Source of the DNA: Bacteroidales bacterium
Lineage (GTDB): Bacteria; Bacteroidota; Bacteroidia; Bacteroidales; UBA932
Reading direction: 5' to 3'
DNA length: 64,000 nucleotides
NCBI GenBank assembly: GCA_017412645.1
Contig: JAFPWX010000003.1
Location: 98,641-162,640, forward strand
The position numbers and the translations under genes were made by a program. Positions 1 through 64,000 of the stretch are shown in pieces (the stretch's first letter is position 1; each line of letters starts with the position of its first letter). The notes beneath the pieces were generated by a model, which saw nothing but the letters and a program-made list of their open reading frames with translations, ran no database searches and was not told the origin of the DNA.

Positions 1-1949
1 CCCGCATCTGGAAGGTCTGCGTGGGCCGTACCGACCTTTACCTCCTGGATACCGACTTCGAAGACAATATCCAGGAAGACCGCGAGGTCACCTATCAACT
101 TTACGGAGGCAACTGGGAGAACCGTCTCAAGCAGGAAATCCTGCTGGGCATAGGCGGCATCAGGGCCCTGCGCGTCATGGGCATACGTCCGTCCATCTAC
201 CACTGCAACGAAGGCCACGCCGCATTCATCGGCCTGGAAAGGCTGCGCGAATACATGCAGGAAGGCGGCCTCGTATATGAAGAGGCGATGGAGCTGGTCC
301 GCGCGAGCGGTCTCTTCACCACCCACACCCCCGTTCCTGCAGGTCACGACACCTTTGACGAAGAGCTTCTCTCCAAGTATCTGGGCCACTATCCGGCCCG
401 CTTCGGTATCGAGTGGGACACCTTCCTCGCAATGGGCAAGATCAACCCGGCCGACAGGATGGAGCGCTTCAGCATGAGCGTGCTTGCGGCCAACTGCTCC
501 CAGAACGTAAACGGCGTATCCATGCTTCACGGAGCGGTTTCCAGGGAAATCCTCGCCGATATGTACAAGGGTTACATCCCTGAGGAGCTCTCCAAGATAG
601 GCTACGTCACCAACGGCGTGCACTACAATACATGGGCTTCCAAGGAGTGGAAGCAGGTTCACAACCGCGTGTTCGGTCCCGAATTCTCCACTCACCACTA
701 CGACAAGCGCTGCTTCGAAGGTATATATAATGTTTCCGACGAAGAGATCTGGAGTATCCGCAAGATACTCAAGAAAGAGCTTCTCCGTGTCCTCGGAGAC
801 CGCCTTTCAGATCCGAGCCTCAGCAGCCACTATTCTCCCAGTCAGGTAGTGGAAATCAAGGAGAATCTGCGCGAGGACGTGCTCACCATCGGTTTCGCCC
901 GTCGTTTCGCCACGTATAAGAGAGCGACGCTGCTCTTCAGCGATCTCGACAGACTGGACGCCATAGTGAACGATCCCAAGCATCCGGTGCAGTTCATCTT
1001 CGCCGGCAAGGCGCATCCCGCCGACGGCGCTGGTCAGGACCTAATCAAGCGCATCATCGAGATTTCCAAGCAGCCGCGTTTCCTCGGACGTATAGTCTTT
1101 GTGCCCGGCTATGACATCTCTCTAGCAAAGCGTCTTGTCCAGGGTGTGGATGTGTGGATGAACAACCCCACCCGTCCCCAGGAGGCTTCCGGTACGTCCG
1201 GAGAAAAAGCAGCGATGAACGGAGTAATGCATTTCAGCGTGCTCGACGGCTGGTGGGTCGAAGGTTACAAGGAAGGCTGCGGCTGGGCCCTGCCACAGGA
1301 ACGCACCTACGACGACCAGAGCTACCAGAACGAACTCGACGCCGCCACCATCTACGGCACCATCGAGAATGAGATAGCACCGCTTTACTATGACCGCGAC
1401 CCGAAGGATGGCATGAGCCATAATTGGATAGCCTATATCAAGAATACCATCGCCAAGGTGGCGTGCAACTTCACCACCAACCGCATGATGGAAGACTACT
1501 GCATCCAGTACTACCAGCCCCAGTACGACCGCTACATGGCCCTTGCAGCGGATGGTTTCGCCAAGGCGAAGGAAATCGCAGCTTGGAAGAACCGCATCCT
1601 GGCGGCATGGCCGTCGCTCAAGGTTGTGAACTACACCCCGCTTGCAGCGTCCTACGTGCTTTCTGCCCGCACCAAGCTGGAGAGCACCCTGCAGATCGAC
1701 CTTGCAGGACTGAATCCGGAAGACGTTGGCGTGGAACTGGTATTCGCAGTTTCCGACAAGAAGGGCCGCCTCCACGTGAGGGAGACCTTCGACTACGTGC
1801 CCGGCCCCAAGGCCGAAGACGGCACCGCCACTTATTCGGTTTCGGTGCTGCCGGACAAGACCGGTATGTACCAGGTTGGCGTTCGTATCTACCCGAGTAA
1901 CGCCGCCCTTCCTTCGCGTCAAGACTTCCCGCTCGTAAAATGGCTGTAA
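1..1949 (+). CDS. glgP: alpha-glucan (glycogen) phosphorylase, 5' end missing
   Basis: Cytosolic GT35 enzyme that releases glucose-1-phosphate from glycogen-type alpha-1,4-glucan with a pyridoxal phosphate cofactor. The frame is open from base 3, so the gene starts before the window; about 648 C-terminal residues remain of a protein usually near 850. The C-terminal active-site block is intact: NNPTRPQEASGTSGEKAAMN followed by HFSVLDGWW. This is the compact 'alpha-glucan family' subtype, with the PLP lysine expected in the SGEKAAMNG stretch. An earlier glycan-binding block (ATYKRATLL, near 905-930) is also visible. The stop overlaps the ribF start by 10 bases, so the two are co-transcribed. 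The partner glgA would lie upstream, outside the window. Confidence 0.93.
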   Translation, partial: RIWKVCVGRTDLYLLDTDFEDNIQEDREVTYQLYGGNWENRLKQEILLGIGGIRALRVMGIRPSIYHCNEGHAAFIGLERLREYMQEGGLVYEEAMELVRASGLFTTHTPVPAGHDTFDEELLSKYLGHYPARFGIEWDTFLAMGKINPADRMERFSMSVLAANCSQNVNGVSMLHGAVSREILADMYKGYIPEELSKIGYVTNGVHYNTWASKEWKQVHNRVFGPEFSTHHYDKRCFEGIYNVSDEEIWSIRKILKKELLRVLGDRLSDPSLSSHYSPSQVVEIKENLREDVLTIGFARRFATYKRATLLFSDLDRLDAIVNDPKHPVQFIFAGKAHPADGAGQDLIKRIIEISKQPRFLGRIVFVPGYDISLAKRLVQGVDVWMNNPTRPQEASGTSGEKAAMNGVMHFSVLDGWWVEGYKEGCGWALPQERTYDDQSYQNELDAATIYGTIENEIAPLYYDRDPKDGMSHNWIAYIKNTIAKVACNFTTNRMMEDYCIQYYQPQYDRYMALAADGFAKAKEIAAWKNRILAAWPSLKVVNYTPLAASYVLSARTKLESTLQIDLAGLNPEDVGVELVFAVSDKKGRLHVRETFDYVPGPKAEDGTATYSVSVLPDKTGMYQVGVRIYPSNAALPSRQDFPLVKWL

Positions 1950-2803
1950 TAGCAACAGGATTTTTCGACGGGGTGCATGTGGGGCACCGTCTGGTGCTGG
2001 AGACGCTCGTGCAGACCGCGCGGGAGCGCGGCGAGCTCAGCGTGGTGGTCACTTTCTGGCCGCATCCGCGTATCGTGCTTCACGACGACGCCCTTTCGCT
2101 TCGTCTGCTGAACACCCTGGACGAAAAGATAAATCTGCTTCGAGGTCTCGGTGTGGACCGTGTGGAAGTGCTGCCGTTCACGGAAGAGTTCTCCCGCACC
2201 TCCGCTGCCGATTACCTTCGCAAGTATGTGAAGGAGCGTTTCGACGGAACCGCCATTCTGCTCGGCTACGACAACCGCATAGGGCACGATTCCGGAACCC
2301 CGGCTCAGACGGCCGACATCGCTGCCGAGCTGGGACTGGACGTTATCCGCACGGATAAGGTCTCGAGCGTCGGTATCGCCGTGAGTTCTTCCAAGATCCG
2401 CAAGGCCCTGAACGCGGGCGACGTGGCCACGGCCTCCGCATTCCTGTGCTACGACTACTCTCTCGAAGGGGAGGTGGTGCATGGGCGCAAGGTGGGCCGC
2501 ACGATAGGCTTCCCTACGGCAAATCTCGATTTGTACGAAAAGATGAAGCTGGTTCCTGCCGAAGGCGTGTATCTCACCCGGGTTCATCTGGGGGATCGGA
2601 CCTTCTACGGAATGACCAACATCGGGGTTACCAACGAGACTCATATCTTCAACTTTGACGAAGAGATTTATGGAGTCCCGATGCGCATCGATTTTCTCCG
2701 CCATATCCGTGGTGAGATGAAATTCGACTCCCTTGACGAACTTGCCGCCCAGCTCCGTGCCGACGAGCAGTCCTGCCGGGAGATAATTGGTAGTTTGAAA
2801 TAA
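1940..2803 (+). CDS. ribF: bifunctional riboflavin kinase / FAD synthetase
   Basis: Makes FMN from riboflavin and then FAD in the cytosol. The N-terminal adenylyltransferase domain shows the nucleotidyl-transferase signature GFFDGVHVGHR (residues 7-17), the FWPHPR stretch (39-44) and SSSKIRKAL (149-157). The C-terminal kinase domain carries GRTIGFPTAN (186-195). At 287 residues it is a little shorter than the usual 305-315, because the protein begins almost directly on the GFFDGVH motif. It overlaps the end of glgP by 10 bases, so it depends on upstream transcription and probably on translational coupling. Confidence in the function is high; the exact start is less certain because of the short N-terminus. 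Confidence 0.93.
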   Translation: MAVIATGFFDGVHVGHRLVLETLVQTARERGELSVVVTFWPHPRIVLHDDALSLRLLNTLDEKINLLRGLGVDRVEVLPFTEEFSRTSAADYLRKYVKERFDGTAILLGYDNRIGHDSGTPAQTADIAAELGLDVIRTDKVSSVGIAVSSSKIRKALNAGDVATASAFLCYDYSLEGEVVHGRKVGRTIGFPTANLDLYEKMKLVPAEGVYLTRVHLGDRTFYGMTNIGVTNETHIFNFDEEIYGVPMRIDFLRHIRGEMKFDSLDELAAQLRADEQSCREIIGSLK

Positions 2804-2817
2804 ATTAGCTATATTTG
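2787..2817 (+). promoter_or_regulatory. Bacteroidota-type promoter for greA
   Basis: TTG at 2787-2789, 20 bases, then TATATTTG at 2810-2817, matching the Bacteroidota -33/-7 consensus (TTTG, about 19 nt, TAnnTTTG). Transcription would start near 2822-2824, giving greA a leader of about 50 nt that includes the hairpin at 2831-2852. Confidence 0.7.
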
Positions 2818-2830
2818 CAAAGAAACAAGG

Positions 2831-2860
2831 GTTCTGCCGCTCACGGCAGAACTCGTTTAT
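2831..2860 (+). terminator. hairpin between ribF and greA (terminator or 5' leader element)
   Basis: Perfect 9-bp stem GTTCTGCCG (2831-2839) and CGGCAGAAC (2844-2852) with a CTCA loop, followed by the T-rich tract TCGTTTATTTG. It can end transcription coming from ribF. It also lies just downstream of the predicted greA start point, so it would be transcribed in the greA leader. Confidence 0.6.
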
Positions 2861-2873
2861 TTGACTATACCTT

Positions 2874-3344
2874 ATGCCACAAGTACACTACATGAGCCAG
2901 GAAGGGCTCGACAAAATCAAGAAAGAACTGGAAGAGGCCATAGCACAGCGTCCGGTAATCGCTGCGCAGATAGCTGAGGCCCGCGAGAAGGGCGACCTCT
3001 CCGAAAATGCGGAATATGAATCCGCCCGTGAGGCACAGGGCCTCCTTGAGCTCAAAATCGCCAATCTTCAGAACACAATAGCAAATGCCAAGGTAGTGGA
3101 TGCGTCGCAGATCAGCACGGATAAAGTGCAGATGCTCAACACCGTAAAGGTGAAGAACCTGAATGCCGGCGCAATCATGACCTTCACCATAGTCGGCGAA
3201 AAGGAAGCCGACTTCTCCAAGGGCAAGCTCGCCGCCACCACTCCCATCGCCAAGGCTCTCATAGGCCACGGCAAAGGCGAGGTCGTAGAGGCCCAGGTAC
3301 CCGCAGGGGCAATCAAGTTCGAAATCCTCGAAATCAGCTTCTAA
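2874..3344 (+). CDS. greA: transcription elongation factor GreA
   Basis: Rescues backtracked RNA polymerase by stimulating cleavage of the transcript 3' end through the secondary channel. The N-terminal coiled coil (about residues 8-78) carries the acidic tip motif DLSENAEY at 41-48, with D41 and E44 as the Mg-positioning acids. The C-terminal FKBP-like domain follows. At 156 residues it is typical in size. An internal Met at residue 7 (MSQEGLDKI) is an alternative start. It has its own promoter and is followed after 4 bases by the HIT gene, suggesting a short operon. Confidence 0.96.
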   Translation: MPQVHYMSQEGLDKIKKELEEAIAQRPVIAAQIAEAREKGDLSENAEYESAREAQGLLELKIANLQNTIANAKVVDASQISTDKVQMLNTVKVKNLNAGAIMTFTIVGEKEADFSKGKLAATTPIAKALIGHGKGEVVEAQVPAGAIKFEILEISF

Positions 3345-3348
3345 TCCC

Positions 3349-3753
3349 ATGGCAACCATCTTCACTCGCATCGCCGCAGGCGAAATACCATCGTACAAGG
3401 TGGCCGAAAGCGAAGACTTCTACGCATTTCTGGACATCAACCCCCTTGTTCCGGGCCACACCCTGGTAATTCCCCGCAAGGTGGAGGACGACTATATCTT
3501 CAATCTGGACCCCAAAACTTACGAGGGCCTCTGGGCGTTTGCCCGTAAGGTAGCCCAGGCCATCAAGGCCGCCGTTCCCTGCAAGAGGGTGGGCGTCGCA
3601 GTGCTCGGCATGGAAGTTCCCCATACCCACATCCACCTGGTTCCACTTCAGACGGAAGGCGATCTGGATTTCCGCAAGGAGCGTCCTGTGGTCACCGATG
3701 AAGAAAAGGCTGCCATAGCAAAAGCCATCCTCGCAGAATATGAAAAGCTCTAA
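3349..3753 (+). CDS. HIT family nucleotide-binding hydrolase
   Basis: Histidine-triad protein, probably an HinT-type nucleoside phosphoramidase or a related dinucleotide hydrolase. The triad HTHIHLVPL lies at residues 92-100, with H92, H94 and H96 (the nucleophile). The N-terminal GEIPSYKVAE and DINPLVPGHTLVIPRK blocks are typical. Its 134 residues match the family size. It sits 4 bases after greA and overlaps the following lipoprotein gene by 14 bases, so all three are likely translated from one mRNA. The physiological substrate cannot be read from the sequence. Confidence 0.92.
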   Translation: MATIFTRIAAGEIPSYKVAESEDFYAFLDINPLVPGHTLVIPRKVEDDYIFNLDPKTYEGLWAFARKVAQAIKAAVPCKRVGVAVLGMEVPHTHIHLVPLQTEGDLDFRKERPVVTDEEKAAIAKAILAEYEKL

Positions 3754-4828
3754 GCTCCTGCTCGCCGCGGCGCTTCTTGCCGCAGCCTGCACCCCTAAAG
3801 CAAAGATAGATCTCACCGTTGCCGACGCTCCCGGACGCAGCGTGGAAGTACGTCTGCTGGACGTCAACGTTTGGAAAGTGCTGGACACCGTGAAAACCGG
3901 CGCCGACGGTACTCTGCGCTATGCGGTCGAGGTAGAGGAAGGCAAGCCCGAATTTGTGTACCTCTTTTCCGAGGGCACGAAGCTGGCGTCGCTCCTTCTC
4001 CATAAGGGCGACCGCGTGCGCGTGCAGGCGGACACGCTCGGCACATATACGCTTGAGGGTTCGGACGATTCCGTCCTTCTTCAGCAGACGGAGCAGGCCT
4101 TCGCCGGTTTCGCGGCAGAAATGGCCAGGCTCGATGCCGAAGGCGGGCGCAGCCGCGAGATGGCGGCCGAGTTCGTACGCCATTATCGTGAAGATGTGTC
4201 CTTCGTGATGGGGCATCCCAAGAGTCTTGTGTGCATTCCGGTGCTTTACGAGAGCCTTAACGAATACACTCCGGTCTTCTCGCAGCTCACCGACGCGCTG
4301 CTTTTCCGCCGCACGCTGGACAGCCTCAAGACGGTGTATCCGGAATCGGCCTATGTGAAGGCTCTGGAAAAGGAAACCGTGCGTCGCGAAGAGGCGATGA
4401 ATTTCCGTAACAGACTCAACGGCGCTACCGAGATGGCCTATCCGGAGATAATTCTTCCCGGCATGGACGGCAAGAACGTAGCGCTTTCGGAGGTTCCCGC
4501 CAAGGCGGTGATCCTTTATTTCTGGTCTCCGTCAGTAGCCGAGCAGAAAATGTTCAACCAGGACGTGCTCAAGCCTCTCTACGAGAAATATTCGCCCAAA
4601 GGGCTGGAAATATACGCAGTTGCCGTGGCAGCGGACAAGACCGACTGGGCAGCGGTGGTGAACTCCCAGAAACTCCCGTGGATAAATGTATATGACCGCA
4701 CTGGAACCAGCCTGGTGAACTATAACCTGGCGTCAGTGCCGGCTTCGTTCCTTATTTCGGAAGGGAACCTCAATACCATTTCTGGGGAAGCGGGCCTGCG
4801 CCGCGAACTGGACAGGCTTCTAAAATAG
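3740..4828 (+). CDS. thioredoxin-fold lipoprotein lacking the CxxC pair
   Basis: Predicted periplasm-facing lipoprotein: hydrophobic signal sequence ending in the lipobox LAAAC, with C17 as lipid site. Residues about 22-110 look like the beta-rich DUF4369 domain common before TlpA-like modules in Bacteroidota. Residues about 235-360 form a thioredoxin/AhpC-like domain: PGMDGKNVALSEV, then YFWSPS at 260-265, and a late SVPASFLIS segment with the expected cis-proline. The usual WCxxC is replaced by WSPSV, so thiol-disulfide exchange is unlikely. It may be a scaffold, chaperone or binding module. It overlaps the HIT gene at its start and converges on tsaB by 9 bases. Confidence 0.75.
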   Translation: MKSSKLLLAAALLAAACTPKAKIDLTVADAPGRSVEVRLLDVNVWKVLDTVKTGADGTLRYAVEVEEGKPEFVYLFSEGTKLASLLLHKGDRVRVQADTLGTYTLEGSDDSVLLQQTEQAFAGFAAEMARLDAEGGRSREMAAEFVRHYREDVSFVMGHPKSLVCIPVLYESLNEYTPVFSQLTDALLFRRTLDSLKTVYPESAYVKALEKETVRREEAMNFRNRLNGATEMAYPEIILPGMDGKNVALSEVPAKAVILYFWSPSVAEQKMFNQDVLKPLYEKYSPKGLEIYAVAVAADKTDWAAVVNSQKLPWINVYDRTGTSLVNYNLASVPASFLISEGNLNTISGEAGLRRELDRLLK

Positions 4829-5509
4829 GTTTTTCCGGCTCACTGTGGCCACGAAATCCTTAAGGTAGAAGGGCTCGAAATAAGCCACGTCCCGGAAATT
4901 CTCCGCAGCCAGCTCCCTCAATGCAGGCTGCAGCATGTGCCCCGCTTCGGGGCATTGCTGTATATATGAGCCTTCGGGAAGAACCCCGGAGGCTTTTTCG
5001 GCTGCATCGCCTATAACCACCACGGGCCCTGCGGCGAACATATCCGCGAACGAACCCGGTTCCAGCACTACCGATGAAATCTCGCCCAGGCGCTCTCCGG
5101 CAGGGGAGAAGGGGGCGGTGTAGACCTCCATGCGTCGGGCGTCTACCATAGGCAGAATGCCAGCGCAGCCTTCCGGCACAAGGCCGAGATCAAGGGCCTG
5201 ATGGGCCAGGATATCGAGGGTGTCGACAGCCAGAAGGGGCCTGCCTGTACCAAAGCAGAGGCCTTTGGCCGTGGACACACCTACCCGCAGGCCCGTGTAG
5301 GACCCGGGACCCATGCCAACGCAGACGGCGTCGGCATCGGCCGCAGACCATCCGCATTCGTCCAACATCTCCTTCACGAAGGGAGCCGTGAGGGATGCGT
5401 GGGCGCGGGGTTCGGTGCTCCGGCGCGAGCATATTATCTTCCCGTCCTCGGCGAGGGCCGTGGAGCAAAGGGAAGTGGAAGTCTCTATGAGGATGAGGCG
5501 GGAGGGCAC
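4820..5509 (-). CDS. tsaB: tRNA threonylcarbamoyladenosine biosynthesis protein TsaB
   Basis: ASKHA-fold partner of TsaD/TsaE in making t6A at position 37 of ANN-decoding tRNAs. TsaB is a non-catalytic scaffold that dimerises with TsaD. Hallmarks are the N-terminal LILIETST (phosphate-1-like loop), GMGPGSYTGLRVG near residues 67-79 and the following STAKGLCFGTGRPLLAVDTL. Its 229 residues match the family. It lies 2 bases after cvpA and is transcribed with it. The 3' end overlaps the convergent lipoprotein gene by 9 bases. Confidence 0.93.
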   Translation of the reverse strand: MPSRLILIETSTSLCSTALAEDGKIICSRRSTEPRAHASLTAPFVKEMLDECGWSAADADAVCVGMGPGSYTGLRVGVSTAKGLCFGTGRPLLAVDTLDILAHQALDLGLVPEGCAGILPMVDARRMEVYTAPFSPAGERLGEISSVVLEPGSFADMFAAGPVVVIGDAAEKASGVLPEGSYIQQCPEAGHMLQPALRELAAENFRDVAYFEPFYLKDFVATVSRKNLF

Positions 5510-5511
5510 GG

Positions 5512-6003
5512 CTACAGATTGAGTAGGTTCTGGAGATAGGGGAATACCTTCATCGCCGCTCCGTGAAGGGCCTTGTAAATGACTGAACCGTCCAGGAGTT
5601 CGGCGTTAACGATGCCCCATTTGCCGTTGAAGGTGTCGAATACAAAGATGAGCAGGCCGATGATGAGGGCTGCCTTGAGAAGTGCGAACACCACGCCCAG
5701 CAGGCGGTTTACGAAGCCGAGGGAAGCGAGCGACAGGGTTTTGGTGAGCAGCTTGCCCAGAAGGTTCAGAAGGATCACCGTGAGCACCACCACGATGGCG
5801 AAGCTCGCGACCCCGAGAATCCTGGGTTCCACGTTAACGAACTGGGTGAGCCAGACTGAAAGGGGCTCCGCGAAACGATAGGCCATCCATGCACCTATGA
5901 AGATGGAAGCAAGGCTTATAATCTGCTCGATGAAACCCTTCTGGATACCGCGCACGAGGGCGGGTATGAAGCAGATGAGAAGTATTATGTCGAGAGTGCC
6001 CAT
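5512..6003 (-). CDS. cvpA: CvpA family membrane protein
   Basis: Small integral inner-membrane protein of the colicin V production (CvpA) family. Roughly four hydrophobic helices can be placed at residues 4-22, 25-45, 64-86 and 100-125. The opening MGTLDIILLICFIPALVRG and the KGFIEQIISLASIF stretch are typical of the family. CvpA proteins are linked to envelope homeostasis, but the biochemical role is unsettled. It is the first gene of a cvpA-tsaB operon, read from a promoter divergent from ileS. Confidence 0.85.
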   Translation of the reverse strand: MGTLDIILLICFIPALVRGIQKGFIEQIISLASIFIGAWMAYRFAEPLSVWLTQFVNVEPRILGVASFAIVVVLTVILLNLLGKLLTKTLSLASLGFVNRLLGVVFALLKAALIIGLLIFVFDTFNGKWGIVNAELLDGSVIYKALHGAAMKVFPYLQNLLNL

Positions 6004-6006
6004 GGA

Positions 6007-6037
6007 TTTGTTATAATCGCGGAATTTGTTATCTTTG
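6007..6037 (+). promoter_or_regulatory. ileS promoter
   Basis: Full consensus: TTTG at 6007-6010, exactly 19 bases, then TATCTTTG at 6030-6037. The ileS start codon is 36 bases downstream. No T-box-like leader is visible in the short leader. Confidence 0.85.
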
Positions 6038-6055
6038 TAAATTGATTTGTGAGTA

Positions 6056-6085
6056 CAAATTTACGGAAAAATTATGAGTTTCAAA
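6056..6085 (-). promoter_or_regulatory. cvpA-tsaB promoter
   Basis: On the minus strand, TTTG (6082-6085) and TAAATTTG (6056-6063) are 18 bases apart. The -33 element lies inside the first codons of ileS, so the two divergent promoters overlap face to face. Confidence 0.65.
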
Positions 6086-9000
6086 GAATATAAGGGTCTT
6101 GATTTGGTGCAGACAGGCGCAAGGGTGCTTTCCCGCTGGAAAGAGGACGGCACTTTCGCCAAGAGTGTGGAACTGCGTGAAGGAGCGCCCGAATTCATAT
6201 TCTTTGAAGGTCCCCCGAGCGCCAACGGCCGTCCGGGCATCCACCATGTGATGGCCCGCTCCATCAAAGACTCCGTGTGCCGCTATAAGGCCATGACTGG
6301 CTACAAGGTTCGCCGTCGCGCAGGTTGGGACACCCACGGTCTTCCCGTGGAGCTCGGAGTGGAGAAGAAGCTCGGTATTACCAAGGCAGACATCGGCACC
6401 AAGATCTCGGTCGAGGAATACAACCGCACCTGCCGCAGTGAGGTCATGAAATACACCGCCGAGTGGGAGAACCTCACCGAGCGCGTAGGCTACTGGGTAG
6501 ACATGAACGACCCGTACATCACCTACGACAACCGTTACATCGAAACCCTCTGGTGGCTCCTCCGCAAAATCTACGACCGCGGCCTGCTCTACAAGGGCAA
6601 AACCATACAGCCCTATTCCCCGACGGACGGCACCGGCCTCAGCTCCCACGAGCTCAACCAGCCCGGCTGCTACCGCGACGTAACCGACACCACGGTCACC
6701 GTGCAGTTCGAGGCCATCCCGGACGATACGCACAAGGCCCTCTTTGCCGACGGCCCGCTCTACTTCCTTGCATGGACCACCACTCCCTGGACGCTGCCTT
6801 CCAACACCGCCCTCTGCGTGGGTCCCAAGATAGATTATGTCCGTGTAAAGTCCACCAACCCCTACACCGGCGAGGCGGCCGTTTACGTGGTAGCCGAAGC
6901 TCTCGTCCTGGCCTGGTTCGGAGCCAAGATTCCCTTTGAAGTGCTTCCGGGCAAGTTCAAGGGAACGGAGCTGGCAGGCATACGCTACCGCCAGCTCATC
7001 CCCTGGTTCAAACCCGACGGAAAGGCGTTCGAGGTCATTCTTGGAGACTATGTCACCACGGAAGACGGTACCGGCATAGTGCATATCGCCCCCACCTTCG
7101 GTGCGGACGACAAGAAGGTAGCCACCGCAGCCGGCATCGCCCCGCTCATGGTCATCGACCGCGACGGCGCCCCGCAGGCCCAGGTGGACCGTCAGGGCCG
7201 CTTCTGCCGTCTGGCCGATCTGGACCCCGCCTACGTCGCCGCAAACGTGGACCCGTCTTACAAAGAGTTCGAAGGCCGCTATGTAAAGAACGCCATCGAC
7301 AACTTCTTCCGCCAGTTCAGCGGCGAACCGCAGCTCGGCAAAGACAACGCCACCCTGGACATCGACCTCTGCGTCATGCTCAAGGCCTCCGGCAAGGCTT
7401 TCAAGATTCAGAAGCACACCCACAGCTATCCGCACAGCTGGCGCACCGACTGCCCTGTCATCTACTATCCTCTGGACTCCTGGTTCATCCGCACCACCGC
7501 CGTGAAAGACGAAATGGTGGAACTCAACAAGCAGATTACCTGGAGGCCCGAAAGTACCGGCACCGGCCGTTTCGGAGTGTGGCTGGAGAATATCCAGGAC
7601 TGGAACCTTAGCCGCAGCCGCTTCTGGGGCACCCCGCTGCCCATTTGGCGCACCGAAGACGGAAAGGAAGAGAAGTGCATAGGCAGCGTAAAGGAACTCT
7701 ATGAAGAAATCGACAAGGCTGTGGCCGCCGGCTTCATGCCCTCCAATCCTCTGAAGGACAAGGGCTTCGATCCGGCCGACATGAGCCTTGCCAACTACGA
7801 TAAGATAGACCTTCACCGTCCTTATGTCGACGCTATAGTGCTGGTGAGCCCCACCGGGCGCAGAATGACCCGCGAAACCGACCTCATCGACGTGTGGTTC
7901 GATTCCGGCGCCATGCCTTATGCCCAGACCGGTCTCCGCGGCCTCGGCACCCCCTATTTCGGCTCAACGGCCGACTTCATCGCCGAAGGCGTGGACCAGA
8001 CCCGCGGCTGGTTCTACACACTGCACGCCATCCACACAATGGTGAGCGGCACCCCGGCATTCAAGAGGGTCATCTCCAACGGTCTTGTGCTGGACAAGGA
8101 CGGCAACAAGATGAGCAAGCGTCTGGGCAATGCCGTGGATCCTTTCGAAGCACTGGATAAATTTGGTGCCGACGCCCTCCGCTGGTACATGCTCACCAAC
8201 GCCCAGCCCTGGGACAATCTCCGTTTCGACGAAGGGGGAGTGGACGAAGTGCGCCGCAAGTTCTTCGGCACGCTCTATAACACCTATTCTTTCTTCGCCC
8301 TCTACGCCAATGTAGATGGTTTCGTTCCCGGTCGCGAGCCGGAAGTACCGGTGGCGGAGCGTCCCGAACTCGACCGCTGGATCGTCTCCCTGCAGAACAG
8401 CCTCATCCGCGACGTTCGTGCCGCCTACGAGGAATACGATATCACCACCGCAGGCCGTCTCATTCAGGACTTCGTCTGCGACATGATGTCCAACTGGTAC
8501 GTCCGTCTTGGCCGCAAGCGCTTCTGGGGCGGCGGTCTAACCAAGGACAAACTCTCCGCCTACCAGACCCTCTACGGAGTGCTGCGCACGGTGGCGCTGC
8601 TCTCAGCTCCGATCGCTCCCTTCTACTCCGACGAACTTTGGCAGGACCTCGGCGGTGCGGGCAGCATCCATCTGGCCGATATGCCGAAGGCTGACCCCGC
8701 CCTCATCGACCCGGATCTCGAGGAGCGCATGGCCCTTGCCCAGAAGGCGACTTCGCTGGTGCTGGCACTCCGCCGCAAGGTGAACATAAAGGTCCGTCAG
8801 CCCCTTTCCCGCCTGGTTATCCCGGTGCTTTCGGAAAAGGTGCGCGGCCAGCTGGAGCAGGTGAAAGACATTATCCTCACTGAAGTGAACGTGAAAGACG
8901 CCTCCTTCGTGGAAGACGCCGGCTCGCTCATCACATACAAGATCAAGCCGAATTTCCGCAGCCTCGGCAAGCGCTACGGCGCCCGCATGAAGGAAATCGC

Positions 9001-9463
9001 GGCCGCGTTCGGAGAGCTCCCGCAGGAAACCATCGCTGCCATCAAGGCGGCAGGGGAGTACAGCCTCACGCTTCCCGGCGGTCCGGTGGACCTCACACCC
9101 GAAGACTACGAAATCATCTCCCAGGATATGCCCGGCTGGCTCGTCGCCAGCGACGGCGCCCTCACGCTAGCCCTCGATATCGAGGTCACCGACGCGCTGC
9201 GCCGTGAAGGTACCGCCCGCGAGCTTGTAAACCGTATCCAGAACATCCGAAAGGATTCCGGATTCGAGGTCACCGACAAGGTGCACGTGAGCATCTGGGC
9301 GGAAGGCGAGGCCCTGAAGGAAATAACCGACTGTCTCGAAGAATACACTAACTACATAGCAGCCCAGACCCTGGCTCTCTCGGTGAAACTCTCTTCCGAA
9401 AAGGAAGGAACCGAGGTCGCATGGGACGAAGGCAGCATCAACATTAAAGCTACACGCAATTAA
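6074..9463 (+). CDS. ileS: isoleucyl-tRNA synthetase
   Basis: Class I aminoacyl-tRNA synthetase charging tRNA-Ile. The HIGH-type motif appears as GIHH (residues 55-58, after PPSANGRP) and the KMSKR loop at 679-683 (after DKDGN). The CP1 editing insertion lies between about residues 180 and 400, and includes the WTTTPWTLPSN block that recognises misactivated valine. At 1129 residues with this motif style it belongs to the long, eukaryote-like IleS2 group usual in Bacteroidota, a group often naturally less sensitive to mupirocin (family knowledge, not visible here). It is followed by a DksA-like gene after 11 bases and then lspA. Confidence 0.97.
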   Translation: MSFKEYKGLDLVQTGARVLSRWKEDGTFAKSVELREGAPEFIFFEGPPSANGRPGIHHVMARSIKDSVCRYKAMTGYKVRRRAGWDTHGLPVELGVEKKLGITKADIGTKISVEEYNRTCRSEVMKYTAEWENLTERVGYWVDMNDPYITYDNRYIETLWWLLRKIYDRGLLYKGKTIQPYSPTDGTGLSSHELNQPGCYRDVTDTTVTVQFEAIPDDTHKALFADGPLYFLAWTTTPWTLPSNTALCVGPKIDYVRVKSTNPYTGEAAVYVVAEALVLAWFGAKIPFEVLPGKFKGTELAGIRYRQLIPWFKPDGKAFEVILGDYVTTEDGTGIVHIAPTFGADDKKVATAAGIAPLMVIDRDGAPQAQVDRQGRFCRLADLDPAYVAANVDPSYKEFEGRYVKNAIDNFFRQFSGEPQLGKDNATLDIDLCVMLKASGKAFKIQKHTHSYPHSWRTDCPVIYYPLDSWFIRTTAVKDEMVELNKQITWRPESTGTGRFGVWLENIQDWNLSRSRFWGTPLPIWRTEDGKEEKCIGSVKELYEEIDKAVAAGFMPSNPLKDKGFDPADMSLANYDKIDLHRPYVDAIVLVSPTGRRMTRETDLIDVWFDSGAMPYAQTGLRGLGTPYFGSTADFIAEGVDQTRGWFYTLHAIHTMVSGTPAFKRVISNGLVLDKDGNKMSKRLGNAVDPFEALDKFGADALRWYMLTNAQPWDNLRFDEGGVDEVRRKFFGTLYNTYSFFALYANVDGFVPGREPEVPVAERPELDRWIVSLQNSLIRDVRAAYEEYDITTAGRLIQDFVCDMMSNWYVRLGRKRFWGGGLTKDKLSAYQTLYGVLRTVALLSAPIAPFYSDELWQDLGGAGSIHLADMPKADPALIDPDLEERMALAQKATSLVLALRRKVNIKVRQPLSRLVIPVLSEKVRGQLEQVKDIILTEVNVKDASFVEDAGSLITYKIKPNFRSLGKRYGARMKEIAAAFGELPQETIAAIKAAGEYSLTLPGGPVDLTPEDYEIISQDMPGWLVASDGALTLALDIEVTDALRREGTARELVNRIQNIRKDSGFEVTDKVHVSIWAEGEALKEITDCLEEYTNYIAAQTLALSVKLSSEKEGTEVAWDEGSINIKATRN

Positions 9464-9474
9464 TACTGAATACC

Positions 9475-9879
9475 ATGGCAACTGAAGAAATCAAAACCCG
9501 CTATTCGGATGAGGAACTGGAGGAATTCAGAGTCATCATCGAAGGGATGCTTGAAAAGGCTCGTGCCGAGTACAACACCCTGCGTCAGGTAGTGATGCAC
9601 GGCGGAAACAACGACATCGAGGACACCTCCCCGTCGTTCAAGACCGTCGAAGATGACGGCGCCAACCAGTTAACGAAGGAAGAGGCGAGCCAGCTCGCAC
9701 AGCGTCAGTACAAGTTCATCAAGAACCTGGAAGCCGCTCTCGTCCGTATCGAAAACAAGACCTATGGCATCTGCCGTGTCACGGGCAAGCTTATCCCCAA
9801 GGAGAGGCTCCGTCTCGTGCCGCACGCCACGCTCACCGTGGAAGCCAAGGAAATGCTCGCAAAACAGGGTAAAAACTAA
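9475..9879 (+). CDS. TraR/DksA family regulator with degenerate zinc finger
   Basis: Expected to bind RNA polymerase through the secondary channel, like DksA, and modulate transcription. A helical hairpin covers residues 10-95 (SDEELEEFRVIIEGMLEKA onward). The C-terminal block YGICRVTGKLIPKERLRLVP (98-117) is the DksA zinc-finger region, but only C100 of the four cysteines is present. That is common for this subfamily in Bacteroidota and implies a fold stabilised without zinc. At 134 residues it is close to DksA in size. It lies between ileS and lspA, and abuts the lspA start with no gap. Confidence 0.88.
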   Translation: MATEEIKTRYSDEELEEFRVIIEGMLEKARAEYNTLRQVVMHGGNNDIEDTSPSFKTVEDDGANQLTKEEASQLAQRQYKFIKNLEAALVRIENKTYGICRVTGKLIPKERLRLVPHATLTVEAKEMLAKQGKN

Positions 9880-10446
9880 ATGGACAAAACCGCAAAGAGA
9901 GGCTTACTGCTCGTTATACTTGGCGTAGTGCTCGTCGTGATAGACCAGGTCATAAAGGTCCTGGTGAAGACGAACATGAGCCTGGGTGAGCAGATTCCCG
10001 TAATAGGCCAGTGGTTCCGTATCTGCTTCGTGGAGAACGAGGGCATGGCTTTCGGGATGAAGTTCGGCGGCGCAGTGGGAAAGTTCCTGCTGAGCCTGTT
10101 CCGTATCTGCCTCTGCGGTGCTCTGGTGTGGTGGATTGCATCCCTCAATAAAAAGGGAAAAGCCCCCGTCGGAGTCCTGGTCGGGCTCACCCTCATAACC
10201 GCGGGTGCGTTCGGCAATATCATCGACAGCCTTTTCTACGGTCTCATCTGGGACTACGCCCCGGTGATGTTCGGAAAAGTGGTGGACATGTTCTATTTCC
10301 CCATCATCCGTTCCGGAGAAAAGGTGATTTTCTTCAGCCCGGTATTCAATTTCGCGGACAGTTGTGTCACGGTGGGGGCGTTCTACCTCATCCTGTTCCA
10401 ATGGAAATTCTTCGCGAAAGACGAAAAGAAAGAGCCTCAGAAATGA
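9880..10446 (+). CDS. lspA: lipoprotein signal peptidase II
   Basis: Inner-membrane aspartyl protease that removes the signal peptide from diacylated prolipoproteins. Four membrane helices are visible (about residues 8-25, 66-88, 98-118, 160-178). The two catalytic aspartates are D116 in FGNIIDSL and D160 in FNFADS, and the conserved NEGMAFGM block is at 53-60. Its 188 residues include an insertion between the last two helices, as is usual in Bacteroidota. Later lipoprotein genes in this window (at 3740, 15193 and 61938) are plausible substrates. It starts directly after the DksA-like stop codon and ends in a terminator that overlaps its own stop. Confidence 0.95.
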   Translation: MDKTAKRGLLLVILGVVLVVIDQVIKVLVKTNMSLGEQIPVIGQWFRICFVENEGMAFGMKFGGAVGKFLLSLFRICLCGALVWWIASLNKKGKAPVGVLVGLTLITAGAFGNIIDSLFYGLIWDYAPVMFGKVVDMFYFPIIRSGEKVIFFSPVFNFADSCVTVGAFYLILFQWKFFAKDEKKEPQK

Positions 10447-10457
10447 GACTCTTTTTT
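10431..10457 (+). terminator. rho-independent terminator after lspA
   Basis: Stem AGAGCCTCA (10431-10439), loop GAAA, TGAGACTCT (10444-10452) with one mismatch, then a run of T. The lspA stop codon lies within the 3' arm. An A-rich flank on the other side lets it work in both directions, also for the convergent gene at 10456-11133. Confidence 0.8.
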
Positions 10458-11133
10458 ATTTGAATATGTAGGCGATGCCGGCGTGGACCGCAAAGCGGTG
10501 CAGATGGCCCTCGCCTTCCGAACGGTCCAGAAGACCGTAGCTTATGCCTCCTTCCAGTTTGATTCTTCCGGCAAAAATCAGGTTCACGCCGCCGAGGAGC
10601 GCCAGGTCGAAGCGACGGTAACCGTTGTAGTTTGTGCCTGCGCCGAAATGGTCCACGTTCCAGTTGTTCACTCCGTCGATTCCCGGCCAGCTGCTGTAGG
10701 ATTTGGAGGAGAGGCAGTAGTCTACTTCAGCTCCGGCGGAAAAACCAAGGCTCAGCCATGAAGCTAGAGGGAGGTTGTATCCTGCGGCGGCGGGAACGCT
10801 CAGATAATGCTCGTCGGTAATCACGCTGCCTTTCTTTGCGGCCTCGTAGTGCTGGTCGTCCATTATGAGGAGCATGTCCTGTTCGGTGCTGGTGGAATAG
10901 TTCCAGAAGATGGAATAGCTGTACCAGAGGCCAGGTATGCCGAAGCTTCCCAGGGAAGACACTCCCGCATATGCGCCGTTCGCCCAGGCGTAGTTGTATG
11001 TCCGGTAGCCGTCCGACGCCACGTTGGTGCGGATGAGCTGGTTGGCCTGCCAGCCTCCGGATACGCTCATCTGAGCGTTTGCGGCGGTTGCTGTGAGTAG
11101 CACGGCGGCGAGTATGACGATTAGTTTTCTCAT
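10456..11133 (-). CDS. small outer-membrane beta-barrel protein, uncharacterised
   Basis: The start was set at the Met opening MRKLIVILAAVLLTATAANA, a clear signal peptide; a longer in-frame extension back to 11187 has no support. The mature protein, about 205 residues, has alternating hydrophobic/aromatic strands (for example GLWYSYSIFWNYST, GGVNLIFAGRIKLEGGISYG) and ends in AYIFK. It is probably an 8-strand outer-membrane barrel of the OmpW/OmpX-like size class. No specific ligand can be assigned. It is convergent with lspA and follows, but is separated by a terminator from, a second small barrel gene. Confidence 0.7.
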   Translation of the reverse strand: MRKLIVILAAVLLTATAANAQMSVSGGWQANQLIRTNVASDGYRTYNYAWANGAYAGVSSLGSFGIPGLWYSYSIFWNYSTSTEQDMLLIMDDQHYEAAKKGSVITDEHYLSVPAAAGYNLPLASWLSLGFSAGAEVDYCLSSKSYSSWPGIDGVNNWNVDHFGAGTNYNGYRRFDLALLGGVNLIFAGRIKLEGGISYGLLDRSEGEGHLHRFAVHAGIAYIFK

Positions 11134-11141
11134 CCGAAGGA

Positions 11142-11149
11142 CAAATGTA
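11142..11149 (-). promoter_or_regulatory. -7 box for the barrel gene at 10456-11133
   Basis: TACATTTG on the minus strand, 8 bases before the chosen ATG. No clear -33 element is seen because a terminator stem occupies that region. The spacing implies a very short or absent 5' leader. Confidence 0.45.
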
Positions 11150-11152
11150 CGT

Positions 11153-11185
11153 AAAAAAAGGGAGAAACCCGCTAGGGCCTCTCCC
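11153..11185 (-). terminator. rho-independent terminator after the barrel gene at 11212-11847
   Basis: On the minus strand, outer arms GGGAGA and TCTCCC (11160-11185) enclose an inner GCCC/GGGT-type stem and are followed by seven T (11153-11159). Confidence 0.82.
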
Positions 11186-11211
11186 AATTATGCTTTTTAT
11201 CGAATAATCGA

Positions 11212-11847
11212 TTAGAACATGTAAGCTACGCCGAAGCTGAGAGCGCCGTTGCGGTTTACATTGCCCTTGCCGTCTCCACCGTAGAGGTTGAGGAGGTAGT
11301 AGTTGTAACCGACATTGACGCGGATCATGTCAACGATATCGAGAGCGATACCGCCACCGACTGCGATGTTGAACGGCTTGAAGTCGTAGTCATCGGAATA
11401 GAAATCGGTGGTGTTGGTCCAGTTGTCAGCAGTGCCCTTGAAGCTCAGGCCGTAGGAGAGGGTGGGGCCTACGAACGGCTCGATGGCGAGGGTTCCGGGG
11501 ACGAGATCCAGCTTGTAGCTGAAGTACAGGGGAAGTCCAATGAAGCTCTGCTTCATCTGGTTGTCGGAATCATCGGAATCCTTGTAGTTGGTAGCGGAAA
11601 AATAGAGGCCGGGGATGAAGTTGATGCCGGGGCCGAAGCTGAAGAGCTGGAAGGATGCTCCTGCGTAGACACCGCCGAAAGCGTCGTCAGCCTTGGTGGT
11701 AACGTCGCCAACAATCGGGAGGGTGATGGTGTAGTCCTGATGAAGGGTGTAGCTCTGATAGCCAACGCCTACGCTGAGGCCCTTCTGTGCAAACGCTGCG
11801 GTGCAAGCAGCAAGAGCGATTGCAAGAGTGATGATAAGTTTCTTCAT
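11212..11847 (-). CDS. porin-family outer-membrane beta-barrel protein
   Basis: 211 residues with signal peptide MKKLIITLAIALAACTAAFA followed by QKGLSVGVGYQSYTL. Repeated amphipathic strands such as YAGASFQLFSFGPGINFIPG and VNVGYNYYLLNLYGG, and a C-terminus ending in aromatic AYMF, are typical of a BAM-inserted barrel (PF13568-like 'outer membrane beta-barrel' proteins). The cysteine in the signal region is followed by T, and no lipobox is convincing, so it is treated as signal peptidase I-type. The role is unknown: adhesion, small-solute passage or structural. It has its own promoter and terminator. Confidence 0.75.
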   Translation of the reverse strand: MKKLIITLAIALAACTAAFAQKGLSVGVGYQSYTLHQDYTITLPIVGDVTTKADDAFGGVYAGASFQLFSFGPGINFIPGLYFSATNYKDSDDSDNQMKQSFIGLPLYFSYKLDLVPGTLAIEPFVGPTLSYGLSFKGTADNWTNTTDFYSDDYDFKPFNIAVGGGIALDIVDMIRVNVGYNYYLLNLYGGDGKGNVNRNGALSFGVAYMF

Positions 11848-11896
11848 TTTTTAAAAAAGTTGGTTGTTGTTAGTTTCAAATCGTAATAAAGTCCTG

Positions 11897-11904
11897 CAAA
11901 TATA
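11897..11904 (-). promoter_or_regulatory. -7 box for the barrel gene at 11212-11847
   Basis: TATATTTG on the minus strand, giving a leader of about 45 nt. The -33 element is not recognisable. Confidence 0.55.
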
Positions 11905-11922
11905 GTAAAAAACTGCGAATTA

Positions 11923-14121
11923 TTATTCCGCTGCCGGTTCTGCGGCTTCTTCCACGGCCACTTCTGCCTCTGCTTCAGCGGGGGCTTCAGCTGCTGCCTC
12001 AACCGCTGCCGCTTCCGCAGCTGCCGCCTTGGCGGCCTGCTTCTTCTCATAGAGTTTCCATCCGCAGAAAGCACCTCCGGCGAGGATCAGGATGCAGATG
12101 AGCCAGGTCCAGAACCTGCGCCTGCGAACCTTCTTCGCTTCGGCGGGATCCACTGCCTTGAGGGCGGGGAACTTGACGATGGAGGTGAGGGTCTTGCCGA
12201 ACTTCGGACGCACGAGCGATGCGGCGTTCACTGCCCAGCCGTTGGCGTTTAGCACCGGGCCGAGGTCGCGGCGGCGGAGTTTGCGCCATGCGATGAACAT
12301 CGACGGGCCGGAGATGAGCAGCATGATAACCGCGATGATAAGGATGAACTGCCACCAGTGCAGTCCCTTGAGAGACGCAGCTATTCCTGCCAGAGCGGCA
12401 CCCACGAGTCCGATTGCCATGCCTATGGCGGCGAAGATGCCGGCAAACTTGCCTATGTCGAAGGGCATTGCCGGGGCCTTCCCGTCAGCTGCTGTGTTGG
12501 TGGCGGTGGTGAGGCCTGCCATCGACTTTTCGTTCTTCTCGGCCGCCTTCTTGTCGATGCGATCGTTGATCATGCGGGCAACCTTCTTGTAGGGGCTCCA
12601 GAAAGCCTGCCTTACGGAGACGGGATTCTCCACGATTCCCGTTACCACCGCGGTGTAGTCATTGCCGGCGCGGTCGTAGAACACGGCATTCTTGCCTGTG
12701 CGCAGACCGTCCACGTCGCCGTCGGTAAGTACGGCTGCGATGTTGAAACTCTTGCCGAGCTTTTCGCTCTTGCAGGCGCAGTAGAGGATATACATGCCGC
12801 TTAGCGATGCGATTTCGGGAGCGGGACCTGCCACCTTTATGCAGAGGTCGGTGCTGCGCTGGTCGATGTACAGGCGTCCGGCCTGGAAGATGGCCTTCTT
12901 GTCGACATCGTAGAAATCGGCCAGCACCACGTAGTTGTTGAGGAAGGTGTAGAAGTCGCGCACCAGATGGAGCACTTTGTCTACCGTTTCGATGCTTATG
13001 GCTTCCGCTTCGAGGGCCTTGTCCTTTTCGATGAGATCGAGCAGGGCGGCCTTCTCGTCGGCCTTGAGTATGGCCTTCACGTCATCGAGTCCGAGAGCTT
13101 CCACTTCGGCGCCCTTCTTTGCGGCCACCCAATCCTTATACGGACCGAAGGATGCCAGGGCGGCGTTCCATTCGGCTTCGGTAACGCTGTTTTTTTTCGG
13201 GAAGACGAGGGCCTTCACCTTTGCGATTGCGGCCTGCCAAGCGGGGTTCACGCCTTCGCCCAGCGGGAGCACGCCCTTCGCGTCGGGCCTTGCGATGGGG
13301 TAGAGTGCGATGTCTTCGCACTTGGAGGACAGGTCTTCTGCGGAGATTGAACGAATCTTTTCGATATCTACGTCAACGGCGCCGGAAGCGTCGGCATCGA
13401 AGCTGATGAGCTTGCAACGGACGAAGTAGTCGGCCACCTTGGAGGCTACGGCTTCAACGGCTGCAAGAGCGTCGGCTGTGGCATCGCCGTAGGGGAGAGC
13501 TTCCTTGGTGAGGGAATCCTTCCATGCGGCGTAGTCGGCGCAGGCTGCGTAGAAGGCCTCGATCTGCTCGGCGGTGACGCCGGTTTCCCCGCTGCGATCG
13601 GTTGCTCCGCCCGTGACGGCCGCTATCTTGCCGATGAGTTCGGCCAGCTTCTCGGAGGAGAAGGCGGTGATGATGCCGTCCCCGTTGAACGGGGTGCCGG
13701 CGAAGATCTTCGCGTTGTCGGCGGTGTCTTCCAGGGAGATGGAGTCTTTCTTGAGACCCAGGTTCTTCAGAATCTGCTTGGCGGATTTCAGAAGGGTCGC
13801 ACCTTCGGCGTCTTCCTTGTTGAAACCTTCCAGCGAGAGCTCGGATGCACCCTTGAGGAGGTCGTCGGGATTCTTCAGGATGCGGGTTATCCACTGTGCG
13901 GTGGCGATAACCTCATCGACGCGGATCTTGCCGTCGGCGTCTTTGTCGATGATTTTAAGGGTTTTCTCGTCGAATTCGAGGCCGGTGACAGGGCAGCTGA
14001 GCACCGTCCACATTTTGCGGTCGAGTTCGCCCAGGTGGGCGATGTCCTCTCCGCTGCTGATTTTAACCCTCACCGCGCCGCCTACGGAGGCGAAGGTCCA
14101 GTTGTACTTGGGGTTGTCCAT
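11923..14121 (-). CDS. EF-hand-containing membrane protein of unknown function
   Basis: About 732 residues. The start was taken at the Met of MDNPKYNW; an ATG 27 bases upstream would sit almost on the -7 box. A canonical 12-residue EF-hand loop occurs at residues 59-70 (D59, D61, D63, G64, I66, E70), and weaker EF-like loops occur later (FNGDGIITAF; FDADASGAVDVD). The large middle is helical. Near the C-terminus come two close hydrophobic helices (GIFAAIGMAIGLVGAALAGI and QFILIIAVIMLLISG), then a third (FWTWLICILILAGGAF) and an Ala/Glu-rich tail. This suggests a calcium-responsive inner-membrane protein with a large soluble part. No enzyme motif is recognised. Confidence 0.6.
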   Translation of the reverse strand: MDNPKYNWTFASVGGAVRVKISSGEDIAHLGELDRKMWTVLSCPVTGLEFDEKTLKIIDKDADGKIRVDEVIATAQWITRILKNPDDLLKGASELSLEGFNKEDAEGATLLKSAKQILKNLGLKKDSISLEDTADNAKIFAGTPFNGDGIITAFSSEKLAELIGKIAAVTGGATDRSGETGVTAEQIEAFYAACADYAAWKDSLTKEALPYGDATADALAAVEAVASKVADYFVRCKLISFDADASGAVDVDIEKIRSISAEDLSSKCEDIALYPIARPDAKGVLPLGEGVNPAWQAAIAKVKALVFPKKNSVTEAEWNAALASFGPYKDWVAAKKGAEVEALGLDDVKAILKADEKAALLDLIEKDKALEAEAISIETVDKVLHLVRDFYTFLNNYVVLADFYDVDKKAIFQAGRLYIDQRSTDLCIKVAGPAPEIASLSGMYILYCACKSEKLGKSFNIAAVLTDGDVDGLRTGKNAVFYDRAGNDYTAVVTGIVENPVSVRQAFWSPYKKVARMINDRIDKKAAEKNEKSMAGLTTATNTAADGKAPAMPFDIGKFAGIFAAIGMAIGLVGAALAGIAASLKGLHWWQFILIIAVIMLLISGPSMFIAWRKLRRRDLGPVLNANGWAVNAASLVRPKFGKTLTSIVKFPALKAVDPAEAKKVRRRRFWTWLICILILAGGAFCGWKLYEKKQAAKAAAAEAAAVEAAAEAPAEAEAEVAVEEAAEPAAE

Positions 14122-14155
14122 ATAGAATTGGTTTAAAGTATTAGTCATTAACTTT

Positions 14156-14163
14156 CAAAGTTA
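14156..14163 (-). promoter_or_regulatory. -7 box for the EF-hand protein gene
   Basis: TAACTTTG on the minus strand, 34 bases before the chosen ATG at 14121 and 7 bases before the alternative ATG at 14148. It shares the intergenic space with the divergent hydrolase promoter. Confidence 0.55.
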
Positions 14164-14185
14164 AGAAATAATCGCCAATTATTGT

Positions 14186-14193
14186 TAAATTTG
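14186..14193 (+). promoter_or_regulatory. -7 box for the secreted hydrolase gene
   Basis: TAAATTTG, 19 bases before the ATG at 14213. The -33 element is unclear. Confidence 0.55.
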
Positions 14194-14212
14194 TTTCCGA
14201 ACTTTTTGAGCA

Positions 14213-15190
14213 ATGAAAAGATTTTTAATAATAGCAGCCCTTATGGCCACCTTTGTTCCAGCACCGCTGGAGGCACAGCCCCAGAATATCGACTACGCTC
14301 CGTCCGCCACCTATTACTTTGGACAGAGGGATACGGTAGAACTGTATTTGGATGTTTACGATCCCGCTCCCGAAAGCGAAACCACCTTCGAAGGGCGTCC
14401 GAAGCCCACCATCCTCTGGCTTTTCGGCGGCGGCTTCGTAATGGGAAGCAGAAACGACCCCAGCTACATGTCATGGTTCAAGCAGCTGAACGACGACGGC
14501 TACCGCGTCATCAGCGCCGACTATGTGCCCATTCTCAAGGGGCAGGATCTGGGTTTCGGGCTTTTCCAGCTGGTTCCCACCGCCAAGAAGTTTGTATGGG
14601 CCTGTGCGGAAGTGGGCGTCCAGGACTGTTTCGCCGCCGTGCGTTTTATCATCGACAATGCTGAGACTCTGGGTGTTGATCCGGCCAATATAGTGCTTAG
14701 CGGCTCATCGGCCGGGGCCATGATAGCCCTTACCGCCGAATGGGAGCTGGTGAACCACATGCCCAATGCCTCGGTTCTGCCGGAAGGATTCAATTTCGCC
14801 GGGATAATGTCTTTCTCCGGTGCCATCATGAGCGACAAGGGGGCTCCCTCCTGGAATACGCAGCCCTGTCCGCTTTTGATGTTCCACGGAACCGAGGATA
14901 CACTGGTGAAATATACCAAAACCCAGGCTCTCAAATTGGGCATCTTCGGTACTTCTTCCCTGGTGGACAGGCTTAAGAAGCAGGGCTACCCCTATTGGGC
15001 GGTGCGTCTCGAAGGTCACGGTCACGACGTGGCGGCCTGCATGATCTATCTCTGGGAGTGGGAAAAGGCCTGGCTTGAGCAGAATGTAATCCTTGGCCAC
15101 GGCCGCACCTCCGATGAAATACTTAACGACCCCTCCATACCGAATTGGTGGAAGGGGTCGCTCAAAGTTTACGACGGCGAGTTGCAGTAG
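14213..15190 (+). CDS. secreted alpha/beta-hydrolase (carboxylesterase-like)
   Basis: 325 residues with a signal peptide (MKRFLIIAALMATFVPAPLE then AQPQ). The fold features are an oxyanion-hole region WLFGGGFVMGS (69-79), the nucleophile elbow GSSAG with S166, an acid in HGTEDTL (D229) and a histidine near GHGHD (H269/H271). This gives a complete Ser-Asp-His triad of the hormone-sensitive-lipase/esterase (BD-FAE) type. It probably removes acyl or acetyl groups from a glycan or ester in the periplasm or outside the cell; the substrate is unknown. It stands alone with its own promoter and converges on the serpin gene with a 2-base gap. Confidence 0.82.
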   Translation: MKRFLIIAALMATFVPAPLEAQPQNIDYAPSATYYFGQRDTVELYLDVYDPAPESETTFEGRPKPTILWLFGGGFVMGSRNDPSYMSWFKQLNDDGYRVISADYVPILKGQDLGFGLFQLVPTAKKFVWACAEVGVQDCFAAVRFIIDNAETLGVDPANIVLSGSSAGAMIALTAEWELVNHMPNASVLPEGFNFAGIMSFSGAIMSDKGAPSWNTQPCPLLMFHGTEDTLVKYTKTQALKLGIFGTSSLVDRLKKQGYPYWAVRLEGHGHDVAACMIYLWEWEKAWLEQNVILGHGRTSDEILNDPSIPNWWKGSLKVYDGELQ

Positions 15191-15192
15191 CC

Positions 15193-16437
15193 TTACTGAA
15201 GGTTCTTGCAGGCGCCGATGAAGAGTATTGCTCCTGTGGAGAACTCCCTTATCGCATAGATGAACGGGTGGTCCGCCATGAATTCGGTGGACGGCATGAA
15301 CGCGGTCTCTTTGGCTATGAGGCCGGTAGCCGCCGCAGCTTCGGCGCCGTTCTCGTCCATCTTGAAGCGGGCCTTCTGTATGACGTCGCTGATGAAGGTG
15401 GAAACTTCGCTCACTCCGCTCAGGTCAGCCGCACCGCTGAAGACATCTTCAATTCCCAGGGACTGAAGGGAAGTCTTGAAACTCTCAGTGCCGGTATAGC
15501 TGACGTCCATCTTGGGGATGATTACGTACTGGGTGGCGCTGTACAGGTTTCCTGTCATCTCTTCCCACTGCTTAGCTCCGAACTTGGCCACGAAACTGTT
15601 GAAATCTATTCCGGTATCGGGAAGGAGAATGTCCAGCAGGAAGCTCTTGTTTCCGAAGGGCAGTTCGCACATGGCGGCGTGGAGGTCTTCGCTGTAGGCG
15701 TAGCTGCAGGGGATTTCACCGTGCATGAAGTCGGTACTGCGCACATCTCCGGAGAGGCAGTGGAAATCTTCCTTGAAAGTGTTTTCCGTCTTGAACTTCT
15801 CGCTCCAGACACCCTTGAAGTAAAGGGCGTTGGTGAGGATGTATGACCAGCTGGGATCGAGCCTGTCAAAGAGGCTGGGAATCATTCCGCCGGTGTTCTC
15901 GCTTGTCCAGGAGTTGATGGTCTCGAGGGCTTTCTGTGAGGAGAAATCGAGGTTTTCCACCCGGGCTCCGTAGTATTCTTTAAGGGTGGAGCTGAAAGCC
16001 GGAAGAATAGGGAAGGTACGATTGGCCCAGAGAGCGTTCGCAATTGAGAATTTGGTGGAGTTGTCGGCTTTCAGGAGGGCGCCGGTCAGAATTCCGTAGG
16101 TGTTGTTGACCTCTTCTTTGCTGAGGCCATTGTAGCCCATCGCGTTTACTATCTGGCTGTAGGTTTCGCCTTTGGCACCGTTGCAAAGCATGCAGAAGGC
16201 CGCTTCGAGGCTGAAGGGGGAGATGAAGACCTCTTTATCGGCATCGGCCTTGCAGATGGCTGAGAAAAGATCGAGTGCGAAGGCGTTACCCCTGTTTACG
16301 ATGTCCTGCTGGCTCCTGGTGAGGTTGATCCTCTGCCTTTCGGTGAAGTTGTATTGCGGATCCTTTCCTGCACCATCCTTGCTGCAGCCGGATATGGCCG
16401 CAAGCAGGATAAATGCTGCGAATATATGTGTTTTCAT
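15193..16437 (-). CDS. serpin family serine protease inhibitor, lipoprotein
   Basis: The start at MKTHIFAAFILLAAISGC gives a clean lipobox (ISGC), so the protein should be a lipid-anchored surface or periplasmic serpin of 414 residues; an upstream frame extension to 16584 lacks this signal. Serpin hallmarks are FISPFSLEAAFCML, NALYFKGVW, the hinge NGAEAAAATG ahead of the reactive loop, and HPFIYAI with a late GAILFIGA strand. The hinge is rich in small residues, as in inhibitory serpins that insert the loop. Counting 17 residues from the hinge glutamate puts the scissile bond near AFMPST. Target proteases might be host or competitor serine/cysteine proteases (inference). Confidence 0.9.
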   Translation of the reverse strand: MKTHIFAAFILLAAISGCSKDGAGKDPQYNFTERQRINLTRSQQDIVNRGNAFALDLFSAICKADADKEVFISPFSLEAAFCMLCNGAKGETYSQIVNAMGYNGLSKEEVNNTYGILTGALLKADNSTKFSIANALWANRTFPILPAFSSTLKEYYGARVENLDFSSQKALETINSWTSENTGGMIPSLFDRLDPSWSYILTNALYFKGVWSEKFKTENTFKEDFHCLSGDVRSTDFMHGEIPCSYAYSEDLHAAMCELPFGNKSFLLDILLPDTGIDFNSFVAKFGAKQWEEMTGNLYSATQYVIIPKMDVSYTGTESFKTSLQSLGIEDVFSGAADLSGVSEVSTFISDVIQKARFKMDENGAEAAAATGLIAKETAFMPSTEFMADHPFIYAIREFSTGAILFIGACKNLQ

Positions 16438-16490
16438 TATCCTTAAATAAATAAGCGATAATAAGATGCACTTGATGTCCGTTTTGTTGC

Positions 16491-16520
16491 TTGCGATTTT
16501 CGTGTTTTTGCTTACCTTTG
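16491..16520 (+). promoter_or_regulatory. tRNA-Ser promoter
   Basis: TTG at 16491-16493, exactly 19 bases, then TACCTTTG at 16513-16520, ending 10 bases before the mature tRNA 5' end. Confidence 0.8.
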
Positions 16521-16530
16521 CAGTCTCATT

Positions 16531-16615
16531 GGAGGAATGGCCGAGTGGTCGATGGCGGCAGTCTTGAAAACTGTTGTACAGCAATGTACCGGGGGTTCGA
16601 ATCCCTCTTCCTCCG
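16531..16615 (+). tRNA. tRNA-Ser(UGA)
   Basis: Acceptor arms GGAGGAA and TTCCTCC pair fully, with discriminator G at 16615. The anticodon loop CTTGAAA gives anticodon UGA. The variable arm is long (GTACA/TGTAC stem), as required for type II serine tRNAs. GGTTCGAATCC forms the T arm. No complete CCA is encoded, so it must be added by the CCA-adding enzyme. It is a single-gene transcript ended by the terminator at 16628-16656. Confidence 0.95.
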
Positions 16616-16627
16616 CAAAAAGGAATG

Positions 16628-16656
16628 GCATCGCAGCAAAGCTGCGGTGCTTTTTT
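16628..16656 (+). terminator. rho-independent terminator after tRNA-Ser
   Basis: Ten-bp stem GCATCGCAGC / GCTGCGGTGC with loop AAA, followed by TTTTTT. Confidence 0.88.
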
Positions 16657-16910
16657 GATGGCCGCCCGTCAAAAGCTTGCTTTTGTAAGGGTGGACAGCG
16701 AAAAAGCACAAGGGGCCGAAGGCCCGTGATGCCATTCTATGCTTTGCAGGGCCCCTCCGGCGAGGAGACAGGGATGTCGGAGCGAAGCGACGAAATCCCC
16801 GGCGGCCAAATCCCACGTCCCCATCTTCCAAATCCCCACCTTTTAATCCTCCGGGTGTTGTTAACCGGCAAAAAACTACCGACTAACAACGCTTGACCGG
16901 CAGAATTCGC
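16657..16910. other. noncoding, hairpin-rich intergenic region after tRNA-Ser
   Basis: Together with the preceding terminator, this is the only gap over 300 nt in the window. No convincing ORF is present. Several inverted repeats are visible: CAAAAGC/GCTTTTG (16670-16685), GGGCC-GAA-GGCCC (16713-16725), CCTC-CGGC-GAGG (16754-16765), and a nested GGGAT..GTCG..CGAC..ATCCC (16771-16799). Two longer-range matches also occur: GAATGGCATC (16623-16632) with GATGCCATTC (16728-16737), and GGCCGCC (16660-16666) with GGCGGCC (16801-16807). It may be a dispersed palindromic repeat, a small RNA or a decayed element. Confidence 0.5.
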
Positions 16911-16918
16911 TATATTTG
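16911..16918 (+). promoter_or_regulatory. -7 box for the pldA operon
   Basis: TATATTTG followed by CA, 35 bases before the ATG at 16954. A TTG at 16893-16895 is closer than the usual 19 bases, so the -33 assignment is weak. Confidence 0.6.
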
Positions 16919-16953
16919 CAATCATACACAGAAAAACCAAAACTACCATTAAT

Positions 16954-17490
16954 ATGAAACGCATTCTTATCATTATTGCTCTTGCGACCATCGCGGCCGT
17001 CTCTGCAAACGCCCAAATCAAGTACAAGGAACTCAAGGAAGTGTATAACTACAAGGATTACACAGCTCAGGACATCGACCCCTACAGGCCAGGTTGGGCT
17101 TCCGCGCTCTCGTTTTTCGTCCCAGGCAGCAGCCAGGTGGTCATGGGCGAGACAGTCCGCGGTCTGCTTTTCCTCGGTGGAAATTTGGTTATCAACAATA
17201 TTGCCGAGGATAGCCTCGAGAATCTTGTAAAACTACTGGTTAAGGATTCCGAAGGCAATTATGATTTCAGCGACTGGAATGCCGCCAAAAAAGAGATGTT
17301 GACTCTTGCCATCTCCGGAGCAGCGAGCCTCGGCCTTGCAATCTGGTCCAGCATCGATGCCAGCCGTGTGGCAAAGGTAAAGAACCAGTACTATCAGAAC
17401 CTTCATCTGGCTCCGGTGATCTCCTTTACTCCGATTCAGGGCAACAATCTCCAGCCCACTGCTGGTCTTTCGTTAAGCTATAAGTTCTAA
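16954..17490 (+). CDS. exported/membrane protein, DUF5683-like, unknown function
   Basis: 178 residues. The N-terminal signal sequence MKRILIIIALATIAAVSANA is followed by KYKELKEVYNYKDYT. The block YRPGWASALSFFVPGSSQV resembles the 'PG.GQ' membrane-proximal motif of DUF5683/TM2-type proteins. It is followed by a hydrophobic segment (RGLLFLGGNLVINNI) and a second (LTLAISGAASLGLAIWSSID), then a conserved-looking C-terminal strand LSLSYKF. It is the first gene of a three-gene operon with pldA, 5 bases ahead of the next gene. No biochemical role can be assigned. Confidence 0.55.
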   Translation: MKRILIIIALATIAAVSANAQIKYKELKEVYNYKDYTAQDIDPYRPGWASALSFFVPGSSQVVMGETVRGLLFLGGNLVINNIAEDSLENLVKLLVKDSEGNYDFSDWNAAKKEMLTLAISGAASLGLAIWSSIDASRVAKVKNQYYQNLHLAPVISFTPIQGNNLQPTAGLSLSYKF

Positions 17491-17495
17491 GCCAT

Positions 17496-18035
17496 ATGAA
17501 ACGTATCCTCGTATGCGCACTTGCTGCGCTCATGACAATAGCTGCTTTCGGCCAGACAAAGAAGATTCCCCAGAGGCTCGAAATCTCCCAGGTGGAGGTT
17601 AACGACGGTGCCGTGGAGCTCGAAGTGTTCGTGATGCCGGTAGGGGAGGAAAAGCACTACTATCTTTCCGTTGGCACAGTCGGTATCGGCGACGACCTCT
17701 TCCAGCTCAACATCGACCCGGTATCCGAACTCTTCGTCTATCTTGGCAACTCCCTGGCCGAGACCCTCGAGTCCTTCGAGCAGATGAAGGCCCTCTACAA
17801 AACTGAGCTTGGCACTTCCATCCAGATGCCGGGCTGCCTCTCAGTGGCATGGCCCCATGAAGAAAAGATGGAGCCCGTGACCATCACCTTCCGCAAACCC
17901 CTCATCTCCAAGATGCTGGAGTTCAGCGTGGATCGTGGCCGTTATCTTTCCGCCACATTCATCGGCAAGGGCGACCTCGGCGCTCTGATTACCGGCGTGA
18001 AGCTATACAAAAAGATCCATCCGAAGGAAAAATAA
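17496..18035 (+). CDS. exported protein of unknown function in the pldA operon
   Basis: 179 residues with a signal peptide (MKRILVCALAALMTIAAFG, cleaved before or near QTKK). The rest is a soluble alpha/beta mix with a Lys-rich C-terminus (KKIHPKEK) and no motif I recognise. It sits 5 bases after the DUF5683-like gene and 4 bases before pldA, so it is almost surely co-expressed with an outer-membrane phospholipase. It could be a periplasmic partner, but nothing in the sequence shows this. Confidence 0.55.
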   Translation: MKRILVCALAALMTIAAFGQTKKIPQRLEISQVEVNDGAVELEVFVMPVGEEKHYYLSVGTVGIGDDLFQLNIDPVSELFVYLGNSLAETLESFEQMKALYKTELGTSIQMPGCLSVAWPHEEKMEPVTITFRKPLISKMLEFSVDRGRYLSATFIGKGDLGALITGVKLYKKIHPKEK

Positions 18036-18039
18036 TCCT

Positions 18040-18795
18040 ATGCGCAGACTCTGCGTAATATCACTCTTGTTCATAGTACTTGCGCTCCCGCTAGGGGCGC
18101 AAGTCTTGGAATCGTTCCGTCCCCTCTATTTCATCGGCGGCATACCGTTGCAGGGGCCTGTGGACAAGACTACGGCCGATGTCAAGTTCCAGTTCAGCGT
18201 GGGTATTCCGGTGTGGAAGGACATCGCCGGCCGCGAGGGGCTCGACGCCCATTTCGGCTACACGCAAATCAGCGTATGGGATTTCTTCGACGAATCGTCT
18301 CCCTTCAAGGACAATAGTTATATCCCCGGCTTCTATTTGAATGTACCGCTGCAACGCGACCGCATGCTATTCGGCCTTGAGCACCGCTCCAACGGCCGTC
18401 CGATGCGCGGCACCGCTGGCGATACCTTCAGCCGTTCGGTGAATTATGCATTCGGAGAATATAAGGCCTTGTTGGATTGCGGCCTGGTGTTGGGGGCGCA
18501 GCTGCGTGCCGGCTTTGGCTGGTACGACGAAGAACTGACTCAGGAAGTGTTCTGGCGTTATCTCGGCTATGCCGACTTCACCATCGGCTATCGCCGCGAT
18601 CGGTTCGAACTGAGTCTCAAGGCTACGCCGGTATTCGCTCCGTTCGACTGCAACCTGGAGGCCTCGGCCGCATACAGCCTCGGCCCCTGCAGTCTCTTCG
18701 CCCAGTTCAATTACGGCTATGGCGAAGCCCTCTGCGACTGGGTGCGCGGCTACAGACCCGTGCCCTATCTGAGGGTGGGGGTGAGGTTTTTATAG
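18040..18795 (+). CDS. pldA: outer-membrane phospholipase A (OMPLA)
   Basis: Calcium-dependent outer-membrane phospholipase A1/A2, a 12-strand barrel active as a dimer, which removes phospholipids that reach the outer leaflet. It has a signal peptide (MRRLCVISLLFIVLALPLGA). The family fingerprint is intact: YTQISVWDFFDESSPF, then GLEHRSNGRP with catalytic H115 and S117, and SRSVNY with N135 as the third catalytic residue. The S-to-N spacing (18) is longer than in E. coli (12), implying a small loop insertion. The protein ends in a barrel strand VPYLRVGVRFL. It is the last gene of a three-gene operon and overlaps the convergent exonuclease gene by 6 bases. Confidence 0.88.
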   Translation: MRRLCVISLLFIVLALPLGAQVLESFRPLYFIGGIPLQGPVDKTTADVKFQFSVGIPVWKDIAGREGLDAHFGYTQISVWDFFDESSPFKDNSYIPGFYLNVPLQRDRMLFGLEHRSNGRPMRGTAGDTFSRSVNYAFGEYKALLDCGLVLGAQLRAGFGWYDEELTQEVFWRYLGYADFTIGYRRDRFELSLKATPVFAPFDCNLEASAAYSLGPCSLFAQFNYGYGEALCDWVRGYRPVPYLRVGVRFL

Positions 18796-19293
18796 CAGTT
18801 TGATAGCAATATGCGCACACGCCTCGGCATCTGCGAGGGCGTGGTGATGGTTGGTGAGGTCGTAGCCGCAGGCGGCGGCGACGGTTTGGAGCTGGTGGTT
18901 GGGCAGGCTGCTGCCGAAGTGCCTGCGGGATGCGGCCAGAGTGTCGTAGAATACGTAATCTGGATAATCCATCTGGTAAACCCTGAAGACGGCCTTGAGG
19001 CATCCTTCGTCGAAGCGGCTGTTATGCGCCACCAGCGGCAGTCCTTCAATCTTCGGTGCGATTTTCTCCCAGACATAAAGAAAAACCGGAGCACTGTCAG
19101 TATCCTCCTCGCTGAGCCCGTGAACCTGCTGGCAGAACCATTGGTAGTACTCGGGTTCAGGATGGATGAGGCTATAGAACGAGTCCTCGATTACGTCATC
19201 ACGAACGATGACAATGCCCACGCTGCACACGCTGGACGGGCATTCGTTCGCGGTCTCAAAGTCTATGGCACAAAAGGAACCGAGTTTGCTCAT
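18790..19293 (-). CDS. DEDDh 3'-5' exonuclease (DnaQ/epsilon-like)
   Basis: A 167-residue stand-alone exonuclease domain. Exo I is AIDFET with D11 and E13. Exo II contains VAHNSRFD. Exo III is HHALADAEA near the C-terminus, giving the DEDDh set. It resembles the proofreading epsilon subunit or RNase T-like nucleases rather than oligoribonuclease. Its role may be DNA repair or RNA trimming; the substrate is undetermined. It is the last gene of an operon after the ATPase, sirtuin and PAS genes. Confidence 0.87.
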   Translation of the reverse strand: MSKLGSFCAIDFETANECPSSVCSVGIVIVRDDVIEDSFYSLIHPEPEYYQWFCQQVHGLSEEDTDSAPVFLYVWEKIAPKIEGLPLVAHNSRFDEGCLKAVFRVYQMDYPDYVFYDTLAASRRHFGSSLPNHQLQTVAAACGYDLTNHHHALADAEACAHIAIKLL

Positions 19294-19303
19294 TGCAGAG
19301 ATG

Positions 19304-19651
19304 CTATTCTTTCGGCTTTCTCACTCTGTTCGGAATCTCCTTCGGCAGGACAATAGAGAGTTCCATATAGCCTGCGTAGGCGTCGCCGTCGTACCATGGT
19401 GTTTGGACGATGAGCTTTTTGAGGCCTTCCTTTTCCACCGTGTAGATGTTGGTGCGGGGATTGGCGAGCATATCCGCAAGTTGGCTGCGAGCGGGCTCGG
19501 GATGGCAGTCCAGCACGTTCTGCCCGATGATGCCCGGCTGTCCCGGTTTGAGGAAGGTGCGGCGGGACTTGTCGTTCATATCCAGAATCACGCCATCGCG
19601 GTCGCACACCGTCACCGCGACATCGGCTTTCTCGAAATAGTCTCTTTTCAT
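19304..19651 (-). CDS. stand-alone PAS domain protein
   Basis: 115 residues consisting of one PAS fold: FEKADVAVTVCDRDGVILDM opens the first strands, GQNVLDCHPEPARSQLADML is the helical region, and YAGYMELSIVLP the last strand. The 'NVLDCHP' segment resembles PAS modules of DUF438-type proteins. There is no kinase, GGDEF or DNA-binding output domain, so it must act by binding a small molecule or by partner contact. It lies 17 bases after the sirtuin stop and 10 bases ahead of the exonuclease start in one operon. Confidence 0.78.
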   Translation of the reverse strand: MKRDYFEKADVAVTVCDRDGVILDMNDKSRRTFLKPGQPGIIGQNVLDCHPEPARSQLADMLANPRTNIYTVEKEGLKKLIVQTPWYDGDAYAGYMELSIVLPKEIPNRVRKPKE

Positions 19652-19668
19652 ATCAGCAAAGTTAGGCG

Positions 19669-20376
19669 CTAGCTGCGGCCGAGTTTTTCGCAGAACTCCC
19701 TCATCCCCTCCGTGGCCACTTTCTCGATCTGCTGTATGCGCGGGTCGTGGAAGGCGAGGGGTTTCGGATCGATGAGCCAGATGGGGGCCTCGGGCCGGGC
19801 GTAACGGTAGAGGCTGGCGGCAGGGTAGACGCTGAGCGAAGTGCCCACGATTAGCACTATGTCCGCCTTGGCCACCAGGTCTATCGCCTCCATCAGCTTG
19901 GGAACGGCCTCGCCGAAAAAGACTATGTGCGGGCGGAGCTGAGCCCCGTTCGGGGCCTTGTCGCCCAGGGAAACCTCCCCGTAGCCCACGTCGAAGACCT
20001 GCTTCTCCGAGAAGCCGTCGAAGTCGTTATAGCTGTTCTCCGGACGCACCTTGGTGACCTCGCCGTGCAGATGCAGAACGTGCGTACTCCCTGCCCTTTC
20101 GTGCAGATTGTCCACATTCTGGGTGATCACGTCCACGCGGTATTTCTTTTCCAGTTCGGCGATGAGCCTGTGGGCTTCGTTGGGCTGTACTTTTGCCAGG
20201 TTGCGGCGTTGCATGTTGTAGAAGTCCAGCACCTTGCCGGGATTGCGGGCCCATCCTTCCGCGGACGCCACTTCCATAGGGTCGTAATTGTCCCAGAGAC
20301 CGCCGTTGTCGCGGTAGGTCCCGAGACCGGATTCGGCGCTCACTCCGGCGCCGGTGAGAACTGCTATCCTATTCAT
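19669..20376 (-). CDS. cobB: sirtuin, NAD-dependent protein deacylase
   Basis: Sir2-family enzyme that removes acyl groups from lysines using NAD+. The Rossmann motif LTGAGVSAESGLGTYRD (7-23), TQNVDNLHERAGS (85-97) and the catalytic histidine in HLHGEV (H104) are present. The zinc-ribbon cysteines are absent, as in other Bacteroidota sirtuins. In class III enzymes Y-x-x-R recognises succinyl/malonyl groups; here the stretch reads FYNMQRRNL, so Y53 is kept but the position three later is Q56, with R57 next. Acyl preference is therefore uncertain. At 235 residues it has normal length. It overlaps the upstream ATPase gene by 8 bases. Confidence 0.88.
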   Translation of the reverse strand: MNRIAVLTGAGVSAESGLGTYRDNGGLWDNYDPMEVASAEGWARNPGKVLDFYNMQRRNLAKVQPNEAHRLIAELEKKYRVDVITQNVDNLHERAGSTHVLHLHGEVTKVRPENSYNDFDGFSEKQVFDVGYGEVSLGDKAPNGAQLRPHIVFFGEAVPKLMEAIDLVAKADIVLIVGTSLSVYPAASLYRYARPEAPIWLIDPKPLAFHDPRIQQIEKVATEGMREFCEKLGRS

Positions 20377-21526
20377 TTATACCGAAATAATACTTTTTAG
20401 CCCAATACTCGAAGAGGGGGTCCAGAAGGACCGGGTGCTCGTCGCTGTCCTCGAAGGTGATGATTTCTTTTTTGCAGAGCGCCTCCTTGAGTCTCTTCAC
20501 GTTGGCGGAAGAGTTGAGACCGTAGCGGCCTATGACCTCGGCCGACGAGAACTTCTGATGACCTTCCAGGATGGCCTTCAGGAGCGAGGCCTGATAGGTG
20601 GTGAGCCCCTCCATGATGGCAACGAAACGCGGTTCGTGAATGGAAATGAGCATATCCAGGGCCTCCATGAGGGTGGCCTCGATGATGTAGCCCTTGCTAA
20701 GTGAATCGCAGATGGCGGAGAAATGGTTGATATACCAGATATTCTGCCGGAAAAGTTTGCAGACTCCAAGCAGCAGGTCCCTTTCGATAACCTTTCCGCT
20801 GACGAGGAAACCCTTTACCACATAATCGATTATCTCCCTTGTGTCCACGGGGCCTATGGGCAGATGCTCGAAGCCGCGGCGGAAGAGTCCGGGACGACCG
20901 AAAATCTCCTTCATGGCATTCACCTGCGAGCCGGATAGAATGAAGGAGCAGAGCCTCTTTTCTTCTGGGGAGAAGGCCCCGAGAACGGAGTCGAACACAC
21001 GGAGAATCTGCTCTCCTTCGTCGAAGAGGGCGAGATCCTGGAATTCGCTGATAATCACGAAGCAACGGCGTCCGGTGGCCCTTGCGATGCGAAGGGGGAG
21101 CGTGAGTATCGCTTCCAGGTCCCGCTGGTCGCTGTCCCAGGAAAGGGAAAGGACTGTGTCTTCGGAGGCGAATAGCCTCGGGTCGAAGACGAAATGGGTG
21201 CCTTCCAGGTACGACGCCACCGCGTCCGCGAACTCTTCTGGCGTCGTGCAATGGAGCCGCAGCACCGTGCTGCCCATGCGGAGCATGAACGCCTCGCGGC
21301 TCCGGACGCCTAGCAGGGAGAATTCGGCCACCGAGAAGGCGTCGCCCCCGATGCGCATATTGTAGAGGGTCTGCTGCACCAGCGACATCTTTCCTGTCTT
21401 GGGAGGCTCCCACAGAACTACGTTCTCGCCGCCCGCGAGCAGATTGGCTAGCGCCATGCCTTCGCTTTTCCGGCCGATATTGTGCTTGCCGGTGACATGC
21501 TTGTTGTAGATAAAGGCTCCGTCCAT
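20369..21526 (-). CDS. AAA-type ATP-binding protein, variant Walker A
   Basis: 385 residues. The P-loop region reads VLWEPPKTGKMSL (about 37-49), which deviates from GxxxxGK[ST]. The Walker B-like segment CFVIISEFQDLALFDE is near 155-170, a sensor-like FILSGSQVNAMKEIF near 205, and a helical lid plus winged-helix C-terminus follow (ATYQASLL-type helix to EYWAKKYYFGINE). This matches the archaeal-type ATPase_2/DUF234-like family seen in Bacteroidota. Its role is unknown. It is divergent from rplU and first in the operon with the sirtuin. Confidence 0.65.
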   Translation of the reverse strand: MDGAFIYNKHVTGKHNIGRKSEGMALANLLAGGENVVLWEPPKTGKMSLVQQTLYNMRIGGDAFSVAEFSLLGVRSREAFMLRMGSTVLRLHCTTPEEFADAVASYLEGTHFVFDPRLFASEDTVLSLSWDSDQRDLEAILTLPLRIARATGRRCFVIISEFQDLALFDEGEQILRVFDSVLGAFSPEEKRLCSFILSGSQVNAMKEIFGRPGLFRRGFEHLPIGPVDTREIIDYVVKGFLVSGKVIERDLLLGVCKLFRQNIWYINHFSAICDSLSKGYIIEATLMEALDMLISIHEPRFVAIMEGLTTYQASLLKAILEGHQKFSSAEVIGRYGLNSSANVKRLKEALCKKEIITFEDSDEHPVLLDPLFEYWAKKYYFGINE

Positions 21527-21549
21527 GGGGAAACATTTTTGTTGCTTCG

Positions 21550-21557
21550 CAAATTTA
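21550..21557 (-). promoter_or_regulatory. -7 box for the ATPase-sirtuin-PAS-exonuclease operon
   Basis: TAAATTTG on the minus strand, 23 bases before the ATG at 21526. No clear -33 element is seen. Confidence 0.5.
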
Positions 21558-21567
21558 TAAATAAATT

Positions 21568-21598
21568 TTTGCTGATAATCATTTTTTTACTACTTTTG
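21568..21598 (+). promoter_or_regulatory. rplU operon promoter
   Basis: Perfect match: TTTG at 21568-21571, 19 bases, TACTTTTG at 21591-21598. The start codon is more than 90 bases downstream, leaving a structured leader. Confidence 0.85.
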
Positions 21599-21604
21599 CA
21601 CCCC

Positions 21605-21690
21605 AATTATTATTGAAGGCCGCAGGGGCCAGCCAAGAGCCGCCACGGGGCGGACGCCTCCGGTCAAAAACTGTAAAAAGTTTTTTGTTT
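21605..21690 (+). promoter_or_regulatory. structured 5' leader of rplU-rpmA
   Basis: The leader of about 86 nt contains GGCC/GGCC (21618-21630), a strong CCGCC-ACGG-GGCGG hairpin (21640-21653) and, just before the ATG, AAAAACT (21666-21672) pairing with AGTTTTT (21679-21685), followed by a T run. L21 autoregulatory leaders are known in Firmicutes; whether this one has an equivalent role is inference. Confidence 0.5.
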
Positions 21691-22002
21691 ATGTACGCAA
21701 TCGTAGAAATTGCAGGCCAGCAGTTCAAGGTGGAAGCCGGAAACGAGATTTTCGTGCAGCGCCTTCCTCAGGCCAAAGATGCCAGCGTAGAGTTTGACAA
21801 GGTGCTTCTCGTAGACAACGAGGGCAAGGTCAAAGTCGGTACTCCCTACGTCAAGGGCGCGGTCGTAAAGGCCACGGTCCTGGACGACTCCGCCAGGGCG
21901 GACAAGGTCATTGTTTTCAAGAAGATCGCCCACAAGGGCTTCCAGACACTCAATGGTCACCGCCAGAAACTTTCCAAGATTAAAATCGACTCAATCGCTT
22001 AA
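21691..22002 (+). CDS. rplU: 50S ribosomal protein L21
   Basis: Large-subunit protein bL21, 103 residues from [17 protein letters not shown], the classic L21 opening; an in-frame upstream extension to 21613 lies in the leader and is rejected. The C-terminal [19 protein letters not shown] region is typical of rRNA-contacting L21 tails. It is the first gene of rplU-rpmA-serS-ruvC, with its own strong promoter and structured leader. The gap to rpmA is 5 bases. Confidence 0.97.
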
Positions 22003-22007
22003 GCACT

Positions 22008-22268
22008 ATGGCACACAAGAAAGGTCAATCAAGTTCCAAGAACGGTCGTGACAGCCACAGCAAACGACTGGGCCTCAAGAAGTTCGGTGGAGAAGCCGTA
22101 AAGGCCGGTAACATCATCGTCCGCCAGCGCGGCACCGTCCATTATCCGGACCGCAACGTCGGCATGGGCAAGGATCACACCCTCTATGCTCTCATCGACG
22201 GCACCGTTGTCTTCAAACGCAAGAAGGAAGACAAGTCCTACGTATCAGTACTTCCTTTCGAGAACTAA
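22008..22268 (+). CDS. rpmA: 50S ribosomal protein L27
   Basis: bL27, 86 residues, starting [20 protein letters not shown]. The N-terminal tail reaches the peptidyl-transferase centre. There is no cleavable N-terminal extension of the kind seen in Firmicutes. [20 protein letters not shown] is the conserved core. The 16-base gap to serS suggests continued transcription. Confidence 0.97.
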
Positions 22269-22283
22269 TCTCAAGGGTCAATT

Positions 22284-23558
22284 ATGCTGACACTCAAAAC
22301 ATTGCGCGACGACCCTCAGTGGGTCGTTTCGCGTTTAAAGGTAAAGAACTTCGACGCCGAGGAGATAGTTTCCAAGGTGTTGGAGCTCGACGCCGAGCGC
22401 CGTAGTCTGCAGCAGCAGAGCGACGCACTGCTCGCGGAGCAGAAAAAGCGCGCCGCAGAAATCGGCGCCCTCATGAAACAGGGTCTCAAGGCGGAAGCCG
22501 AGGCTGCCAAGGCAGCGGTGGCTGAGCTCAAGGCCCGCAGCGCAGAACTCCTCGCACGTGGCGATCAGGCCGCAAAGGATCTCCAGGATCAGCTGGTGCT
22601 TCTTCCCAACCTTCCATATGAACTCGTTCCGGAAGGCAAGAGTGCCGCGGACAACCTGGTGTTAAAGGAAGGCGGTCCAGCCGAGGTGAAACTGCCCGAG
22701 GGAGCACTCCCGCACTGGGAACTCGCCCGCAAGTACGACCTCATCGACTTCGACCTCGGAGTAAAGATCACCGGCGCCGGATTCCCAGTCTATAAGGGCA
22801 AGGGAGCCAAGCTCCAGAGGGCCCTGGTGAACTTCTTCCTCGATCGCAATGCGGCCGCAGGCTATCAGGAGACCGAACCCCCCGTGGTGGTGAACGCCGC
22901 CTCCGGCTTCGGCACCGGTCAGCTTCCCGACAAGGAAGCCCAGATGTACCACGTAGGCCTGGACGATCTCTATCTGGTTCCCACCGCAGAGGTTCCGCTC
23001 ACCAACATCTACCGCGATGTCATCCTTACTCCGGACCAGCTTCCGCAGAAGATCACCGCCTACACCCCCTGCTTCCGCAGGGAGGCCGGCAGCTACGGCA
23101 AGGACGTGCGCGGACTCAACCGTCTGCACCAGTTCGACAAGGTGGAAATCGTGCGAGTGGAGAAGCCCGAATGCAGCTATGCCGCGCTCGACGAGATGCT
23201 CGCCCATGTGGAGGGCCTCGTACGCGACCTCGGCCTCAAGTATCACATACTCAGGCTCTGCGGCGGCGACATGTCCTTCACCAGCGCCATCACCTACGAC
23301 TTCGAGCTTTGGAGCGCTGCACAGGGCCGCTGGCTGGAAATCTCCAGCGTCTCCAACTTCGAGACCTACCAGAGCAACCGCCTGCATCTCCGTTATCGTG
23401 ACGAAGAGGGCAAGCCGCAGCTCTGCCACACTCTCAACGGTTCGTCCCTCGCGCTTCCGCGCGTGGTGGCGGCTCTCCTCGAAGACAACCAGACCCCGGA
23501 AGGCATAGTGATTCCGGAGGTGCTGCGTCCCTACACAGGCTTCGACATCATCAAGTAG
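22284..23558 (+). CDS. serS: seryl-tRNA synthetase
   Basis: Class II synthetase charging tRNA-Ser, including the tRNA-Ser(UGA) in this window. The N-terminal coiled-coil arm (about residues 28-100, Ala/Glu/Lys-rich) contacts the long variable arm of tRNA-Ser. Motif 2 is CFRREAGSYGKDVRGLNRLH and motif 3 ends in LNGSSLALPRVVAALLEDN. Its 424 residues are the usual size. The stop codon directly abuts the ruvC ATG. Confidence 0.97.
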   Translation: MLTLKTLRDDPQWVVSRLKVKNFDAEEIVSKVLELDAERRSLQQQSDALLAEQKKRAAEIGALMKQGLKAEAEAAKAAVAELKARSAELLARGDQAAKDLQDQLVLLPNLPYELVPEGKSAADNLVLKEGGPAEVKLPEGALPHWELARKYDLIDFDLGVKITGAGFPVYKGKGAKLQRALVNFFLDRNAAAGYQETEPPVVVNAASGFGTGQLPDKEAQMYHVGLDDLYLVPTAEVPLTNIYRDVILTPDQLPQKITAYTPCFRREAGSYGKDVRGLNRLHQFDKVEIVRVEKPECSYAALDEMLAHVEGLVRDLGLKYHILRLCGGDMSFTSAITYDFELWSAAQGRWLEISSVSNFETYQSNRLHLRYRDEEGKPQLCHTLNGSSLALPRVVAALLEDNQTPEGIVIPEVLRPYTGFDIIK

Positions 23559-24113
23559 ATGGCCCCCAAGACCATCCTCGGCATCGACCCCGGAACCAAC
23601 ATCCTTGGTTACGGGGTCATTGCCGTCGATGCGGCCGGCAAACCCTCCTTCATCGACATGGGGGTGCTGGACCTGAGGCGCATCGCATCGGCATACGACA
23701 AACTCGTCTGCATCAACCAGAAGGTGTCGGCCCTGTGCGACCTTCATCATCCCCAGGAACTCGCCATCGAATCGCCCTTCTATGGTAAGAACGCCCAGGT
23801 GGTACTCAAGCTCGGGCGTGCTCAGGGGGCTGCCATGATTGCGGCCGCCGCAAGGGGCATGAACGTTCACGAATACGCTCCCCGCGAGGCCAAGATGGCA
23901 ATCTGCGGCAACGGCGGTGCATCCAAGGAGCAGGTTGCCATGATGGTGGAAAAGACTCTCGGTATCAATATCGAGAGCAAATACCTCGATGCCACCGACG
24001 CCCTGGCCATAGCCATGTGCCATTTCTATACACTCACAAGTCCTCTCAAAGGACTGGGCGGCTCCTCTTCCTGGGAGAAGTTCATAAAGGAGCATCCGGA
24101 GAGAGTAAAATAA
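23559..24113 (+). CDS. ruvC: Holliday junction resolvase RuvC
   Basis: Endonuclease that cleaves Holliday junctions with RuvAB in homologous recombination. The acidic active site is visible: D9 in GIDPGTNILGYG, a glutamate in LAIESPFYGKNAQ, and the late pair in DATDALAIAMCH. Its 184 residues match the family. It starts immediately after serS with no gap, so its translation is probably coupled. Confidence 0.95.
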   Translation: MAPKTILGIDPGTNILGYGVIAVDAAGKPSFIDMGVLDLRRIASAYDKLVCINQKVSALCDLHHPQELAIESPFYGKNAQVVLKLGRAQGAAMIAAAARGMNVHEYAPREAKMAICGNGGASKEQVAMMVEKTLGINIESKYLDATDALAIAMCHFYTLTSPLKGLGGSSSWEKFIKEHPERVK

Positions 24114-24163
24114 TTTTTTTGCGCCTTTAAACCATCCCCGCGCGAGCGCATCCAAGTACGCGT

Positions 24164-27046
24164 ATGAAACCTTATAGCCTTCTCATAGCCATAGGAATGC
24201 TGTTTTCCACAGCACTTGGCGCCCAGCACAAAGTAACTGCAACCCTTCAGGATTCCCAAAGCGGCGAGCCCCTGGCATTTGCCACTGTTTCGCTTACCCG
24301 CGACGGGGCCAAGAACGTATACAAGTACGTGCTTTCCGGCGACGACGGAAAGGTGGATTTCGAAGGCGTGCGCAGCGCGAAGTATGTTTTCAAGGTAGAA
24401 CTTCTCGGCTATAAGTCTTACAGCCGCGAGATTACGGTAGATAAGGACCTGGCTCTCGGTGTTCTGAAGGTGAACCCCGACGCCGTTCAGCTCGAGGGGG
24501 CGATGGTGTCCGATGTCGGCAATCCAATCATCGTCAGGAAAGATACCATCGAATACAACGCCTCGTCCTTCAAAACCACCGAGAATGATGTTCTGGAAGA
24601 CCTTCTGAAGAAGCTTCCCGGCATCGAGATAGGCGACGACGGCAGCATTACCTCGAACGGCAAGGCTATCGACAAAATCACCATCAACGGCAAGACCTTC
24701 TTCCTCAACGATCCCCAGCTTGCCAGCAAGAACATTCCCGCCAGCATCATCAACAAAGTGAAGGTGGTGAACAAAAAGAGCGAGCAGGCGGAATTTACCG
24801 GCATCGACGACGGAGAGGAGGAGACGGTGATCGACCTCTCGGTGCGTCGCGGCATGATGCACGGATCGTTCGGTAACGTGATGGGTGGCGTGGGCCACGA
24901 CATCCCGGCCTCTGAGGGTCTGGTGAACGACTGGCGCTACCAGGGAGCCGGTTTCATCGGCAATTTCACGGACGAACGTCAGATCAGTATAGTGCTGAAT
25001 GCGAACAATACCAATAACCGCGGCTTCAACGATCTTTCCGGCAACATGATGGGGAATATGCGTGGGGGCCGTGGAGGCGGTTTCGGGGGGAACACGGGCA
25101 TCACCACTTCCTACATGGTCGGAACCAACGGGGCATGGACCCTTTGCGACGGCCAGATGGACCTCGGAGGTAACTATCTTTTCAATCATACAGGAAGAGA
25201 TGTTCTCACGCAGAGTTCGAAAACCACTTATCTGGACGACTACAACCTGCTTTACGACAGCAAGGGCGGCAGCAACACCATTTCCAACGGCCATCGTTTC
25301 GGTATCAGACTGGACCATGTGTTCAGCAAGAACACTTCCATCCTGTTCGAGCCGCGTATCGAGTTCGGTAACGGTAACTACACCCAGAGCAGCGAATATA
25401 CCACTTATGCCGATTCTCTGGACGGTTCCGCACCGGTTAAGGTGAACTACGGCGACTCGCGCGACGCAGGCTACAATACGAATTTCAATACCAGCGGTTT
25501 CGCTCTTCTACGGCAGAGGCTCGGAAAAGCCGGGCGTACGCTCACTGTGATGAGCCGCTATTCGCTGAGCGATAACCGCCTGAATTCCACGAACGTAACC
25601 AATACTTATGTTGCGGAAGCCAACTCTCCGGTGAATCAGCAGATTGCACAGAAGAGTAACAATTATTCGGTATGGGGTAGGGTTACGTATACCGAACCGC
25701 TTGTGAAAAATCTTTTCCTGGAGGTGAACTACCGCTATGGATGGGCACTTTCCAAATCGGAGAAGAACACCTGGGACAATATCCTGAATGTCCAGAGCTA
25801 CGAATATTCCAACGAAATAGTGAACCGTACGAACCAGCACAACTTCGGGATGAACCTGATGTACCAGCTGGACAAGTCGAGGGCGCAGATAGGTTTTTCC
25901 GCCATCCCGGTGAAGACTTATAACAGTACCACCCGCTACAACAGCCTCGACAGTTCTTATTCTCCCGTGGATACCACCTACACCACCTGGAAGTTCGCTC
26001 CGAGCGCCATGGTGTGGTGGGAGTTCAGCGAGAACGCTAATGCGCGCCTGTTCTACCGCGGCAACGTCTCGCAGCCGTCTACCAGCCAGCTCATGCCGGT
26101 TCCCGACAATACGGACCCCCTGAACGTGAACTTCGGTAATCCCACACTCACTCCTTATTTCTCGCACAACGTCAACGGCGATGTGCGCTACAACAACAAG
26201 AAGACCTTCGCGTCATTCAATATCCGTTTCAACGGTTCATACACCTCCGACCCTATCGTAAGCGCCATCTGGTACTCGAACGGCGCCGCCTATTCTATGC
26301 CTCTGAATGGTCCCGATGCGTTCAGCGCGGGCTTGTTCGGCTTCGCCAACATCCCCCTCGGCCGTTCCAAGTTCTCGATATCCAACTTTACCAGGGCGAA
26401 CTATTCCGAGTCCTCGTCTTACATAGGCTCGGATATCGACATGAGCAAGTACACCACCGGGAACGACTACTACGGCTTCATGGAGGAACTGCTCGGCAAC
26501 GTTGCGAACGACACCTACTTTGCCGCCCATTTCACGCAGAACCGCACGCGTACGCTCGGCATTACCGAAAGGCTTCGCCTGGTATATCGCACCGACGCCC
26601 TGGAACTCTCGGCCAGCGGACGTACCCGCTTCAACAGGAGCACCTACACCATTCAGTCGTCCAGCAATATCAGGACCTTTAACAACCAGATCCGCCTTGG
26701 AGCAACCTGGACCTGGGATGGCCCCGGCCTCACTTTCAAGGGAGAGGGCGACTACAACTGGTATAATGGCTATTCCAACCAGGATATGACGCCCGAGTAC
26801 GTGCTCAACGCTGAGATTCAGAAATTCCTGTTCAAGAAGAAGTTCACGCTGGCCGTGAAGTGCTACGACATACTCGGTCAGGCCAAGCAGCTCAGCGTAA
26901 CCGACTCCGCGAACTTCCACAGCGAAGTGCTCAACAACACCCTGGGGCGCTACATCATCGCTTCGCTCACTTATCGCTTCGGCAACATGGACCGCAGCAA
27001 GATGCGCGGCCCAGGAGGCCCTGGCGGTCCTCCAAGAATGAGGTAG
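24164..27046 (+). CDS. TonB-receptor-like outer-membrane beta-barrel protein (OMP_b-brl_3)
   Basis: 960 residues. After the signal peptide (MKPYSLLIAIGMLFSTALGA) comes a carboxypeptidase-regulatory-like domain (about 22-100: DSQSGEPLAFATVSL to ELLGYKSYSREI). A plug-like domain follows with the family phrases DLLKKLPGIEIGDDGSI, ITINGKTFFLNDPQ and ASIINKVKVVNKKS. The rest, about residue 250 onward, is a large barrel of the PF14905 type. A Gly/Arg/Met-rich loop occurs near 295-310 and a Pro/Gly-rich tail near the end. The protein is predicted to sit in the outer membrane; the cargo is unknown and no SusD-like partner is adjacent. No clear promoter was found in the 50-base gap after ruvC. Confidence 0.82.
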   Translation: MKPYSLLIAIGMLFSTALGAQHKVTATLQDSQSGEPLAFATVSLTRDGAKNVYKYVLSGDDGKVDFEGVRSAKYVFKVELLGYKSYSREITVDKDLALGVLKVNPDAVQLEGAMVSDVGNPIIVRKDTIEYNASSFKTTENDVLEDLLKKLPGIEIGDDGSITSNGKAIDKITINGKTFFLNDPQLASKNIPASIINKVKVVNKKSEQAEFTGIDDGEEETVIDLSVRRGMMHGSFGNVMGGVGHDIPASEGLVNDWRYQGAGFIGNFTDERQISIVLNANNTNNRGFNDLSGNMMGNMRGGRGGGFGGNTGITTSYMVGTNGAWTLCDGQMDLGGNYLFNHTGRDVLTQSSKTTYLDDYNLLYDSKGGSNTISNGHRFGIRLDHVFSKNTSILFEPRIEFGNGNYTQSSEYTTYADSLDGSAPVKVNYGDSRDAGYNTNFNTSGFALLRQRLGKAGRTLTVMSRYSLSDNRLNSTNVTNTYVAEANSPVNQQIAQKSNNYSVWGRVTYTEPLVKNLFLEVNYRYGWALSKSEKNTWDNILNVQSYEYSNEIVNRTNQHNFGMNLMYQLDKSRAQIGFSAIPVKTYNSTTRYNSLDSSYSPVDTTYTTWKFAPSAMVWWEFSENANARLFYRGNVSQPSTSQLMPVPDNTDPLNVNFGNPTLTPYFSHNVNGDVRYNNKKTFASFNIRFNGSYTSDPIVSAIWYSNGAAYSMPLNGPDAFSAGLFGFANIPLGRSKFSISNFTRANYSESSSYIGSDIDMSKYTTGNDYYGFMEELLGNVANDTYFAAHFTQNRTRTLGITERLRLVYRTDALELSASGRTRFNRSTYTIQSSSNIRTFNNQIRLGATWTWDGPGLTFKGEGDYNWYNGYSNQDMTPEYVLNAEIQKFLFKKKFTLAVKCYDILGQAKQLSVTDSANFHSEVLNNTLGRYIIASLTYRFGNMDRSKMRGPGGPGGPPRMR

Positions 27047-27052
27047 GGGTTT

Positions 27053-28486
27053 CTAGCGGGATTCCTCCCCGATAAGTTTGTGATCCATCCAGCGGGTGCC
27101 GCGGATACGTATCAAATAGAGTATTCCTCTTACATTGAGCTCTATGCACATCGCAATCCAGTAGCCCATGAGGCCAAGGTGCGGTGTGAGTATGACCGCT
27201 AGGCCTATGCGCGCCAGCCAGATGCTCACGAAGTTCATTGCTGTGGGCACTTTCGTATCTCCTGCTCCGGTGCAGCAGCCTCCCGCCACTATCGAAATGG
27301 CATATCCGGCCTCGGCGAAGGCCTCGAGCCGCAGGCATCTGGCACCCAGCGCCACCACTTCGGGATCGGAGCTCAGCAGGCCCATTATGGCCTCGGCCGC
27401 AAAGTACATCACTACTGCAAGGGCTACCATCATTCCGGTTCCGAGAGAAACCGTTACACGGGTGAAGCCGCGGGCCAGGTCCTTTCGTCCTGCACCCAGG
27501 CTCTGTCCCACCAGGGTGGTGGCTGCATCGGCCGTGCCGTATCCGGGCATATAGCAGAAGCTCTCCGCTATTATTGCAAAGGAGTTCGCGGCGATGGCGA
27601 CGGCTCCAAGCGGAGCTACGATGAGCGTGCTGGCGACATAGGCCCCGCGCATCACGACGTTCTGCAGCCATAGGGGACCAGTGATGCTCCAGGCCTTGCC
27701 CATGCAGTAGCGATCCGGCAGGAATGAGCCTTTTTCGTGCACTATGGCCAGATCTTTCCGGCGCAGCAGCAGGAAATACAGGCCGGCCAAAGCTCCCAGG
27801 GCTTCGGCTATGCCGGTGCCGAGCGCGGCTCCGCGTACTCCCATCCCTGCCCCGGGCATCATGAAGGAAAGCCCCGCGAGACTGACTTCCCTTGTCGAGA
27901 AGATGAGGAAGAAATTGAAGATGACATCCAGTATACACATGAGGATGTACAGGATGCTCGGCAGTTTCATCTCTCCGCTGCACTGGAGCATGTTGCTGCA
28001 AAAGAAGCCCAGCTGCATGGCCGGAAGGAAGAGCGAGTATGTGCGGAAATAAGCCGATGCGTCCCCGCAGATGGCGGCTTCGCCTCCGAGCCAGCCGGGG
28101 AGCAGGCCGGAGATGGAGGCGGCAGCGATTCCCAGAAGCATGGAGAAGGCGGTAACCACGGTGAGACCTTGTCGCAGAACAGCTCTTGCGCCTGCGAAAT
28201 CTCCCGCTCCTATGCGATGGGCAACCTGAACAGAGAATCCCTGCGACAAAGCTATGCAGAAGCCGGAGCATAGCCAGGTGCTGGTGGATACCAGTCCTAT
28301 CGATGCAGCCGGTCCTGCGCCCAAACTTCCCACCATGGCCGCGTCGATGAACTCCAGAAGCACCGAAGCCAGCTGCGCCAGGATGGCAGGTCCGCACAGA
28401 AACAGCGTGAGCCGCACCCTGTCCCCGAGCGAGAGGGGAGCGCCGGAGCGGATATTTTCCAGAAGTATGTCTTTGGTGGCTGCCAT
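27053..28486 (-). CDS. MATE family multidrug/sodium efflux transporter
   Basis: 477 residues from MAATKDILLENIRSG; a longer frame to 28525 would cover the promoter box and is rejected. About 12 transmembrane helices in two halves can be placed. Typical MATE segments include GPAILAQLASVLLEFIDAAM at the first helix and RVTVSLGTGMMVALAVVMYF in the second half. It likely exports cationic drugs or metabolites in exchange for Na+ or H+ at the inner membrane. The substrate is unknown. It is a single gene, divergent from lnt and convergent with the large barrel gene. Confidence 0.9.
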   Translation of the reverse strand: MAATKDILLENIRSGAPLSLGDRVRLTLFLCGPAILAQLASVLLEFIDAAMVGSLGAGPAASIGLVSTSTWLCSGFCIALSQGFSVQVAHRIGAGDFAGARAVLRQGLTVVTAFSMLLGIAAASISGLLPGWLGGEAAICGDASAYFRTYSLFLPAMQLGFFCSNMLQCSGEMKLPSILYILMCILDVIFNFFLIFSTREVSLAGLSFMMPGAGMGVRGAALGTGIAEALGALAGLYFLLLRRKDLAIVHEKGSFLPDRYCMGKAWSITGPLWLQNVVMRGAYVASTLIVAPLGAVAIAANSFAIIAESFCYMPGYGTADAATTLVGQSLGAGRKDLARGFTRVTVSLGTGMMVALAVVMYFAAEAIMGLLSSDPEVVALGARCLRLEAFAEAGYAISIVAGGCCTGAGDTKVPTAMNFVSIWLARIGLAVILTPHLGLMGYWIAMCIELNVRGILYLIRIRGTRWMDHKLIGEESR

Positions 28487-28494
28487 CGGGAGTG

Positions 28495-28502
28495 CAAAGA
28501 TA
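28495..28502 (-). promoter_or_regulatory. -7 box for the MATE transporter gene
   Basis: TATCTTTG on the minus strand, only 8 bases before the ATG, which implies a near-leaderless mRNA. Confidence 0.5.
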
Positions 28503-28541
28503 CAAAGGAAATCCATGTTTTTCATATACCCCGAGTTTTAT

Positions 28542-28549
28542 TATATTTG
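28542..28549 (+). promoter_or_regulatory. -7 box for lnt
   Basis: TATATTTG, 8 bases before the ATG at 28558. If translation starts instead at the Met codon at 28579, the leader would be about 25 nt. Confidence 0.55.
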
Positions 28550-28557
28550 TACTCTGT

Positions 28558-30177
28558 ATGCGTAAACCCTACGGAGCAATGTGGATAATGGTGCTGCTGA
28601 GTGCGGTGCTGATGAGCCTGCCGTGGCTCGTGCCGCATTGCGGCTTCCTTGCGCTCATAGGGCTGGTGCCGCTGCTGAGTGCCGAGAGGGTGGCTTCCCA
28701 GAACGGCGTGAAGCATTTCTGGATATGGCACTACTCCTGTTTTGTCCTCTGGAACGCGTTCACTACTTTCTGGGTGTGCAATGCCACGGTCGGCGGCGGG
28801 ATCTTCGCGGTTCTGGCGAACGCCCTGCAGATGTCGGTGGTGTTCGGTCTCTTCAGGCTTTCGAAAAAGCGCCTCGGCGGCATCCTTCCGTATCTTTTCC
28901 TCGCTTTCGCATGGATAGCGTGGGAGCGCTGGTACTTGGTGAGCGCGCAGATTTCCTGGCCATGGCTGGTCCTGGGAAACGCCTTCGCCCGCAGCATACG
29001 CAGCATTCAGTGGTACGAGTTCACCGGAACTCTCGGCGGCAGCCTGTGGATATGGGCGGCGAACCTGTCGGCCTTCGGCCTGATGGTAAGCATCCTGGAA
29101 GGCACCTGGTTCCGCTGGAAGGGCTTTGCAAAATGGAGCTCCGTTCTGGGCGCGCTGCTGGTTTTCGCCCTGCCGTTCGCCGCATCCGCGCATCTCTGGC
29201 GCAGCTTTGAGGAAGATTCCGAAGGGACTGTTGCGGTAACCATCGCGCAGCCGAACTTCGACCCATATCAGAAATTCACTTCGCTCACACAGGCGCAGCA
29301 GACGGAGATCCTCCTCGGCCAGTTCTCGGAGGCCCTGGCGGAAGACAGCCAGGCAACCCCCGTCCTCCTCATCGCCCCGGAAACCTTCACCGGCGACATC
29401 TGGCTGAACGACATTTCCTCCTCACCCACCTGGAAGTCCTTCCAGGAGTTCCTGAAGGGCCATCCGAAAGCGAACCTTCTCTTCGGCGCATCCACCTATA
29501 GATACTACGCACAGCGTTCCGCTCCCTCGATCCTGGCCCGTGAATCCGGTTCCGGCTGGGTGGAGAACCACAACACGGCTTTCGTTACAGATACTTCCGG
29601 TCGCGAAGAGCTCTTCCATAAGAGCAAGTTGGTGGTGGGCGTGGAGATGACGCCGTACCCGAAGTTCTTCGTCCCCATTGACAATAAGCTCGGAGGCCTG
29701 ATGGGACGCTGCATCGGCCAGCCGGAAATCAGCTGCCTGCACTACTCAGGCGCCGCCCCCGCCGGGATTCCCTTCGGCTGCGCCGTCTGCTACGAATCAG
29801 TCTACCCGGAATACTGCACAGGCTATGTGCGCAAGGGGGCCGAGTTCATGACCATCATCACCAACGACGCCTGGTGGGGTGATACCCCGGGGTATAAGCA
29901 GCACGCCAGCTACGCGTCGCTCCGGGCCATCGAGCTTCGCCGCGACATCGCCCGCTGCGGCAATACCGGCATCAGCGGAGTCATAAACCAGAGAGGGGAG
30001 TACCTGTCGCAGTCGGACTGGTGGCAGCGCGAAACGTTGAGCGGCGAAGTGAATCTCAGCAAACGCGAAACCTTCTTCGTGCGCTACGGCGATATCGTCG
30101 GCCGCATTTGCACATTCGCGTTCCTGCTGATGCTAGCGTTCCTGCTTGTATCGTTCCTGATTCCCAAAAGGCGATAA
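28558..30177 (+). CDS. lnt: apolipoprotein N-acyltransferase
   Basis: Adds the third acyl chain to the N-terminal cysteine of lipoproteins in the inner membrane. The N-terminal half has about six to eight membrane helices; the periplasmic nitrilase-like domain starts near residue 225. The catalytic triad is complete: E275 (APETF), K357 (HKSKLVVG) and C411 (CYESVYPE). Its 539 residues are normal. The start was placed at MRKPYG because of the promoter; residue 8 (MWIMVLL) is an alternative. It follows lspA functionally but not physically in this window. Confidence 0.92.
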   Translation: MRKPYGAMWIMVLLSAVLMSLPWLVPHCGFLALIGLVPLLSAERVASQNGVKHFWIWHYSCFVLWNAFTTFWVCNATVGGGIFAVLANALQMSVVFGLFRLSKKRLGGILPYLFLAFAWIAWERWYLVSAQISWPWLVLGNAFARSIRSIQWYEFTGTLGGSLWIWAANLSAFGLMVSILEGTWFRWKGFAKWSSVLGALLVFALPFAASAHLWRSFEEDSEGTVAVTIAQPNFDPYQKFTSLTQAQQTEILLGQFSEALAEDSQATPVLLIAPETFTGDIWLNDISSSPTWKSFQEFLKGHPKANLLFGASTYRYYAQRSAPSILARESGSGWVENHNTAFVTDTSGREELFHKSKLVVGVEMTPYPKFFVPIDNKLGGLMGRCIGQPEISCLHYSGAAPAGIPFGCAVCYESVYPEYCTGYVRKGAEFMTIITNDAWWGDTPGYKQHASYASLRAIELRRDIARCGNTGISGVINQRGEYLSQSDWWQRETLSGEVNLSKRETFFVRYGDIVGRICTFAFLLMLAFLLVSFLIPKRR

Positions 30178-30180
30178 TGC

Positions 30181-31233
30181 CTATTCCTCCTCTTCCGGAG
30201 CTGGCATGTTGGAGGCGTACTTGCGCCATTTCTCCAACAGCGCGGTCATATCCTCAGGTAGAACAGAATCGAACTGCATCCATTTGCCGCTCACCGGGTG
30301 CGTGAAGCCCAGGGTCTTTGCGTGCAGCGCCTGGCGCGGGCATATCTTGAAGCAGTTCTGGATGAACTGGCGGTACTTCGCGTAGATGGTTCCCTTGCGG
30401 ATTTCGCTGCCGCCGTACTTCTCGTCATTGAACAGCGGATGGCCGAGCGAAGCCATATGTACGCGTATCTGATGCGTGCGGCCGGTCTCCAGCTTGCATT
30501 CCACCAGGGTGACGAAGCCGAAGCGTTCCAGCACCTTCCAATGGGTGACGGCGCGCTTGCCGTCCCCGTCTTCCTTGGCTATACGGTAGCGGGTGCGTTC
30601 AGAGGGATCGCGCTCGAGCGGAGCGTCCACCGTGCCGGCGTCTTCCGGCATATCGCCCCAAACGATGGCCTGGTAGCGACGGTCGATGGTATGACGGTAG
30701 AACTGGTCGGCCAGGCTCATCTGGGCCTCGTCGGTCTTGGAGATGACAAGCAGGCCGCTGGTGTCCTTGTCGATGCGGTGCACCAGGAACCCGCCGCGCT
30801 CGTCGTCTCCTGCAACCCGCACTCCCAGATGCCAGGCGAGGGCGTTCACAAGAGTGCCGTCGTAATGGCCGTGACCGGGATGCACCACCATGCCGGCGGC
30901 CTTGTTGAGCACCAGCAGGGAAGAGTCTTCGTAAATGATATTCAGGGGGATATCCTGCGGGATGACGTCCACGCCGCGGCGCTCGTAGGGCATCACGAAG
31001 CGTATCACCTCGCCGGGACGCACCACGTAATTGGCCTTCACCGTTTTTTCGCCAACCTTCACGTAGCCGTTCTTGATGGCCATCTGAATGCGGTTGCGGG
31101 AGGTCTTTTCCAGATGGGTGGACATGTACTTGTCCACGCGCATGGGCTCCTGCCCCGAGTCGACGTCAAGGTGGAAATGTCCGAACAGTATGTCTTCCTG
31201 CTCTTCGGAGATTATTTTCTCTTCGGAGATCAT
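30181..31233 (-). CDS. rluD: RluA-family 23S rRNA pseudouridine synthase (RluD-like)
   Basis: 350 residues. The N-terminal S4 RNA-binding domain (about 20-80: RVDKYMSTHLEKTSRNRIQM and VKVGEKTVKANYVVRPGEVI) is followed by the catalytic domain with HRIDKDTSGLLVISKT, in which the aspartate is the nucleophile. This is the RluC/RluD architecture, so it probably modifies 23S rRNA; the RluD assignment is by overall pattern. It overlaps the PASTA protein gene by 4 bases and is the second gene of that pair. Its 3' end converges on lnt with a 3-base gap. Confidence 0.9.
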   Translation of the reverse strand: MISEEKIISEEQEDILFGHFHLDVDSGQEPMRVDKYMSTHLEKTSRNRIQMAIKNGYVKVGEKTVKANYVVRPGEVIRFVMPYERRGVDVIPQDIPLNIIYEDSSLLVLNKAAGMVVHPGHGHYDGTLVNALAWHLGVRVAGDDERGGFLVHRIDKDTSGLLVISKTDEAQMSLADQFYRHTIDRRYQAIVWGDMPEDAGTVDAPLERDPSERTRYRIAKEDGDGKRAVTHWKVLERFGFVTLVECKLETGRTHQIRVHMASLGHPLFNDEKYGGSEIRKGTIYAKYRQFIQNCFKICPRQALHAKTLGFTHPVSGKWMQFDSVLPEDMTALLEKWRKYASNMPAPEEEE

Positions 31234-32021
31234 TTGCCCTGGGGTATCTTTTCCGGGTCGAGGGTGAGCCAGAGGGCTACTCCGGCGCCCATGGTGAGGG
31301 GAGTCTCGACCGATGCGGGGCTCTGCTTGTACACCACCGCGTTGAGCGAATCGTTGTAGTCGCGCACCTCGCGGTCGAAGACCAGGCGGGTGACGTTGAG
31401 GGAGTTGTCGTGCACGGCGTCCACGGCGTGCAGATATTTCATGCCCACGGTATTGGGAGCGTAGGTGCGGGAATCTTCGGAGTTGAGGCCTACCACAAGG
31501 TCGATGGCGGCACCGCTTTCCACGGACGTGCCGCTGGGAATCTCCTTATTCTGGTAGAGCTGGCGGAGTACGTTGTTGGTGGCGATGTCGGAAACGTAGA
31601 CCAGGCGACCGAGGGCGAGACCGCGGGACGAGAGTTCCGCCTTGGCCTGGCGCATGGAATAGCCCACCAGATTGGGCATGGTGACCTGCTTGGGCACTAC
31701 GGTATTGATGGTAAGCAGCACCCTGCGGCCTTTCTTCACCTTGCTGCCGGGAGCCGGAGTCTGGGTGAAGACGGCACCGCGCTGCATGCGGCGCACGTAC
31801 ACGGAGTCGATGACATCCACCCGGACGCTGCTGTGGCGGGCGGTTTCACGGGCTTCGGCCACGCTCATGTTGGTGAAGTCGGGTACGGAGATTTCTTTGC
31901 CGTGCTGGGTGATGATGCCCAGTATGATATTGACTCCCAGCAGGATGACGGCAACAAATGCCACAGCCAGAAGGAGGTTTTTGACTATCCAGTTTTTAAA
32001 GAATCCGGTCTTTTGTTCCAT
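31230..32021 (-). CDS. membrane-anchored PASTA domain protein
   Basis: 263 residues starting MEQKTGFFKNWIVKN; the frame further upstream crosses into the divergent gene and is rejected. One membrane helix (about residues 15-38, LLLAVAFVAVILLGVNIILG) anchors three consecutive PASTA modules on the outside: SVPDFTNMSVAEAR.., MPNLVGYSMRQAKAEL.. and a third near TYAPNTVGMKYLHAVDAV. PASTA domains often bind peptidoglycan fragments; here there is no attached kinase or penicillin-binding domain. It is paired with rluD in one operon, as commonly seen in Bacteroidota. Confidence 0.85.
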   Translation of the reverse strand: MEQKTGFFKNWIVKNLLLAVAFVAVILLGVNIILGIITQHGKEISVPDFTNMSVAEARETARHSSVRVDVIDSVYVRRMQRGAVFTQTPAPGSKVKKGRRVLLTINTVVPKQVTMPNLVGYSMRQAKAELSSRGLALGRLVYVSDIATNNVLRQLYQNKEIPSGTSVESGAAIDLVVGLNSEDSRTYAPNTVGMKYLHAVDAVHDNSLNVTRLVFDREVRDYNDSLNAVVYKQSPASVETPLTMGAGVALWLTLDPEKIPQGK

Positions 32022-32027
32022 AGCATA

Positions 32028-32035
32028 CAAAGGTA
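32028..32035 (-). promoter_or_regulatory. -7 box for the PASTA-rluD operon
   Basis: TACCTTTG on the minus strand, 6 bases before the ATG. Confidence 0.5.
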
Positions 32036-32048
32036 ACACTTTATTTTG

Positions 32049-32056
32049 TATTTTTG
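32049..32056 (+). promoter_or_regulatory. -7 box for the glutamine synthetase family gene
   Basis: TATTTTTG, only 5 bases before the ATG at 32062. The two divergent -7 boxes are 13 bases apart, so the promoters must compete or be used alternately. Confidence 0.5.
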
Positions 32057-32061
32057 TGGAT

Positions 32062-33516
32062 ATGAAAAAACCACAACTGATCACTAAGGCCGATGTCATC
32101 CGTTTCGTGAAAGAGAATGGCATCGAGATGATAGACTTCATGTATCCGGCTGGCGACGGCCGCATCAAGACGCTCAATTTCGTAATTACTGACGACGAAT
32201 ACCTGGACAACATCCTCACTTACGGTGAAAGGGTGGACGGCAGCAGCCTCTTCCCCTTCATCGAAGCCGGCCGCTCCGACCTTTACGTGCTTCCGCGCTT
32301 CCGCACCGCATTCGTGGATCCCTTCGCGGAAATCCCAACGCTCACTATGCTTTGCGCGTATTTCGACCGTGACGGCCACCGTCTGGAATCCTCGCCCGAC
32401 TTCACGCTTCACAAGGCCTGCAAGACCCTGAAGGACAAGTTTGGAATCGAGTTCCAGGCCATGGGCGAGCTGGAATACTACGTGGTGTCGGAGCTCGATC
32501 CGGCCTTCCCGGCGGAGAACCAGCACGGCTATCATGAGTCCGACCCGTTCGCGAAGTTCAACTCTTTCCGCACTGAGTGCATGCACCTTATCGCGCAGGC
32601 CGGCGGAAACATCAAATACGGCCATTCCGAGGTGGGCAACTTCACCCTTGAAGGACGGAACTACGAGCAGAACGAGATAGAGTTCCTCCCCGTCGCGGCG
32701 GAAGACGCAGCCGACCAGATCACCCTGGCCAAGTGGATTATCCGCACCCTTGCGTGGAAGAGGGGACTGAACGTCACCTTCGCCCCGAAGATCACCGTCG
32801 GCAAGGCGGGTTCGGGCATGCATATCCATATGCGTCTGGTGAAAGACGGCAAGAGCGTCACCGTGGCTGACGGAGCCCTTTCAGAGACCGCCCGCCGCGC
32901 CATCGCCGGCCTGCTCAGGATAGCTCCCTCCATCACCGCCTTCGGCAACACCGTTCCGGTATCGTACTTCCGCCTGGTGCCGCATCAGGAGGCTCCCACC
33001 AACGTGTGCTGGGGCTACAGCAACCGCAGCGCCCTCATCCGCGTGCCGCTCGGCTGGACGAGCACCGTGAACATGTGCGCCGAAGCCAATCCGGCCGAGA
33101 AAGGCGGCCCGGTAGACGGCAGCTTCAAGCAGACCTTCGAGATGCGTTCGCCCGACGGCAGCGCCAACGCCTACCTGCTGCTGGCAGCCCTCTGCGTGGG
33201 CGTGAGGCTCGGCCTTGAGATGCCCGACGGTCTGGCCGAAGCCGACCGTACCTTCGTCGACGTGGACATCCACAAGAAGGAGAACGCCGCCCGCCTGGCC
33301 ACTCTCGAGAGCCTTCCCGACAGCTGCGCCGCCTCGGCCGACTGCCTGGAAAACCAGCGCGCCCTCTACGAGGCCGAAGGAGTGTTCGACGCACGCGCCA
33401 TCGACGGCACCATCGCCCGTCTGCGCGCCTATCGCGACAGGACCCTGCGCCACGACGTGGAAGGCAACCCCACCAAGGTAGCCGAGCTGGTGAAGACATA
33501 TCTGCACTGTGGGTAA
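32062..33516 (+). CDS. glnA: glutamine synthetase family protein (type I-like)
   Basis: 484 residues, ATP-dependent ligation of ammonia to glutamate or a related amide-forming reaction. The N-terminal beta-grasp region is followed by the catalytic domain. The LPRFRTAFVDPFAE block, the EYYVVSELDP metal-ligand region, GSGMHIHMRLVKDG (ATP/metal loop) and NRSALIRVP (substrate arginine) are visible. There is no GlnA adenylylation motif I can point to. It is shorter than the about 730-residue GSIII also found in Bacteroidota, so it may be a secondary GS or a GS-like ligase. It is followed by a secreted glycosidase gene 1 base after its stop. Confidence 0.82.
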   Translation: MKKPQLITKADVIRFVKENGIEMIDFMYPAGDGRIKTLNFVITDDEYLDNILTYGERVDGSSLFPFIEAGRSDLYVLPRFRTAFVDPFAEIPTLTMLCAYFDRDGHRLESSPDFTLHKACKTLKDKFGIEFQAMGELEYYVVSELDPAFPAENQHGYHESDPFAKFNSFRTECMHLIAQAGGNIKYGHSEVGNFTLEGRNYEQNEIEFLPVAAEDAADQITLAKWIIRTLAWKRGLNVTFAPKITVGKAGSGMHIHMRLVKDGKSVTVADGALSETARRAIAGLLRIAPSITAFGNTVPVSYFRLVPHQEAPTNVCWGYSNRSALIRVPLGWTSTVNMCAEANPAEKGGPVDGSFKQTFEMRSPDGSANAYLLLAALCVGVRLGLEMPDGLAEADRTFVDVDIHKKENAARLATLESLPDSCAASADCLENQRALYEAEGVFDARAIDGTIARLRAYRDRTLRHDVEGNPTKVAELVKTYLHCG

Positions 33517-33517
33517 T

Positions 33518-34363
33518 ATGCATAGACTGTTCTCAATACTCTTTACCGCCGTGCTGCTTATGCAGAGTACGGCGGCGCTGTGTCAGGATAACAGCGACGA
33601 AAAAACCTTCGCCTCGGCCGAGTGGAACTGGCGGCCGCTGAAAGGCGGCGCGGAGGTGGGTTATGCCCAGCTCCCGCTTTTCGACTCCATGCAGAGCATT
33701 TCCGTGATACGCTATCCGCTCCGCAAGGTGAAGACCTTCCTCGCGAATGACAGCGCGGATGCGGCTGACAGTACTTCCGCACTGGCGCTCAGACACGGAG
33801 GCTTTGCGGCCATAAATGCTTCGTATTTCAACGTAACAACCCTCTACCCGACCACTTACACCAAGGACGACGGCCGTCAGGAAGGCTGGACCGAGGCGCG
33901 GGAACTCTTCCGCGTGGATGGTGCGGTGGCGATAAGAAGGGCGCATAAGCTCAAGATCTTCACCAGCGACACCCTCTCCTATTCCCGTCAGGCCAGATGG
34001 TGCCGCGAGGCTCTCGCTGCCGGCCCGGTGTTGTTTAAGGACGGCAATGTGGCGCGTCCGGAATGGCCTGTGGGCAAGTTCTACGAGGGGCGCCATCCCC
34101 GCACTGTTATTGGCACGACTGCCGACGGCTGGGGTTATCTCATAGTGATAGACGGACGTTTCCCCGAGGGCATAGGAACTACCATTCCGGAAACGGCGCA
34201 GATTTGCAAGTGGTTCGGCTTGAAGGACGCCCTCAACCTCGACGGCGGCGGCTCGAGCGTGCTCTGGACGCAGGATTACGGAGTCATCTCCCATCCGTAC
34301 GACAACAAACGCTTCGACCACGCCGGCCAACGCGTTGTTCCGAATATTATCTACTTGAAATAG
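33518..34363 (+). CDS. exported phosphodiester glycosidase family protein (NAGPA-like)
   Basis: 281 residues with a signal peptide (MHRLFSILFTAVLLMQSTAA). The start was placed at ATG 33518, just after the glnA stop. NAGPA-domain signatures are AINASYFNV, AAGPVLFKDGN, HPRTVIGTTADG, VIDGRF and LNLDGGGSS. The family hydrolyses the phosphodiester between GlcNAc and another sugar phosphate, or acts on cell-wall glycans such as teichoic or exopolysaccharide phosphodiesters. A periplasmic or secreted role in glycan remodelling is likely, with unknown substrate. It ends in a likely terminator overlapping the convergent msrA gene. Confidence 0.85.
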   Translation: MHRLFSILFTAVLLMQSTAALCQDNSDEKTFASAEWNWRPLKGGAEVGYAQLPLFDSMQSISVIRYPLRKVKTFLANDSADAADSTSALALRHGGFAAINASYFNVTTLYPTTYTKDDGRQEGWTEARELFRVDGAVAIRRAHKLKIFTSDTLSYSRQARWCREALAAGPVLFKDGNVARPEWPVGKFYEGRHPRTVIGTTADGWGYLIVIDGRFPEGIGTTIPETAQICKWFGLKDALNLDGGGSSVLWTQDYGVISHPYDNKRFDHAGQRVVPNIIYLK

Positions 34364-34392
34364 GCGGATCTAGATAAGTCCGCAGATTTTTT
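34364..34392 (+). terminator. terminator after the phosphodiester glycosidase gene
   Basis: Stem GCGGA (34364-34368) and TCCGC (34379-34383), then AGATTTTTT. Short stem, so moderate confidence. It lies partly within the 3' end of the convergent msrA-fRMsr gene. Confidence 0.55.
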
Positions 34393-35299
34393 CCAGCCAA
34401 ACCGCGTCGGAACTGTCAAAGGTATCCGGCGCGGTGCTGTCTATATCCAGCACGGCGGTAACGGCTCCGTTGCGAATCACCGGAACCACGATCTCGGACT
34501 TTGACAGGGAACTGCAGGCGATGTGCCCGGGGAAGGCTTCCACGTCGGGAACCACCACGGTGTGGGCCTCTTTCCATGCGGTGCCGCAGACGCCGCGGCC
34601 CAATCCTATACGGAAACAGGCGGCAGGGCCCTGGAAGGGACCGAGAACCAACTCCCGGGCTTCAGAAGCCACAGCCGGAGCCACCCGGTAGAATCCCACC
34701 CAGAAGAATTTCATGCGCTCGTAAATCAGCGCGGCGCTTTCCGCCATACGCGCCACGGTATCTGGCTCGTCGCCCAGCAGGGCCGCCAAATCCTGATAGA
34801 GGCGCAGGTACTTGAATACCTTCGACGGCAGGTGGCAGTAACCGTCGGGATGCTTTACCAGATAATCCTGATGCCTCTCTTCGGCCTCGAAGAAGTTGCG
34901 CAGGGGCTCCAGTTCCACGGCAAGCGGCTGCCCCAGCCTGGCGCTCACCTTTTCGAACGCCGCCTGAAGTACCGGCAGGTCCGCGGGATCCGAATAGTAG
35001 ATGCCGGTACGGTAACGGGTGCCTTCGTCGTGCCCCTGGCGGTTCAGGCTCAGGGGGTCGATAATGCAGAAATAAAGGTCGGCCAGCGTTTCCAGGGAGA
35101 TGCGCTCCGGTCTGTAGGTAACCCGCACCGTCTCGGCGAAGCCGGTGGTATCGGTATACACCTCTTCATAAGAAGGACGTCCCTCGAAGGCGGGGGAGCC
35201 CTGTGCGTATCCGCTAACGGCCTCCAGAACGCCGCTCACTCCCGAAAAGAAGTGAGCGACGCCCCAGAAGCAACCGCCTGCAAAATAAATCTCAGCCAC
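34370..35299 (-). CDS. msrA: fusion of methionine-S-sulfoxide reductase A and free-methionine-R-sulfoxide reductase
   Basis: 309 residues, starting with GTG (VAEIYFAGG) one base after the preceding gene's stop; no in-frame ATG fits close to the motif. The N-terminal MsrA domain has the catalytic AGGCFWG and covers roughly residues 1-165, including the GHDEGTRYRTGIY block. The C-terminal GAF domain (about 170-309) is a complete fRMsr: LVLGPFQGPAACFRI, GRGVCGTA and FPGHIACSS hold all three family cysteines, and SEIVVPV follows. One polypeptide would therefore repair S-sulfoxides (bound or free) and the R form of free methionine. It would be a cytosolic oxidative-damage repair enzyme, last in its operon. 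Confidence 0.85.
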   Translation of the reverse strand: MAEIYFAGGCFWGVAHFFSGVSGVLEAVSGYAQGSPAFEGRPSYEEVYTDTTGFAETVRVTYRPERISLETLADLYFCIIDPLSLNRQGHDEGTRYRTGIYYSDPADLPVLQAAFEKVSARLGQPLAVELEPLRNFFEAEERHQDYLVKHPDGYCHLPSKVFKYLRLYQDLAALLGDEPDTVARMAESAALIYERMKFFWVGFYRVAPAVASEARELVLGPFQGPAACFRIGLGRGVCGTAWKEAHTVVVPDVEAFPGHIACSSLSKSEIVVPVIRNGAVTAVLDIDSTAPDTFDSSDAVWLEKICGLI

Positions 35300-35300
35300 T

Positions 35301-35525
35301 TTAGAACAGGGTTGGATGTCCTTCGTCGAGCTGACGGAGCACATGTTCCATGGTGGCCTGACGGATAAGGGCGCTGAGCGAGCGCAGACCGAACTGCCTG
35401 CGGTACTGGGCGATGGCATTCATTTCGTGCTTGTTGAAGAACACACTCTTGCGGATGTTGCGCTTCAAGGCGGCACGTTCCTTATCCTGATAGCGTACGT
35501 CGACGCCGGTTTTCTTTTTTGCCAT
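35301..35525 (-). CDS. small ribbon-helix-helix-like protein
   Basis: 74 residues, basic. After a Lys-rich N-terminus (MAKKKTGVDVRYQDKERAAL), the sequence KSVFFNKHEMNAIAQYRRQF then LSALIRQATMEHVL looks like strand-helix-helix, as in RHH DNA-binding proteins (antitoxin or MobC/CopG-like). No toxin partner is adjacent. The gene precedes msrA-fRMsr by 1 base, so the two share an mRNA. Just upstream is a terminator and no consensus promoter, so expression would rely on readthrough. Possibly a transcription regulator; the function is unproven. Confidence 0.6.
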   Translation of the reverse strand: MAKKKTGVDVRYQDKERAALKRNIRKSVFFNKHEMNAIAQYRRQFGLRSLSALIRQATMEHVLRQLDEGHPTLF

Positions 35526-35536
35526 AACAATAAGAA

Positions 35537-35570
35537 AAGGCCGCAGGACAGCTGAGAGCCCTGCGGCCTT
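35537..35570 (-). terminator. strong terminator between the M16 peptidase gene and the RHH gene
   Basis: Perfect 11-bp stem AAGGCCGCAGG (35537-35547) and CCTGCGGCCTT (35560-35570). Read on the minus strand it is followed by TTTTCTTATTG. It ends the lon...M16 operon but lies only about 12 bases before the next start codon. Confidence 0.85.
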
Positions 35571-35575
35571 ATAAA

Positions 35576-38383
35576 CTATTCGGGTTTCTGTACGAATTCA
35601 ATTATGTTGCCGCTTTCCACGAGGGCGCGGGCGGCGTTCTGGACGTCGGCTGCGGTGAGTTTGTTCACTGCCTCTTCGTAGGCCTTGTCGTACTCGACCG
35701 GAAGCATGTTGTAGTCCTTGATGAGGTTCAGCCAGTAACCGTTGTTGATGCGGTTCTCGGGAACGTTCTTCTTGAGGTTGAGGAGAGTCATGTTGAACTC
35801 TTCATCGGTGGGACCGTTCTTTGCCATGTCTTCGACAATGACCTGGGCGGTGCTCACCAGAGTATCGCAGAGCTCGGGCTTGCAGGCAAAGACAACCTGG
35901 AGCATGGCACGCGGGGTGGGAAGATCACGCAGATCGACCGGGGAGCTGGCTCCATAGGTGCCGCCGATCTCCTCGCGGAGAGTGGTGGTGTTGCGCATGT
36001 CAAGGATGTAGCTCAGGGCGTCGAGCGCTGCGTCGTTGGCAGGACTGTACTCCATGGAGGTGGAATAGAGGATGATGGCGGTGCAGAGCGGGGTCTCCAT
36101 CTTGGTGGGAACGGCTTCCCTGACTTCGCCCGGGACATATTCTTCCTTGGTGTCTACCCAGCTGAGCTGCTTGCCACCCTTCTTGATGCCGCCGATGTAC
36201 TTCTCTACAAGAGGCTTGATCTCGTCGGGGTTGAAGTCGCCAACGATGATGAGCTTGAGGCCCTTGGTGCCGCTGAAGAGCTTCTTGTAGTACTTCTCAA
36301 CGGTTGCGATGGAAGCATTCTCAAGAGTCTTTTCAGAGATGACGCCCTTGCGGGGGTTGTTGCCGTAGGCGGTTTTGTAGAAGTCTCTCTGGAGCTTGTA
36401 CTGGGGATTCTCCATGATACCCGGGAGCATGCTCTTAAGCTGGTCCACGCCAACCTGGTACTCGTCAGCGTCGAAGCGCGGCTGCATGTAGGTGAGGTAA
36501 ATGAGCTGGAAAGCGGTCTCGAGGTCCTTCTTGGTGGAGGTGGCGTTGATGCCGCTGGTGAGACTGCCAAGATAAGGCTGTACATATACGTTCTTGCCGG
36601 TGAGCATCTTCTTGGTCTGGCTGCCGGTGAAGCCCGCCACACCGCAGTTCTGGTAGAACATGCCTATCACATTGTCGTCGAAGGAATCGAGGTCGGCGGT
36701 GGCGATGAGGCTCCTGCCGCCTTCACGCCAGAGGCTCATGCGGATCTGGTCCTTGGTGTATTCGGTGGGAAGAAGGGTCACCTCTACGCCGTTCTTGAGG
36801 GTCCATACGGTGGAACCGTACACGCCGGGAGCGGTCTTCTTCACAGGGGATGCCTTGAGTTTGGAACCGTCCATGAACTCGGAAGCGATCTCTTCGCCTT
36901 CGAGGGGCTTCACGTCGGAAGCCTTCACTTCGGCCACGATGTCGAGCATCTGCTGCTCGGTGGGGGTGACGCTGCCTTCCTTACCTGCGCCATTGAAGAG
37001 CATTACCATGTTGTCTTCACCGAAGAGCTGGCCGAGGATCTGGTTCACCACGTTTGCATTGAGCTGGCCGAGCAGAGCGTCGTCGATCTGCTTCTCCACC
37101 TCGGGCTCCATGAAGGGCTTGCTGTCGAAGAAGTTGTTCAGAATGCGGCGGATGAACTCGGGGTTCTTGCGGGTGGAAGCCTTCTCCACGGCAGCTTCGT
37201 TGTCGGCTACGATCTGAGCCTTGGCACGGTTGAATTCGGCGTCGGTGATGCCGTAGCGGCGGAGACGCTCGATTTCGGTATAGTATGCGCGGAAGCCGTC
37301 GAGAACGTTGTCTTCACGAAGGGTTACGCTGGCGAAGCTGGCGTCGATGGCGTCGTAGATGAGAGTTCCGAAGCCGAAGCTGCCCCTGATGTAGGGAGCG
37401 CCGGTCTTTGAGGTGATGTCGTCGAAGCGCTCGTACATAGTCTGCGAGACTATGCTCTTCACGAGGCCGAACATCTCTCCCATGATGGTGGCATTGTAAG
37501 CCTCAGGCATGGCCTCGCTCTTCCAGACAATCTCTATCTCAGAGGAGGTGAGTTCCGGGTCGGTGATAACGCCAACGACGGGTTCGGCATTGGCGGGGAA
37601 CTCGATCTGCGGCTCCGGTGCGGGGTTCTCGCAGGCGGGGATACGGCCGAAGTATTCGGCTATCTTGGCCTCGATGTGGTCGGGGTCGATGTCGCCCACC
37701 ACCACGACGGCCTGGTTGCCGGGATGGTACCAGGTGGCGTAGAAGGTGTCGATGGAACTCTTCTGGAAGGTCTTGAGGTTCTCTTCGCTGCCGATGAGGG
37801 TGCAGGTCGCATACTTGGTGTTCCCGAAGTAGTAGGGAAGGCTGGCCTCAAGGGTACGCCACTGGGCGTTGCGGCGGCTGCGGCGTTCCTCGACGATGAC
37901 GGGACGCTCGAGGTCGAGCTCTTCCTGCTCGTTGAGTACGTAGTGCGCGTATTCGGAGAGGATGAGCAGGCAGCTGTCGGCCACGCTCTCACGTTCTACC
38001 GGGATGTTGTTGAGCATGTACTGGGTTTCCTCGAAGCCGGTGGACGCATTGATGTTGCGGCCGAATTCGGCTCCTATGCTCTGGAGATAGTTGAGTATGC
38101 CCTTGCCGGGGAAGCGCTCGGTGCCGTTGAAGCACATGTGCTCAAGGAAGTGGGCAAGACCGTCCTGGTCGGGGGTCTCGAAGATGCCGCCGGCCTTGGT
38201 GGCCAGGTAGAACTCCGCCCTGTGCTCAGGAAGGGCGTTCTTGCGGATGTAATAGGTGAGCCCGTTTTCGAGCTTGCCGACCTTCACTGCCGGGTCGTTC
38301 GGAAGCGGCTGCATCATCGGATTCTGGGCGGAGAGACTCAGAGTCGCGAAAGCCGCGGCGAGGAAAATAAAGATCCTTTTCAT
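35576..38383 (-). CDS. M16 family zinc metallopeptidase (PqqL/pitrilysin-like), exported
   Basis: 935 residues. A signal peptide (MKRIFIFLAAAFATLSLSA) directs export. The inverted zinc motif HFLEH is at 78-82 with a downstream glutamate in VIVEERRSRR. Two M16 halves are present: the N-terminal active half and a C-terminal inactive half (from about residue 530, with GIMENPQYKLQRDFY and NPRKGVISEKTL). Members degrade periplasmic or surface peptides. The PQQ link of the name is not implied. It follows a thioredoxin-like gene by 3 bases and ends at a strong terminator. Confidence 0.92.
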   Translation of the reverse strand: MKRIFIFLAAAFATLSLSAQNPMMQPLPNDPAVKVGKLENGLTYYIRKNALPEHRAEFYLATKAGGIFETPDQDGLAHFLEHMCFNGTERFPGKGILNYLQSIGAEFGRNINASTGFEETQYMLNNIPVERESVADSCLLILSEYAHYVLNEQEELDLERPVIVEERRSRRNAQWRTLEASLPYYFGNTKYATCTLIGSEENLKTFQKSSIDTFYATWYHPGNQAVVVVGDIDPDHIEAKIAEYFGRIPACENPAPEPQIEFPANAEPVVGVITDPELTSSEIEIVWKSEAMPEAYNATIMGEMFGLVKSIVSQTMYERFDDITSKTGAPYIRGSFGFGTLIYDAIDASFASVTLREDNVLDGFRAYYTEIERLRRYGITDAEFNRAKAQIVADNEAAVEKASTRKNPEFIRRILNNFFDSKPFMEPEVEKQIDDALLGQLNANVVNQILGQLFGEDNMVMLFNGAGKEGSVTPTEQQMLDIVAEVKASDVKPLEGEEIASEFMDGSKLKASPVKKTAPGVYGSTVWTLKNGVEVTLLPTEYTKDQIRMSLWREGGRSLIATADLDSFDDNVIGMFYQNCGVAGFTGSQTKKMLTGKNVYVQPYLGSLTSGINATSTKKDLETAFQLIYLTYMQPRFDADEYQVGVDQLKSMLPGIMENPQYKLQRDFYKTAYGNNPRKGVISEKTLENASIATVEKYYKKLFSGTKGLKLIIVGDFNPDEIKPLVEKYIGGIKKGGKQLSWVDTKEEYVPGEVREAVPTKMETPLCTAIILYSTSMEYSPANDAALDALSYILDMRNTTTLREEIGGTYGASSPVDLRDLPTPRAMLQVVFACKPELCDTLVSTAQVIVEDMAKNGPTDEEFNMTLLNLKKNVPENRINNGYWLNLIKDYNMLPVEYDKAYEEAVNKLTAADVQNAARALVESGNIIEFVQKPE

Positions 38384-38386
38384 ACT

Positions 38387-39193
38387 TTATTGTTGATTGT
38401 TATAAAGATTATCTATCTGGGCTGCAAGAGACAGAATCTGAGGCAGATTTTCCACCTCCAGCCTGCGGCCGATGATGGTGCCCTTCGAGTCGATCATATA
38501 GAGCCTGGGAGTGGAAATCACCCCGTACAGACGGAGGTAATCGCTGTCGATTTCCGGATCCCAGTAATGCCTGAGGCGAATGTTTTTGTTCCCCAGCTTG
38601 AAACTCTTCCGGAAGGCCTTCCACGCAGCCTTGTCCTGTCCGGCATATACGGCATGGAAATCCACGGGCATCTCAACGGCCGAATCCAGCACTCCCGGGA
38701 GCACCTTGGCTTCCAGGGCGCATTTGGCGCAGGATGTGTCGTAAAACCAGATCAGAGTGGGGCGGCCGGGGCGGGGCAGCGTTGCCTTGCCTCCGCAGGG
38801 CTTGCGCACTGTGATCACCGGCGCATCCATGCCAATCAAAGATTTGCGGTTGAAGTCTGAGAAGAGTTTGGCGTCCATCTCTTCGAACTCGCTCCGCCAA
38901 GCGACCTTGCCTGCGGCAAACCAGCTGTCGTAAATATGCAGCGCCACGGCTTCTTCACCCATGACGGGAGATTCCCTGTAATGGTCGAAAAGCCAGAGGG
39001 CTATGTGCTGGCGGGTGAGCGAATCCCTGGCGGCGCCTATCATGTAGTCGGTTTCGGCTGTCTTGGACTCGGTGTCGGCGGTCTGCATTGCCTGCACGTA
39101 GACAGCCATGAGGCTGTCCAATTGTGAATAGTCCTGAGCTCTTGAGAGCCAGGACAGGGCAAACAGCATTATGACCGCCAGGAACTTACGCAT
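38387..39193 (-). CDS. periplasmic thioredoxin-fold protein with CxxC
   Basis: 268 residues with a signal peptide (MRKFLAVIMLFALSWLSRAQ). The N-terminal helical part (about 22-125) resembles DUF5106-type regions. The C-terminal thioredoxin domain has WFYDTSCAKCALEAK with an intact CAKC pair and the cis-Pro segment VISTPRLYMID. It likely reduces or isomerises disulfides in exported proteins. It contrasts with the cysteine-less thioredoxin lipoprotein at 3740. It overlaps coaD by 8 bases and sits 3 bases before the M16 peptidase start. Confidence 0.82.
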   Translation of the reverse strand: MRKFLAVIMLFALSWLSRAQDYSQLDSLMAVYVQAMQTADTESKTAETDYMIGAARDSLTRQHIALWLFDHYRESPVMGEEAVALHIYDSWFAAGKVAWRSEFEEMDAKLFSDFNRKSLIGMDAPVITVRKPCGGKATLPRPGRPTLIWFYDTSCAKCALEAKVLPGVLDSAVEMPVDFHAVYAGQDKAAWKAFRKSFKLGNKNIRLRHYWDPEIDSDYLRLYGVISTPRLYMIDSKGTIIGRRLEVENLPQILSLAAQIDNLYNNQQ

Positions 39194-39659
39194 TGATGGC
39201 GGGAAGCTTTATGCCTGCAGGCATGAACATGGATGTATCTCCACCGTGGCGGATGATGTCGCGCACCGCGCTGGAAGAGATATGGGAGTATTCCTGTGCG
39301 GTAGGAATGATTACCGTGTCGATTTCCGGGTAGAGACGGCGGTTGGCGTCGGCAATGCTCTGCTCGGCCTCGAAGTCGAGGAAGTTGCGAACGCCGCGCA
39401 CGATATGCCTGATGCCGAGCTCCCGGCAGATGTCGATGGTGAGCCCGTCGTAACTGATTATCTTTACGCCCTTCAAGCCTTTGGTGGCCTGGGCTATGAT
39501 GTCTTTTTTCTGTTCTACCGTGAAGAACCCGGTCTTGTCCTGGTTCACGCCTATTGCCACCACTACTTCGTCGAAAATGCCGAGGGCCCTCCGGAGTATG
39601 TCCAGATGACCTGAGGTGAAGGGATCGAAGGAGCCCGGGAAGAGTGCTACAGTTGCCAT
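39186..39659 (-). CDS. coaD: phosphopantetheine adenylyltransferase
   Basis: Penultimate step of coenzyme A synthesis, 157 residues, cytosolic hexamer. The nucleotidyl-transferase motif is FPGSFDPFTSGHLDIL (the T/H-x-G-H signature near residues 8-23), with the C-terminal EYSHISSSAVRDI as the ISSTxVR-type motif. It overlaps ung by 13 bases upstream and the thioredoxin gene by 8 bases downstream. Confidence 0.96.
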   Translation of the reverse strand: MATVALFPGSFDPFTSGHLDILRRALGIFDEVVVAIGVNQDKTGFFTVEQKKDIIAQATKGLKGVKIISYDGLTIDICRELGIRHIVRGVRNFLDFEAEQSIADANRRLYPEIDTVIIPTAQEYSHISSSAVRDIIRHGGDTSMFMPAGIKLPAINA

Positions 39660-40315
39660 TCGATAGGTGTTTTGCCCCTAAAGGTAAGGAAATTATTTGC
39701 TTTGGAAAAGTGCTTGCATCCAAAAAATGCGCCACGCGCGAGCGGGCTCGGGTGCGCGGCCTCGAGTATGAGATGCTTTGCCGGATCGATGAGGGCGGCC
39801 TTCGTTCTGGCGAAATTCCCCCAGAGCATGAAGACGATGCCGTCGCAATTGTCTGACAGATACTTGATGACCGCATCGGTGAAAGTCTCCCAGCCCAGGC
39901 TGCGGTGCGATGCGGCCTGCCCGGCGCGCACGGTGAGTATGGAGTTCAGCAGCAGCACTCCCTGGCGCGCCCACGGTTCCAGATTCGGGCTCCCGCTCAT
40001 GCGTATGCCCAGGTCCGACGAAATCTCCTTGAAGATGTTCACGAGCGACGGGGGCGCAGGCACTCCGTCCGGTACTGAAAAACTCAGGCCCATGGCCTGT
40101 CCTGGATTGTGATACGGGTCCTGCCCCAGAATCACGACCTTCACCTGCGGTACCGGCGTGAGCTCGAAGGCCCGGAATATCTGGCTTCCGGGAGGATAAA
40201 ATACCTCTCCGCGGTCCTTTTCTTCATGCAGTCTGGCAACAAGCCCCGCAAAGTAAGGTTTCTCGAACTCACTTTGCAGGGCCTGTTTCCAGCTTTCTTC
40301 TATTCGTACGTTCAT
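39647..40315 (-). CDS. ung: uracil-DNA glycosylase
   Basis: Removes uracil from DNA at the start of base-excision repair. Motif GQDPYHNPGQAMGLSFSV supplies the catalytic aspartate and uracil pocket; HPSPLARGAFFGCKHFSK is the DNA-intercalation loop. Its 222 residues match family 1. It overlaps lon by 4 bases and coaD by 13. Confidence 0.97.
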   Translation of the reverse strand: MNVRIEESWKQALQSEFEKPYFAGLVARLHEEKDRGEVFYPPGSQIFRAFELTPVPQVKVVILGQDPYHNPGQAMGLSFSVPDGVPAPPSLVNIFKEISSDLGIRMSGSPNLEPWARQGVLLLNSILTVRAGQAASHRSLGWETFTDAVIKYLSDNCDGIVFMLWGNFARTKAALIDPAKHLILEAAHPSPLARGAFFGCKHFSKANNFLTFRGKTPIEWQL

Positions 40316-42717
40316 TCTTCGAAGATATAGCGGAGAACTTCTCCGATTTCCTTTACATAGACAAAGGTAAGACCTTTTACGTAAATTTCCTTAATATCTT
40401 CGATGTCTTTTCGGTTGTCTTCGCTGAGAATGATGGTGTGCACCCCGGCCCTCTTGGCCGCAAGCACCTTTTCCTTGAGGCCTCCTACCGGCAGCACACG
40501 GCCGCGAAGGGTCATTTCGCCCGTCATCGCCACGCCGCTGCGTATGCCCTTGTTCCTGAAGGCCGAGACCATGGACGACACCATCGTGATGCCGGCGCTC
40601 GGACCGTCCTTCGGAACGGCACCTTCCGGCACGTGCACATGGATGTCCTTTGCCGCGAACTCTTCGCTGGTGAGGCCGGCCAGGTCCGGATGGGCCTTGA
40701 TGTACTGATAGGCAATGGTGGCGGATTCCTTCATCACGTCGCCCAGATTTCCGGTCATGCTCAGGGCGCCCTTTCCACCGGAGACGCTGCTCTCCACGAA
40801 GAGTATCTCGCCTCCCATTTCCGTCCATGCGAGTCCGGTGACCACTCCGGGACCTTCGTTGCCCTTCTGTTTGTCGTGGAAGGCGGTGGGAAGGCCGAGA
40901 TACTCCTTGAGGTGCTCCTTCTTGATTTCGCTGGGATGCTCCTCGCCGAGCGCTATCTTCTTGGCGGTCACGCGGGCGATTTTTGCAATCTGCTTTTCAA
41001 GGCCGCGCACGCCCGATTCGTGGGTGTACTGGTCGATGATTTCGTGTATGGTTGCGGGCTCGATTTCGAGTTCGTCTTTCTTGAGACCGTGGGCTTCCAG
41101 CTGCTTGGGAACGAGGTAGCGCTTGGCTATCTCTTCCTTTTCCTCGGCCAGATAGCCGGTGACGTTGATCACCTCCATACGGTCGAGCAGGGCCGGCTGT
41201 ATGGTGCTGGTGCCGTTTGCAGTCGTGAGGAACAGCACATGCGAGAGATCGTAGTCCTGATCCAGATAGTTGTCGTGGTAGGTGGAGTTCTGTTCCGGAT
41301 CCAGGGCCTCCAGCAGTGCGCTGGACGGGTCGCCCTTGTAGTCCGCTCCCACCTTGTCGATTTCGTCGAGTACGATGACAGGGTTGCTGGTGCCGGCCTT
41401 TGCGATGGCGTTCAGGATACGGCCGGGAAGCGCCCCGATGTAGGTCTTGCGGTGGCCGCGGATTTCGGCCTCGTCGTGCAGGCCGCCGAGGGAAATGCGC
41501 TCGTATTTGCGTCCTAGGGCCCTTGCGATGCTCTTTCCGAGGCTGGTCTTACCCACTCCCGGAGGACCGTAGAGACAGAGTATGGGAGACTTCATGTTCC
41601 CCTTGAGCTTAAGAACTGCGAGGTACTCGATGATGCGGTCTTTGACCGAGTCGAGCCCGTAGTGGTCTTCGTCCAGAACCTCCTTGGCGTGCTGCAGGTC
41701 CAGATTGTCCTTGCTCATTTCCTCCCACGGGAGAGTGAGGAAGAAGTCCAGATAATTGTACTGAACGCTGTAGTCCGGAGAGTTGGGGGAGTATTTCTGG
41801 AGTCTCGAAAGTTCTTTGTTGAAGGCTTCCGCGATTTCCTTGGGCCACTTTTTCTTTTCCGCGCGCTCCTTGAACTTGTCGTAGTCCTCGCCTTCGTCCA
41901 TGCCGAGCTCTTCCTGGATGGTCTTGAGCTGGCTGTTGAGGTAGTATTCCCTCTGCTGCTGGTCGATTTCGGTCTTGACCTTCTGGTTGATGTCCTGCTT
42001 GATCTTGGAGAGTTCGATCTCCATGTTCAGGATGCTCAGGAGCTTCATGGCACGTGCGCGCACGTCGTCGTACTGGAGAAGGTCGATCTTGTCTGCGAAA
42101 TCGTCCACCTCCACCGTGGTTGCGATGAAGTTCACCAGGAACCTGAAGTTGGTGATGCTGCGTATTGCGGCGATGGCTTCGCGCGAGGCCATGCTGGTGT
42201 TGCGAACTATCTGTATGGCGTTTTCCTTGAGCGAATCGGCTATCGCCTTGACGGTGGCGGAATCCTGCTCGGCGAGGAAGTCGTCGAGATAATGGATGCG
42301 GGCTGTCATGAACGGCTCGTAGTCCAGCACGGCGTCTAGCGAGAAACGCTTGATGCCCTGAAGGATGACGGTGAGAGTGCCGTCCGGCATTTCGAGGCTC
42401 TTGATGATCTTGGCGGCGGTTCCATAGGGATAGAGATCCTTCTCTTTGGGATCCTCTATGGTAACGTCGGTCTGCGGAACGCAGCCCACGAAGAGCTCGC
42501 TTTCTTCCGCCTGGCGGATGAGACGTATGCTCTTTTCCCTTCCGATGGTGATGGGGAATACCGCACCGGGGAAGAGAACGGCGTTGCGAAGTGCCAGGAT
42601 GGGCAGGGTTTCGGGGAGTTCGGCGTCGCTGATCTCCTTGAGATCTTCTCCCTGAACTACCGGGATAATGTTCACCTCCGCACCCGCGGGCAGGTTGTAT
42701 AGGGTGTCTGCTTTCAT
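40312..42717 (-). CDS. lon: ATP-dependent protease Lon (endopeptidase La)
   Basis: 801 residues: an N-terminal LON substrate domain (PILALRNAVLFPGAVFPI near 33-50), an AAA+ module with Walker A GPPGVGKTSLGKS and Walker B VIVLDEIDKV, and a C-terminal Ser-Lys protease domain with DGPSAGITM (catalytic serine) and the lysine in GGLKEKVLAAKRAG. It degrades misfolded and regulatory proteins. It heads a long overlapping operon with ung, coaD, thioredoxin and M16 peptidase. No consensus TAnnTTTG box lies upstream, so it may use an alternative sigma or a weak promoter. Confidence 0.97.
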   Translation of the reverse strand: MKADTLYNLPAGAEVNIIPVVQGEDLKEISDAELPETLPILALRNAVLFPGAVFPITIGREKSIRLIRQAEESELFVGCVPQTDVTIEDPKEKDLYPYGTAAKIIKSLEMPDGTLTVILQGIKRFSLDAVLDYEPFMTARIHYLDDFLAEQDSATVKAIADSLKENAIQIVRNTSMASREAIAAIRSITNFRFLVNFIATTVEVDDFADKIDLLQYDDVRARAMKLLSILNMEIELSKIKQDINQKVKTEIDQQQREYYLNSQLKTIQEELGMDEGEDYDKFKERAEKKKWPKEIAEAFNKELSRLQKYSPNSPDYSVQYNYLDFFLTLPWEEMSKDNLDLQHAKEVLDEDHYGLDSVKDRIIEYLAVLKLKGNMKSPILCLYGPPGVGKTSLGKSIARALGRKYERISLGGLHDEAEIRGHRKTYIGALPGRILNAIAKAGTSNPVIVLDEIDKVGADYKGDPSSALLEALDPEQNSTYHDNYLDQDYDLSHVLFLTTANGTSTIQPALLDRMEVINVTGYLAEEKEEIAKRYLVPKQLEAHGLKKDELEIEPATIHEIIDQYTHESGVRGLEKQIAKIARVTAKKIALGEEHPSEIKKEHLKEYLGLPTAFHDKQKGNEGPGVVTGLAWTEMGGEILFVESSVSGGKGALSMTGNLGDVMKESATIAYQYIKAHPDLAGLTSEEFAAKDIHVHVPEGAVPKDGPSAGITMVSSMVSAFRNKGIRSGVAMTGEMTLRGRVLPVGGLKEKVLAAKRAGVHTIILSEDNRKDIEDIKEIYVKGLTFVYVKEIGEVLRYIFEE

Positions 42718-42806
42718 ATGTTTGTCAAAATGTCAGTAAATGAGGGCGTAATACCCCGTCGGAATATAATGTCAACTCCCGTGCCACAAAAAACTGGGTG
42801 CAGGTG

Positions 42807-42837
42807 TTTGATTATTAAAAAATTATCCATATTTTTG
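42807..42837 (+). promoter_or_regulatory. promoter of the HU gene
   Basis: TTTG at 42807-42810, 19 bases, TATTTTTG at 42830-42837. The leader is about 40 nt and A-rich. This is the best-conserved promoter of the window besides ileS and rplU. Confidence 0.85.
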
Positions 42838-42882
42838 CAGTCCTAAAAAAGCGAAATACCAATAATTTAAACTTATAAGACC

Positions 42883-43158
42883 ATGACAAAAGCAGACATC
42901 GTGAATGAAATTGCCAAGGAGACCGGTCTGGAGAAGAATCAGGTGCTGGCAGTTGTTGAGGCATTTATGGAAAACGTCAAGGGATCCCTCGCAAAGAGCG
43001 AACCCGTTTATCTTCGCGGATTTGGCAGCTTCATCGTAAAGCATCGCGCTACCAAGGCAGCCCGCAATATCACCGCCAAGACCACCATCGTGATTCCCGA
43101 ACACGACATCCCGGCCTTCAAGCCCGCAAAGTCGTTCGTCGCTGAACTCAAGAAATAA
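42883..43158 (+). CDS. hup: HU family DNA-binding protein
   Basis: 91-residue nucleoid protein that bends DNA as a dimer. The opening MTKADIVNEIAKETGLEKNQ, the RGFGSFIVKHRATKAARNI block at the DNA-binding arm and the PAFKPAKSFVAEL C-terminus are typical. It is transcribed with the following COX24-like micro-gene, 9 bases downstream. Confidence 0.96.
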   Translation: MTKADIVNEIAKETGLEKNQVLAVVEAFMENVKGSLAKSEPVYLRGFGSFIVKHRATKAARNITAKTTIVIPEHDIPAFKPAKSFVAELKK

Positions 43159-43167
43159 TTTATCAAT

Positions 43168-43257
43168 ATGCCTAGCGGAAAGAAGAGAAAGAGACATAAG
43201 ATGTCTACGCACAAACGCAAGAAGCGTTTGCGCCTCAACAGACACAAGAAGAAGTAA
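43168..43257 (+). CDS. 29-residue COX24/AURKAIP1-like basic ribosomal peptide
   Basis: Short gene with protein MPSGKKRKRHKMSTHKRKKR followed by LRLNRHKKK, 29 residues, over half Lys/Arg/His. The KMSTHKRKKR core matches the COX24_C/AURKAIP1 (mS38-like) motif found on small ribosomal-subunit proteins in mitochondria and reported in tiny proteins of Bacteroidota and Actinobacteria. It probably sits on the ribosomal small subunit (inference). It lies 9 bases after HU and ahead of a terminator. Confidence 0.8.
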   Translation: MPSGKKRKRHKMSTHKRKKRLRLNRHKKK

Positions 43258-43270
43258 TTCTCAGTCGAAA

Positions 43271-43308
43271 GAGGCTCGTACGGGGGATCCGGCGGGCCTC
43301 TTATTTTT
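43271..43308 (+). terminator. terminator after the HU/COX24 transcript
   Basis: Outer stem GAGGC (43271-43275) / GCCTC (43296-43300) with a G-rich interior, followed by TTATTTTT. It separates HU from the RNase G gene, for which no obvious consensus promoter is present, so readthrough may feed rng. Confidence 0.6.
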
Positions 43309-43320
43309 AAAAAACAACCA

Positions 43321-44886
43321 ATGGAAGAAGCGAAAGCAAAGGAGAAAGACCTTATAGTGGACGTCACGCCCTCGGAAGTGCGGATAGCCCTCATGGAGGA
43401 CCATCGCCTCATCGAGTACAACCATGAATCGTCCCAGGGTCACGACTTTTCAGTGGGGGATGTCTTCCTCGGAAGGGTGAAGAAACTCCTCCCGAGCCTC
43501 AACGCCGCTTTCGTGGACATCGGTGACAGCAAGGAAGCCTTCATCCATTATCTGGACCTGGGCCTGTTCTTCCCGGCGTTCGACCAGTTCGTACGCGACG
43601 CCAATCCCAACCGCAACCTTCACGGGCTCTATTCGGGCATCAAGCTCGGCAAACCCCTCGAAAAGGAAGGACGCATTGAAGACCAGCTCAAGCAGGGCCA
43701 GATGATAATCGGCCAGATTGTCAAGGAACCGATATCCACCAAGGGCTCGCGGCTCACCGCGGAAATTTCATTGGCAGGACGCAACATCGTACTGTTGCCG
43801 TTCGCAGACAAGGTCAGCATCTCCCAGAAGATATCTTCCAGGGAGGAAAAGCGCCGGCTCGAAACCCTCGTGAAGAGCATTCTGCCCCGCAATTACGGAG
43901 CCATCATCCGCACTGCCGCCGAAGGCAAGAACGCCTCGGTTCTGGTGGCGGAAACCAAGTCCCTCATCGAAAAATGGGAGGGGGCCTGGAAGAAGATAGC
44001 CTCCGGCAAGGGAGTTCAGCTCCTCTTCACCGAGTACTCCAAAACCACCACGGTCCTGAGGGACCTGCTCAACGATTCCTTCACCGGCATCCACGTCAAC
44101 GATGCCAAAACAGCCGAAGAAATCCGTCAGTACATCTCCCTCATCCTTCCCGAACAGGAAAAAATCGTCCATCTCTACGAAGGCCGCCAGCCCATCTTCG
44201 ACCATTTCGAGGTCACCAGGCAGATCAAGAGCTCCTTCGGAAGGGTCGTGCCCATGAAGCAGGGTGCCTATCTCGTCATCGAAAGCACTGAGGCCCTTAA
44301 CGTAGTGGACGTGAACAGCGGTATCCGCGCAAAGACCTCCGACCAGGAGGAGAACACCTTTGAGGTGAACAAGCTCGCCGCGGAAGAGATTGCCCGCCAG
44401 CTCAGGCTGCGCGATATGGGTGGTATCGTCATCGTCGATTTCATCGACATGGAGTCCCAGGAGCACCGGAACGCCCTGCACAAGTACATGCAGGACCTTA
44501 TGTCTGAAGACAGGGCAAAGCACAACGTGCTGCCCCTCACCAAATTCGGGCTCATGCAGATTACGCGTCAGCGCATCCGTCCGGTCACGCAGATCGAGAC
44601 CACAGAACAGTGTCCTCTCTGCCATGGTACCGGAAAGATTGCGAGCACGGTGGTAATCGACGAGCAGGTGGAACGCCAGCTCGCCTATTACGTGGAGGAG
44701 AAGGACATGAAAGTCCTTACGCTGCGAACCAGCCCCATTCTGGGAGCGTACCTTTCACGCGGATGGAATTCCTATCTGGTGAAATGGCGCCGCAAGTACA
44801 AATGCAAACTGCGCCTCGTGGAATCCACGGCGAACAGTGTCCTGCAGTATGAATTTCTAAACTCTGACGGAGAGGTGCTCGACTAG
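43321..44886 (+). CDS. rng: ribonuclease E/G family endoribonuclease
   Basis: 521 residues. It has an S1 domain (about residues 40-130: VGDVFLGRVKKLLPSLNAAF) and a catalytic DNase-like domain containing NVVDVNSGIRAK and GGIVIVDFIDM, whose aspartates bind Mg. The zinc-link motif CPLCHGTGKI that organises the tetramer follows. No long RNase E-type C-terminal scaffold is present, so RNase G-like. It acts in rRNA maturation and mRNA decay. The stop codon sits within the terminator stem at 44871-44895. Confidence 0.95.
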   Translation: MEEAKAKEKDLIVDVTPSEVRIALMEDHRLIEYNHESSQGHDFSVGDVFLGRVKKLLPSLNAAFVDIGDSKEAFIHYLDLGLFFPAFDQFVRDANPNRNLHGLYSGIKLGKPLEKEGRIEDQLKQGQMIIGQIVKEPISTKGSRLTAEISLAGRNIVLLPFADKVSISQKISSREEKRRLETLVKSILPRNYGAIIRTAAEGKNASVLVAETKSLIEKWEGAWKKIASGKGVQLLFTEYSKTTTVLRDLLNDSFTGIHVNDAKTAEEIRQYISLILPEQEKIVHLYEGRQPIFDHFEVTRQIKSSFGRVVPMKQGAYLVIESTEALNVVDVNSGIRAKTSDQEENTFEVNKLAAEEIARQLRLRDMGGIVIVDFIDMESQEHRNALHKYMQDLMSEDRAKHNVLPLTKFGLMQITRQRIRPVTQIETTEQCPLCHGTGKIASTVVIDEQVERQLAYYVEEKDMKVLTLRTSPILGAYLSRGWNSYLVKWRRKYKCKLRLVESTANSVLQYEFLNSDGEVLD

Positions 44887-44910
44887 GGCACCTCTTTTTT
44901 TGTTTTTTTT
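44871..44910 (+). terminator. rho-independent terminator overlapping the rng stop codon
   Basis: Eight-bp stem AGAGGTGC (44871-44878) and GCACCTCT (44888-44895), then a run of T interrupted by one G. The TAG stop of rng is in the loop. Confidence 0.88.
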
Positions 44911-44928
44911 CGTAAATTGTGGGCTGAT

Positions 44929-46206
44929 ATGAAAAAATACGCAATAATTCTGGCGGCATTGCTCGCGATATGCGGCATAGCCCTGGCACAGGATGCCCCG
45001 CATCGCAGCGAAGCGGCGGTGAAGGCCCTTCAGGAAGACATAACCCGTGCCGCGTGCAACCATAATTCCTACGAGTTTTTCCCTATCAAGGACACTCCTG
45101 CTCCCAGGGGTTACAAGCCTTTCTACATAAGCCATTACGGCCGTCACGGTTCGCGTTCCGGCTGGGGAGGGGACAGGTATTCCTATGTGATCCATGTGCT
45201 TGAACGCGGTGAAAAGGCCGGCATCCTCACCCCGGGAGGCGATTCCCTGTTGGCGGCTACCCGGAAGGAGTTCGCGCTCTATGCCGGAATGGACGGACGC
45301 CTCACCCCCAGGGGAGTACGGGAGCACGCCGCCATCGCAAAGCGTATGTACAAGCGCTATCCACAGGTGTTCAGGGGGCAGAAAAAGATTCGTGCTGTAT
45401 CCAGTATGGTGCAGCGCTGCATCATCAGCATGAATGCATTCACGAATTCACTCGTGAGTATCAATCCCAAACTGGACATCCGCCCCGATACAGGCGAGCG
45501 TATCATGGAATACATCTCTCCCGACGGCGACTGGAAGGAGGCGACCGACAAGGCTTTTAAAGAGTCTCAGAAGTTCCTCAAAACCATTCCGGACGACACC
45601 CTGGGCGTACTGGACCGGATCTTCACGGATCCGGCCGCGGGCCTTAAGCTGGTACCCAGTCCCAAGAGACTCACCGACTGCGTGTTCACCGTGGCAGAAA
45701 TGGCGGAAGATTTTGACATCGAAGAGAATCTTTTCCGTTTCCTTCCGTTCGACGCCATTTATAAACGCTGGGCCAAGCACAATTTGAGCCTCTACACCGG
45801 GCACTGCAATTCTGTGGAAAGCGGCTTACAGTGCGTACCGATGGCAAAACCTTCGGTCGATGATATCGTGGCCAAGGCAGATGAGGCGATTGCCGGCGGA
45901 GAATATGCCGCGGACCTTCGTTTCGGCCACGACTACCCGCTGATGTCTCTCGTGAGCTATATCGGAGTAGAGGGTGTGGGCGAGCGCTACGCCGCCGACG
46001 AAATCTGCGACAACTGGCTGGCTTTCTGGGAGATACCCATGGCCAGCAATCTGCAGATGATATTCTACCGCAACAAAAAGGGCGACGTGCTGGTGAAGTT
46101 CCTCTATCAGGAACAGGAGCGCCTGCTCCGCGGCCTTAATCCCGTTACCGGGCCCTACTACCGCTGGGAAGACGTGAAGGCGAATATCGCCGGGTATCTG
46201 AGGTAG
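44929..46206 (+). CDS. exported histidine-type phosphatase (phytase/MINPP-like)
   Basis: 425 residues. Signal peptide MKKYAIILAALLAICGIALA is followed by the mature protein. The catalytic motif RHGSR is at 72-76 within SHYGRHGSRSGW. The late general-acid motif is GHDYPLM near residue 330, giving RHGxR...HD, a branch-2 histidine phosphatase. Family members dephosphorylate inositol phosphates or other organic phosphates in the periplasm or on outer-membrane vesicles; the substrate here is unknown. The -7 region just before the ATG is only TAAATTGT, a weak match. Confidence 0.85.
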   Translation: MKKYAIILAALLAICGIALAQDAPHRSEAAVKALQEDITRAACNHNSYEFFPIKDTPAPRGYKPFYISHYGRHGSRSGWGGDRYSYVIHVLERGEKAGILTPGGDSLLAATRKEFALYAGMDGRLTPRGVREHAAIAKRMYKRYPQVFRGQKKIRAVSSMVQRCIISMNAFTNSLVSINPKLDIRPDTGERIMEYISPDGDWKEATDKAFKESQKFLKTIPDDTLGVLDRIFTDPAAGLKLVPSPKRLTDCVFTVAEMAEDFDIEENLFRFLPFDAIYKRWAKHNLSLYTGHCNSVESGLQCVPMAKPSVDDIVAKADEAIAGGEYAADLRFGHDYPLMSLVSYIGVEGVGERYAADEICDNWLAFWEIPMASNLQMIFYRNKKGDVLVKFLYQEQERLLRGLNPVTGPYYRWEDVKANIAGYLR

Positions 46207-46224
46207 TTCCGCCGGCGTCTGGGC

Positions 46225-47238
46225 TTACCCGATATACGAGTCGCCTCCTTCCCGGTGCTCAACAAGAGTCTCGAGCAGAACGGTACCCTCGGCCAGGGGA
46301 ACCAGGAAGAACTCTTCCACTTCGGCCGGAACCAGAACGGTTTCTCCGGCTTTTACGGACAGATAAGCCACTTTTTCCTCCGGGTCGTATTCTTTGGGCA
46401 GCTGGATTGAGAGTTCGCCCTTGATGCAAGTGTACGCCACACAGGAAGCACCTTCTCCGGCAGATATCTTCAACGGTTCGGAAAGGGCAAGCCGGTTCAC
46501 GCTGAACTGCGGCAGGGAAACCAGATGCTCTATATTCTCCGGATCACCTTCCCTGCGGGCTTCCAGGTTGTAGCCGAGAAGCGCCTCCGCGGGGAATTTC
46601 GAAAGATTCAGGAAATCCAGAGCCTCTACCAGACCGAGGCCGTAGTCGCTGCCCTCTTCCGCCTTGAGACCCCAGTCACAGAGACGGAAGTCCAGTGCGC
46701 TGGACTGGCTGATTTCCAGCACGGTGGCCTTTCCGACAATGCAGTGCGGCACTCCGGGAGGGATGTGGAAATAACTGCCGGCCTTCACTGGCGCCCTGTT
46801 GAGAAGGGTCTCCACGCTGCCGTCTTCACAGGCGGCCATGAAAGCTGCGGCGTCCATGTCTTTTCGCAGGCCCAGAAACATCTTGGTGTCGGGGCTGGCC
46901 TCCAGCGCATACCAGAATTTCTCCTTCCCGAGGGAATCGTAGCGCTCAAGGGCCGTAAGGTCTTCGGGGCAGGCCGTGAGGGGCATCCTGCCGTCGAACT
47001 TTAAAGTCTTGATACAGAAGGGGAACTGCAGCCCATACCAGTCGAATACTTCGTCTCCGACCACGCGGTCGAGATAGGTTTCCATTACTTCATTCATGAG
47101 GTTGCCGGCAAGCCAGCCGTCGCGCACGGCGGTATCACGCCAGCCGAGATCGGCCAGATGCCACTCTTCACTGCCCCAGGAGTATTCGTCCAGCAAAGTG
47201 CAGAGCCTGAAAGGCACAAGCTTTTTTTCTTCTTCCAT
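46225..47238 (-). CDS. mannose-6-phosphate isomerase-like cupin protein, metal site incomplete
   Basis: 337 residues of class I phosphomannose isomerase layout: WGSEEW near the N-terminus, then PLTACPEDLTALERYDSLGK, WYALEASPDTKMFLGLRK, and the cupin block AGSYFHIPPGVPHCIVG. In active enzymes the first stretch reads PLSIQVHPDD and supplies Gln and His metal ligands; here it is TACPED, so these are lost. The glutamate near KFWYALEA and the histidine in PPGVPH remain. It may be catalytically altered or a sugar-binding regulator. It is a lone gene, divergent from the DJ-1 gene. Confidence 0.7.
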   Translation of the reverse strand: MEEEKKLVPFRLCTLLDEYSWGSEEWHLADLGWRDTAVRDGWLAGNLMNEVMETYLDRVVGDEVFDWYGLQFPFCIKTLKFDGRMPLTACPEDLTALERYDSLGKEKFWYALEASPDTKMFLGLRKDMDAAAFMAACEDGSVETLLNRAPVKAGSYFHIPPGVPHCIVGKATVLEISQSSALDFRLCDWGLKAEEGSDYGLGLVEALDFLNLSKFPAEALLGYNLEARREGDPENIEHLVSLPQFSVNRLALSEPLKISAGEGASCVAYTCIKGELSIQLPKEYDPEEKVAYLSVKAGETVLVPAEVEEFFLVPLAEGTVLLETLVEHREGGDSYIG

Positions 47239-47275
47239 TTTGCTTATCTTTACGAACGCGAAGATACGTATTTTT

Positions 47276-47860
47276 ATGAAAGGAGTTTATATTTTTCTGG
47301 CAGACGGCTTCGAAGATGTCGAGGCCCTTGGAACAAACGACGTGCTGCGCCGTGCGGGCCTGCAGAGTCAACTAGTCAGCGTCGGGGAAGATCCCTTCGC
47401 CACCTCCTCCCACGGAGTAACGGTAAGCGTGGACGGCTGCTTGCCGTATATGGAAGTCAGCCATAAAGGCACCACCGAAAAGGACATCCTCATCTTCCCT
47501 GGCGGCATGCCTGGCAGCAAAACCCTCGCCGCCTGCAAGCCCCTTATAAAGTTGATGCAGGATCATTACGACGCCGGCGGCAGCGTTGCGGCAATCTGCG
47601 CCGCCCCGGGCACCGTGCTCAGCCAGCTCAAGGGAATAGCTGGAGCCACTGTCACCTGTTTCGACGGTTTCGAAACAGCACTTGAGGCTGCCGGCGCCAG
47701 GTTCGAGCCCAGGCCGGCCATTCGAAGCGGCCGCATCATCACCGGCCGCAGCGCCGGCCATGCTCTCAGCTTCGCCCTTGAAATCGTAAAGGCCCTCCGT
47801 CCGGAGAAAGCCGCGGAAGTAGCCCACGCCCTTTATCTCGACACATGGAAGAGCGAATAG
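47276..47860 (+). CDS. DJ-1/PfpI family protein
   Basis: 194 residues from MKGVYIFLADGFEDVEALG; the upstream frame is rejected because it runs into the divergent gene. The conserved glutamate of DGFEDVE and the nucleophilic cysteine in AAICAAPGTVL (nucleophile elbow) are present. The DJ-1 fold covers glyoxalase/deglycase-like, chaperone and thiamine-related activities, so only a stress or metabolite-repair role can be guessed. It overlaps the S4 gene by 16 bases. The near-promoter TATCTTTA is one base off consensus. Confidence 0.88.
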   Translation: MKGVYIFLADGFEDVEALGTNDVLRRAGLQSQLVSVGEDPFATSSHGVTVSVDGCLPYMEVSHKGTTEKDILIFPGGMPGSKTLAACKPLIKLMQDHYDAGGSVAAICAAPGTVLSQLKGIAGATVTCFDGFETALEAAGARFEPRPAIRSGRIITGRSAGHALSFALEIVKALRPEKAAEVAHALYLDTWKSE

Positions 47861-48228
47861 ACAAATATCTATGGTGCATACGGGTTTTCAAGACCCGCAC
47901 CGAGGCGGCCGATGCCTGCTCCGGAAACAAGGTGCAGCTTAACGGCGTGAATGCAAAACCGTCCAAACAGGTAAAGCCGGGCGACGAGATCAGCGTCCGC
48001 AAGGGCCCCGCTCTGCTGAGCTACCGTGTGAAACAGGTGCTGAGCCACCGTGTGGGTGCGGCTTTGGTGCCGGACTATGCAGAGAATACCACGCCCCAGA
48101 GCGAGTTGGACAAGTTCCACGCTCCGGCGGAGACCTTCTTCGTGGTGCGCGACCGTGGTGCCGGCCGTCCTACCAAAAAGGACCGCCGCACTCTGGATGC
48201 GATGTGGGATGCGCTGGGCGAGGACTAG
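47845..48228 (+). CDS. hslR: S4-domain RNA-binding protein (Hsp15-like)
   Basis: 127 residues. An S4 domain covers residues 4-65 (RIDKYLWCIRVFKTRTEAAD and KVQLNGVNAKPSKQVKPGDE). It is followed by a basic tail with GRPTKKDRR. This is the HslR/Hsp15 layout; such proteins recycle stalled 50S subunits carrying nascent chains. It overlaps the DJ-1 gene by 16 bases and the convergent alr gene by 4. Confidence 0.85.
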   Translation: MEERIDKYLWCIRVFKTRTEAADACSGNKVQLNGVNAKPSKQVKPGDEISVRKGPALLSYRVKQVLSHRVGAALVPDYAENTTPQSELDKFHAPAETFFVVRDRGAGRPTKKDRRTLDAMWDALGED

Positions 48229-49334
48229 CGCCTCACTATCACGCGCTCGATTCGGCGCGGGACGCTGGTAAGAATCTCGTAAGGAATAGTTCCCAGAATG
48301 GAGGCAAGCTCCCCGATGGTGGGATCCGTGCCGAAGACCGTTACGGTGTCACCCACCTGGCAGGGGATGCCGGTGACATCCAGCATGCACATATCCATGC
48401 AGATATTGCCTATGGTGGGGGCCCTGTGACCGTTCACGCTGAACGACGCGGCGCCGTTCCCCAGATGGCGGTTGATGCCGTCGGCATAGCCGCATGGAAT
48501 GGTGGCGATGGTGGTTCCGCCCTCGGCGATGTGCCCGCGGCGGCCGTAACCTATGGTGCCGTCGGAAGGTACCAGTGTCTTTACTTGCAGCACCTTGACC
48601 TTGAGTGAAGCAACCGGGTCCAGGGATACTCCCGGGAGAGCGCTCACTCCGTAGATGCCTATTCCCAGGCGTACCATGTCGAACTGGTACTGCGGGAAGC
48701 GCTCTATTCCGGCGGAGTTGAGTATGTGCCGTAAAGGTTTGTACCCGAGAGCTTTCTCCAACTGTGAGAAGCCCTTTTCGAAAAGTGCCACCTGACCCAG
48801 GGTGAAGGCGTCCTGAGACGGATCTTCCGCCACGGCAAGGTGCGAGAAGCACGAAATCACTTTTACGTACGGGCAGTTCGCCAGGTATTCACAAAGCTCC
48901 GCAATCTCGCCGGGCATGAAGCCGAGGCGATGCATTCCGGTGTCGAGTTTGATATGGATGGGGAAGTTGCGAACCTCAGTGGCCTTCAGTACTTCCACAA
49001 GAGCCTTCAAAGACGAAATATTGGGAATAGACGGCTCCAGGCGGTACTGTATCATTTCGCGGAAGAAATCCGTTCCGGCTGTGAGCACCAGCACGGGCGC
49101 GGAGATACCGGCCTTGCGCAGTTCAATGCCTTCCACCGGCAGGGCCACTGCCAGGTAATCGGCCCCGGCGGCCTGCATCATTCCGGCGAATTCCACAGCC
49201 CCGTGCCCGTACGCGTTGGCCTTCACCAGCACAAGCATGCGGGTGGAGGGCTCAAGCAGCGAACGGAAATACCTGTAGTTCCGCTGTGCGGCCGGCAGGC
49301 TCAGTTCGAGGCGTGAAAAATCGTCGTTCGTCAT
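48225..49334 (-). CDS. alr: alanine racemase
   Basis: PLP-dependent enzyme making D-alanine for peptidoglycan. 369 residues from MTNDDFSRLELSL; an upstream TTG start is possible but would overlap the promoter box. The PLP lysine K38 is in LVKANAYGHG, and the substrate-binding region VRLGIGIYGVSALPG is near residue 220. It follows addA by 32 bases and has its own -7 box in that gap. Confidence 0.95.
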   Translation of the reverse strand: MTNDDFSRLELSLPAAQRNYRYFRSLLEPSTRMLVLVKANAYGHGAVEFAGMMQAAGADYLAVALPVEGIELRKAGISAPVLVLTAGTDFFREMIQYRLEPSIPNISSLKALVEVLKATEVRNFPIHIKLDTGMHRLGFMPGEIAELCEYLANCPYVKVISCFSHLAVAEDPSQDAFTLGQVALFEKGFSQLEKALGYKPLRHILNSAGIERFPQYQFDMVRLGIGIYGVSALPGVSLDPVASLKVKVLQVKTLVPSDGTIGYGRRGHIAEGGTTIATIPCGYADGINRHLGNGAASFSVNGHRAPTIGNICMDMCMLDVTGIPCQVGDTVTVFGTDPTIGELASILGTIPYEILTSVPRRIERVIVRR

Positions 49335-49343
49335 TACAAACTG

Positions 49344-49351
49344 CAAAAATA
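49344..49351 (-). promoter_or_regulatory. -7 box for alr
   Basis: TATTTTTG on the minus strand, 9 bases before the ATG, placed between the addA stop and alr. Confidence 0.5.
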
Positions 49352-49366
49352 ATCAATTCCGGGGAA

Positions 49367-52168
49367 TTAGTCTACCGGCACAAGGGTATCGTCCGGCACG
49401 TACCAGATGAAGCCCCGGACATCAGAATAGCCAAGACTCCGGCAGAGGCGCATATAGCGCCGCACCTGAGCGGCATACCTGTTTTCGTGAGCGCCGAACT
49501 TGTAGTCCACCACAATGGCGCTGCCTCCGCTGACCACCACACGGTCCGGGCGGTATTCGCTGCCGTCGGAATCGAATATGGAGGTTTCGTTCCAGCCTCC
49601 ACCGTTGAAGAACTCCGGATGCGAGGCGATGCGTTCGCTGAGGAGTTTCCGCGCCTCCTCCGCGTGGGCAGAGTCGAGCTGTCCGTCCAGAAGCGCTTCC
49701 TGAACGGCTCCAGGGAGGTCTTCCGGGCAGCGCACTCCAGCAAGGATACCGTGCAGCACTATGCCGCTGCGCCGCACCGATGCGTCCACTCCGGTAACGC
49801 CCTCAGGACCGAAGAAATCTGAGGCGTCAGTGGCAACTCCCAACCTATCTCCCAGGGGAATGCTCACGTACGAAGCGGGGAAGGGGCTGCCGTCCTTGGA
49901 GGGCTTGCGGCGAAGCTTGGAGAAGTCGTACATCTGTCCGCGTGAGCTTTCCGAAAGGGCCCCGCAGAAATCCCAGAGTATCTGGGAGAAGTTCTTGCAT
50001 TCCCCCTGCTTATAATCTTTCGGGGGATTGCTGGCTATGATATGCAGGCAGCAGCGGGCCCGGGTGAGCGCCACGTAGAAGATATTCATGTTGTCCACCA
50101 GCTGCATGCGTCGTTCCTCCTCGTACCAGGGCTTGAACAGGGTATCTCTGGTCTTGTCGGAGAGATTAACAAGCCAGATGCCGGTGGCCGCCTGGTCCAG
50201 AGGCGTTCCGGAAGCATCCAGCCAGCACCAGCGTTCGGTGGGCCTGTAGATTTCGACCTTTTCGGCGAAGGGGAAGATGAGGTAGGGGAACTCCAGCCCC
50301 TTCGATTTATGCACGGTGAGCACCGTTATCGCGTCGGAATTGCTGGGCGAACTGATGTAACGCTTATCGTTCTCCCAGTACTGCAGGAACCAGCGGAGGT
50401 TGTCACCGTTCACCTCGGTCCACTCACGGAGAGTGTCCATGAAGGCCTGGATGAAGAGGGTTTCGTCCCGGAAGACATCGGGGTTCTGCCGCTGAAGCTG
50501 GCGCAGCAGTTCTTCGCAGAGATCGGTAAGGGAGTGCCGGTACTGCGGAACGGTTACTCCTGCGTCGGCGGCTATGAAGGAGTTGATACTGTCTTCGGGG
50601 TTCTCCAGGCCGCCCAGCAGGCTCAGGACCTTCCGGACGATGAAGGAGGAATTGATCTTCAGCGAATCGTCCGACACGACCGGGAAGCCGTCCTCGATGA
50701 GCCTTGCGGCAACCGCTCCTCCTTCTGCGTTGTTGCGCACCAACACGGCGATGTCCCCGTAACGGGCGCCGGCCTCAAGGGCTGTCCGCACAGAAGCCTC
50801 CACCTTGGCAATCTCGTCCGCCTTGTCGCAGAAACTCAGCTGCACGTGGCCTCCCTGGGGATCAGGGCTGCACACTTTCTGTTCCACATCGGAATACAGC
50901 TCTTCCAGGCCCAGATGTCTGGCTGCATAGTTGAAGAAGGCGTTGTTGAAGTTTACCACTTCGGCGCAGCTGCGGCGGTTCTGCTGGCGGGTTTCCACCT
51001 TCGCTTCCGGGAAAGCAGCCTGCACACCATTCGCAAGAAGCCTCCAGTCGGAGTCCCTCCAGCGGTAGATACTCTGCTTCACGTCGCCCACCACAAGGGA
51101 TTCGTGGCCGCCGCCTTCGCTTTCCCTGAGCAGAGGCAGGAAGTTCTCCCACTGGATGTTGGACGTGTCCTGAAATTCGTCCAGCAGGAAATTCTCATAG
51201 CGCACCCCGAGTTTTTCGTAGACGAAGGGGGCGTCGCTGCCAGCTATGATGCGGGAAAGGAGGGCGTTGCCGTCGTCCAGACACATCACACCCTTTTCCT
51301 TGAGCAGGGCCTGGAACTGTGAGAAAAACTCCCGGGCCAATCCGAGGCTAAAAATCTGGGACTCAAGCACAAGGGCCGTGCGATAAATCACATATGGCCT
51401 GCCGAACAGATCCATGAAAGGAGTTCCTTCGGCAGCCTTGGAGAGTTTGGTTTTGGGATGGTCTATGTCCTTGTACCAGACGACTTTGGTGTATTCGTCT
51501 CTATGTTTGTCTTCGTCCTTTTTGCCATAGACGGGCAGATCCTGCGCAGCTGCCTTCACGCGGGCGGCGAAATCCTTGATGACGGCCCTGCAGGATTTGC
51601 GTATGGCGGCGAGCCGCTCGCGGGAGAATTCGCCGTCGTCCACGCCGTGCTCCTTCCGGAGCGCTGCCCTTTCCGCACTTCCGAGGCGTTTGCCCATTTC
51701 GTGCAGGGCGCTATCCATGTTGGGATAGTTTCCGTTGCCGAGCTTGTCGGCCACGTTTTCACGCAGCCAGCCGAGGATGTCGCTCTGGGCCTCATCGTCC
51801 GTAAGGGAATCAAGGATGCGGTCCATGGCTTCGCCTATCAGGCTCTCGCGGTCGAGTTCGACCTGGTAATCGGCCACCTGACCTATTTCTCTTGCGAAGG
51901 CCTTGAGCGTACGCTGGAAGAAACGGTCGATGGTGCTCACCGAGAACGCGCTGTAGTCGTGAAGTATCTTTACCAGTTTGTCGCGGGAGGCAGGATCAGC
52001 CGCGAGGTATTCGAGTATCCTCTCCTTCATCTCGGCCGTGGCCTTGTTGGTGAAGGTGACGGCGAGTATCCTGCGGTACGACAGTTCGTCCCGCAGAAGG
52101 TCGATGTAGGTGTGGGCGAGAGTGTAGGTCTTGCCGGAACCTGCGGAGGCTTTGTTGACGCGTATCAT
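49367..52168 (-). CDS. addA: UvrD-type helicase-nuclease (AddA-like)
   Basis: 933 residues. Superfamily 1 helicase: Walker A SAGSGKTYTL (8-17), motif with FLLDEFQDTSNIQWENF, and VLTVHKSKGLEFPYLIFPF (motif V region). The C-terminal PD-(D/E)XK-like nuclease ends in SAIVVDYKFG. With the adjacent AddB-like protein it would form a RecBCD-like AddAB nuclease for double-strand break processing. It overlaps addB by 4 bases (ATGA). Confidence 0.9.
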   Translation of the reverse strand: MIRVNKASAGSGKTYTLAHTYIDLLRDELSYRRILAVTFTNKATAEMKERILEYLAADPASRDKLVKILHDYSAFSVSTIDRFFQRTLKAFAREIGQVADYQVELDRESLIGEAMDRILDSLTDDEAQSDILGWLRENVADKLGNGNYPNMDSALHEMGKRLGSAERAALRKEHGVDDGEFSRERLAAIRKSCRAVIKDFAARVKAAAQDLPVYGKKDEDKHRDEYTKVVWYKDIDHPKTKLSKAAEGTPFMDLFGRPYVIYRTALVLESQIFSLGLAREFFSQFQALLKEKGVMCLDDGNALLSRIIAGSDAPFVYEKLGVRYENFLLDEFQDTSNIQWENFLPLLRESEGGGHESLVVGDVKQSIYRWRDSDWRLLANGVQAAFPEAKVETRQQNRRSCAEVVNFNNAFFNYAARHLGLEELYSDVEQKVCSPDPQGGHVQLSFCDKADEIAKVEASVRTALEAGARYGDIAVLVRNNAEGGAVAARLIEDGFPVVSDDSLKINSSFIVRKVLSLLGGLENPEDSINSFIAADAGVTVPQYRHSLTDLCEELLRQLQRQNPDVFRDETLFIQAFMDTLREWTEVNGDNLRWFLQYWENDKRYISSPSNSDAITVLTVHKSKGLEFPYLIFPFAEKVEIYRPTERWCWLDASGTPLDQAATGIWLVNLSDKTRDTLFKPWYEEERRMQLVDNMNIFYVALTRARCCLHIIASNPPKDYKQGECKNFSQILWDFCGALSESSRGQMYDFSKLRRKPSKDGSPFPASYVSIPLGDRLGVATDASDFFGPEGVTGVDASVRRSGIVLHGILAGVRCPEDLPGAVQEALLDGQLDSAHAEEARKLLSERIASHPEFFNGGGWNETSIFDSDGSEYRPDRVVVSGGSAIVVDYKFGAHENRYAAQVRRYMRLCRSLGYSDVRGFIWYVPDDTLVPVD

Positions 52169-54978
52169 CTTCCGCAGATCTTTTTGAAATCACACCATTC
52201 GCAGCTCTTCGTATCGGAAGTGCGCATCCACGGCTGCTGCGGATCGCGCATCTGGTCCAGCGTTTCGAGAAGACGGGGCTCCAGTTCATCGGCAAAGGCC
52301 TGGCTGGGGGGAGTGTTCCGCACCCCTTCGGTAAAGAGGCAACGTGCGGGGTAGACGCTGTTCAGCAGCTGTCTGCCGTCGCTTTCGGGGGCGACCATGC
52401 GGTCGTACAGATACATCTGAAGGGCGATTCCGGGGCGCTTGGAATTGTTGTTCCCGAACAGGGCTTCGACCGCTTTGGCCGCGTTCCCGTCGGTGATCTC
52501 GAGCTCTTCGTCGGATACGTGTCCGCTCTTGTAGTCAACCACTCTGAGAGTGCCGGGAGAGAAGCTGTCCAGACGATCGATGAAGCCTACGAAGCGGAAA
52601 CCGCCGAGACTGGTTTCCCGGAACTCTTCTAGCCCGAAGATCCTGAAGGACGGAACCCCTTCGGCTTCAAGCAGCTCCAGGTCTCTCTGGAGAATCTTCG
52701 TGGCGTAGCTCACCAGAATCTCCTCATATACGAGATTGCGGCCTGTGACCTCCGGCGCTCCGAGCTGCTGTTTTATTCTCTCATGGATGCGTGAGCGAAG
52801 CAGTTTGCCGTCGTCAAGCAGCCCCTGGATATAGGTTTTGCTCACGCTCCCCAGCGCGCGGAGTTTCTTTTCGTCCGGCTCATCCGGATTCTCGCTGTAA
52901 AGGGCGTGCATGGTGGTATGGAGTACACTGCCGAGCATGCCGGCATCGAGGTTTTCCTCCACTTCGTCGGCTTTTCCGAGACCCTTCACGGAAGCATAAT
53001 AGAAAGCCGCCTGGCATCTCAGGTAATTCCGGAGCGAAGAGGCGCTGAGATGGAAATCTTCCCCGGCCATCACCGCAAGGTCCTCTTCGGTCTTGGGAAT
53101 GCTTTCCGGAATCTGCAGACCTCCCACCGGCGAACAGGCCACGTATCGACTAAGTTCGAAGCCGTATAGGAGCTCCAGTTGCTTTATGAAACGGCTCTCT
53201 TCGCCGGAACGTATGCCTTCGGTGCGGGAGTCGAAAAGCAGCCAGACACTCTCCGCCCGCTGTATCATCCTGTAGAAATAGTAGGCCCAGATGGCGTCCT
53301 GATACTCATAGGTGGGCAGTCCGAAGCCTTTCCGGAGTTCCGGGGGAATGAACGAAGCCGCAACGCTCCTGCGGGGGAAGACTCCCTCGTTGCAGGAGAG
53401 TACGATGAGGTTCCGGAAGTCGAGGGTGCGGGTTTCAAGCGGGCCCATGATCTGCATGCCGCGCAGGGGCTCGCCCTTGAAGGGAACGGCTTCGGCGCTA
53501 AGCAATTGCCCGAAAAGTCTCCACCAGGTTTTGCCACTCACCGGAGGATTCAGTTCGCGAAGCCTTGCGAGCACCTTCCAGCTGTGCATGGCGAACTCCA
53601 GTTCCATGGCCCTTTCGGGCTTGTCACGGAAGCTCTCCGCCAGCAGCAGGATTATTTTTTCCAGATACAGGGGATAGTCGTCAGCCTTGGTGAAGATGGC
53701 CTCCATGAGCGGTCCGGAAGCGAGTTCGTCTGCCGGAACATAGTATTTGGCAGCCTTTTTAATCTCGGCGGCACGGGTGCTTTCATCCTCAGTGAGGGCG
53801 CTGCCGAATACTCCGTTGGAGAAGATGGCCCATACAGGCACATGGTAGAAGGCCGGACCGGTCGGGAGCTCGCGGATGCTCTGCTGGAGGGTTCCCAGAA
53901 GGCCAAGTAGAGCCGCCCATTCGCTTCCCTTCACGGGGTAACCCATGGTTACGTTAATCTCGCGGATGTCCTCCGGGATGCTGTTCAGCACAGGTATAAG
54001 CAGACCTTCGTCGGGCAGCACCACGGCAGTGCGGATGTCGTGTACGGGACCAGTCTGCCGAAGTATCTCCGGAAGCAGTTTTGCCTGTCCCACGGCCGAG
54101 GGAACGCTGATTACGTTTATCTTCGGTTTCGGTCCCTGCTCTTCGGGCGGAAGGGCCTGGCCGAAACGTTCCAGGTTGCGGGACATGAAGAAAGACGAGC
54201 GATTCTCGGGGTCGCGAATCTCAGCGCTGGACCAGTCCCAGCAGAATTCCGCCAGGCCGGCCTTCTTCATTGCGGCAAGGAGCCGTCCCTCGCATTCGTT
54301 GAGGGCGTTGAGGCCGGTGAAAACGAAGCGGGTCCCGGGCTCGAACTGCCTGTCCAGCATGTCTTTTACGCTCTCGCTGTCGAGTTTTTCCGCCAGACGC
54401 CGGTAGATGGCGCCTTCGTAGCAAAGGCCTTCGGCGGCAAGCCTCTCGTTGAAACTGCGGTAGAGCGGCAGAAGGATGTTCCATATATGCAGGAAATCCC
54501 GCTTGACGGGGGAGTCCTTGCGGAAATTGCCCAGGAACTCCCGCACCGCGGCCTCCTGGTCGCCTTCGAGGAAGCTCAGGTCCTGCATGTCCTTGAACTC
54601 CTCCACGTTTCTCCAGAGCTTTTCCGGGTCGGCCAGGTACTTGTCCACGTCGTCGAAATCGCCCAGCATCACGCCTCCCCAGTAGAGGAAGTCGTCGAGC
54701 GGCTCGGGATCCTTCACGAGAGGACAGTAGCATTCGTAGAGCAGAAGCAGCTGCCGTATGCGGTCGGCCTTGCGGAGCCCGGAGGTGCGTGAGAAGAAAT
54801 CGCCCATGGTAAGACACTCGGGGGCAAGGGTGACCTGGGCCTCCGTGGCCACTACTTCTCCGAGATACTTCTTGAAGAAGCCTATGGCTCTTTTGCTGGG
54901 GAAAACGAAACACAGGCGACCCTGCTGCCGGGCGCCTGCGTAATAGTGTTCAGCTACCTGACGAAGGAATTCCTTCAT
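52165..54978 (-). CDS. addB: PD-(D/E)XK nuclease/inactivated helicase (AddB-like)
   Basis: 937 residues. The helicase-like N-terminal half has a degenerate Walker region (FVFPSKRAIGFFKKYLG). The C-terminal nuclease contains LRVVDYKSGHVSDEELE, and the protein closes with CEWCDFKKICGR, the cysteines expected for the [4Fe-4S] site of AddB-type nucleases. It works with AddA in end resection. Overlaps addA and lolA by 4 bases each. Confidence 0.88.
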   Translation of the reverse strand: MKEFLRQVAEHYYAGARQQGRLCFVFPSKRAIGFFKKYLGEVVATEAQVTLAPECLTMGDFFSRTSGLRKADRIRQLLLLYECYCPLVKDPEPLDDFLYWGGVMLGDFDDVDKYLADPEKLWRNVEEFKDMQDLSFLEGDQEAAVREFLGNFRKDSPVKRDFLHIWNILLPLYRSFNERLAAEGLCYEGAIYRRLAEKLDSESVKDMLDRQFEPGTRFVFTGLNALNECEGRLLAAMKKAGLAEFCWDWSSAEIRDPENRSSFFMSRNLERFGQALPPEEQGPKPKINVISVPSAVGQAKLLPEILRQTGPVHDIRTAVVLPDEGLLIPVLNSIPEDIREINVTMGYPVKGSEWAALLGLLGTLQQSIRELPTGPAFYHVPVWAIFSNGVFGSALTEDESTRAAEIKKAAKYYVPADELASGPLMEAIFTKADDYPLYLEKIILLLAESFRDKPERAMELEFAMHSWKVLARLRELNPPVSGKTWWRLFGQLLSAEAVPFKGEPLRGMQIMGPLETRTLDFRNLIVLSCNEGVFPRRSVAASFIPPELRKGFGLPTYEYQDAIWAYYFYRMIQRAESVWLLFDSRTEGIRSGEESRFIKQLELLYGFELSRYVACSPVGGLQIPESIPKTEEDLAVMAGEDFHLSASSLRNYLRCQAAFYYASVKGLGKADEVEENLDAGMLGSVLHTTMHALYSENPDEPDEKKLRALGSVSKTYIQGLLDDGKLLRSRIHERIKQQLGAPEVTGRNLVYEEILVSYATKILQRDLELLEAEGVPSFRIFGLEEFRETSLGGFRFVGFIDRLDSFSPGTLRVVDYKSGHVSDEELEITDGNAAKAVEALFGNNNSKRPGIALQMYLYDRMVAPESDGRQLLNSVYPARCLFTEGVRNTPPSQAFADELEPRLLETLDQMRDPQQPWMRTSDTKSCEWCDFKKICGR

Positions 54979-55469
54979 CGCAGGTCTGTGATTATCCAGG
55001 ACTTGTCCAGCCCTGAAGTGTCGAATGCGAAACTCTCTCCGGAGTCGGGGACAGTAGTGATTCCGCTGGCCCTGAAGTCCATTTCGGAGCCCTGGGATTC
55101 AATGGTGCAGGAAAGGCTGTGGCCGTCGAAACGGAGGTCCTGGACTATGCTTCGGTAGGCCCCGGGGTTGGCAAGGATGGAGTTGCCCCCTTCGGAGACG
55201 ATGACCTCTCTGGCCTCGCTGTCCACCGTCCAGACGGTGCTGCCGTCGCACCAGGTGTCGAGCCCATTTTCGCTTATATGGTAGCAGGCTCCGCATATTG
55301 TCGCAATGCCGCTGCCCTTCACGGGAACGTTGCCTCGGAGGGTGTAGGAATAGCTGCAGGAGACCCTGTCGCCGCTTTGCAGCAGGGCGATGACATCGTC
55401 CAAACCCTTCTGAGCCCATGCTGGGCAGCAGAGGAGAACGGCAGCGATTATGGCTGTGAGCCTTTTCAT
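54975..55469 (-). CDS. lolA: LolA-like outer-membrane lipoprotein carrier protein
   Basis: 164 residues with a signal peptide (MKRLTAIIAAVLLCCPAWA). The start is at an ATG that shares one base with the ftsK stop; the frame further upstream belongs to ftsK's shadow. The half-barrel strands (VSCSYSYTLRGNVPVKGSG, GLDTWCDGSTVWTVDSEARE) fit LolA, which shuttles lipoproteins across the periplasm. The sequence is divergent, as usual in Bacteroidota. ftsK-lolA adjacency is common there. Confidence 0.82.
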   Translation of the reverse strand: MKRLTAIIAAVLLCCPAWAQKGLDDVIALLQSGDRVSCSYSYTLRGNVPVKGSGIATICGACYHISENGLDTWCDGSTVWTVDSEAREVIVSEGGNSILANPGAYRSIVQDLRFDGHSLSCTIESQGSEMDFRASGITTVPDSGESFAFDTSGLDKSWIITDLR

Positions 55470-57907
55470 CAGAGATTGTCGAGTATTGTCTGCAGATCTT
55501 CCATGCTGGATACAAGAACCGTGCGCGGCTTGCTGCCTTCCTGGGGAGACACTATGCCAGCCTTTTCCAGCTGGTCCATGACGCGGCCGGCCTTGGCGTA
55601 GCCCATGCCCAGGCGGCGCTGCAGGTCGGAGGTGCTTCCCCTCTGGGTGCTGACCACCAGCTGCGCGGCCTCCACGAAGCGTTCGTCCAGCTCGCCCACG
55701 TCGCCCACTCCGCCTCCGGAACCTTCGGTGCTGGGCGGCTCGGGCAGATAATAGGGGGTGTTGTAGCTCTTCTTGTAGCCCTGCTGGTCTTCTATGAAGT
55801 CGGTGATGGAGTCGATTTCTTCTCCGCTCACATAGCCGCACTGGATACGTTCCGTGTCGATGCCGGCGCTCCAGAGCATGTCGCCGCGTCCTATCAGTTT
55901 CTCCGCTCCGGGGGCGTCGAGTATGGTCATGGAGTCTACCCTGGAAGCGACGCGGAAGGCGATGCGCATCGGGAAGTTGCTCTTGATGATACCGGAAATG
56001 ACGTCTACTGAAGGCCTCTGGGTGGCAAGGATGACATGAATTCCGGCAGCACGGCCCTTCTGGGCGAGACGGATGATGCTGTTGGTAATGTTTTTCGCCA
56101 CCTTGCGGGACTCGGGGCTGCCGCCTATGGTCATGGTAAGGTCGGCGTATTCGTCCACTACCGCCACCAGATAGGGGAGATACCTGTGACCCTTTTCGGG
56201 GTTGAGCTTGCGGGCCTTGAACTTCTCGTTGTAGAGGGTGAGTTTGTTCACTCCCGCCTCGCTGAGCAGTTTGTAGCGCTCGTCCATCTCTATGCAGAGG
56301 CTTGCAAGTGCCTTGTCGGCGTCCGCCGGGGTCTTGACGATAGCCTTCGCCTTTTCTTCATCCGCGTCGCCTGCGGTGGGCAGGACGGCCAGATAGTGGT
56401 GCAGCAGGCCGTTGTAGGCGCTGAATTCCACCATCTTCGGGTCGATGAAAACGAACTTGAGCTCCGACGGGTGCTTGCTGTAGAGAAGCGAGGAGACGAT
56501 TACGTTTAGGCCCACGCTCTTGCCCTGCTTGGTGGCGCCGGCGATGAGCAGGTGCGGGGCGTCGGCAAGGTCGAACACCTTCACCTCCTGGGTGATGGTG
56601 TAGCCTATGGCGACCGGGAGTTCGTATTTGCTGCTGCGGAAGTTCTCGCTGTTGAGCAGGTTGCGGAGCGGCACTATGCTGGGCGTGTCGTTGGCCACCT
56701 CTATGCCCACAGAGTCGGACAGGGTGACTACGCGTACGCCGCGGGCCTTGAGGCTCAGGGCGATGTCTTCCTGAAGCTTCTTGATTTCGGAGATCTTCAC
56801 GCCCGGAGCCGGAGTAACCTTGTAGAGAGTCACGGTGGGGCCGATGATGGCCTTCACGTCGTCGACCGCAATTTTGTAGGTCTGAAGGGCGGCTATGATC
56901 TTGTTGTTGTTGCGGGTGAGCTCCTCGCTGCTGACTTCGCGCTTGCTTGAGGCGTGGTCGCCCAGAAGCTCGATGCTGGGGAACTTGTACCAGGGAAGGC
57001 CTTCTGGCGGATCCATGCGGTTGTCGATGGGTTTGAGTTCCTTCACCTCGGCTTCCAGGGTGTCGTCGGTGACGACCTGGATGTCGATTTCGCCTGGAGC
57101 TGCGTCCGGGGCGGATGCAGTTGCGTCGGCCGCGTCGGAGGAACCCTCTTCTTCGGCGGCTGCGGGTGTTTTGGGAGAGGCCGGCTCCGGAGAAGTTCTG
57201 GCCTCCGGGGCGGCGCTGCTGTCGGTCTCTTCAGTTTCAACCCTTTCCTCTGCCTTTTTGACCTTCTTTTCAGCCTTTGGCGCCTTTTCCTTTTTGGGCG
57301 CGGCTGGCTTTTTGGTGCCGAGGGCATAGACCCATTCGGTGAACTTGCGGGACGAGAAGAAGAGATATGCCAGCAATACTATGACCGCCAGTATGGGCGT
57401 TACGATGACTCCGAAGAGATTGTTGCTCCAGGCTATTATCTGGGCGCCGAATTCTCCGCCGAGACCGCCTCCGAATGCGTTCTGCGCTCCGGCGAAACCG
57501 CCTATGCAGGCGAGCACTATGGATGCTACGAAAGCTCCGAAGAGAGCTACAAGCGTGGTTTTGAGAAGGGAGTAGTGCCAGCGGCCGGCGATGAGCCTTG
57601 CGCTCACTGCCCCCAGGATTACCAGCAGGGCGAAACTTCCAAGGCCGAACAGGCGGCACACCAGAAGATGGCCGGTACGGTAGCCGAGCTTGCCGGCGGC
57701 GTTGCCGGCGCGCACGCCCGAATCCATCATGGACGGGTCGCTCAGCAGCGACATGTCCTCTTTCCAGTGGAACAGGTAGGACACAGTCCCGATGAGCACA
57801 AACACCGCAACAGCTGCAACCAGCAGGCCTATTATTTTGACGGCGACGGCGCGTTCACGGTCGTCCCAGCGGCGCCAGAATGCCAGACTCTCCCAGAATT
57901 TTCTCAT
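55469..57907 (-). CDS. ftsK: DNA translocase FtsK/SpoIIIE
   Basis: 812 residues. The N-terminal domain has four membrane helices (about residues 20-170), then a Pro/Ala/Glu-rich linker (about 200-275). The motor domain has Walker A AGATKQGKSVGLNVIVSSLL and Walker B YLVAVVDEYADL. The C-terminal winged-helix gamma domain (RRLGMGYAKAGRVMDQLEK) recognises KOPS-type sites. It moves terminus DNA at division and supports XerCD. Overlaps DUF4290 upstream by 4 bases and lolA by 1. Confidence 0.96.
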   Translation of the reverse strand: MRKFWESLAFWRRWDDRERAVAVKIIGLLVAAVAVFVLIGTVSYLFHWKEDMSLLSDPSMMDSGVRAGNAAGKLGYRTGHLLVCRLFGLGSFALLVILGAVSARLIAGRWHYSLLKTTLVALFGAFVASIVLACIGGFAGAQNAFGGGLGGEFGAQIIAWSNNLFGVIVTPILAVIVLLAYLFFSSRKFTEWVYALGTKKPAAPKKEKAPKAEKKVKKAEERVETEETDSSAAPEARTSPEPASPKTPAAAEEEGSSDAADATASAPDAAPGEIDIQVVTDDTLEAEVKELKPIDNRMDPPEGLPWYKFPSIELLGDHASSKREVSSEELTRNNNKIIAALQTYKIAVDDVKAIIGPTVTLYKVTPAPGVKISEIKKLQEDIALSLKARGVRVVTLSDSVGIEVANDTPSIVPLRNLLNSENFRSSKYELPVAIGYTITQEVKVFDLADAPHLLIAGATKQGKSVGLNVIVSSLLYSKHPSELKFVFIDPKMVEFSAYNGLLHHYLAVLPTAGDADEEKAKAIVKTPADADKALASLCIEMDERYKLLSEAGVNKLTLYNEKFKARKLNPEKGHRYLPYLVAVVDEYADLTMTIGGSPESRKVAKNITNSIIRLAQKGRAAGIHVILATQRPSVDVISGIIKSNFPMRIAFRVASRVDSMTILDAPGAEKLIGRGDMLWSAGIDTERIQCGYVSGEEIDSITDFIEDQQGYKKSYNTPYYLPEPPSTEGSGGGVGDVGELDERFVEAAQLVVSTQRGSTSDLQRRLGMGYAKAGRVMDQLEKAGIVSPQEGSKPRTVLVSSMEDLQTILDNL

Positions 57908-58557
57908 TGTTTGTTCTTGTTCTTGCGATATTTGCGGCCCCGGTTCTTCTTGCCTCCGCCCTGCTGGCCCTGGCCGGGACGGGCGAAGACGGCATCCTGC
58001 GACACTTTTCCGAGCTCAATGCCATCGGGGACGGAGATGCGGCCTCCGGAGAGCTTTTCGATGTCGGCAAAGATGGTCTCGTCGGCCACGGAGTCTTTGT
58101 TCCAGATGAGGTATTGGGTGCGCATGTAGATTGCCAGATTGCGGATGAGGGTGGTTTTCACCTCGCCTTCGGGCTGTTCGCAGATGAGATCTATGATGCG
58201 TTCGATGTTGCGGCCGTAGTGCATGGCCCTGATGGGGGAGTCCTTCATGGGCAGTGGCACGGGCTTGGTTTCCATGTCTTCCTTAACCGGGGAGGGCCAG
58301 GGGGAGTCCACGTCCAGATCGTAGCCTGCTATCATGTACAGATGGTCCCAGAGTTTGTGCTCCCAGTTCTCCTGCTGCCGCACCTGCGGGTTGAGGATCT
58401 CCATGGTCTTGATCACGGCGCGGGCCTGTTCGCTGCGCTTGGCCCTGTCGGGAATGGCCTGAAGGCTTTCCACCATCTGCAGCACGTTCCTTCCGTATTC
58501 GGGCATTGCGAGCTTTTCGCGCTCGGTATTGTATTCGAGGTTTACGCTGTCTTTCAT
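57904..58557 (-). CDS. DUF4290 domain protein
   Basis: 217 residues from MKDSVNLEYNTEREKLAMPE; a start 9 bases upstream is possible but would touch the promoter. The family (DUF4290) is restricted to Bacteroidota and of unknown function. It is predicted soluble and helical, with a basic Gly/Lys/Arg-rich tail (GGGKKNRGRKYRKNKNKQ) that suggests nucleic-acid or ribosome contact. It heads the operon with ftsK and lolA. Confidence 0.8.
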   Translation of the reverse strand: MKDSVNLEYNTEREKLAMPEYGRNVLQMVESLQAIPDRAKRSEQARAVIKTMEILNPQVRQQENWEHKLWDHLYMIAGYDLDVDSPWPSPVKEDMETKPVPLPMKDSPIRAMHYGRNIERIIDLICEQPEGEVKTTLIRNLAIYMRTQYLIWNKDSVADETIFADIEKLSGGRISVPDGIELGKVSQDAVFARPGQGQQGGGKKNRGRKYRKNKNKQ

Positions 58558-58563
58558 ATCATG

Positions 58564-58571
58564 CAAATATA
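58564..58571 (-). promoter_or_regulatory. -7 box for the DUF4290-ftsK-lolA-addBA operon
   Basis: TATATTTG on the minus strand, 6 bases before the ATG. Confidence 0.5.
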
Positions 58572-58594
58572 ATCAAAAAATCCTGCAAAATGTC

Positions 58595-58602
58595 TATATT
58601 TG
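58595..58602 (+). promoter_or_regulatory. -7 box for the HprK-like/S26/PqqD/ABC cassette
   Basis: TATATTTG, 7 bases before the ATG at 58610. It is divergent from the DUF4290 promoter box 23 bases away. Confidence 0.55.
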
Positions 58603-58609
58603 CATTGGT

Positions 58610-59485
58610 ATGACTAAAAGCTACAAGGTAGCCGGACATGTGTTCTCCTTCGTCTTTCCGGAGGAGCATCCGCTGTGGGGTCTGACTGGGCAGTACAAGC
58701 CTTTTGAGATTCCCACGGATCCCTCTCCTCTGTTCATTGTCGAACTTGTTGAAAGCCTTCCTGTGGAAACGCTGGAAAAGGTTTACGGGGGAGACGAAGA
58801 ACCCGGACAGCCCGTCATCCTGCTCTACCGGAGAAACGGCGGCTGGGCCTTCGAGATGGCCCCATGCCCGGGAAGGCCTGTGTGCGGCAGGGCTTATGTC
58901 GACGGCACCTTCAGTCACGTCCGTCTGCAGATACTCCGTCCGTCCGAAGGGCTCTTCGCCCTCAACAACGCAGCCATGCTGGTTTTCGCCTTCAGCACCG
59001 CATCCCTTGACACGCTGGAAATGCACGCCTCGGTGGTGGTGAACTCCGGAAAAGCCTTCCTTTGGCTCGCCAAAAGCGGTACCGGCAAGAGCACCCATTC
59101 GCAGCTCTGGCTGGACAACGTCCAGGGCAGCCATCTTCTCAACGACGACAACCCAGTGGTACGCGTCATGGAAGACGGCCATACTGAGGTGTTCGGAACC
59201 CCATGGAGCGGCAAAACGCCGTGCTACAGGAATGAGCATTATCCGGCAGGAGCTTTCACCGAAATAGTGCGCAGTCCCGAAAACCGCATCAGGCGCAAGA
59301 GTGTGCTGGAGGCCTACGCCCTCCTGTACTCCTCGAGCTCCGGCTTCAAAGCGGATCCTGCAATGTCCGACGGCCTTAACGCAACTTACGAAAAGATAAT
59401 AACGGCCACTCCCTGTTTCACCCTCGAATGCCGTCCCGACGCCGATGCTGCCCGGGTGTCTTCGGAAACTCTCCTGAAGCTATGA
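58610..59485 (+). CDS. HPr kinase/phosphorylase-like ATP-binding protein
   Basis: 291 residues. The C-terminal half shows the HprK catalytic pattern: a histidine in EMHASVV (H139), P-loop AKSGTGKS (154-161) and LLNDDNPVV with the D179/D180 acidic pair. The N-terminal part (about 1-120) is specific to this family. In lasso-type clusters HprK-like kinases phosphorylate a precursor peptide; such a role is possible here. It is the first gene of a four-gene, stop/start-overlapping cassette with S26 peptidase-like, PqqD-like and ABC genes. Confidence 0.72.
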   Translation: MTKSYKVAGHVFSFVFPEEHPLWGLTGQYKPFEIPTDPSPLFIVELVESLPVETLEKVYGGDEEPGQPVILLYRRNGGWAFEMAPCPGRPVCGRAYVDGTFSHVRLQILRPSEGLFALNNAAMLVFAFSTASLDTLEMHASVVVNSGKAFLWLAKSGTGKSTHSQLWLDNVQGSHLLNDDNPVVRVMEDGHTEVFGTPWSGKTPCYRNEHYPAGAFTEIVRSPENRIRRKSVLEAYALLYSSSSGFKADPAMSDGLNATYEKIITATPCFTLECRPDADAARVSSETLLKL

Positions 59486-59946
59486 AGCCCACCAGCATAA
59501 CCCTTCCCAACGACGTGATGCTGGGCGGCGTGAAGGAACTTCTCGCCGAAGGGCGCCAGGTGGTTATCATGACCAAGGGAGTGAGCATGCTGCCCTTCAT
59601 CGTGGGCAAGCGAGACAGTGTGGTGCTGGAAAAACGCCCCACGGTGGCTCCTGGAGACATCGCCCTTGCGGAAATCGCCCCCGGTCACTACGTGCTTCAC
59701 AGGGTGCGAAATGTAGAAGAGGAGCGCGTGACCCTTCAGGGAGACGGCAACTACCGCGGGCAGGAGCACTGCACGCTGGATAACATAGCGGGAACGGTAG
59801 TGGCGGTGCAGACTCCCGGCAAGCGCGACCGCGATCCCTTCGCCCCGGCGGAAATGCGTCGCTGGCGCCGCTGGGCGGCCCTTCCGGCCCTTGTCCGCCG
59901 CTATTATCTGGCTTTTTACAGAAGAATAAAACACATCACGATATGA
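59482..59946 (+). CDS. S24/S26-type peptidase-like protein with Ser-His dyad
   Basis: 154 residues from MKPTSITLPNDVM. Box B is GVSMLPFI with S35 as the likely nucleophile. The later VLHRVRNV gives H73 where bacterial signal peptidase I has lysine, and LQGDGN (D88) follows; this is the Ser-His layout of SipW/ER-type signal peptidases. No membrane helix is visible at the N-terminus, unusual for a signal peptidase, though the C-terminus is aromatic and basic (RRYYLAFYRRIK). It could trim a leader peptide in the cytosol or at the membrane surface. The ATGA overlaps on both sides indicate tight coupling. Confidence 0.72.
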   Translation: MKPTSITLPNDVMLGGVKELLAEGRQVVIMTKGVSMLPFIVGKRDSVVLEKRPTVAPGDIALAEIAPGHYVLHRVRNVEEERVTLQGDGNYRGQEHCTLDNIAGTVVAVQTPGKRDRDPFAPAEMRRWRRWAALPALVRRYYLAFYRRIKHITI

Positions 59947-60212
59947 AAATAAAGGAAGGATTCAAGCTCCGCACCATAGTCGGCGAGCATATAGTCACGG
60001 GAGAGGGTCTCGCACAGGTGAATTTCAACAAGATCATCTCCCTCAACGAAACTGCGGCCTATCTCTGGGAACACGTTACCGGCAAGGAGTTCAGCGTGGA
60101 AGATCTCACGAAACTTCTTCTTGACGAGTACGACGTGGACGAGGCCACGGCTTCCAAGGACGCGGCGGCCATTGCGGACAAGTGGATCGAAATAGGAATA
60201 GTGGAAAAGTGA
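59943..60212 (+). CDS. PqqD-like RiPP recognition element protein
   Basis: 89 residues. The winged-helix PqqD/RRE pattern is visible in NKIISLNETAAYLWEHVTGK followed by EFSVEDLTKLLLDEYDVDEA and DKWIEIGIVEK. RRE proteins bind leader peptides of ribosomally made, post-translationally modified peptides and present them to modifying enzymes. No PQQ genes accompany it. It overlaps the S26-like gene and the ABC gene by 4 bases each. Confidence 0.85.
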   Translation: MKIKEGFKLRTIVGEHIVTGEGLAQVNFNKIISLNETAAYLWEHVTGKEFSVEDLTKLLLDEYDVDEATASKDAAAIADKWIEIGIVEK

Positions 60213-61837
60213 GAACATTCAAAGACTGTTTCCGCGGACTGGCCGGGGTGCTGAAACCCCTCAGGTGGAGAGTGCTTGTGAGCGCCCTTCTGGGCTTGCT
60301 TCAGGTAGCCCTGTCCCTCGGCTTCGTGTGGTACAGCAAACGCGTGGTGGATCTTGCTACCGGCGAGGCTGATGGCTCCCTGGTGCAGGGCATAAGCATC
60401 TTTGCCGCCATCCTGCTATTGCAGATTGCCGCCCGCACAGCAGCCCGCTGGTGGGAAGGCTACATCGTGGTGGAGGCACAGAACGCAAACCGCGCCAGTG
60501 TCTTCTCCCGTGTGATGCACAGCATCTGGCAGGGACGCGACCGCTTTCACAGCGCCGATACGATTAACCGTCTGGAAGAAGACATCCGTGTGGTGGTAGA
60601 TTTCGTGTGCACTTCGCTGCCCGGAATCGTGGTCACCGCCTGTCAGTTCGTGGCAGCCTGCATCTTCCTGTTCTCCCTCTCGCCCCAGCTTGGCTGGATA
60701 CTGGTGTTCATTATGCCGGTGGCAGTGATCGGAAGCCGCCTGTTCTTCCGTAAGATGCGTTCGCTCACGAACGATATCCGCCGTGGCGACAGTCTGGTGC
60801 AGGCGCACATGCAGGAGAATATCCAGCATCGCATGGTAATCCGCACCATGGGCAGCACGGAAGACACTCTCGACGCCCTTGATGAGCTTCAGGACGACGT
60901 TCGCGCCAACACTCTCAGACGCCTCGGCTATTCAGCCTTCTCGCGTACCTTCATGCAGCTGGGCTTCATGCTCGGCTATGCCGCAGCCTTTATCTGGAGC
61001 GTCTACGGCCTCAGCAAAGGCACGGTCACATACGGTCTTATGACCGCCTTCCTGCAGCTTGTGGGTCAGGTTCAGCGCCCGGTTGCGGAACTGGCCAGCC
61101 AGGTGCCGGCATTTATCAAGGCTCTCGCGAGCGAAGACCGCCTGCTGGACCTTTCCGAGCAGATTCAGGAACCCGAGGGCCCGGAAATCCGGCTTGAAGG
61201 GGCGCCCGGCGTGCGTGTAGAGGACTTGAGTTTCAAGTATCCCGAGGCTGCCTCGCCCGTTTTCGAAGGTCTCTCCTTCGATTTCCGGCCCGGAACGATG
61301 ACTGCTATCCTCGGTCCCACCGGCAGCGGCAAGAGCACCTTGGTAAAGCTTATAATGAACCTGCTATCGCCATCTTCCGGAAGCGTTACGCTGTACAATC
61401 CGCCCACGCCTTCCGGAGCCGGAACGCTCTGCAACTTCATGTATGTGCCGCAGGGGAATTCCCTCATGAGCGGAAGCATACGTCAGAATCTCCGTCTCGC
61501 TGCACCCCAGGCTACGGACGACCAGCTCTGGGAAGCCCTCGAAACGGCATCCGCCGGGTTCGTACGCGATCTTCCGGAAGGACTGGACACCGTTTGTGCC
61601 GAGGTGGGACAGGGACTCAGCGAAGGTCAGGCGCAGAGGATTGCCATAGCCAGGGCCCTGCTTCGTCCTGGAGGCATACTGGTGCTGGACGAGGCCACGA
61701 GCGCCCTTGACGCAGAAACCGAACAGGCTCTGCTGGATAATATCGCCCGCCGCTACCGGGGAAGCAAGACCATACTCTGCATTACTCACCGGCCGGCGGC
61801 TACGGATTATGCCGACCAGACCCTCAAGTTGGCTTAG
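60209..61837 (+). CDS. ABC transporter, fused permease-ATPase (peptide exporter-like)
   Basis: 542 residues, start GTG placed at the GTGA overlap with the PqqD-like stop. The N-terminal membrane domain has about six helices (residues 20-310). The ATPase domain has Walker A GPTGSGKSTLVKL, a slightly variant signature LSEGQAQR, and Walker B VLDEATSAL. There is no N-terminal C39 peptidase domain, consistent with a separate peptidase-like protein in the cassette. It probably exports the product or precursor of the cassette. It is followed by a gap before the FISUMP gene. Confidence 0.88.
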   Translation: MRTFKDCFRGLAGVLKPLRWRVLVSALLGLLQVALSLGFVWYSKRVVDLATGEADGSLVQGISIFAAILLLQIAARTAARWWEGYIVVEAQNANRASVFSRVMHSIWQGRDRFHSADTINRLEEDIRVVVDFVCTSLPGIVVTACQFVAACIFLFSLSPQLGWILVFIMPVAVIGSRLFFRKMRSLTNDIRRGDSLVQAHMQENIQHRMVIRTMGSTEDTLDALDELQDDVRANTLRRLGYSAFSRTFMQLGFMLGYAAAFIWSVYGLSKGTVTYGLMTAFLQLVGQVQRPVAELASQVPAFIKALASEDRLLDLSEQIQEPEGPEIRLEGAPGVRVEDLSFKYPEAASPVFEGLSFDFRPGTMTAILGPTGSGKSTLVKLIMNLLSPSSGSVTLYNPPTPSGAGTLCNFMYVPQGNSLMSGSIRQNLRLAAPQATDDQLWEALETASAGFVRDLPEGLDTVCAEVGQGLSEGQAQRIAIARALLRPGGILVLDEATSALDAETEQALLDNIARRYRGSKTILCITHRPAATDYADQTLKLA

Positions 61838-61892
61838 AAATTGTATATTCCGACTGTCGTCGGCATTTCCGGCTGCACCTCGGAACAGCAAA

Positions 61893-61900
61893 TAAATTTG
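61893..61900 (+). promoter_or_regulatory. -7 box for the FISUMP lipoprotein gene
   Basis: TAAATTTG, 37 bases before the ATG. It suggests this gene is transcribed separately from the cassette. Confidence 0.5.
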
Positions 61901-61937
61901 CTTTTCTCTCGGTTTGCACGTAAATTTACAGTCCGCA

Positions 61938-62960
61938 ATGAAACTTAACAGATATATTTTCGCCCTGCTTGCCGCCGCAGCCCTGCTTGTCGGCTGCAAG
62001 AAAGATGACGAAGACACAAAGCCCTCCCTTTCCGGAAAGGTTACCATAGGGGTCACTATTCCGGCATATGTGCAAAAGGGAGAGTCTTTTCATATAGTCG
62101 CCAGTGGGGCCTATCGTAAGTCCAAGACCGACACCCTTGTCGGCTATTATATCTACGATCCTATCACACATCAATACGATACCATCCGCACGGAAGGCCA
62201 GACCGGTTCCGCGGAAGGGGATTTTGTGATCAGTGTAGACAGCCTGAGCACGTTCACCATGAATGTAACTGCCTTTGCCAAAGGATATTATGGCACTACG
62301 GGCTCGGCTTCGTTCACTGTGGTGAACCCTTCGCTTGACACCCTTCGCGGCTCGCTCAAGGGTCATCCCTACGGCTACGATGTCACCACTTCTTTCACTG
62401 ATGCCCGTGACGGCCTGGTATACTATGCCACGTCGCTTTCTTCGGGCGGATGGATGATTCAGAATCTTGCCTGGACTGGTGCTGGTGCTGGTGCTGGTTA
62501 CCCCTATGCAGATTCCGAGGCCATGAGCTATATAGCCGGCCGCTTTTACAATTGGGACGAGGCCACTACTGCGTGCCCGGCTGGTTGGAAGCTTCCTTCG
62601 GATGCGGATTTCGTTGCCCTCGCTGGCGCTGGTGCGACAGGGGAGACCATTCCCGATGCCGCCGGCGTGCTGAAGGGCGATGTGAGCTTCAATGGATCCG
62701 CACTCTGGCCCTACCAGAACGGCAAAATAACCATTACCAACGACACTTTCTTCACCGCCCTGCCATGGGGCTACCTCACTGTATCGGCCGGGACTCACAG
62801 TTACAAGTCCTTCCGTGAAACCGCGGTCTTCTGGACTGCTGATTCCGTGGACTCCGAAACCGCCCTGGCCCGATACCTCAAGGTGGATTCCAACGACATT
62901 CTGGTCCAGACCATGGACAAGAAATCGTTCTGCGCCTCGGTGCGCTGCATCAAGGAATAG
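61938..62960 (+). CDS. FISUMP-domain surface lipoprotein
   Basis: 340 residues from MKLNRYIFALLAAAALLVGC; the lipobox LVGC gives a lipid-anchored cysteine followed by KKDDEDTK, which fits export to the outer membrane or surface. The middle is Ig-like or carbohydrate-binding-like in composition. The C-terminal part carries FISUMP (Fibrobacter succinogenes major paralogous) features: DARDGLVYYATSL, GRFYNWDEATTACPAGWKLP and SVRCIKE. A Gly-Ala run (GAGAGAG) is encoded by four hexamer repeats at 62476-62498. Function unknown; likely a surface or binding protein. It overlaps the convergent comEC end by 11 bases. Confidence 0.8.
   Translation: MKLNRYIFALLAAAALLVGCKKDDEDTKPSLSGKVTIGVTIPAYVQKGESFHIVASGAYRKSKTDTLVGYYIYDPITHQYDTIRTEGQTGSAEGDFVISVDSLSTFTMNVTAFAKGYYGTTGSASFTVVNPSLDTLRGSLKGHPYGYDVTTSFTDARDGLVYYATSLSSGGWMIQNLAWTGAGAGAGYPYADSEAMSYIAGRFYNWDEATTACPAGWKLPSDADFVALAGAGATGETIPDAAGVLKGDVSFNGSALWPYQNGKITITNDTFFTALPWGYLTVSAGTHSYKSFRETAVFWTADSVDSETALARYLKVDSNDILVQTMDKKSFCASVRCIKE
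62476..62498 (+). repeat. (CTGGTG) hexamer tandem repeat in the FISUMP gene
   Basis: Almost four copies of CTGGTG, encoding alternating Gly and Ala. Changes in copy number would keep the frame and alter only loop length. Confidence 0.7.
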
Positions 62961-64000
62961 AAGCTATAGTTTCCAGCGAGGAGCACAGCAGCTCCGAAAG
63001 GTAGTCTACGGCCCACGTCAACAGATGCGGGCCGATTTTTAGCGCCTCAAGGCCGATGCAGACCAAGCCTCCTGCAATCAGCGCTTCGGTAAGGGGGAGG
63101 GAAATGAGGTTCGACAGCAGGAAATACTTGGGAAAAGTATGGAATCGCAGCCAGACGAGAGGGGCAGTGAAGGCCTGGCAGCTTATCGACAGCGCCATGG
63201 CCTCCCACATGCGCCGCATCGGGTTCCAACGGTCTTTGGAGGGCCCTGCGGAAGGGTACCAGTCTCTGAGGATAGGAAAAAGCGTAAAAGTACCCAGCAT
63301 GGCAAGATACGACAGCTGGAAACCTATGGAGGAGACAACCGATGGCTTTGCGCAGAGTTGCAGCAGGAGGGCGGCGCACCATACGTTTGCACCGCTTTTT
63401 CGCCTGCCGGGGCAGTTCCGCCCGATTTCTGCAAGGGTAATGAAGATGAAGGCGCGCACTATTGACGGCCCGGCTCCGGTTGCCGCTGTGTAGATGCCGC
63501 AAAGGCTGACTGTTATTACGGACTTGGCGATGGAGGCCCGGCGCGAGTTCCCGAGGAAAAAGAGCAGGCGGGTGATTATCAAGTATATGATTCCGAGATG
63601 CAGGCCGCTCAGCGCCAGGATATGGGAGGCTCCGGCTTTTCTGAAGGCCGCCGTAGTCTTCCGGTCCAACTGGTCCCGTTTCCCGGTAAGGAGGGCACGC
63701 AGAAGGGCGCCCGTGCGGGGGTGGGGGAAGGGGATGTTTGTTATCGCGATTTCACGTCCCTCAGGGGGAGTTCCTGCCAGCGCTGAATAGTAATTGTTCC
63801 GCGAACTCCAGGAAAACGCGCCGAGGGCGAGGAACAGCAGGGCGACGAGGGCGGCGCATCGCCGTTTGCTAACGGCGAGGCCTGCCATGCAGGCTGCAGC
63901 GGCGGCCAGGCACAGCGCCCCGGCTGCGGGGCCCGCCCCAGGAGACGTTCCGCGTTGCCGCGCGCGACCTTGCGGAAAACCGTTTCGGAAATCTCGCCCT
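62950..64000 (-). CDS. comEC: ComEC/Rec2-like competence membrane protein, 5' end beyond window
   Basis: The frame stays open to the window edge, so the start may lie further on; an internal Met at 63888 is an alternative. About 350 residues are visible. The Competence-domain phrase LLTGKRDQLDRK then SHILALSGLHLGIIY and multiple membrane helices (about eight) identify ComEC/Rec2, the inner-membrane DNA-uptake channel. The N-terminal OB (DUF4131) domain looks short or absent, and there is no C-terminal metallo-beta-lactamase domain before the stop at 62950. Short ComEC-like proteins exist, so function in DNA uptake is uncertain. Confidence 0.7.
   Translation of the reverse strand, partial: GRDFRNGFPQGRARQRGTSPGAGPAAGALCLAAAAACMAGLAVSKRRCAALVALLFLALGAFSWSSRNNYYSALAGTPPEGREIAITNIPFPHPRTGALLRALLTGKRDQLDRKTTAAFRKAGASHILALSGLHLGIIYLIITRLLFFLGNSRRASIAKSVITVSLCGIYTAATGAGPSIVRAFIFITLAEIGRNCPGRRKSGANVWCAALLLQLCAKPSVVSSIGFQLSYLAMLGTFTLFPILRDWYPSAGPSKDRWNPMRRMWEAMALSISCQAFTAPLVWLRFHTFPKYFLLSNLISLPLTEALIAGGLVCIGLEALKIGPHLLTWAVDYLSELLCSSLETIASIP

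Follow-up and report, generated by a model that had tools for sequence, protein, structure and literature searches.

A four-gene operon of a Bacteroidales genome as the probable machine of an LPP-like peptide system with precursors encoded elsewhere

Introduction

Which substrate does an operon serve when it encodes the parts of a peptide-modification pathway and no peptide gene lies beside it? Such an operon occupies positions 58610 to 61837 of the window, by which we mean the whole 64,000-nucleotide stretch of Bacteroidales DNA analysed here. An initial annotation recognised in it the parts of a RiPP pathway, saw no known RiPP enzyme and suggested an undescribed system. In Paenibacillus alginolyticus, lppA-K-B-S-D-N encodes linear polyphosphorylated peptides (LPP; Popov et al., Nat Commun, May 2026; PMC13381572), and that paper lists for them a SipW-like peptidase, an RRE, an HprK kinase, an NTP transferase and an MsbA-like exporter. 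The parts in the window do form a RiPP-type pathway, and the set equals the LPP set as given there. We consider it probable, at roughly 73%, that the operon serves, in single copy, as the maturation and export machinery of an LPP-like RiPP system, with the precursor genes lying in trans.

A conserved four-gene operon

The annotated positions of the four open reading frames and their 4-base overlaps (ATGA at 59482-59485, ATGA at 59943-59946 and GTGA at 60209-60212) are borne out by the sequence, as are the four protein identities by profiles and, for K, by fold. The features are as follows.

58595..58602, + strand: putative promoter box TATATTTG of TAnnTTTG type, read in the sequence just 5' of K
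58610..59485, + strand: K, HprK-like kinase, 291 aa (conserved columns, predicted fold)
59482..59946, + strand: S, Sec11/S26-type serine peptidase, 154 aa (profile, conserved triad); proposed leader peptidase
59943..60212, + strand: Q, PqqD-type RRE, 89 aa (PF05402)
60209..61837, + strand: ABC exporter, MsbA/CydCD-like, 542 aa, GTG start (ABC_membrane and ABC_tran)

The promoter box is named on the basis of TAnnTTTG, which we take to be the Bacteroidota promoter consensus. The operon adjoins ftsK/DUF4290; in three relatives (L056-L058) K adjoins TruB, and the open frames there are not clear-cut. A FISUMP lipoprotein gene 3' of the operon (61938-62960) is not counted as part of it; a relative occurs in 8 of 32 fetched stretches, a count that accepts a relative anywhere in the stretch and includes the window's own locus.

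The K-S-Q-ABC set, often with a gene for an NTP_transf_5 protein (NT), recurs across the window's order and in Sphingobacterium, and module-bearing records carry the names Alistipes, Bacteroides, Phocaeicola, Prevotella and Sphingobacterium. The initial annotation had named two observations as speaking against its view: dispersal of the four genes in relatives, and neighbours revealing a known pathway such as PQQ or lasso. No such neighbours were seen beside the cassette. Dispersal was seen in part, in that a few relatives have K apart from the rest, but at 18 of 32 loci (all picked via K, the window's own included) K-S-Q-ABC stand in this order on one strand within 6 kb, and because of this retention we regard the arrangement as more than chance. 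At least three of the five genes (K, S, Q, ABC, NT) are present in 76 of 80 named loci and in 29 of 32 loci drawn from the order, all of them found through K. NT itself is absent from the window genome; in relatives it matches PF14907 (4e-33 in locus L059), and tblastn matches to it were obtained in 15 of the 80 named loci.

Assignment of the four proteins

In K, His139, residues of the P-loop (SGTGKST at 156-162) and Asp179-Asp180 are invariant in 18 of 18 aligned sequences. The protein falls below curated cut-offs in Pfam and NCBIfam scans, and it is not a member of HprK_rel_A (NCBIfam TIGR04352), where it scores 19.6 bits and the cut-off is 200. Among solved structures the K profile matched nothing but P-loops of ABC proteins and PEP carboxykinases, and a fold search was therefore used: the predicted structure (mean pLDDT 95.9) matched PEP carboxykinases and, lower down, HPr kinase folds, with TM-scores of 0.25-0.59. 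By its predicted fold and its invariant His, P-loop and Asp pair, K is an HprK-like kinase.

S likewise falls below curated cut-offs in both scans, and its alignment matched SEC11 signal peptidases at 1.1e-7. Ser35, His73 and Asp88 are invariant in 24 of 24 sequences and in 34 of 34 of a second alignment, and a profile search of the window genome (E ≤ 0.001) returned S itself as the sole match. Judged by sequence, S fits a SipW/archaeal-type signal peptidase with Ser-His-Asp, as in LPP.

Q carries a PqqD domain (PF05402, 3.4e-15) and is the sole PqqD match in the window genome; a role as the PqqD of PQQ biosynthesis is ruled out by 12.8 bits against the equivalog cut-off of 101. Among solved chains TfuB1 scored above LppB (32 against 17 bits), with LppB chain 9x8z among the matches at 0.038. 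Asn35 and Asp73 of Q, invariant in 24 of 24 sequences, correspond by alignment and by passages of PMC13381572 to Asn33 and Asp70 of LppB, which according to the same passages hold the YxxP leader. The exporter scored 1.1e-66 against an MsbA model, below that model's own cut-off, with CydC and CydD models slightly better, and Pfam and NCBIfam scans reported no C39 peptidase domain in it.

A family of candidate precursor peptides

The missing precursors of the operon were found, on the evidence of their putative leaders, as a family of YxxP reading frames of 34-93 aa with the motif YxxPx[VI]E...E.G[IF][AC]xS. None of this type lies in the window (best match E 0.15, 8 bits), in agreement with the annotated lack of a small precursor frame in or beside the cassette. 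The accompanying suggestion that the precursor may lie elsewhere also held: four copies are present in the window genome (G000), outside the window (leader profile A3). In some relatives family members adjoin the module.

A first, loose regular-expression scan was mostly noise and served just to spot candidates. We analysed 85 peptides, one of 86 matches having been dropped for a misfit of start or length. Tyr is present in 85/85, as is Pro, which the peptide selection demanded, and V, I or L occupies the third place in about 65%. After YxxP the consensus reads E..[ED][VI]..E.G[IF][AC].S, and the stretch behind the conserved motif is variable, acidic and short (median 18 aa counted from Y+20). 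The peptide profile gave chance-level matches alone against solved structures (E ≥ 0.8), and NCBIfam models gave no match to the eight peptides scanned.

Co-occurrence of peptides and module

Of the 24 genomes with a peptide at E ≤ 0.01, 22 have K, compared with 69 of the 392 genomes of the order overall. With the ten seed genomes removed K is present in 12 of 14 carriers (Fisher 4.7e-9), and at genus level, with seed genera removed and genera tallied by hand, strong K is found in 6 of 10 peptide-positive versus 5 of 187 peptide-negative genera (1.2e-6), the Fisher values of this co-occurrence being inflated by relatedness. When 80 named loci were newly fetched, a profile built exclusively from the 22 dispersed members recovered 16 peptides (E ≤ 0.01) from 16 of them, and none from five Markov-shuffled copies of these loci. 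For 13 of these peptides a module gene is no more than 3.3 kb away; this zone makes up 55.5% of bases, and its width was picked after seeing the data. In L239 and L313 (Sphingobacterium corticibacterium) the module itself contains both peptide and lipoprotein.

Common lineages might also produce such a pattern if the operon acts on some other substrate, either a host protein or an undetected peptide class, a reading that we consider unlikely. It gains from module carriers in which no peptide was detected at E ≤ 0.01 (11 of 31 strong-K genomes at E ≤ 1e-20, 47 of 69 genomes with any K, and 64 of 80 named loci), and from peptides in K-negative genomes: within the window's genus, peptides (E ≤ 0.05) occur in 26 of 29 genomes with K and still in 4 of 8 without it (p 0.027), and G032 carries 18 peptides and Q, without K or S. 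Peptides are also present in G186, G018, G007 and G014, where PqqD, K and S are absent, and G290 and G051 have a weak peptide and PqqD without K or S; some of these K- and S-less genomes are incomplete, and one absence search ran without a positive control. In G013 the module is present and no peptide reaches E ≤ 0.05. The same reading is weakened by the co-occurrence persisting once seed genomes and genera are taken out, by the peptides and lipoproteins inside the module of L239 and L313, and by the leader itself, which has the motif that LppB holds via the Asn and Asp invariant in Q.

Lipoprotein pairing and proposed pathway

A same-strand frame of at least 150 aa follows within 300 bp of the peptide in 65 of 80 cases (the remaining 5 of the 85 peptides are followed by under 900 bp of sequence and were left out), and 53 of these 65 carry a lipobox. 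Pfam scans of ten partner lipoproteins found Mfa_like_1 in one, DUF4465 in one, GLUG in two and no domain in six. The gap from peptide to downstream gene has a median of 16 bp, and some pairs overlap, a spacing that would suit leader peptides or uORFs governing lipoprotein translation rather than secreted products. We hold this to be improbable: conservation falls on amino acids (Y, P, E and Ser) with a variable, acidic part behind them, and regulation leaves the link of the peptides to RRE, peptidase and exporter unexplained.

Gene set, conservation, peptide family, motif match, co-occurrence and lipoprotein pairing are observations; for the preferred reading, an LPP-like machine with precursors in trans, we infer the following route. 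Each precursor would be encoded just 5' of a large lipoprotein gene, and Q would bind the YxxPx[VI] leader of several such small peptides scattered over the genome. K would phosphorylate the precursor, with the conserved Ser in [AC]xS as the most likely site; S, guided by Q, would remove the leader near this motif; and the ABC protein would export what remains, a short acidic peptide. The NTP_transf_5 protein, present in many relatives though not in the window genome, may attach a further group to the phosphate there. Because matching peptide genes are scattered in the window genome, each before a large lipoprotein gene, an LPP-like system seems to occur, rearranged, in Bacteroidota. More tentatively, and at slightly less than even odds, we picture a hub-and-spoke RiPP in which one machine serves many scattered precursors, each produced along with a surface lipoprotein of its own, and the exported acidic phosphopeptides partner fimbrillin-like lipoproteins as ligands, adducts or matrix, in a routine surface function rather than as antibiotics.

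If the preferred reading is true, LPP chemistry would reach Bacteroidota, a dominant gut phylum, since the module is found in records named for the five genera above. Dozens of uncharacterised small reading frames would also be named as precursors, the recurrent lipoprotein partner would hint at the role of the peptide, and the question of what LPP do would become testable in cultured strains.

Comparison with known systems

TIGR04149, which we take to comprise GG-type natural product precursors of Bacteroidales, resembles the present family in consisting of small Bacteroidales precursor peptides, but the YxxP consensus has no double glycine and the eight scanned peptides match no NCBIfam model.

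Phospho-lasso systems (paeninodin, pseudomycoidin, Bsf) share a B1 RRE, an HprK-type kinase, an ABC exporter and a YxxPxL leader with the operon and its peptides, and some lasso systems a nucleotidyltransferase; passages of PMC8498205 and PMC10368454 place RRE, kinase, nucleotidyltransferase and exporter in such clusters. The annotated absence of any known RiPP enzyme therefore does not hold, HprK-like kinases and nucleotidyltransferases being phospho-lasso RiPP enzymes and the LPP set having been published. These parts and the common YxxPx[hydrophobic] motif would also fit a cryptic lasso pathway with its cyclase and B2 peptidase elsewhere in the genome, which we judge very improbable. A search of 34 genomes found no B2 (PF13471) in 32 of them, the window genome included, as the initial annotation's lack of a lasso-type leader peptidase had it, and S, the S26-type peptidase that distinguishes the module, would be a superfluous second peptidase. 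Pfam scans of operon neighbours found no macrolactam cyclase. A point against the preferred reading also comes from one lasso system, in which phosphorylation is reported to have persisted after the leader Y, P and L were changed.

With LPP the Bacteroidota system shares an HprK-like kinase, a discrete RRE, a Ser-His-Asp signal peptidase and an MsbA-like exporter, together with the NTP transferase in many relatives, though not in the window genome. Also common to both are the YxxPxV motif of the leader, an AxS-type element close to where the leader ends and the leader-gripping residues of the RRE; in LPP, PMC13381572 has LppK phosphorylating Ser3 of a core starting AQS, and LppS needing LppB. 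The hosts differ, Bacteroidota as against Bacillota, as does the arrangement: Bacteroidota precursors are scattered, with as many as 18 matches in one genome, and most adjoin a lipoprotein gene, and the window machine lies beside ftsK/DUF4290, not in a capsule locus. The acidic remainder has a median of 18 aa (from Y+20) against a 45-aa LppA core, the LPP leader consensus LxHQxIxFETxxS is unmatched beyond YxxPxV, and the E-to-Ser spacing is 6 rather than 4. Passages of PMC13381572 state LPP to be restricted to Bacillota, its main text has 0 occurrences of 'Bacteroid', and the matches listed from the open-licence literature include no report of a K-S-Q-ABC set in Bacteroidota. Of the suggested undescribed system, then, the version stands as undescribed among those matches, while the kind had already been described as LPP in Bacillota.

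The operon and its proteins

The four-gene operon lies on contig C17 of a 1.8 Mb host genome (G000, 96% complete), with the following ORFs:

58610-59485, K, HprK-like kinase
59482-59946, S, Sec11/S26-type serine peptidase
59943-60212, Q, PqqD-type RRE
60209-61837, MsbA-like ABC exporter, last ORF

Successive ORFs overlap at ATGA, ATGA and GTGA, bearing out the 4-base stop/start overlaps of the initial annotation. The operon is flanked on one side by an FtsK-type gene, so named from its sequence, and a minus-strand DUF4290 gene, and on the other by a FISUMP lipoprotein gene and a ComEC-type Competence gene. The FISUMP-domain lipoprotein occupies 61938-62960, 100 bp past the operon, and has a relative inside the fetched stretch in 8/32 loci.

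In family-model scans (Pfam/NCBIfam), Q exceeds the PqqD cut-off of Pfam, and the final gene its ABC transporter cut-offs; this exporter is MsbA/CydCD-like, with no C39 among the domain matches listed. K and S fall below curated cut-offs, and their identity is taken from alignment and fold. Across 18 diverse K sequences, a His, the P-loop S-G-x-G-K-x-T residues and N-D-D are all invariant, as in HPr kinases, where they have catalytic roles. The predicted structure of K (mean pLDDT 95.9) recovers PEP carboxykinases at the top of a fold search, with the first HPr kinase/phosphatases at rank 36. The S profile matches SEC11C (1.1e-7) and SEC11A (2.8e-7); Ser35, His73 and Asp88 are invariant in 24/24 sequences and again in 34/34, and the predicted fold (pLDDT 92.3) matches LexA/UmuD and then, lower, type I signal peptidases. 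The nearest solved relative of Q is TfuB1 (7e-7), a lasso leader-binding protein, followed by TbiB1, PbaB1 and LppB. G000 holds one PqqD match and one S-profile match, and a genome search found no NTP_transf_5 (NT).

Conservation of the module

K is present in 31/61 genomes including our own (29/37 of the genus and 2 others), and 69 of 392 genomes drawn evenly from the order carry it (E ≤ 1e-3), 31 of these at E ≤ 1e-20 ("strong K"). Separation of the four genes in relatives, which the initial annotation would count against its proposal, was seen only in part: K-S-Q-ABC is kept in this order on one strand in 18/32 loci (own counted), but K is split from S-Q-NT-ABC in the L056-L058 genomes. In three of the 18 ordered loci an extra gene separates Q from ABC; in L059 it is NTP_transf_5 (PF14907, 4e-33), and those of L048 and L055 are similar to it. 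Across relatives the order around K is shuffled among K, S, Q, NT and ABC, and at least three of these five module genes occur in 29/32 order-draw loci and in 76/80 named loci, the latter being the top 80 from a list of at least 591; a few of the named records may be identical to certain of our genomes. Named loci include Alistipes, Phocaeicola sartorii, Bacteroides sp. 51, Prevotella aff. ruminicola and Sphingobacterium records. Because all loci were located via K, they are uninformative on S, Q or ABC occurring without it.

Several arrangements depart from this pattern. In L056, L057 and L058 (genomes G013, G034 and G003), long frames that include a TruB-type tRNA pseudouridine synthase contain or adjoin K, and the same genomes carry S-Q-NT-ABC at a separate place (L229, L237 and L234). 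Immediately behind a second, divergent Q-K pair of G030 (L060:8030-9515) come a 62-aa YxxP peptide and two large proteins of secreted type; S, NT and ABC were not found there. Twenty of the 80 named loci, among them L241-L248, L251 and L253, match K, S and ABC with Q out of reach; many of the twenty bear Alistipes titles, and their Q may lie elsewhere or be too divergent. Records whose titles name Rickettsiales and Fibrobacter succinogenes MAGs (L307, L317) also carry module genes; these are probably misbinned Bacteroidales contigs.

Candidate precursor peptides

The precursor search started from small ORFs near the gene set, as the initial annotation had proposed; run around relatives' modules, it gave one peptide type, with a YxxPx[VI]E...E.G[IF][AC]xS leader, immediately upstream of K (L059), immediately downstream of Q-K (L060), beside NT (L111) and at others. 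No Pfam or NCBIfam model matched the eight such peptides scanned. A profile of their leaders (A2) matches 18/32 K-bearing genomes at E ≤ 0.01, 7 of them seed genomes (those whose peptides built the profiles), and 29/32 at E ≤ 1, a level at which matches by chance are to be expected. Adding 22 members located outside modules, one of them 7 kb from a module, gave a refined profile (A3) that finds four peptides in G000, two on C15 and one each on C18 and C24, and none in the window, in agreement with the initial suggestion that a precursor absent from the cassette may lie elsewhere.

Among 85 distinct peptides (starts set by rule, P required by selection; median length 47 aa), Y and P are in all, the latter by selection, E is at Y+13 in 84% and 70% have Ser at Y+19; an xxS element lies near Y+19 in 79/85 if small shifts are allowed. 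Sequence conservation ends after this element, and the remainder from Y+20 (median 18 aa, median charge -5) lacks Cys in 84/85 and has an aromatic residue within its last three positions in 62/85. For 65/80 peptides with enough flank, a same-strand ORF of 287-1096 aa lies ≤300 bp downstream (median gap 16 bp); 4 have an opposite-strand ORF and 11 neither. A lipobox is present in 53 of these 65 partners and another signal-like start in 9, and all four G000 peptides have a lipoprotein-like gene next downstream. A W..GD.I.V-type motif, picked after viewing partners, occurs in 33/65 partners vs 13/177 other lipobox ORFs; Pfam names 4/10 partners tested.

Association of the peptides with the kinase

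Peptide carriers (E ≤ 0.01) number 24 in the 392 genomes, and 22 have K. With the ten seed genomes left out, K is in 12/14 carriers vs 59/382 of all (Fisher 4.7e-9) and strong K in 10/14 vs 21/382 (2.0e-11); by genus, leaving out seed genera and tallying by hand, strong K is in 6/10 peptide-positive vs 5/187 peptide-negative genera (1.2e-6), although kinship between genomes is not wholly removed by these tests. The association weakens inside the genus, where 26/29 genomes with K and 4/8 without it have peptides at E ≤ 0.05 (p 0.027).

A profile from the 22 members outside modules, applied to the newly fetched 80 named loci (1.3 Mb in all), gave 16 matches (E ≤ 0.01) in 16 loci, and none in five Markov-shuffled copies. 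Thirteen of the 16 lie ≤3.3 kb from a module gene; this zone covers 55.5% of bases, so closeness to the module is a mild trend only. Gene order is Q-NT-ABC-peptide-lipoprotein-K-S in L239 (Prevotellaceae) and Q-K-NT-peptide-lipoprotein-ORF-S-ABC in L313 (Sphingobacterium corticibacterium).

Each also occurs without the other. A peptide at E ≤ 0.01 is missing in 11/31 strong-K and 47/69 K-bearing genomes, and G013 has the module with no peptide at E ≤ 0.05. G032 (91% complete) has 18 peptides at E ≤ 0.05 together with two matches to PqqD, of which one is close to Q and stands alone (L220); K and S were not found. G018, G007, G014 and G186 have 1-3 peptides and no PqqD, K or S match; one of the searches behind this had no internal positive control, and the S-profile search had G000 as control. 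In G290 and G051 a weak peptide match is accompanied by a PqqD, with no K or S found.

Comparison with known systems

The lasso or PQQ neighbourhood that the initial annotation raised as a counter-case was not seen. The lasso leader peptidase B2 (PF13471) was not found in 32/34 genomes searched, G000 among them (G320 has a clear match and G372 a weak one), and the PQQ PqqD model scores Q at 12.8 bits vs a cut-off of 101. Kinase-nucleotidyltransferase pairs are also described for pseudomycoidin (PMC8498205) and Bsf (PMC10368454); changes at the Bsf leader Y/P/L left phosphorylation going, which cautions against over-reading the YxxP motif.

Closest in composition are the linear polyphosphorylated peptides (LPP) of Bacillota, for which PMC13381572 reports that the RRE LppB binds YxxPxV leaders, HprK-like LppK adds several phosphates to Ser3, SipW-like LppS cuts the leader off with LppB assisting, LppD acts as export pump, and deleting the NTP transferase LppN causes no visible change. 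LppB N33, which fixes the kink at the leader Pro, and D70, which bonds the leader Tyr (same source), align in HMMER with Q N35 and D73, both invariant in 24/24 Q. The LppA leader consensus is YxxPxVLxHQxIxFETxxS, cleaved after T, with a core beginning AQS (same source). Since the [AC]xS of our peptides resembles this core start, by analogy the conserved Ser would be the likeliest phosphosite, with a cut before [AC]; cleavage may alternatively fall after the Ser by signal-peptidase rules.

The gene set matches the LPP definition bar NT, missing from G000; the leaders share YxxPxV with LppA but depart from the remainder of its consensus, and Q is no closer to LppB than to TfuB1. On these sequence grounds we file the system as an LPP-like variant, not an LPP member. 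Should the biochemistry hold, the statement in PMC13381572 that LPPs are restricted to Bacillota would need revision.
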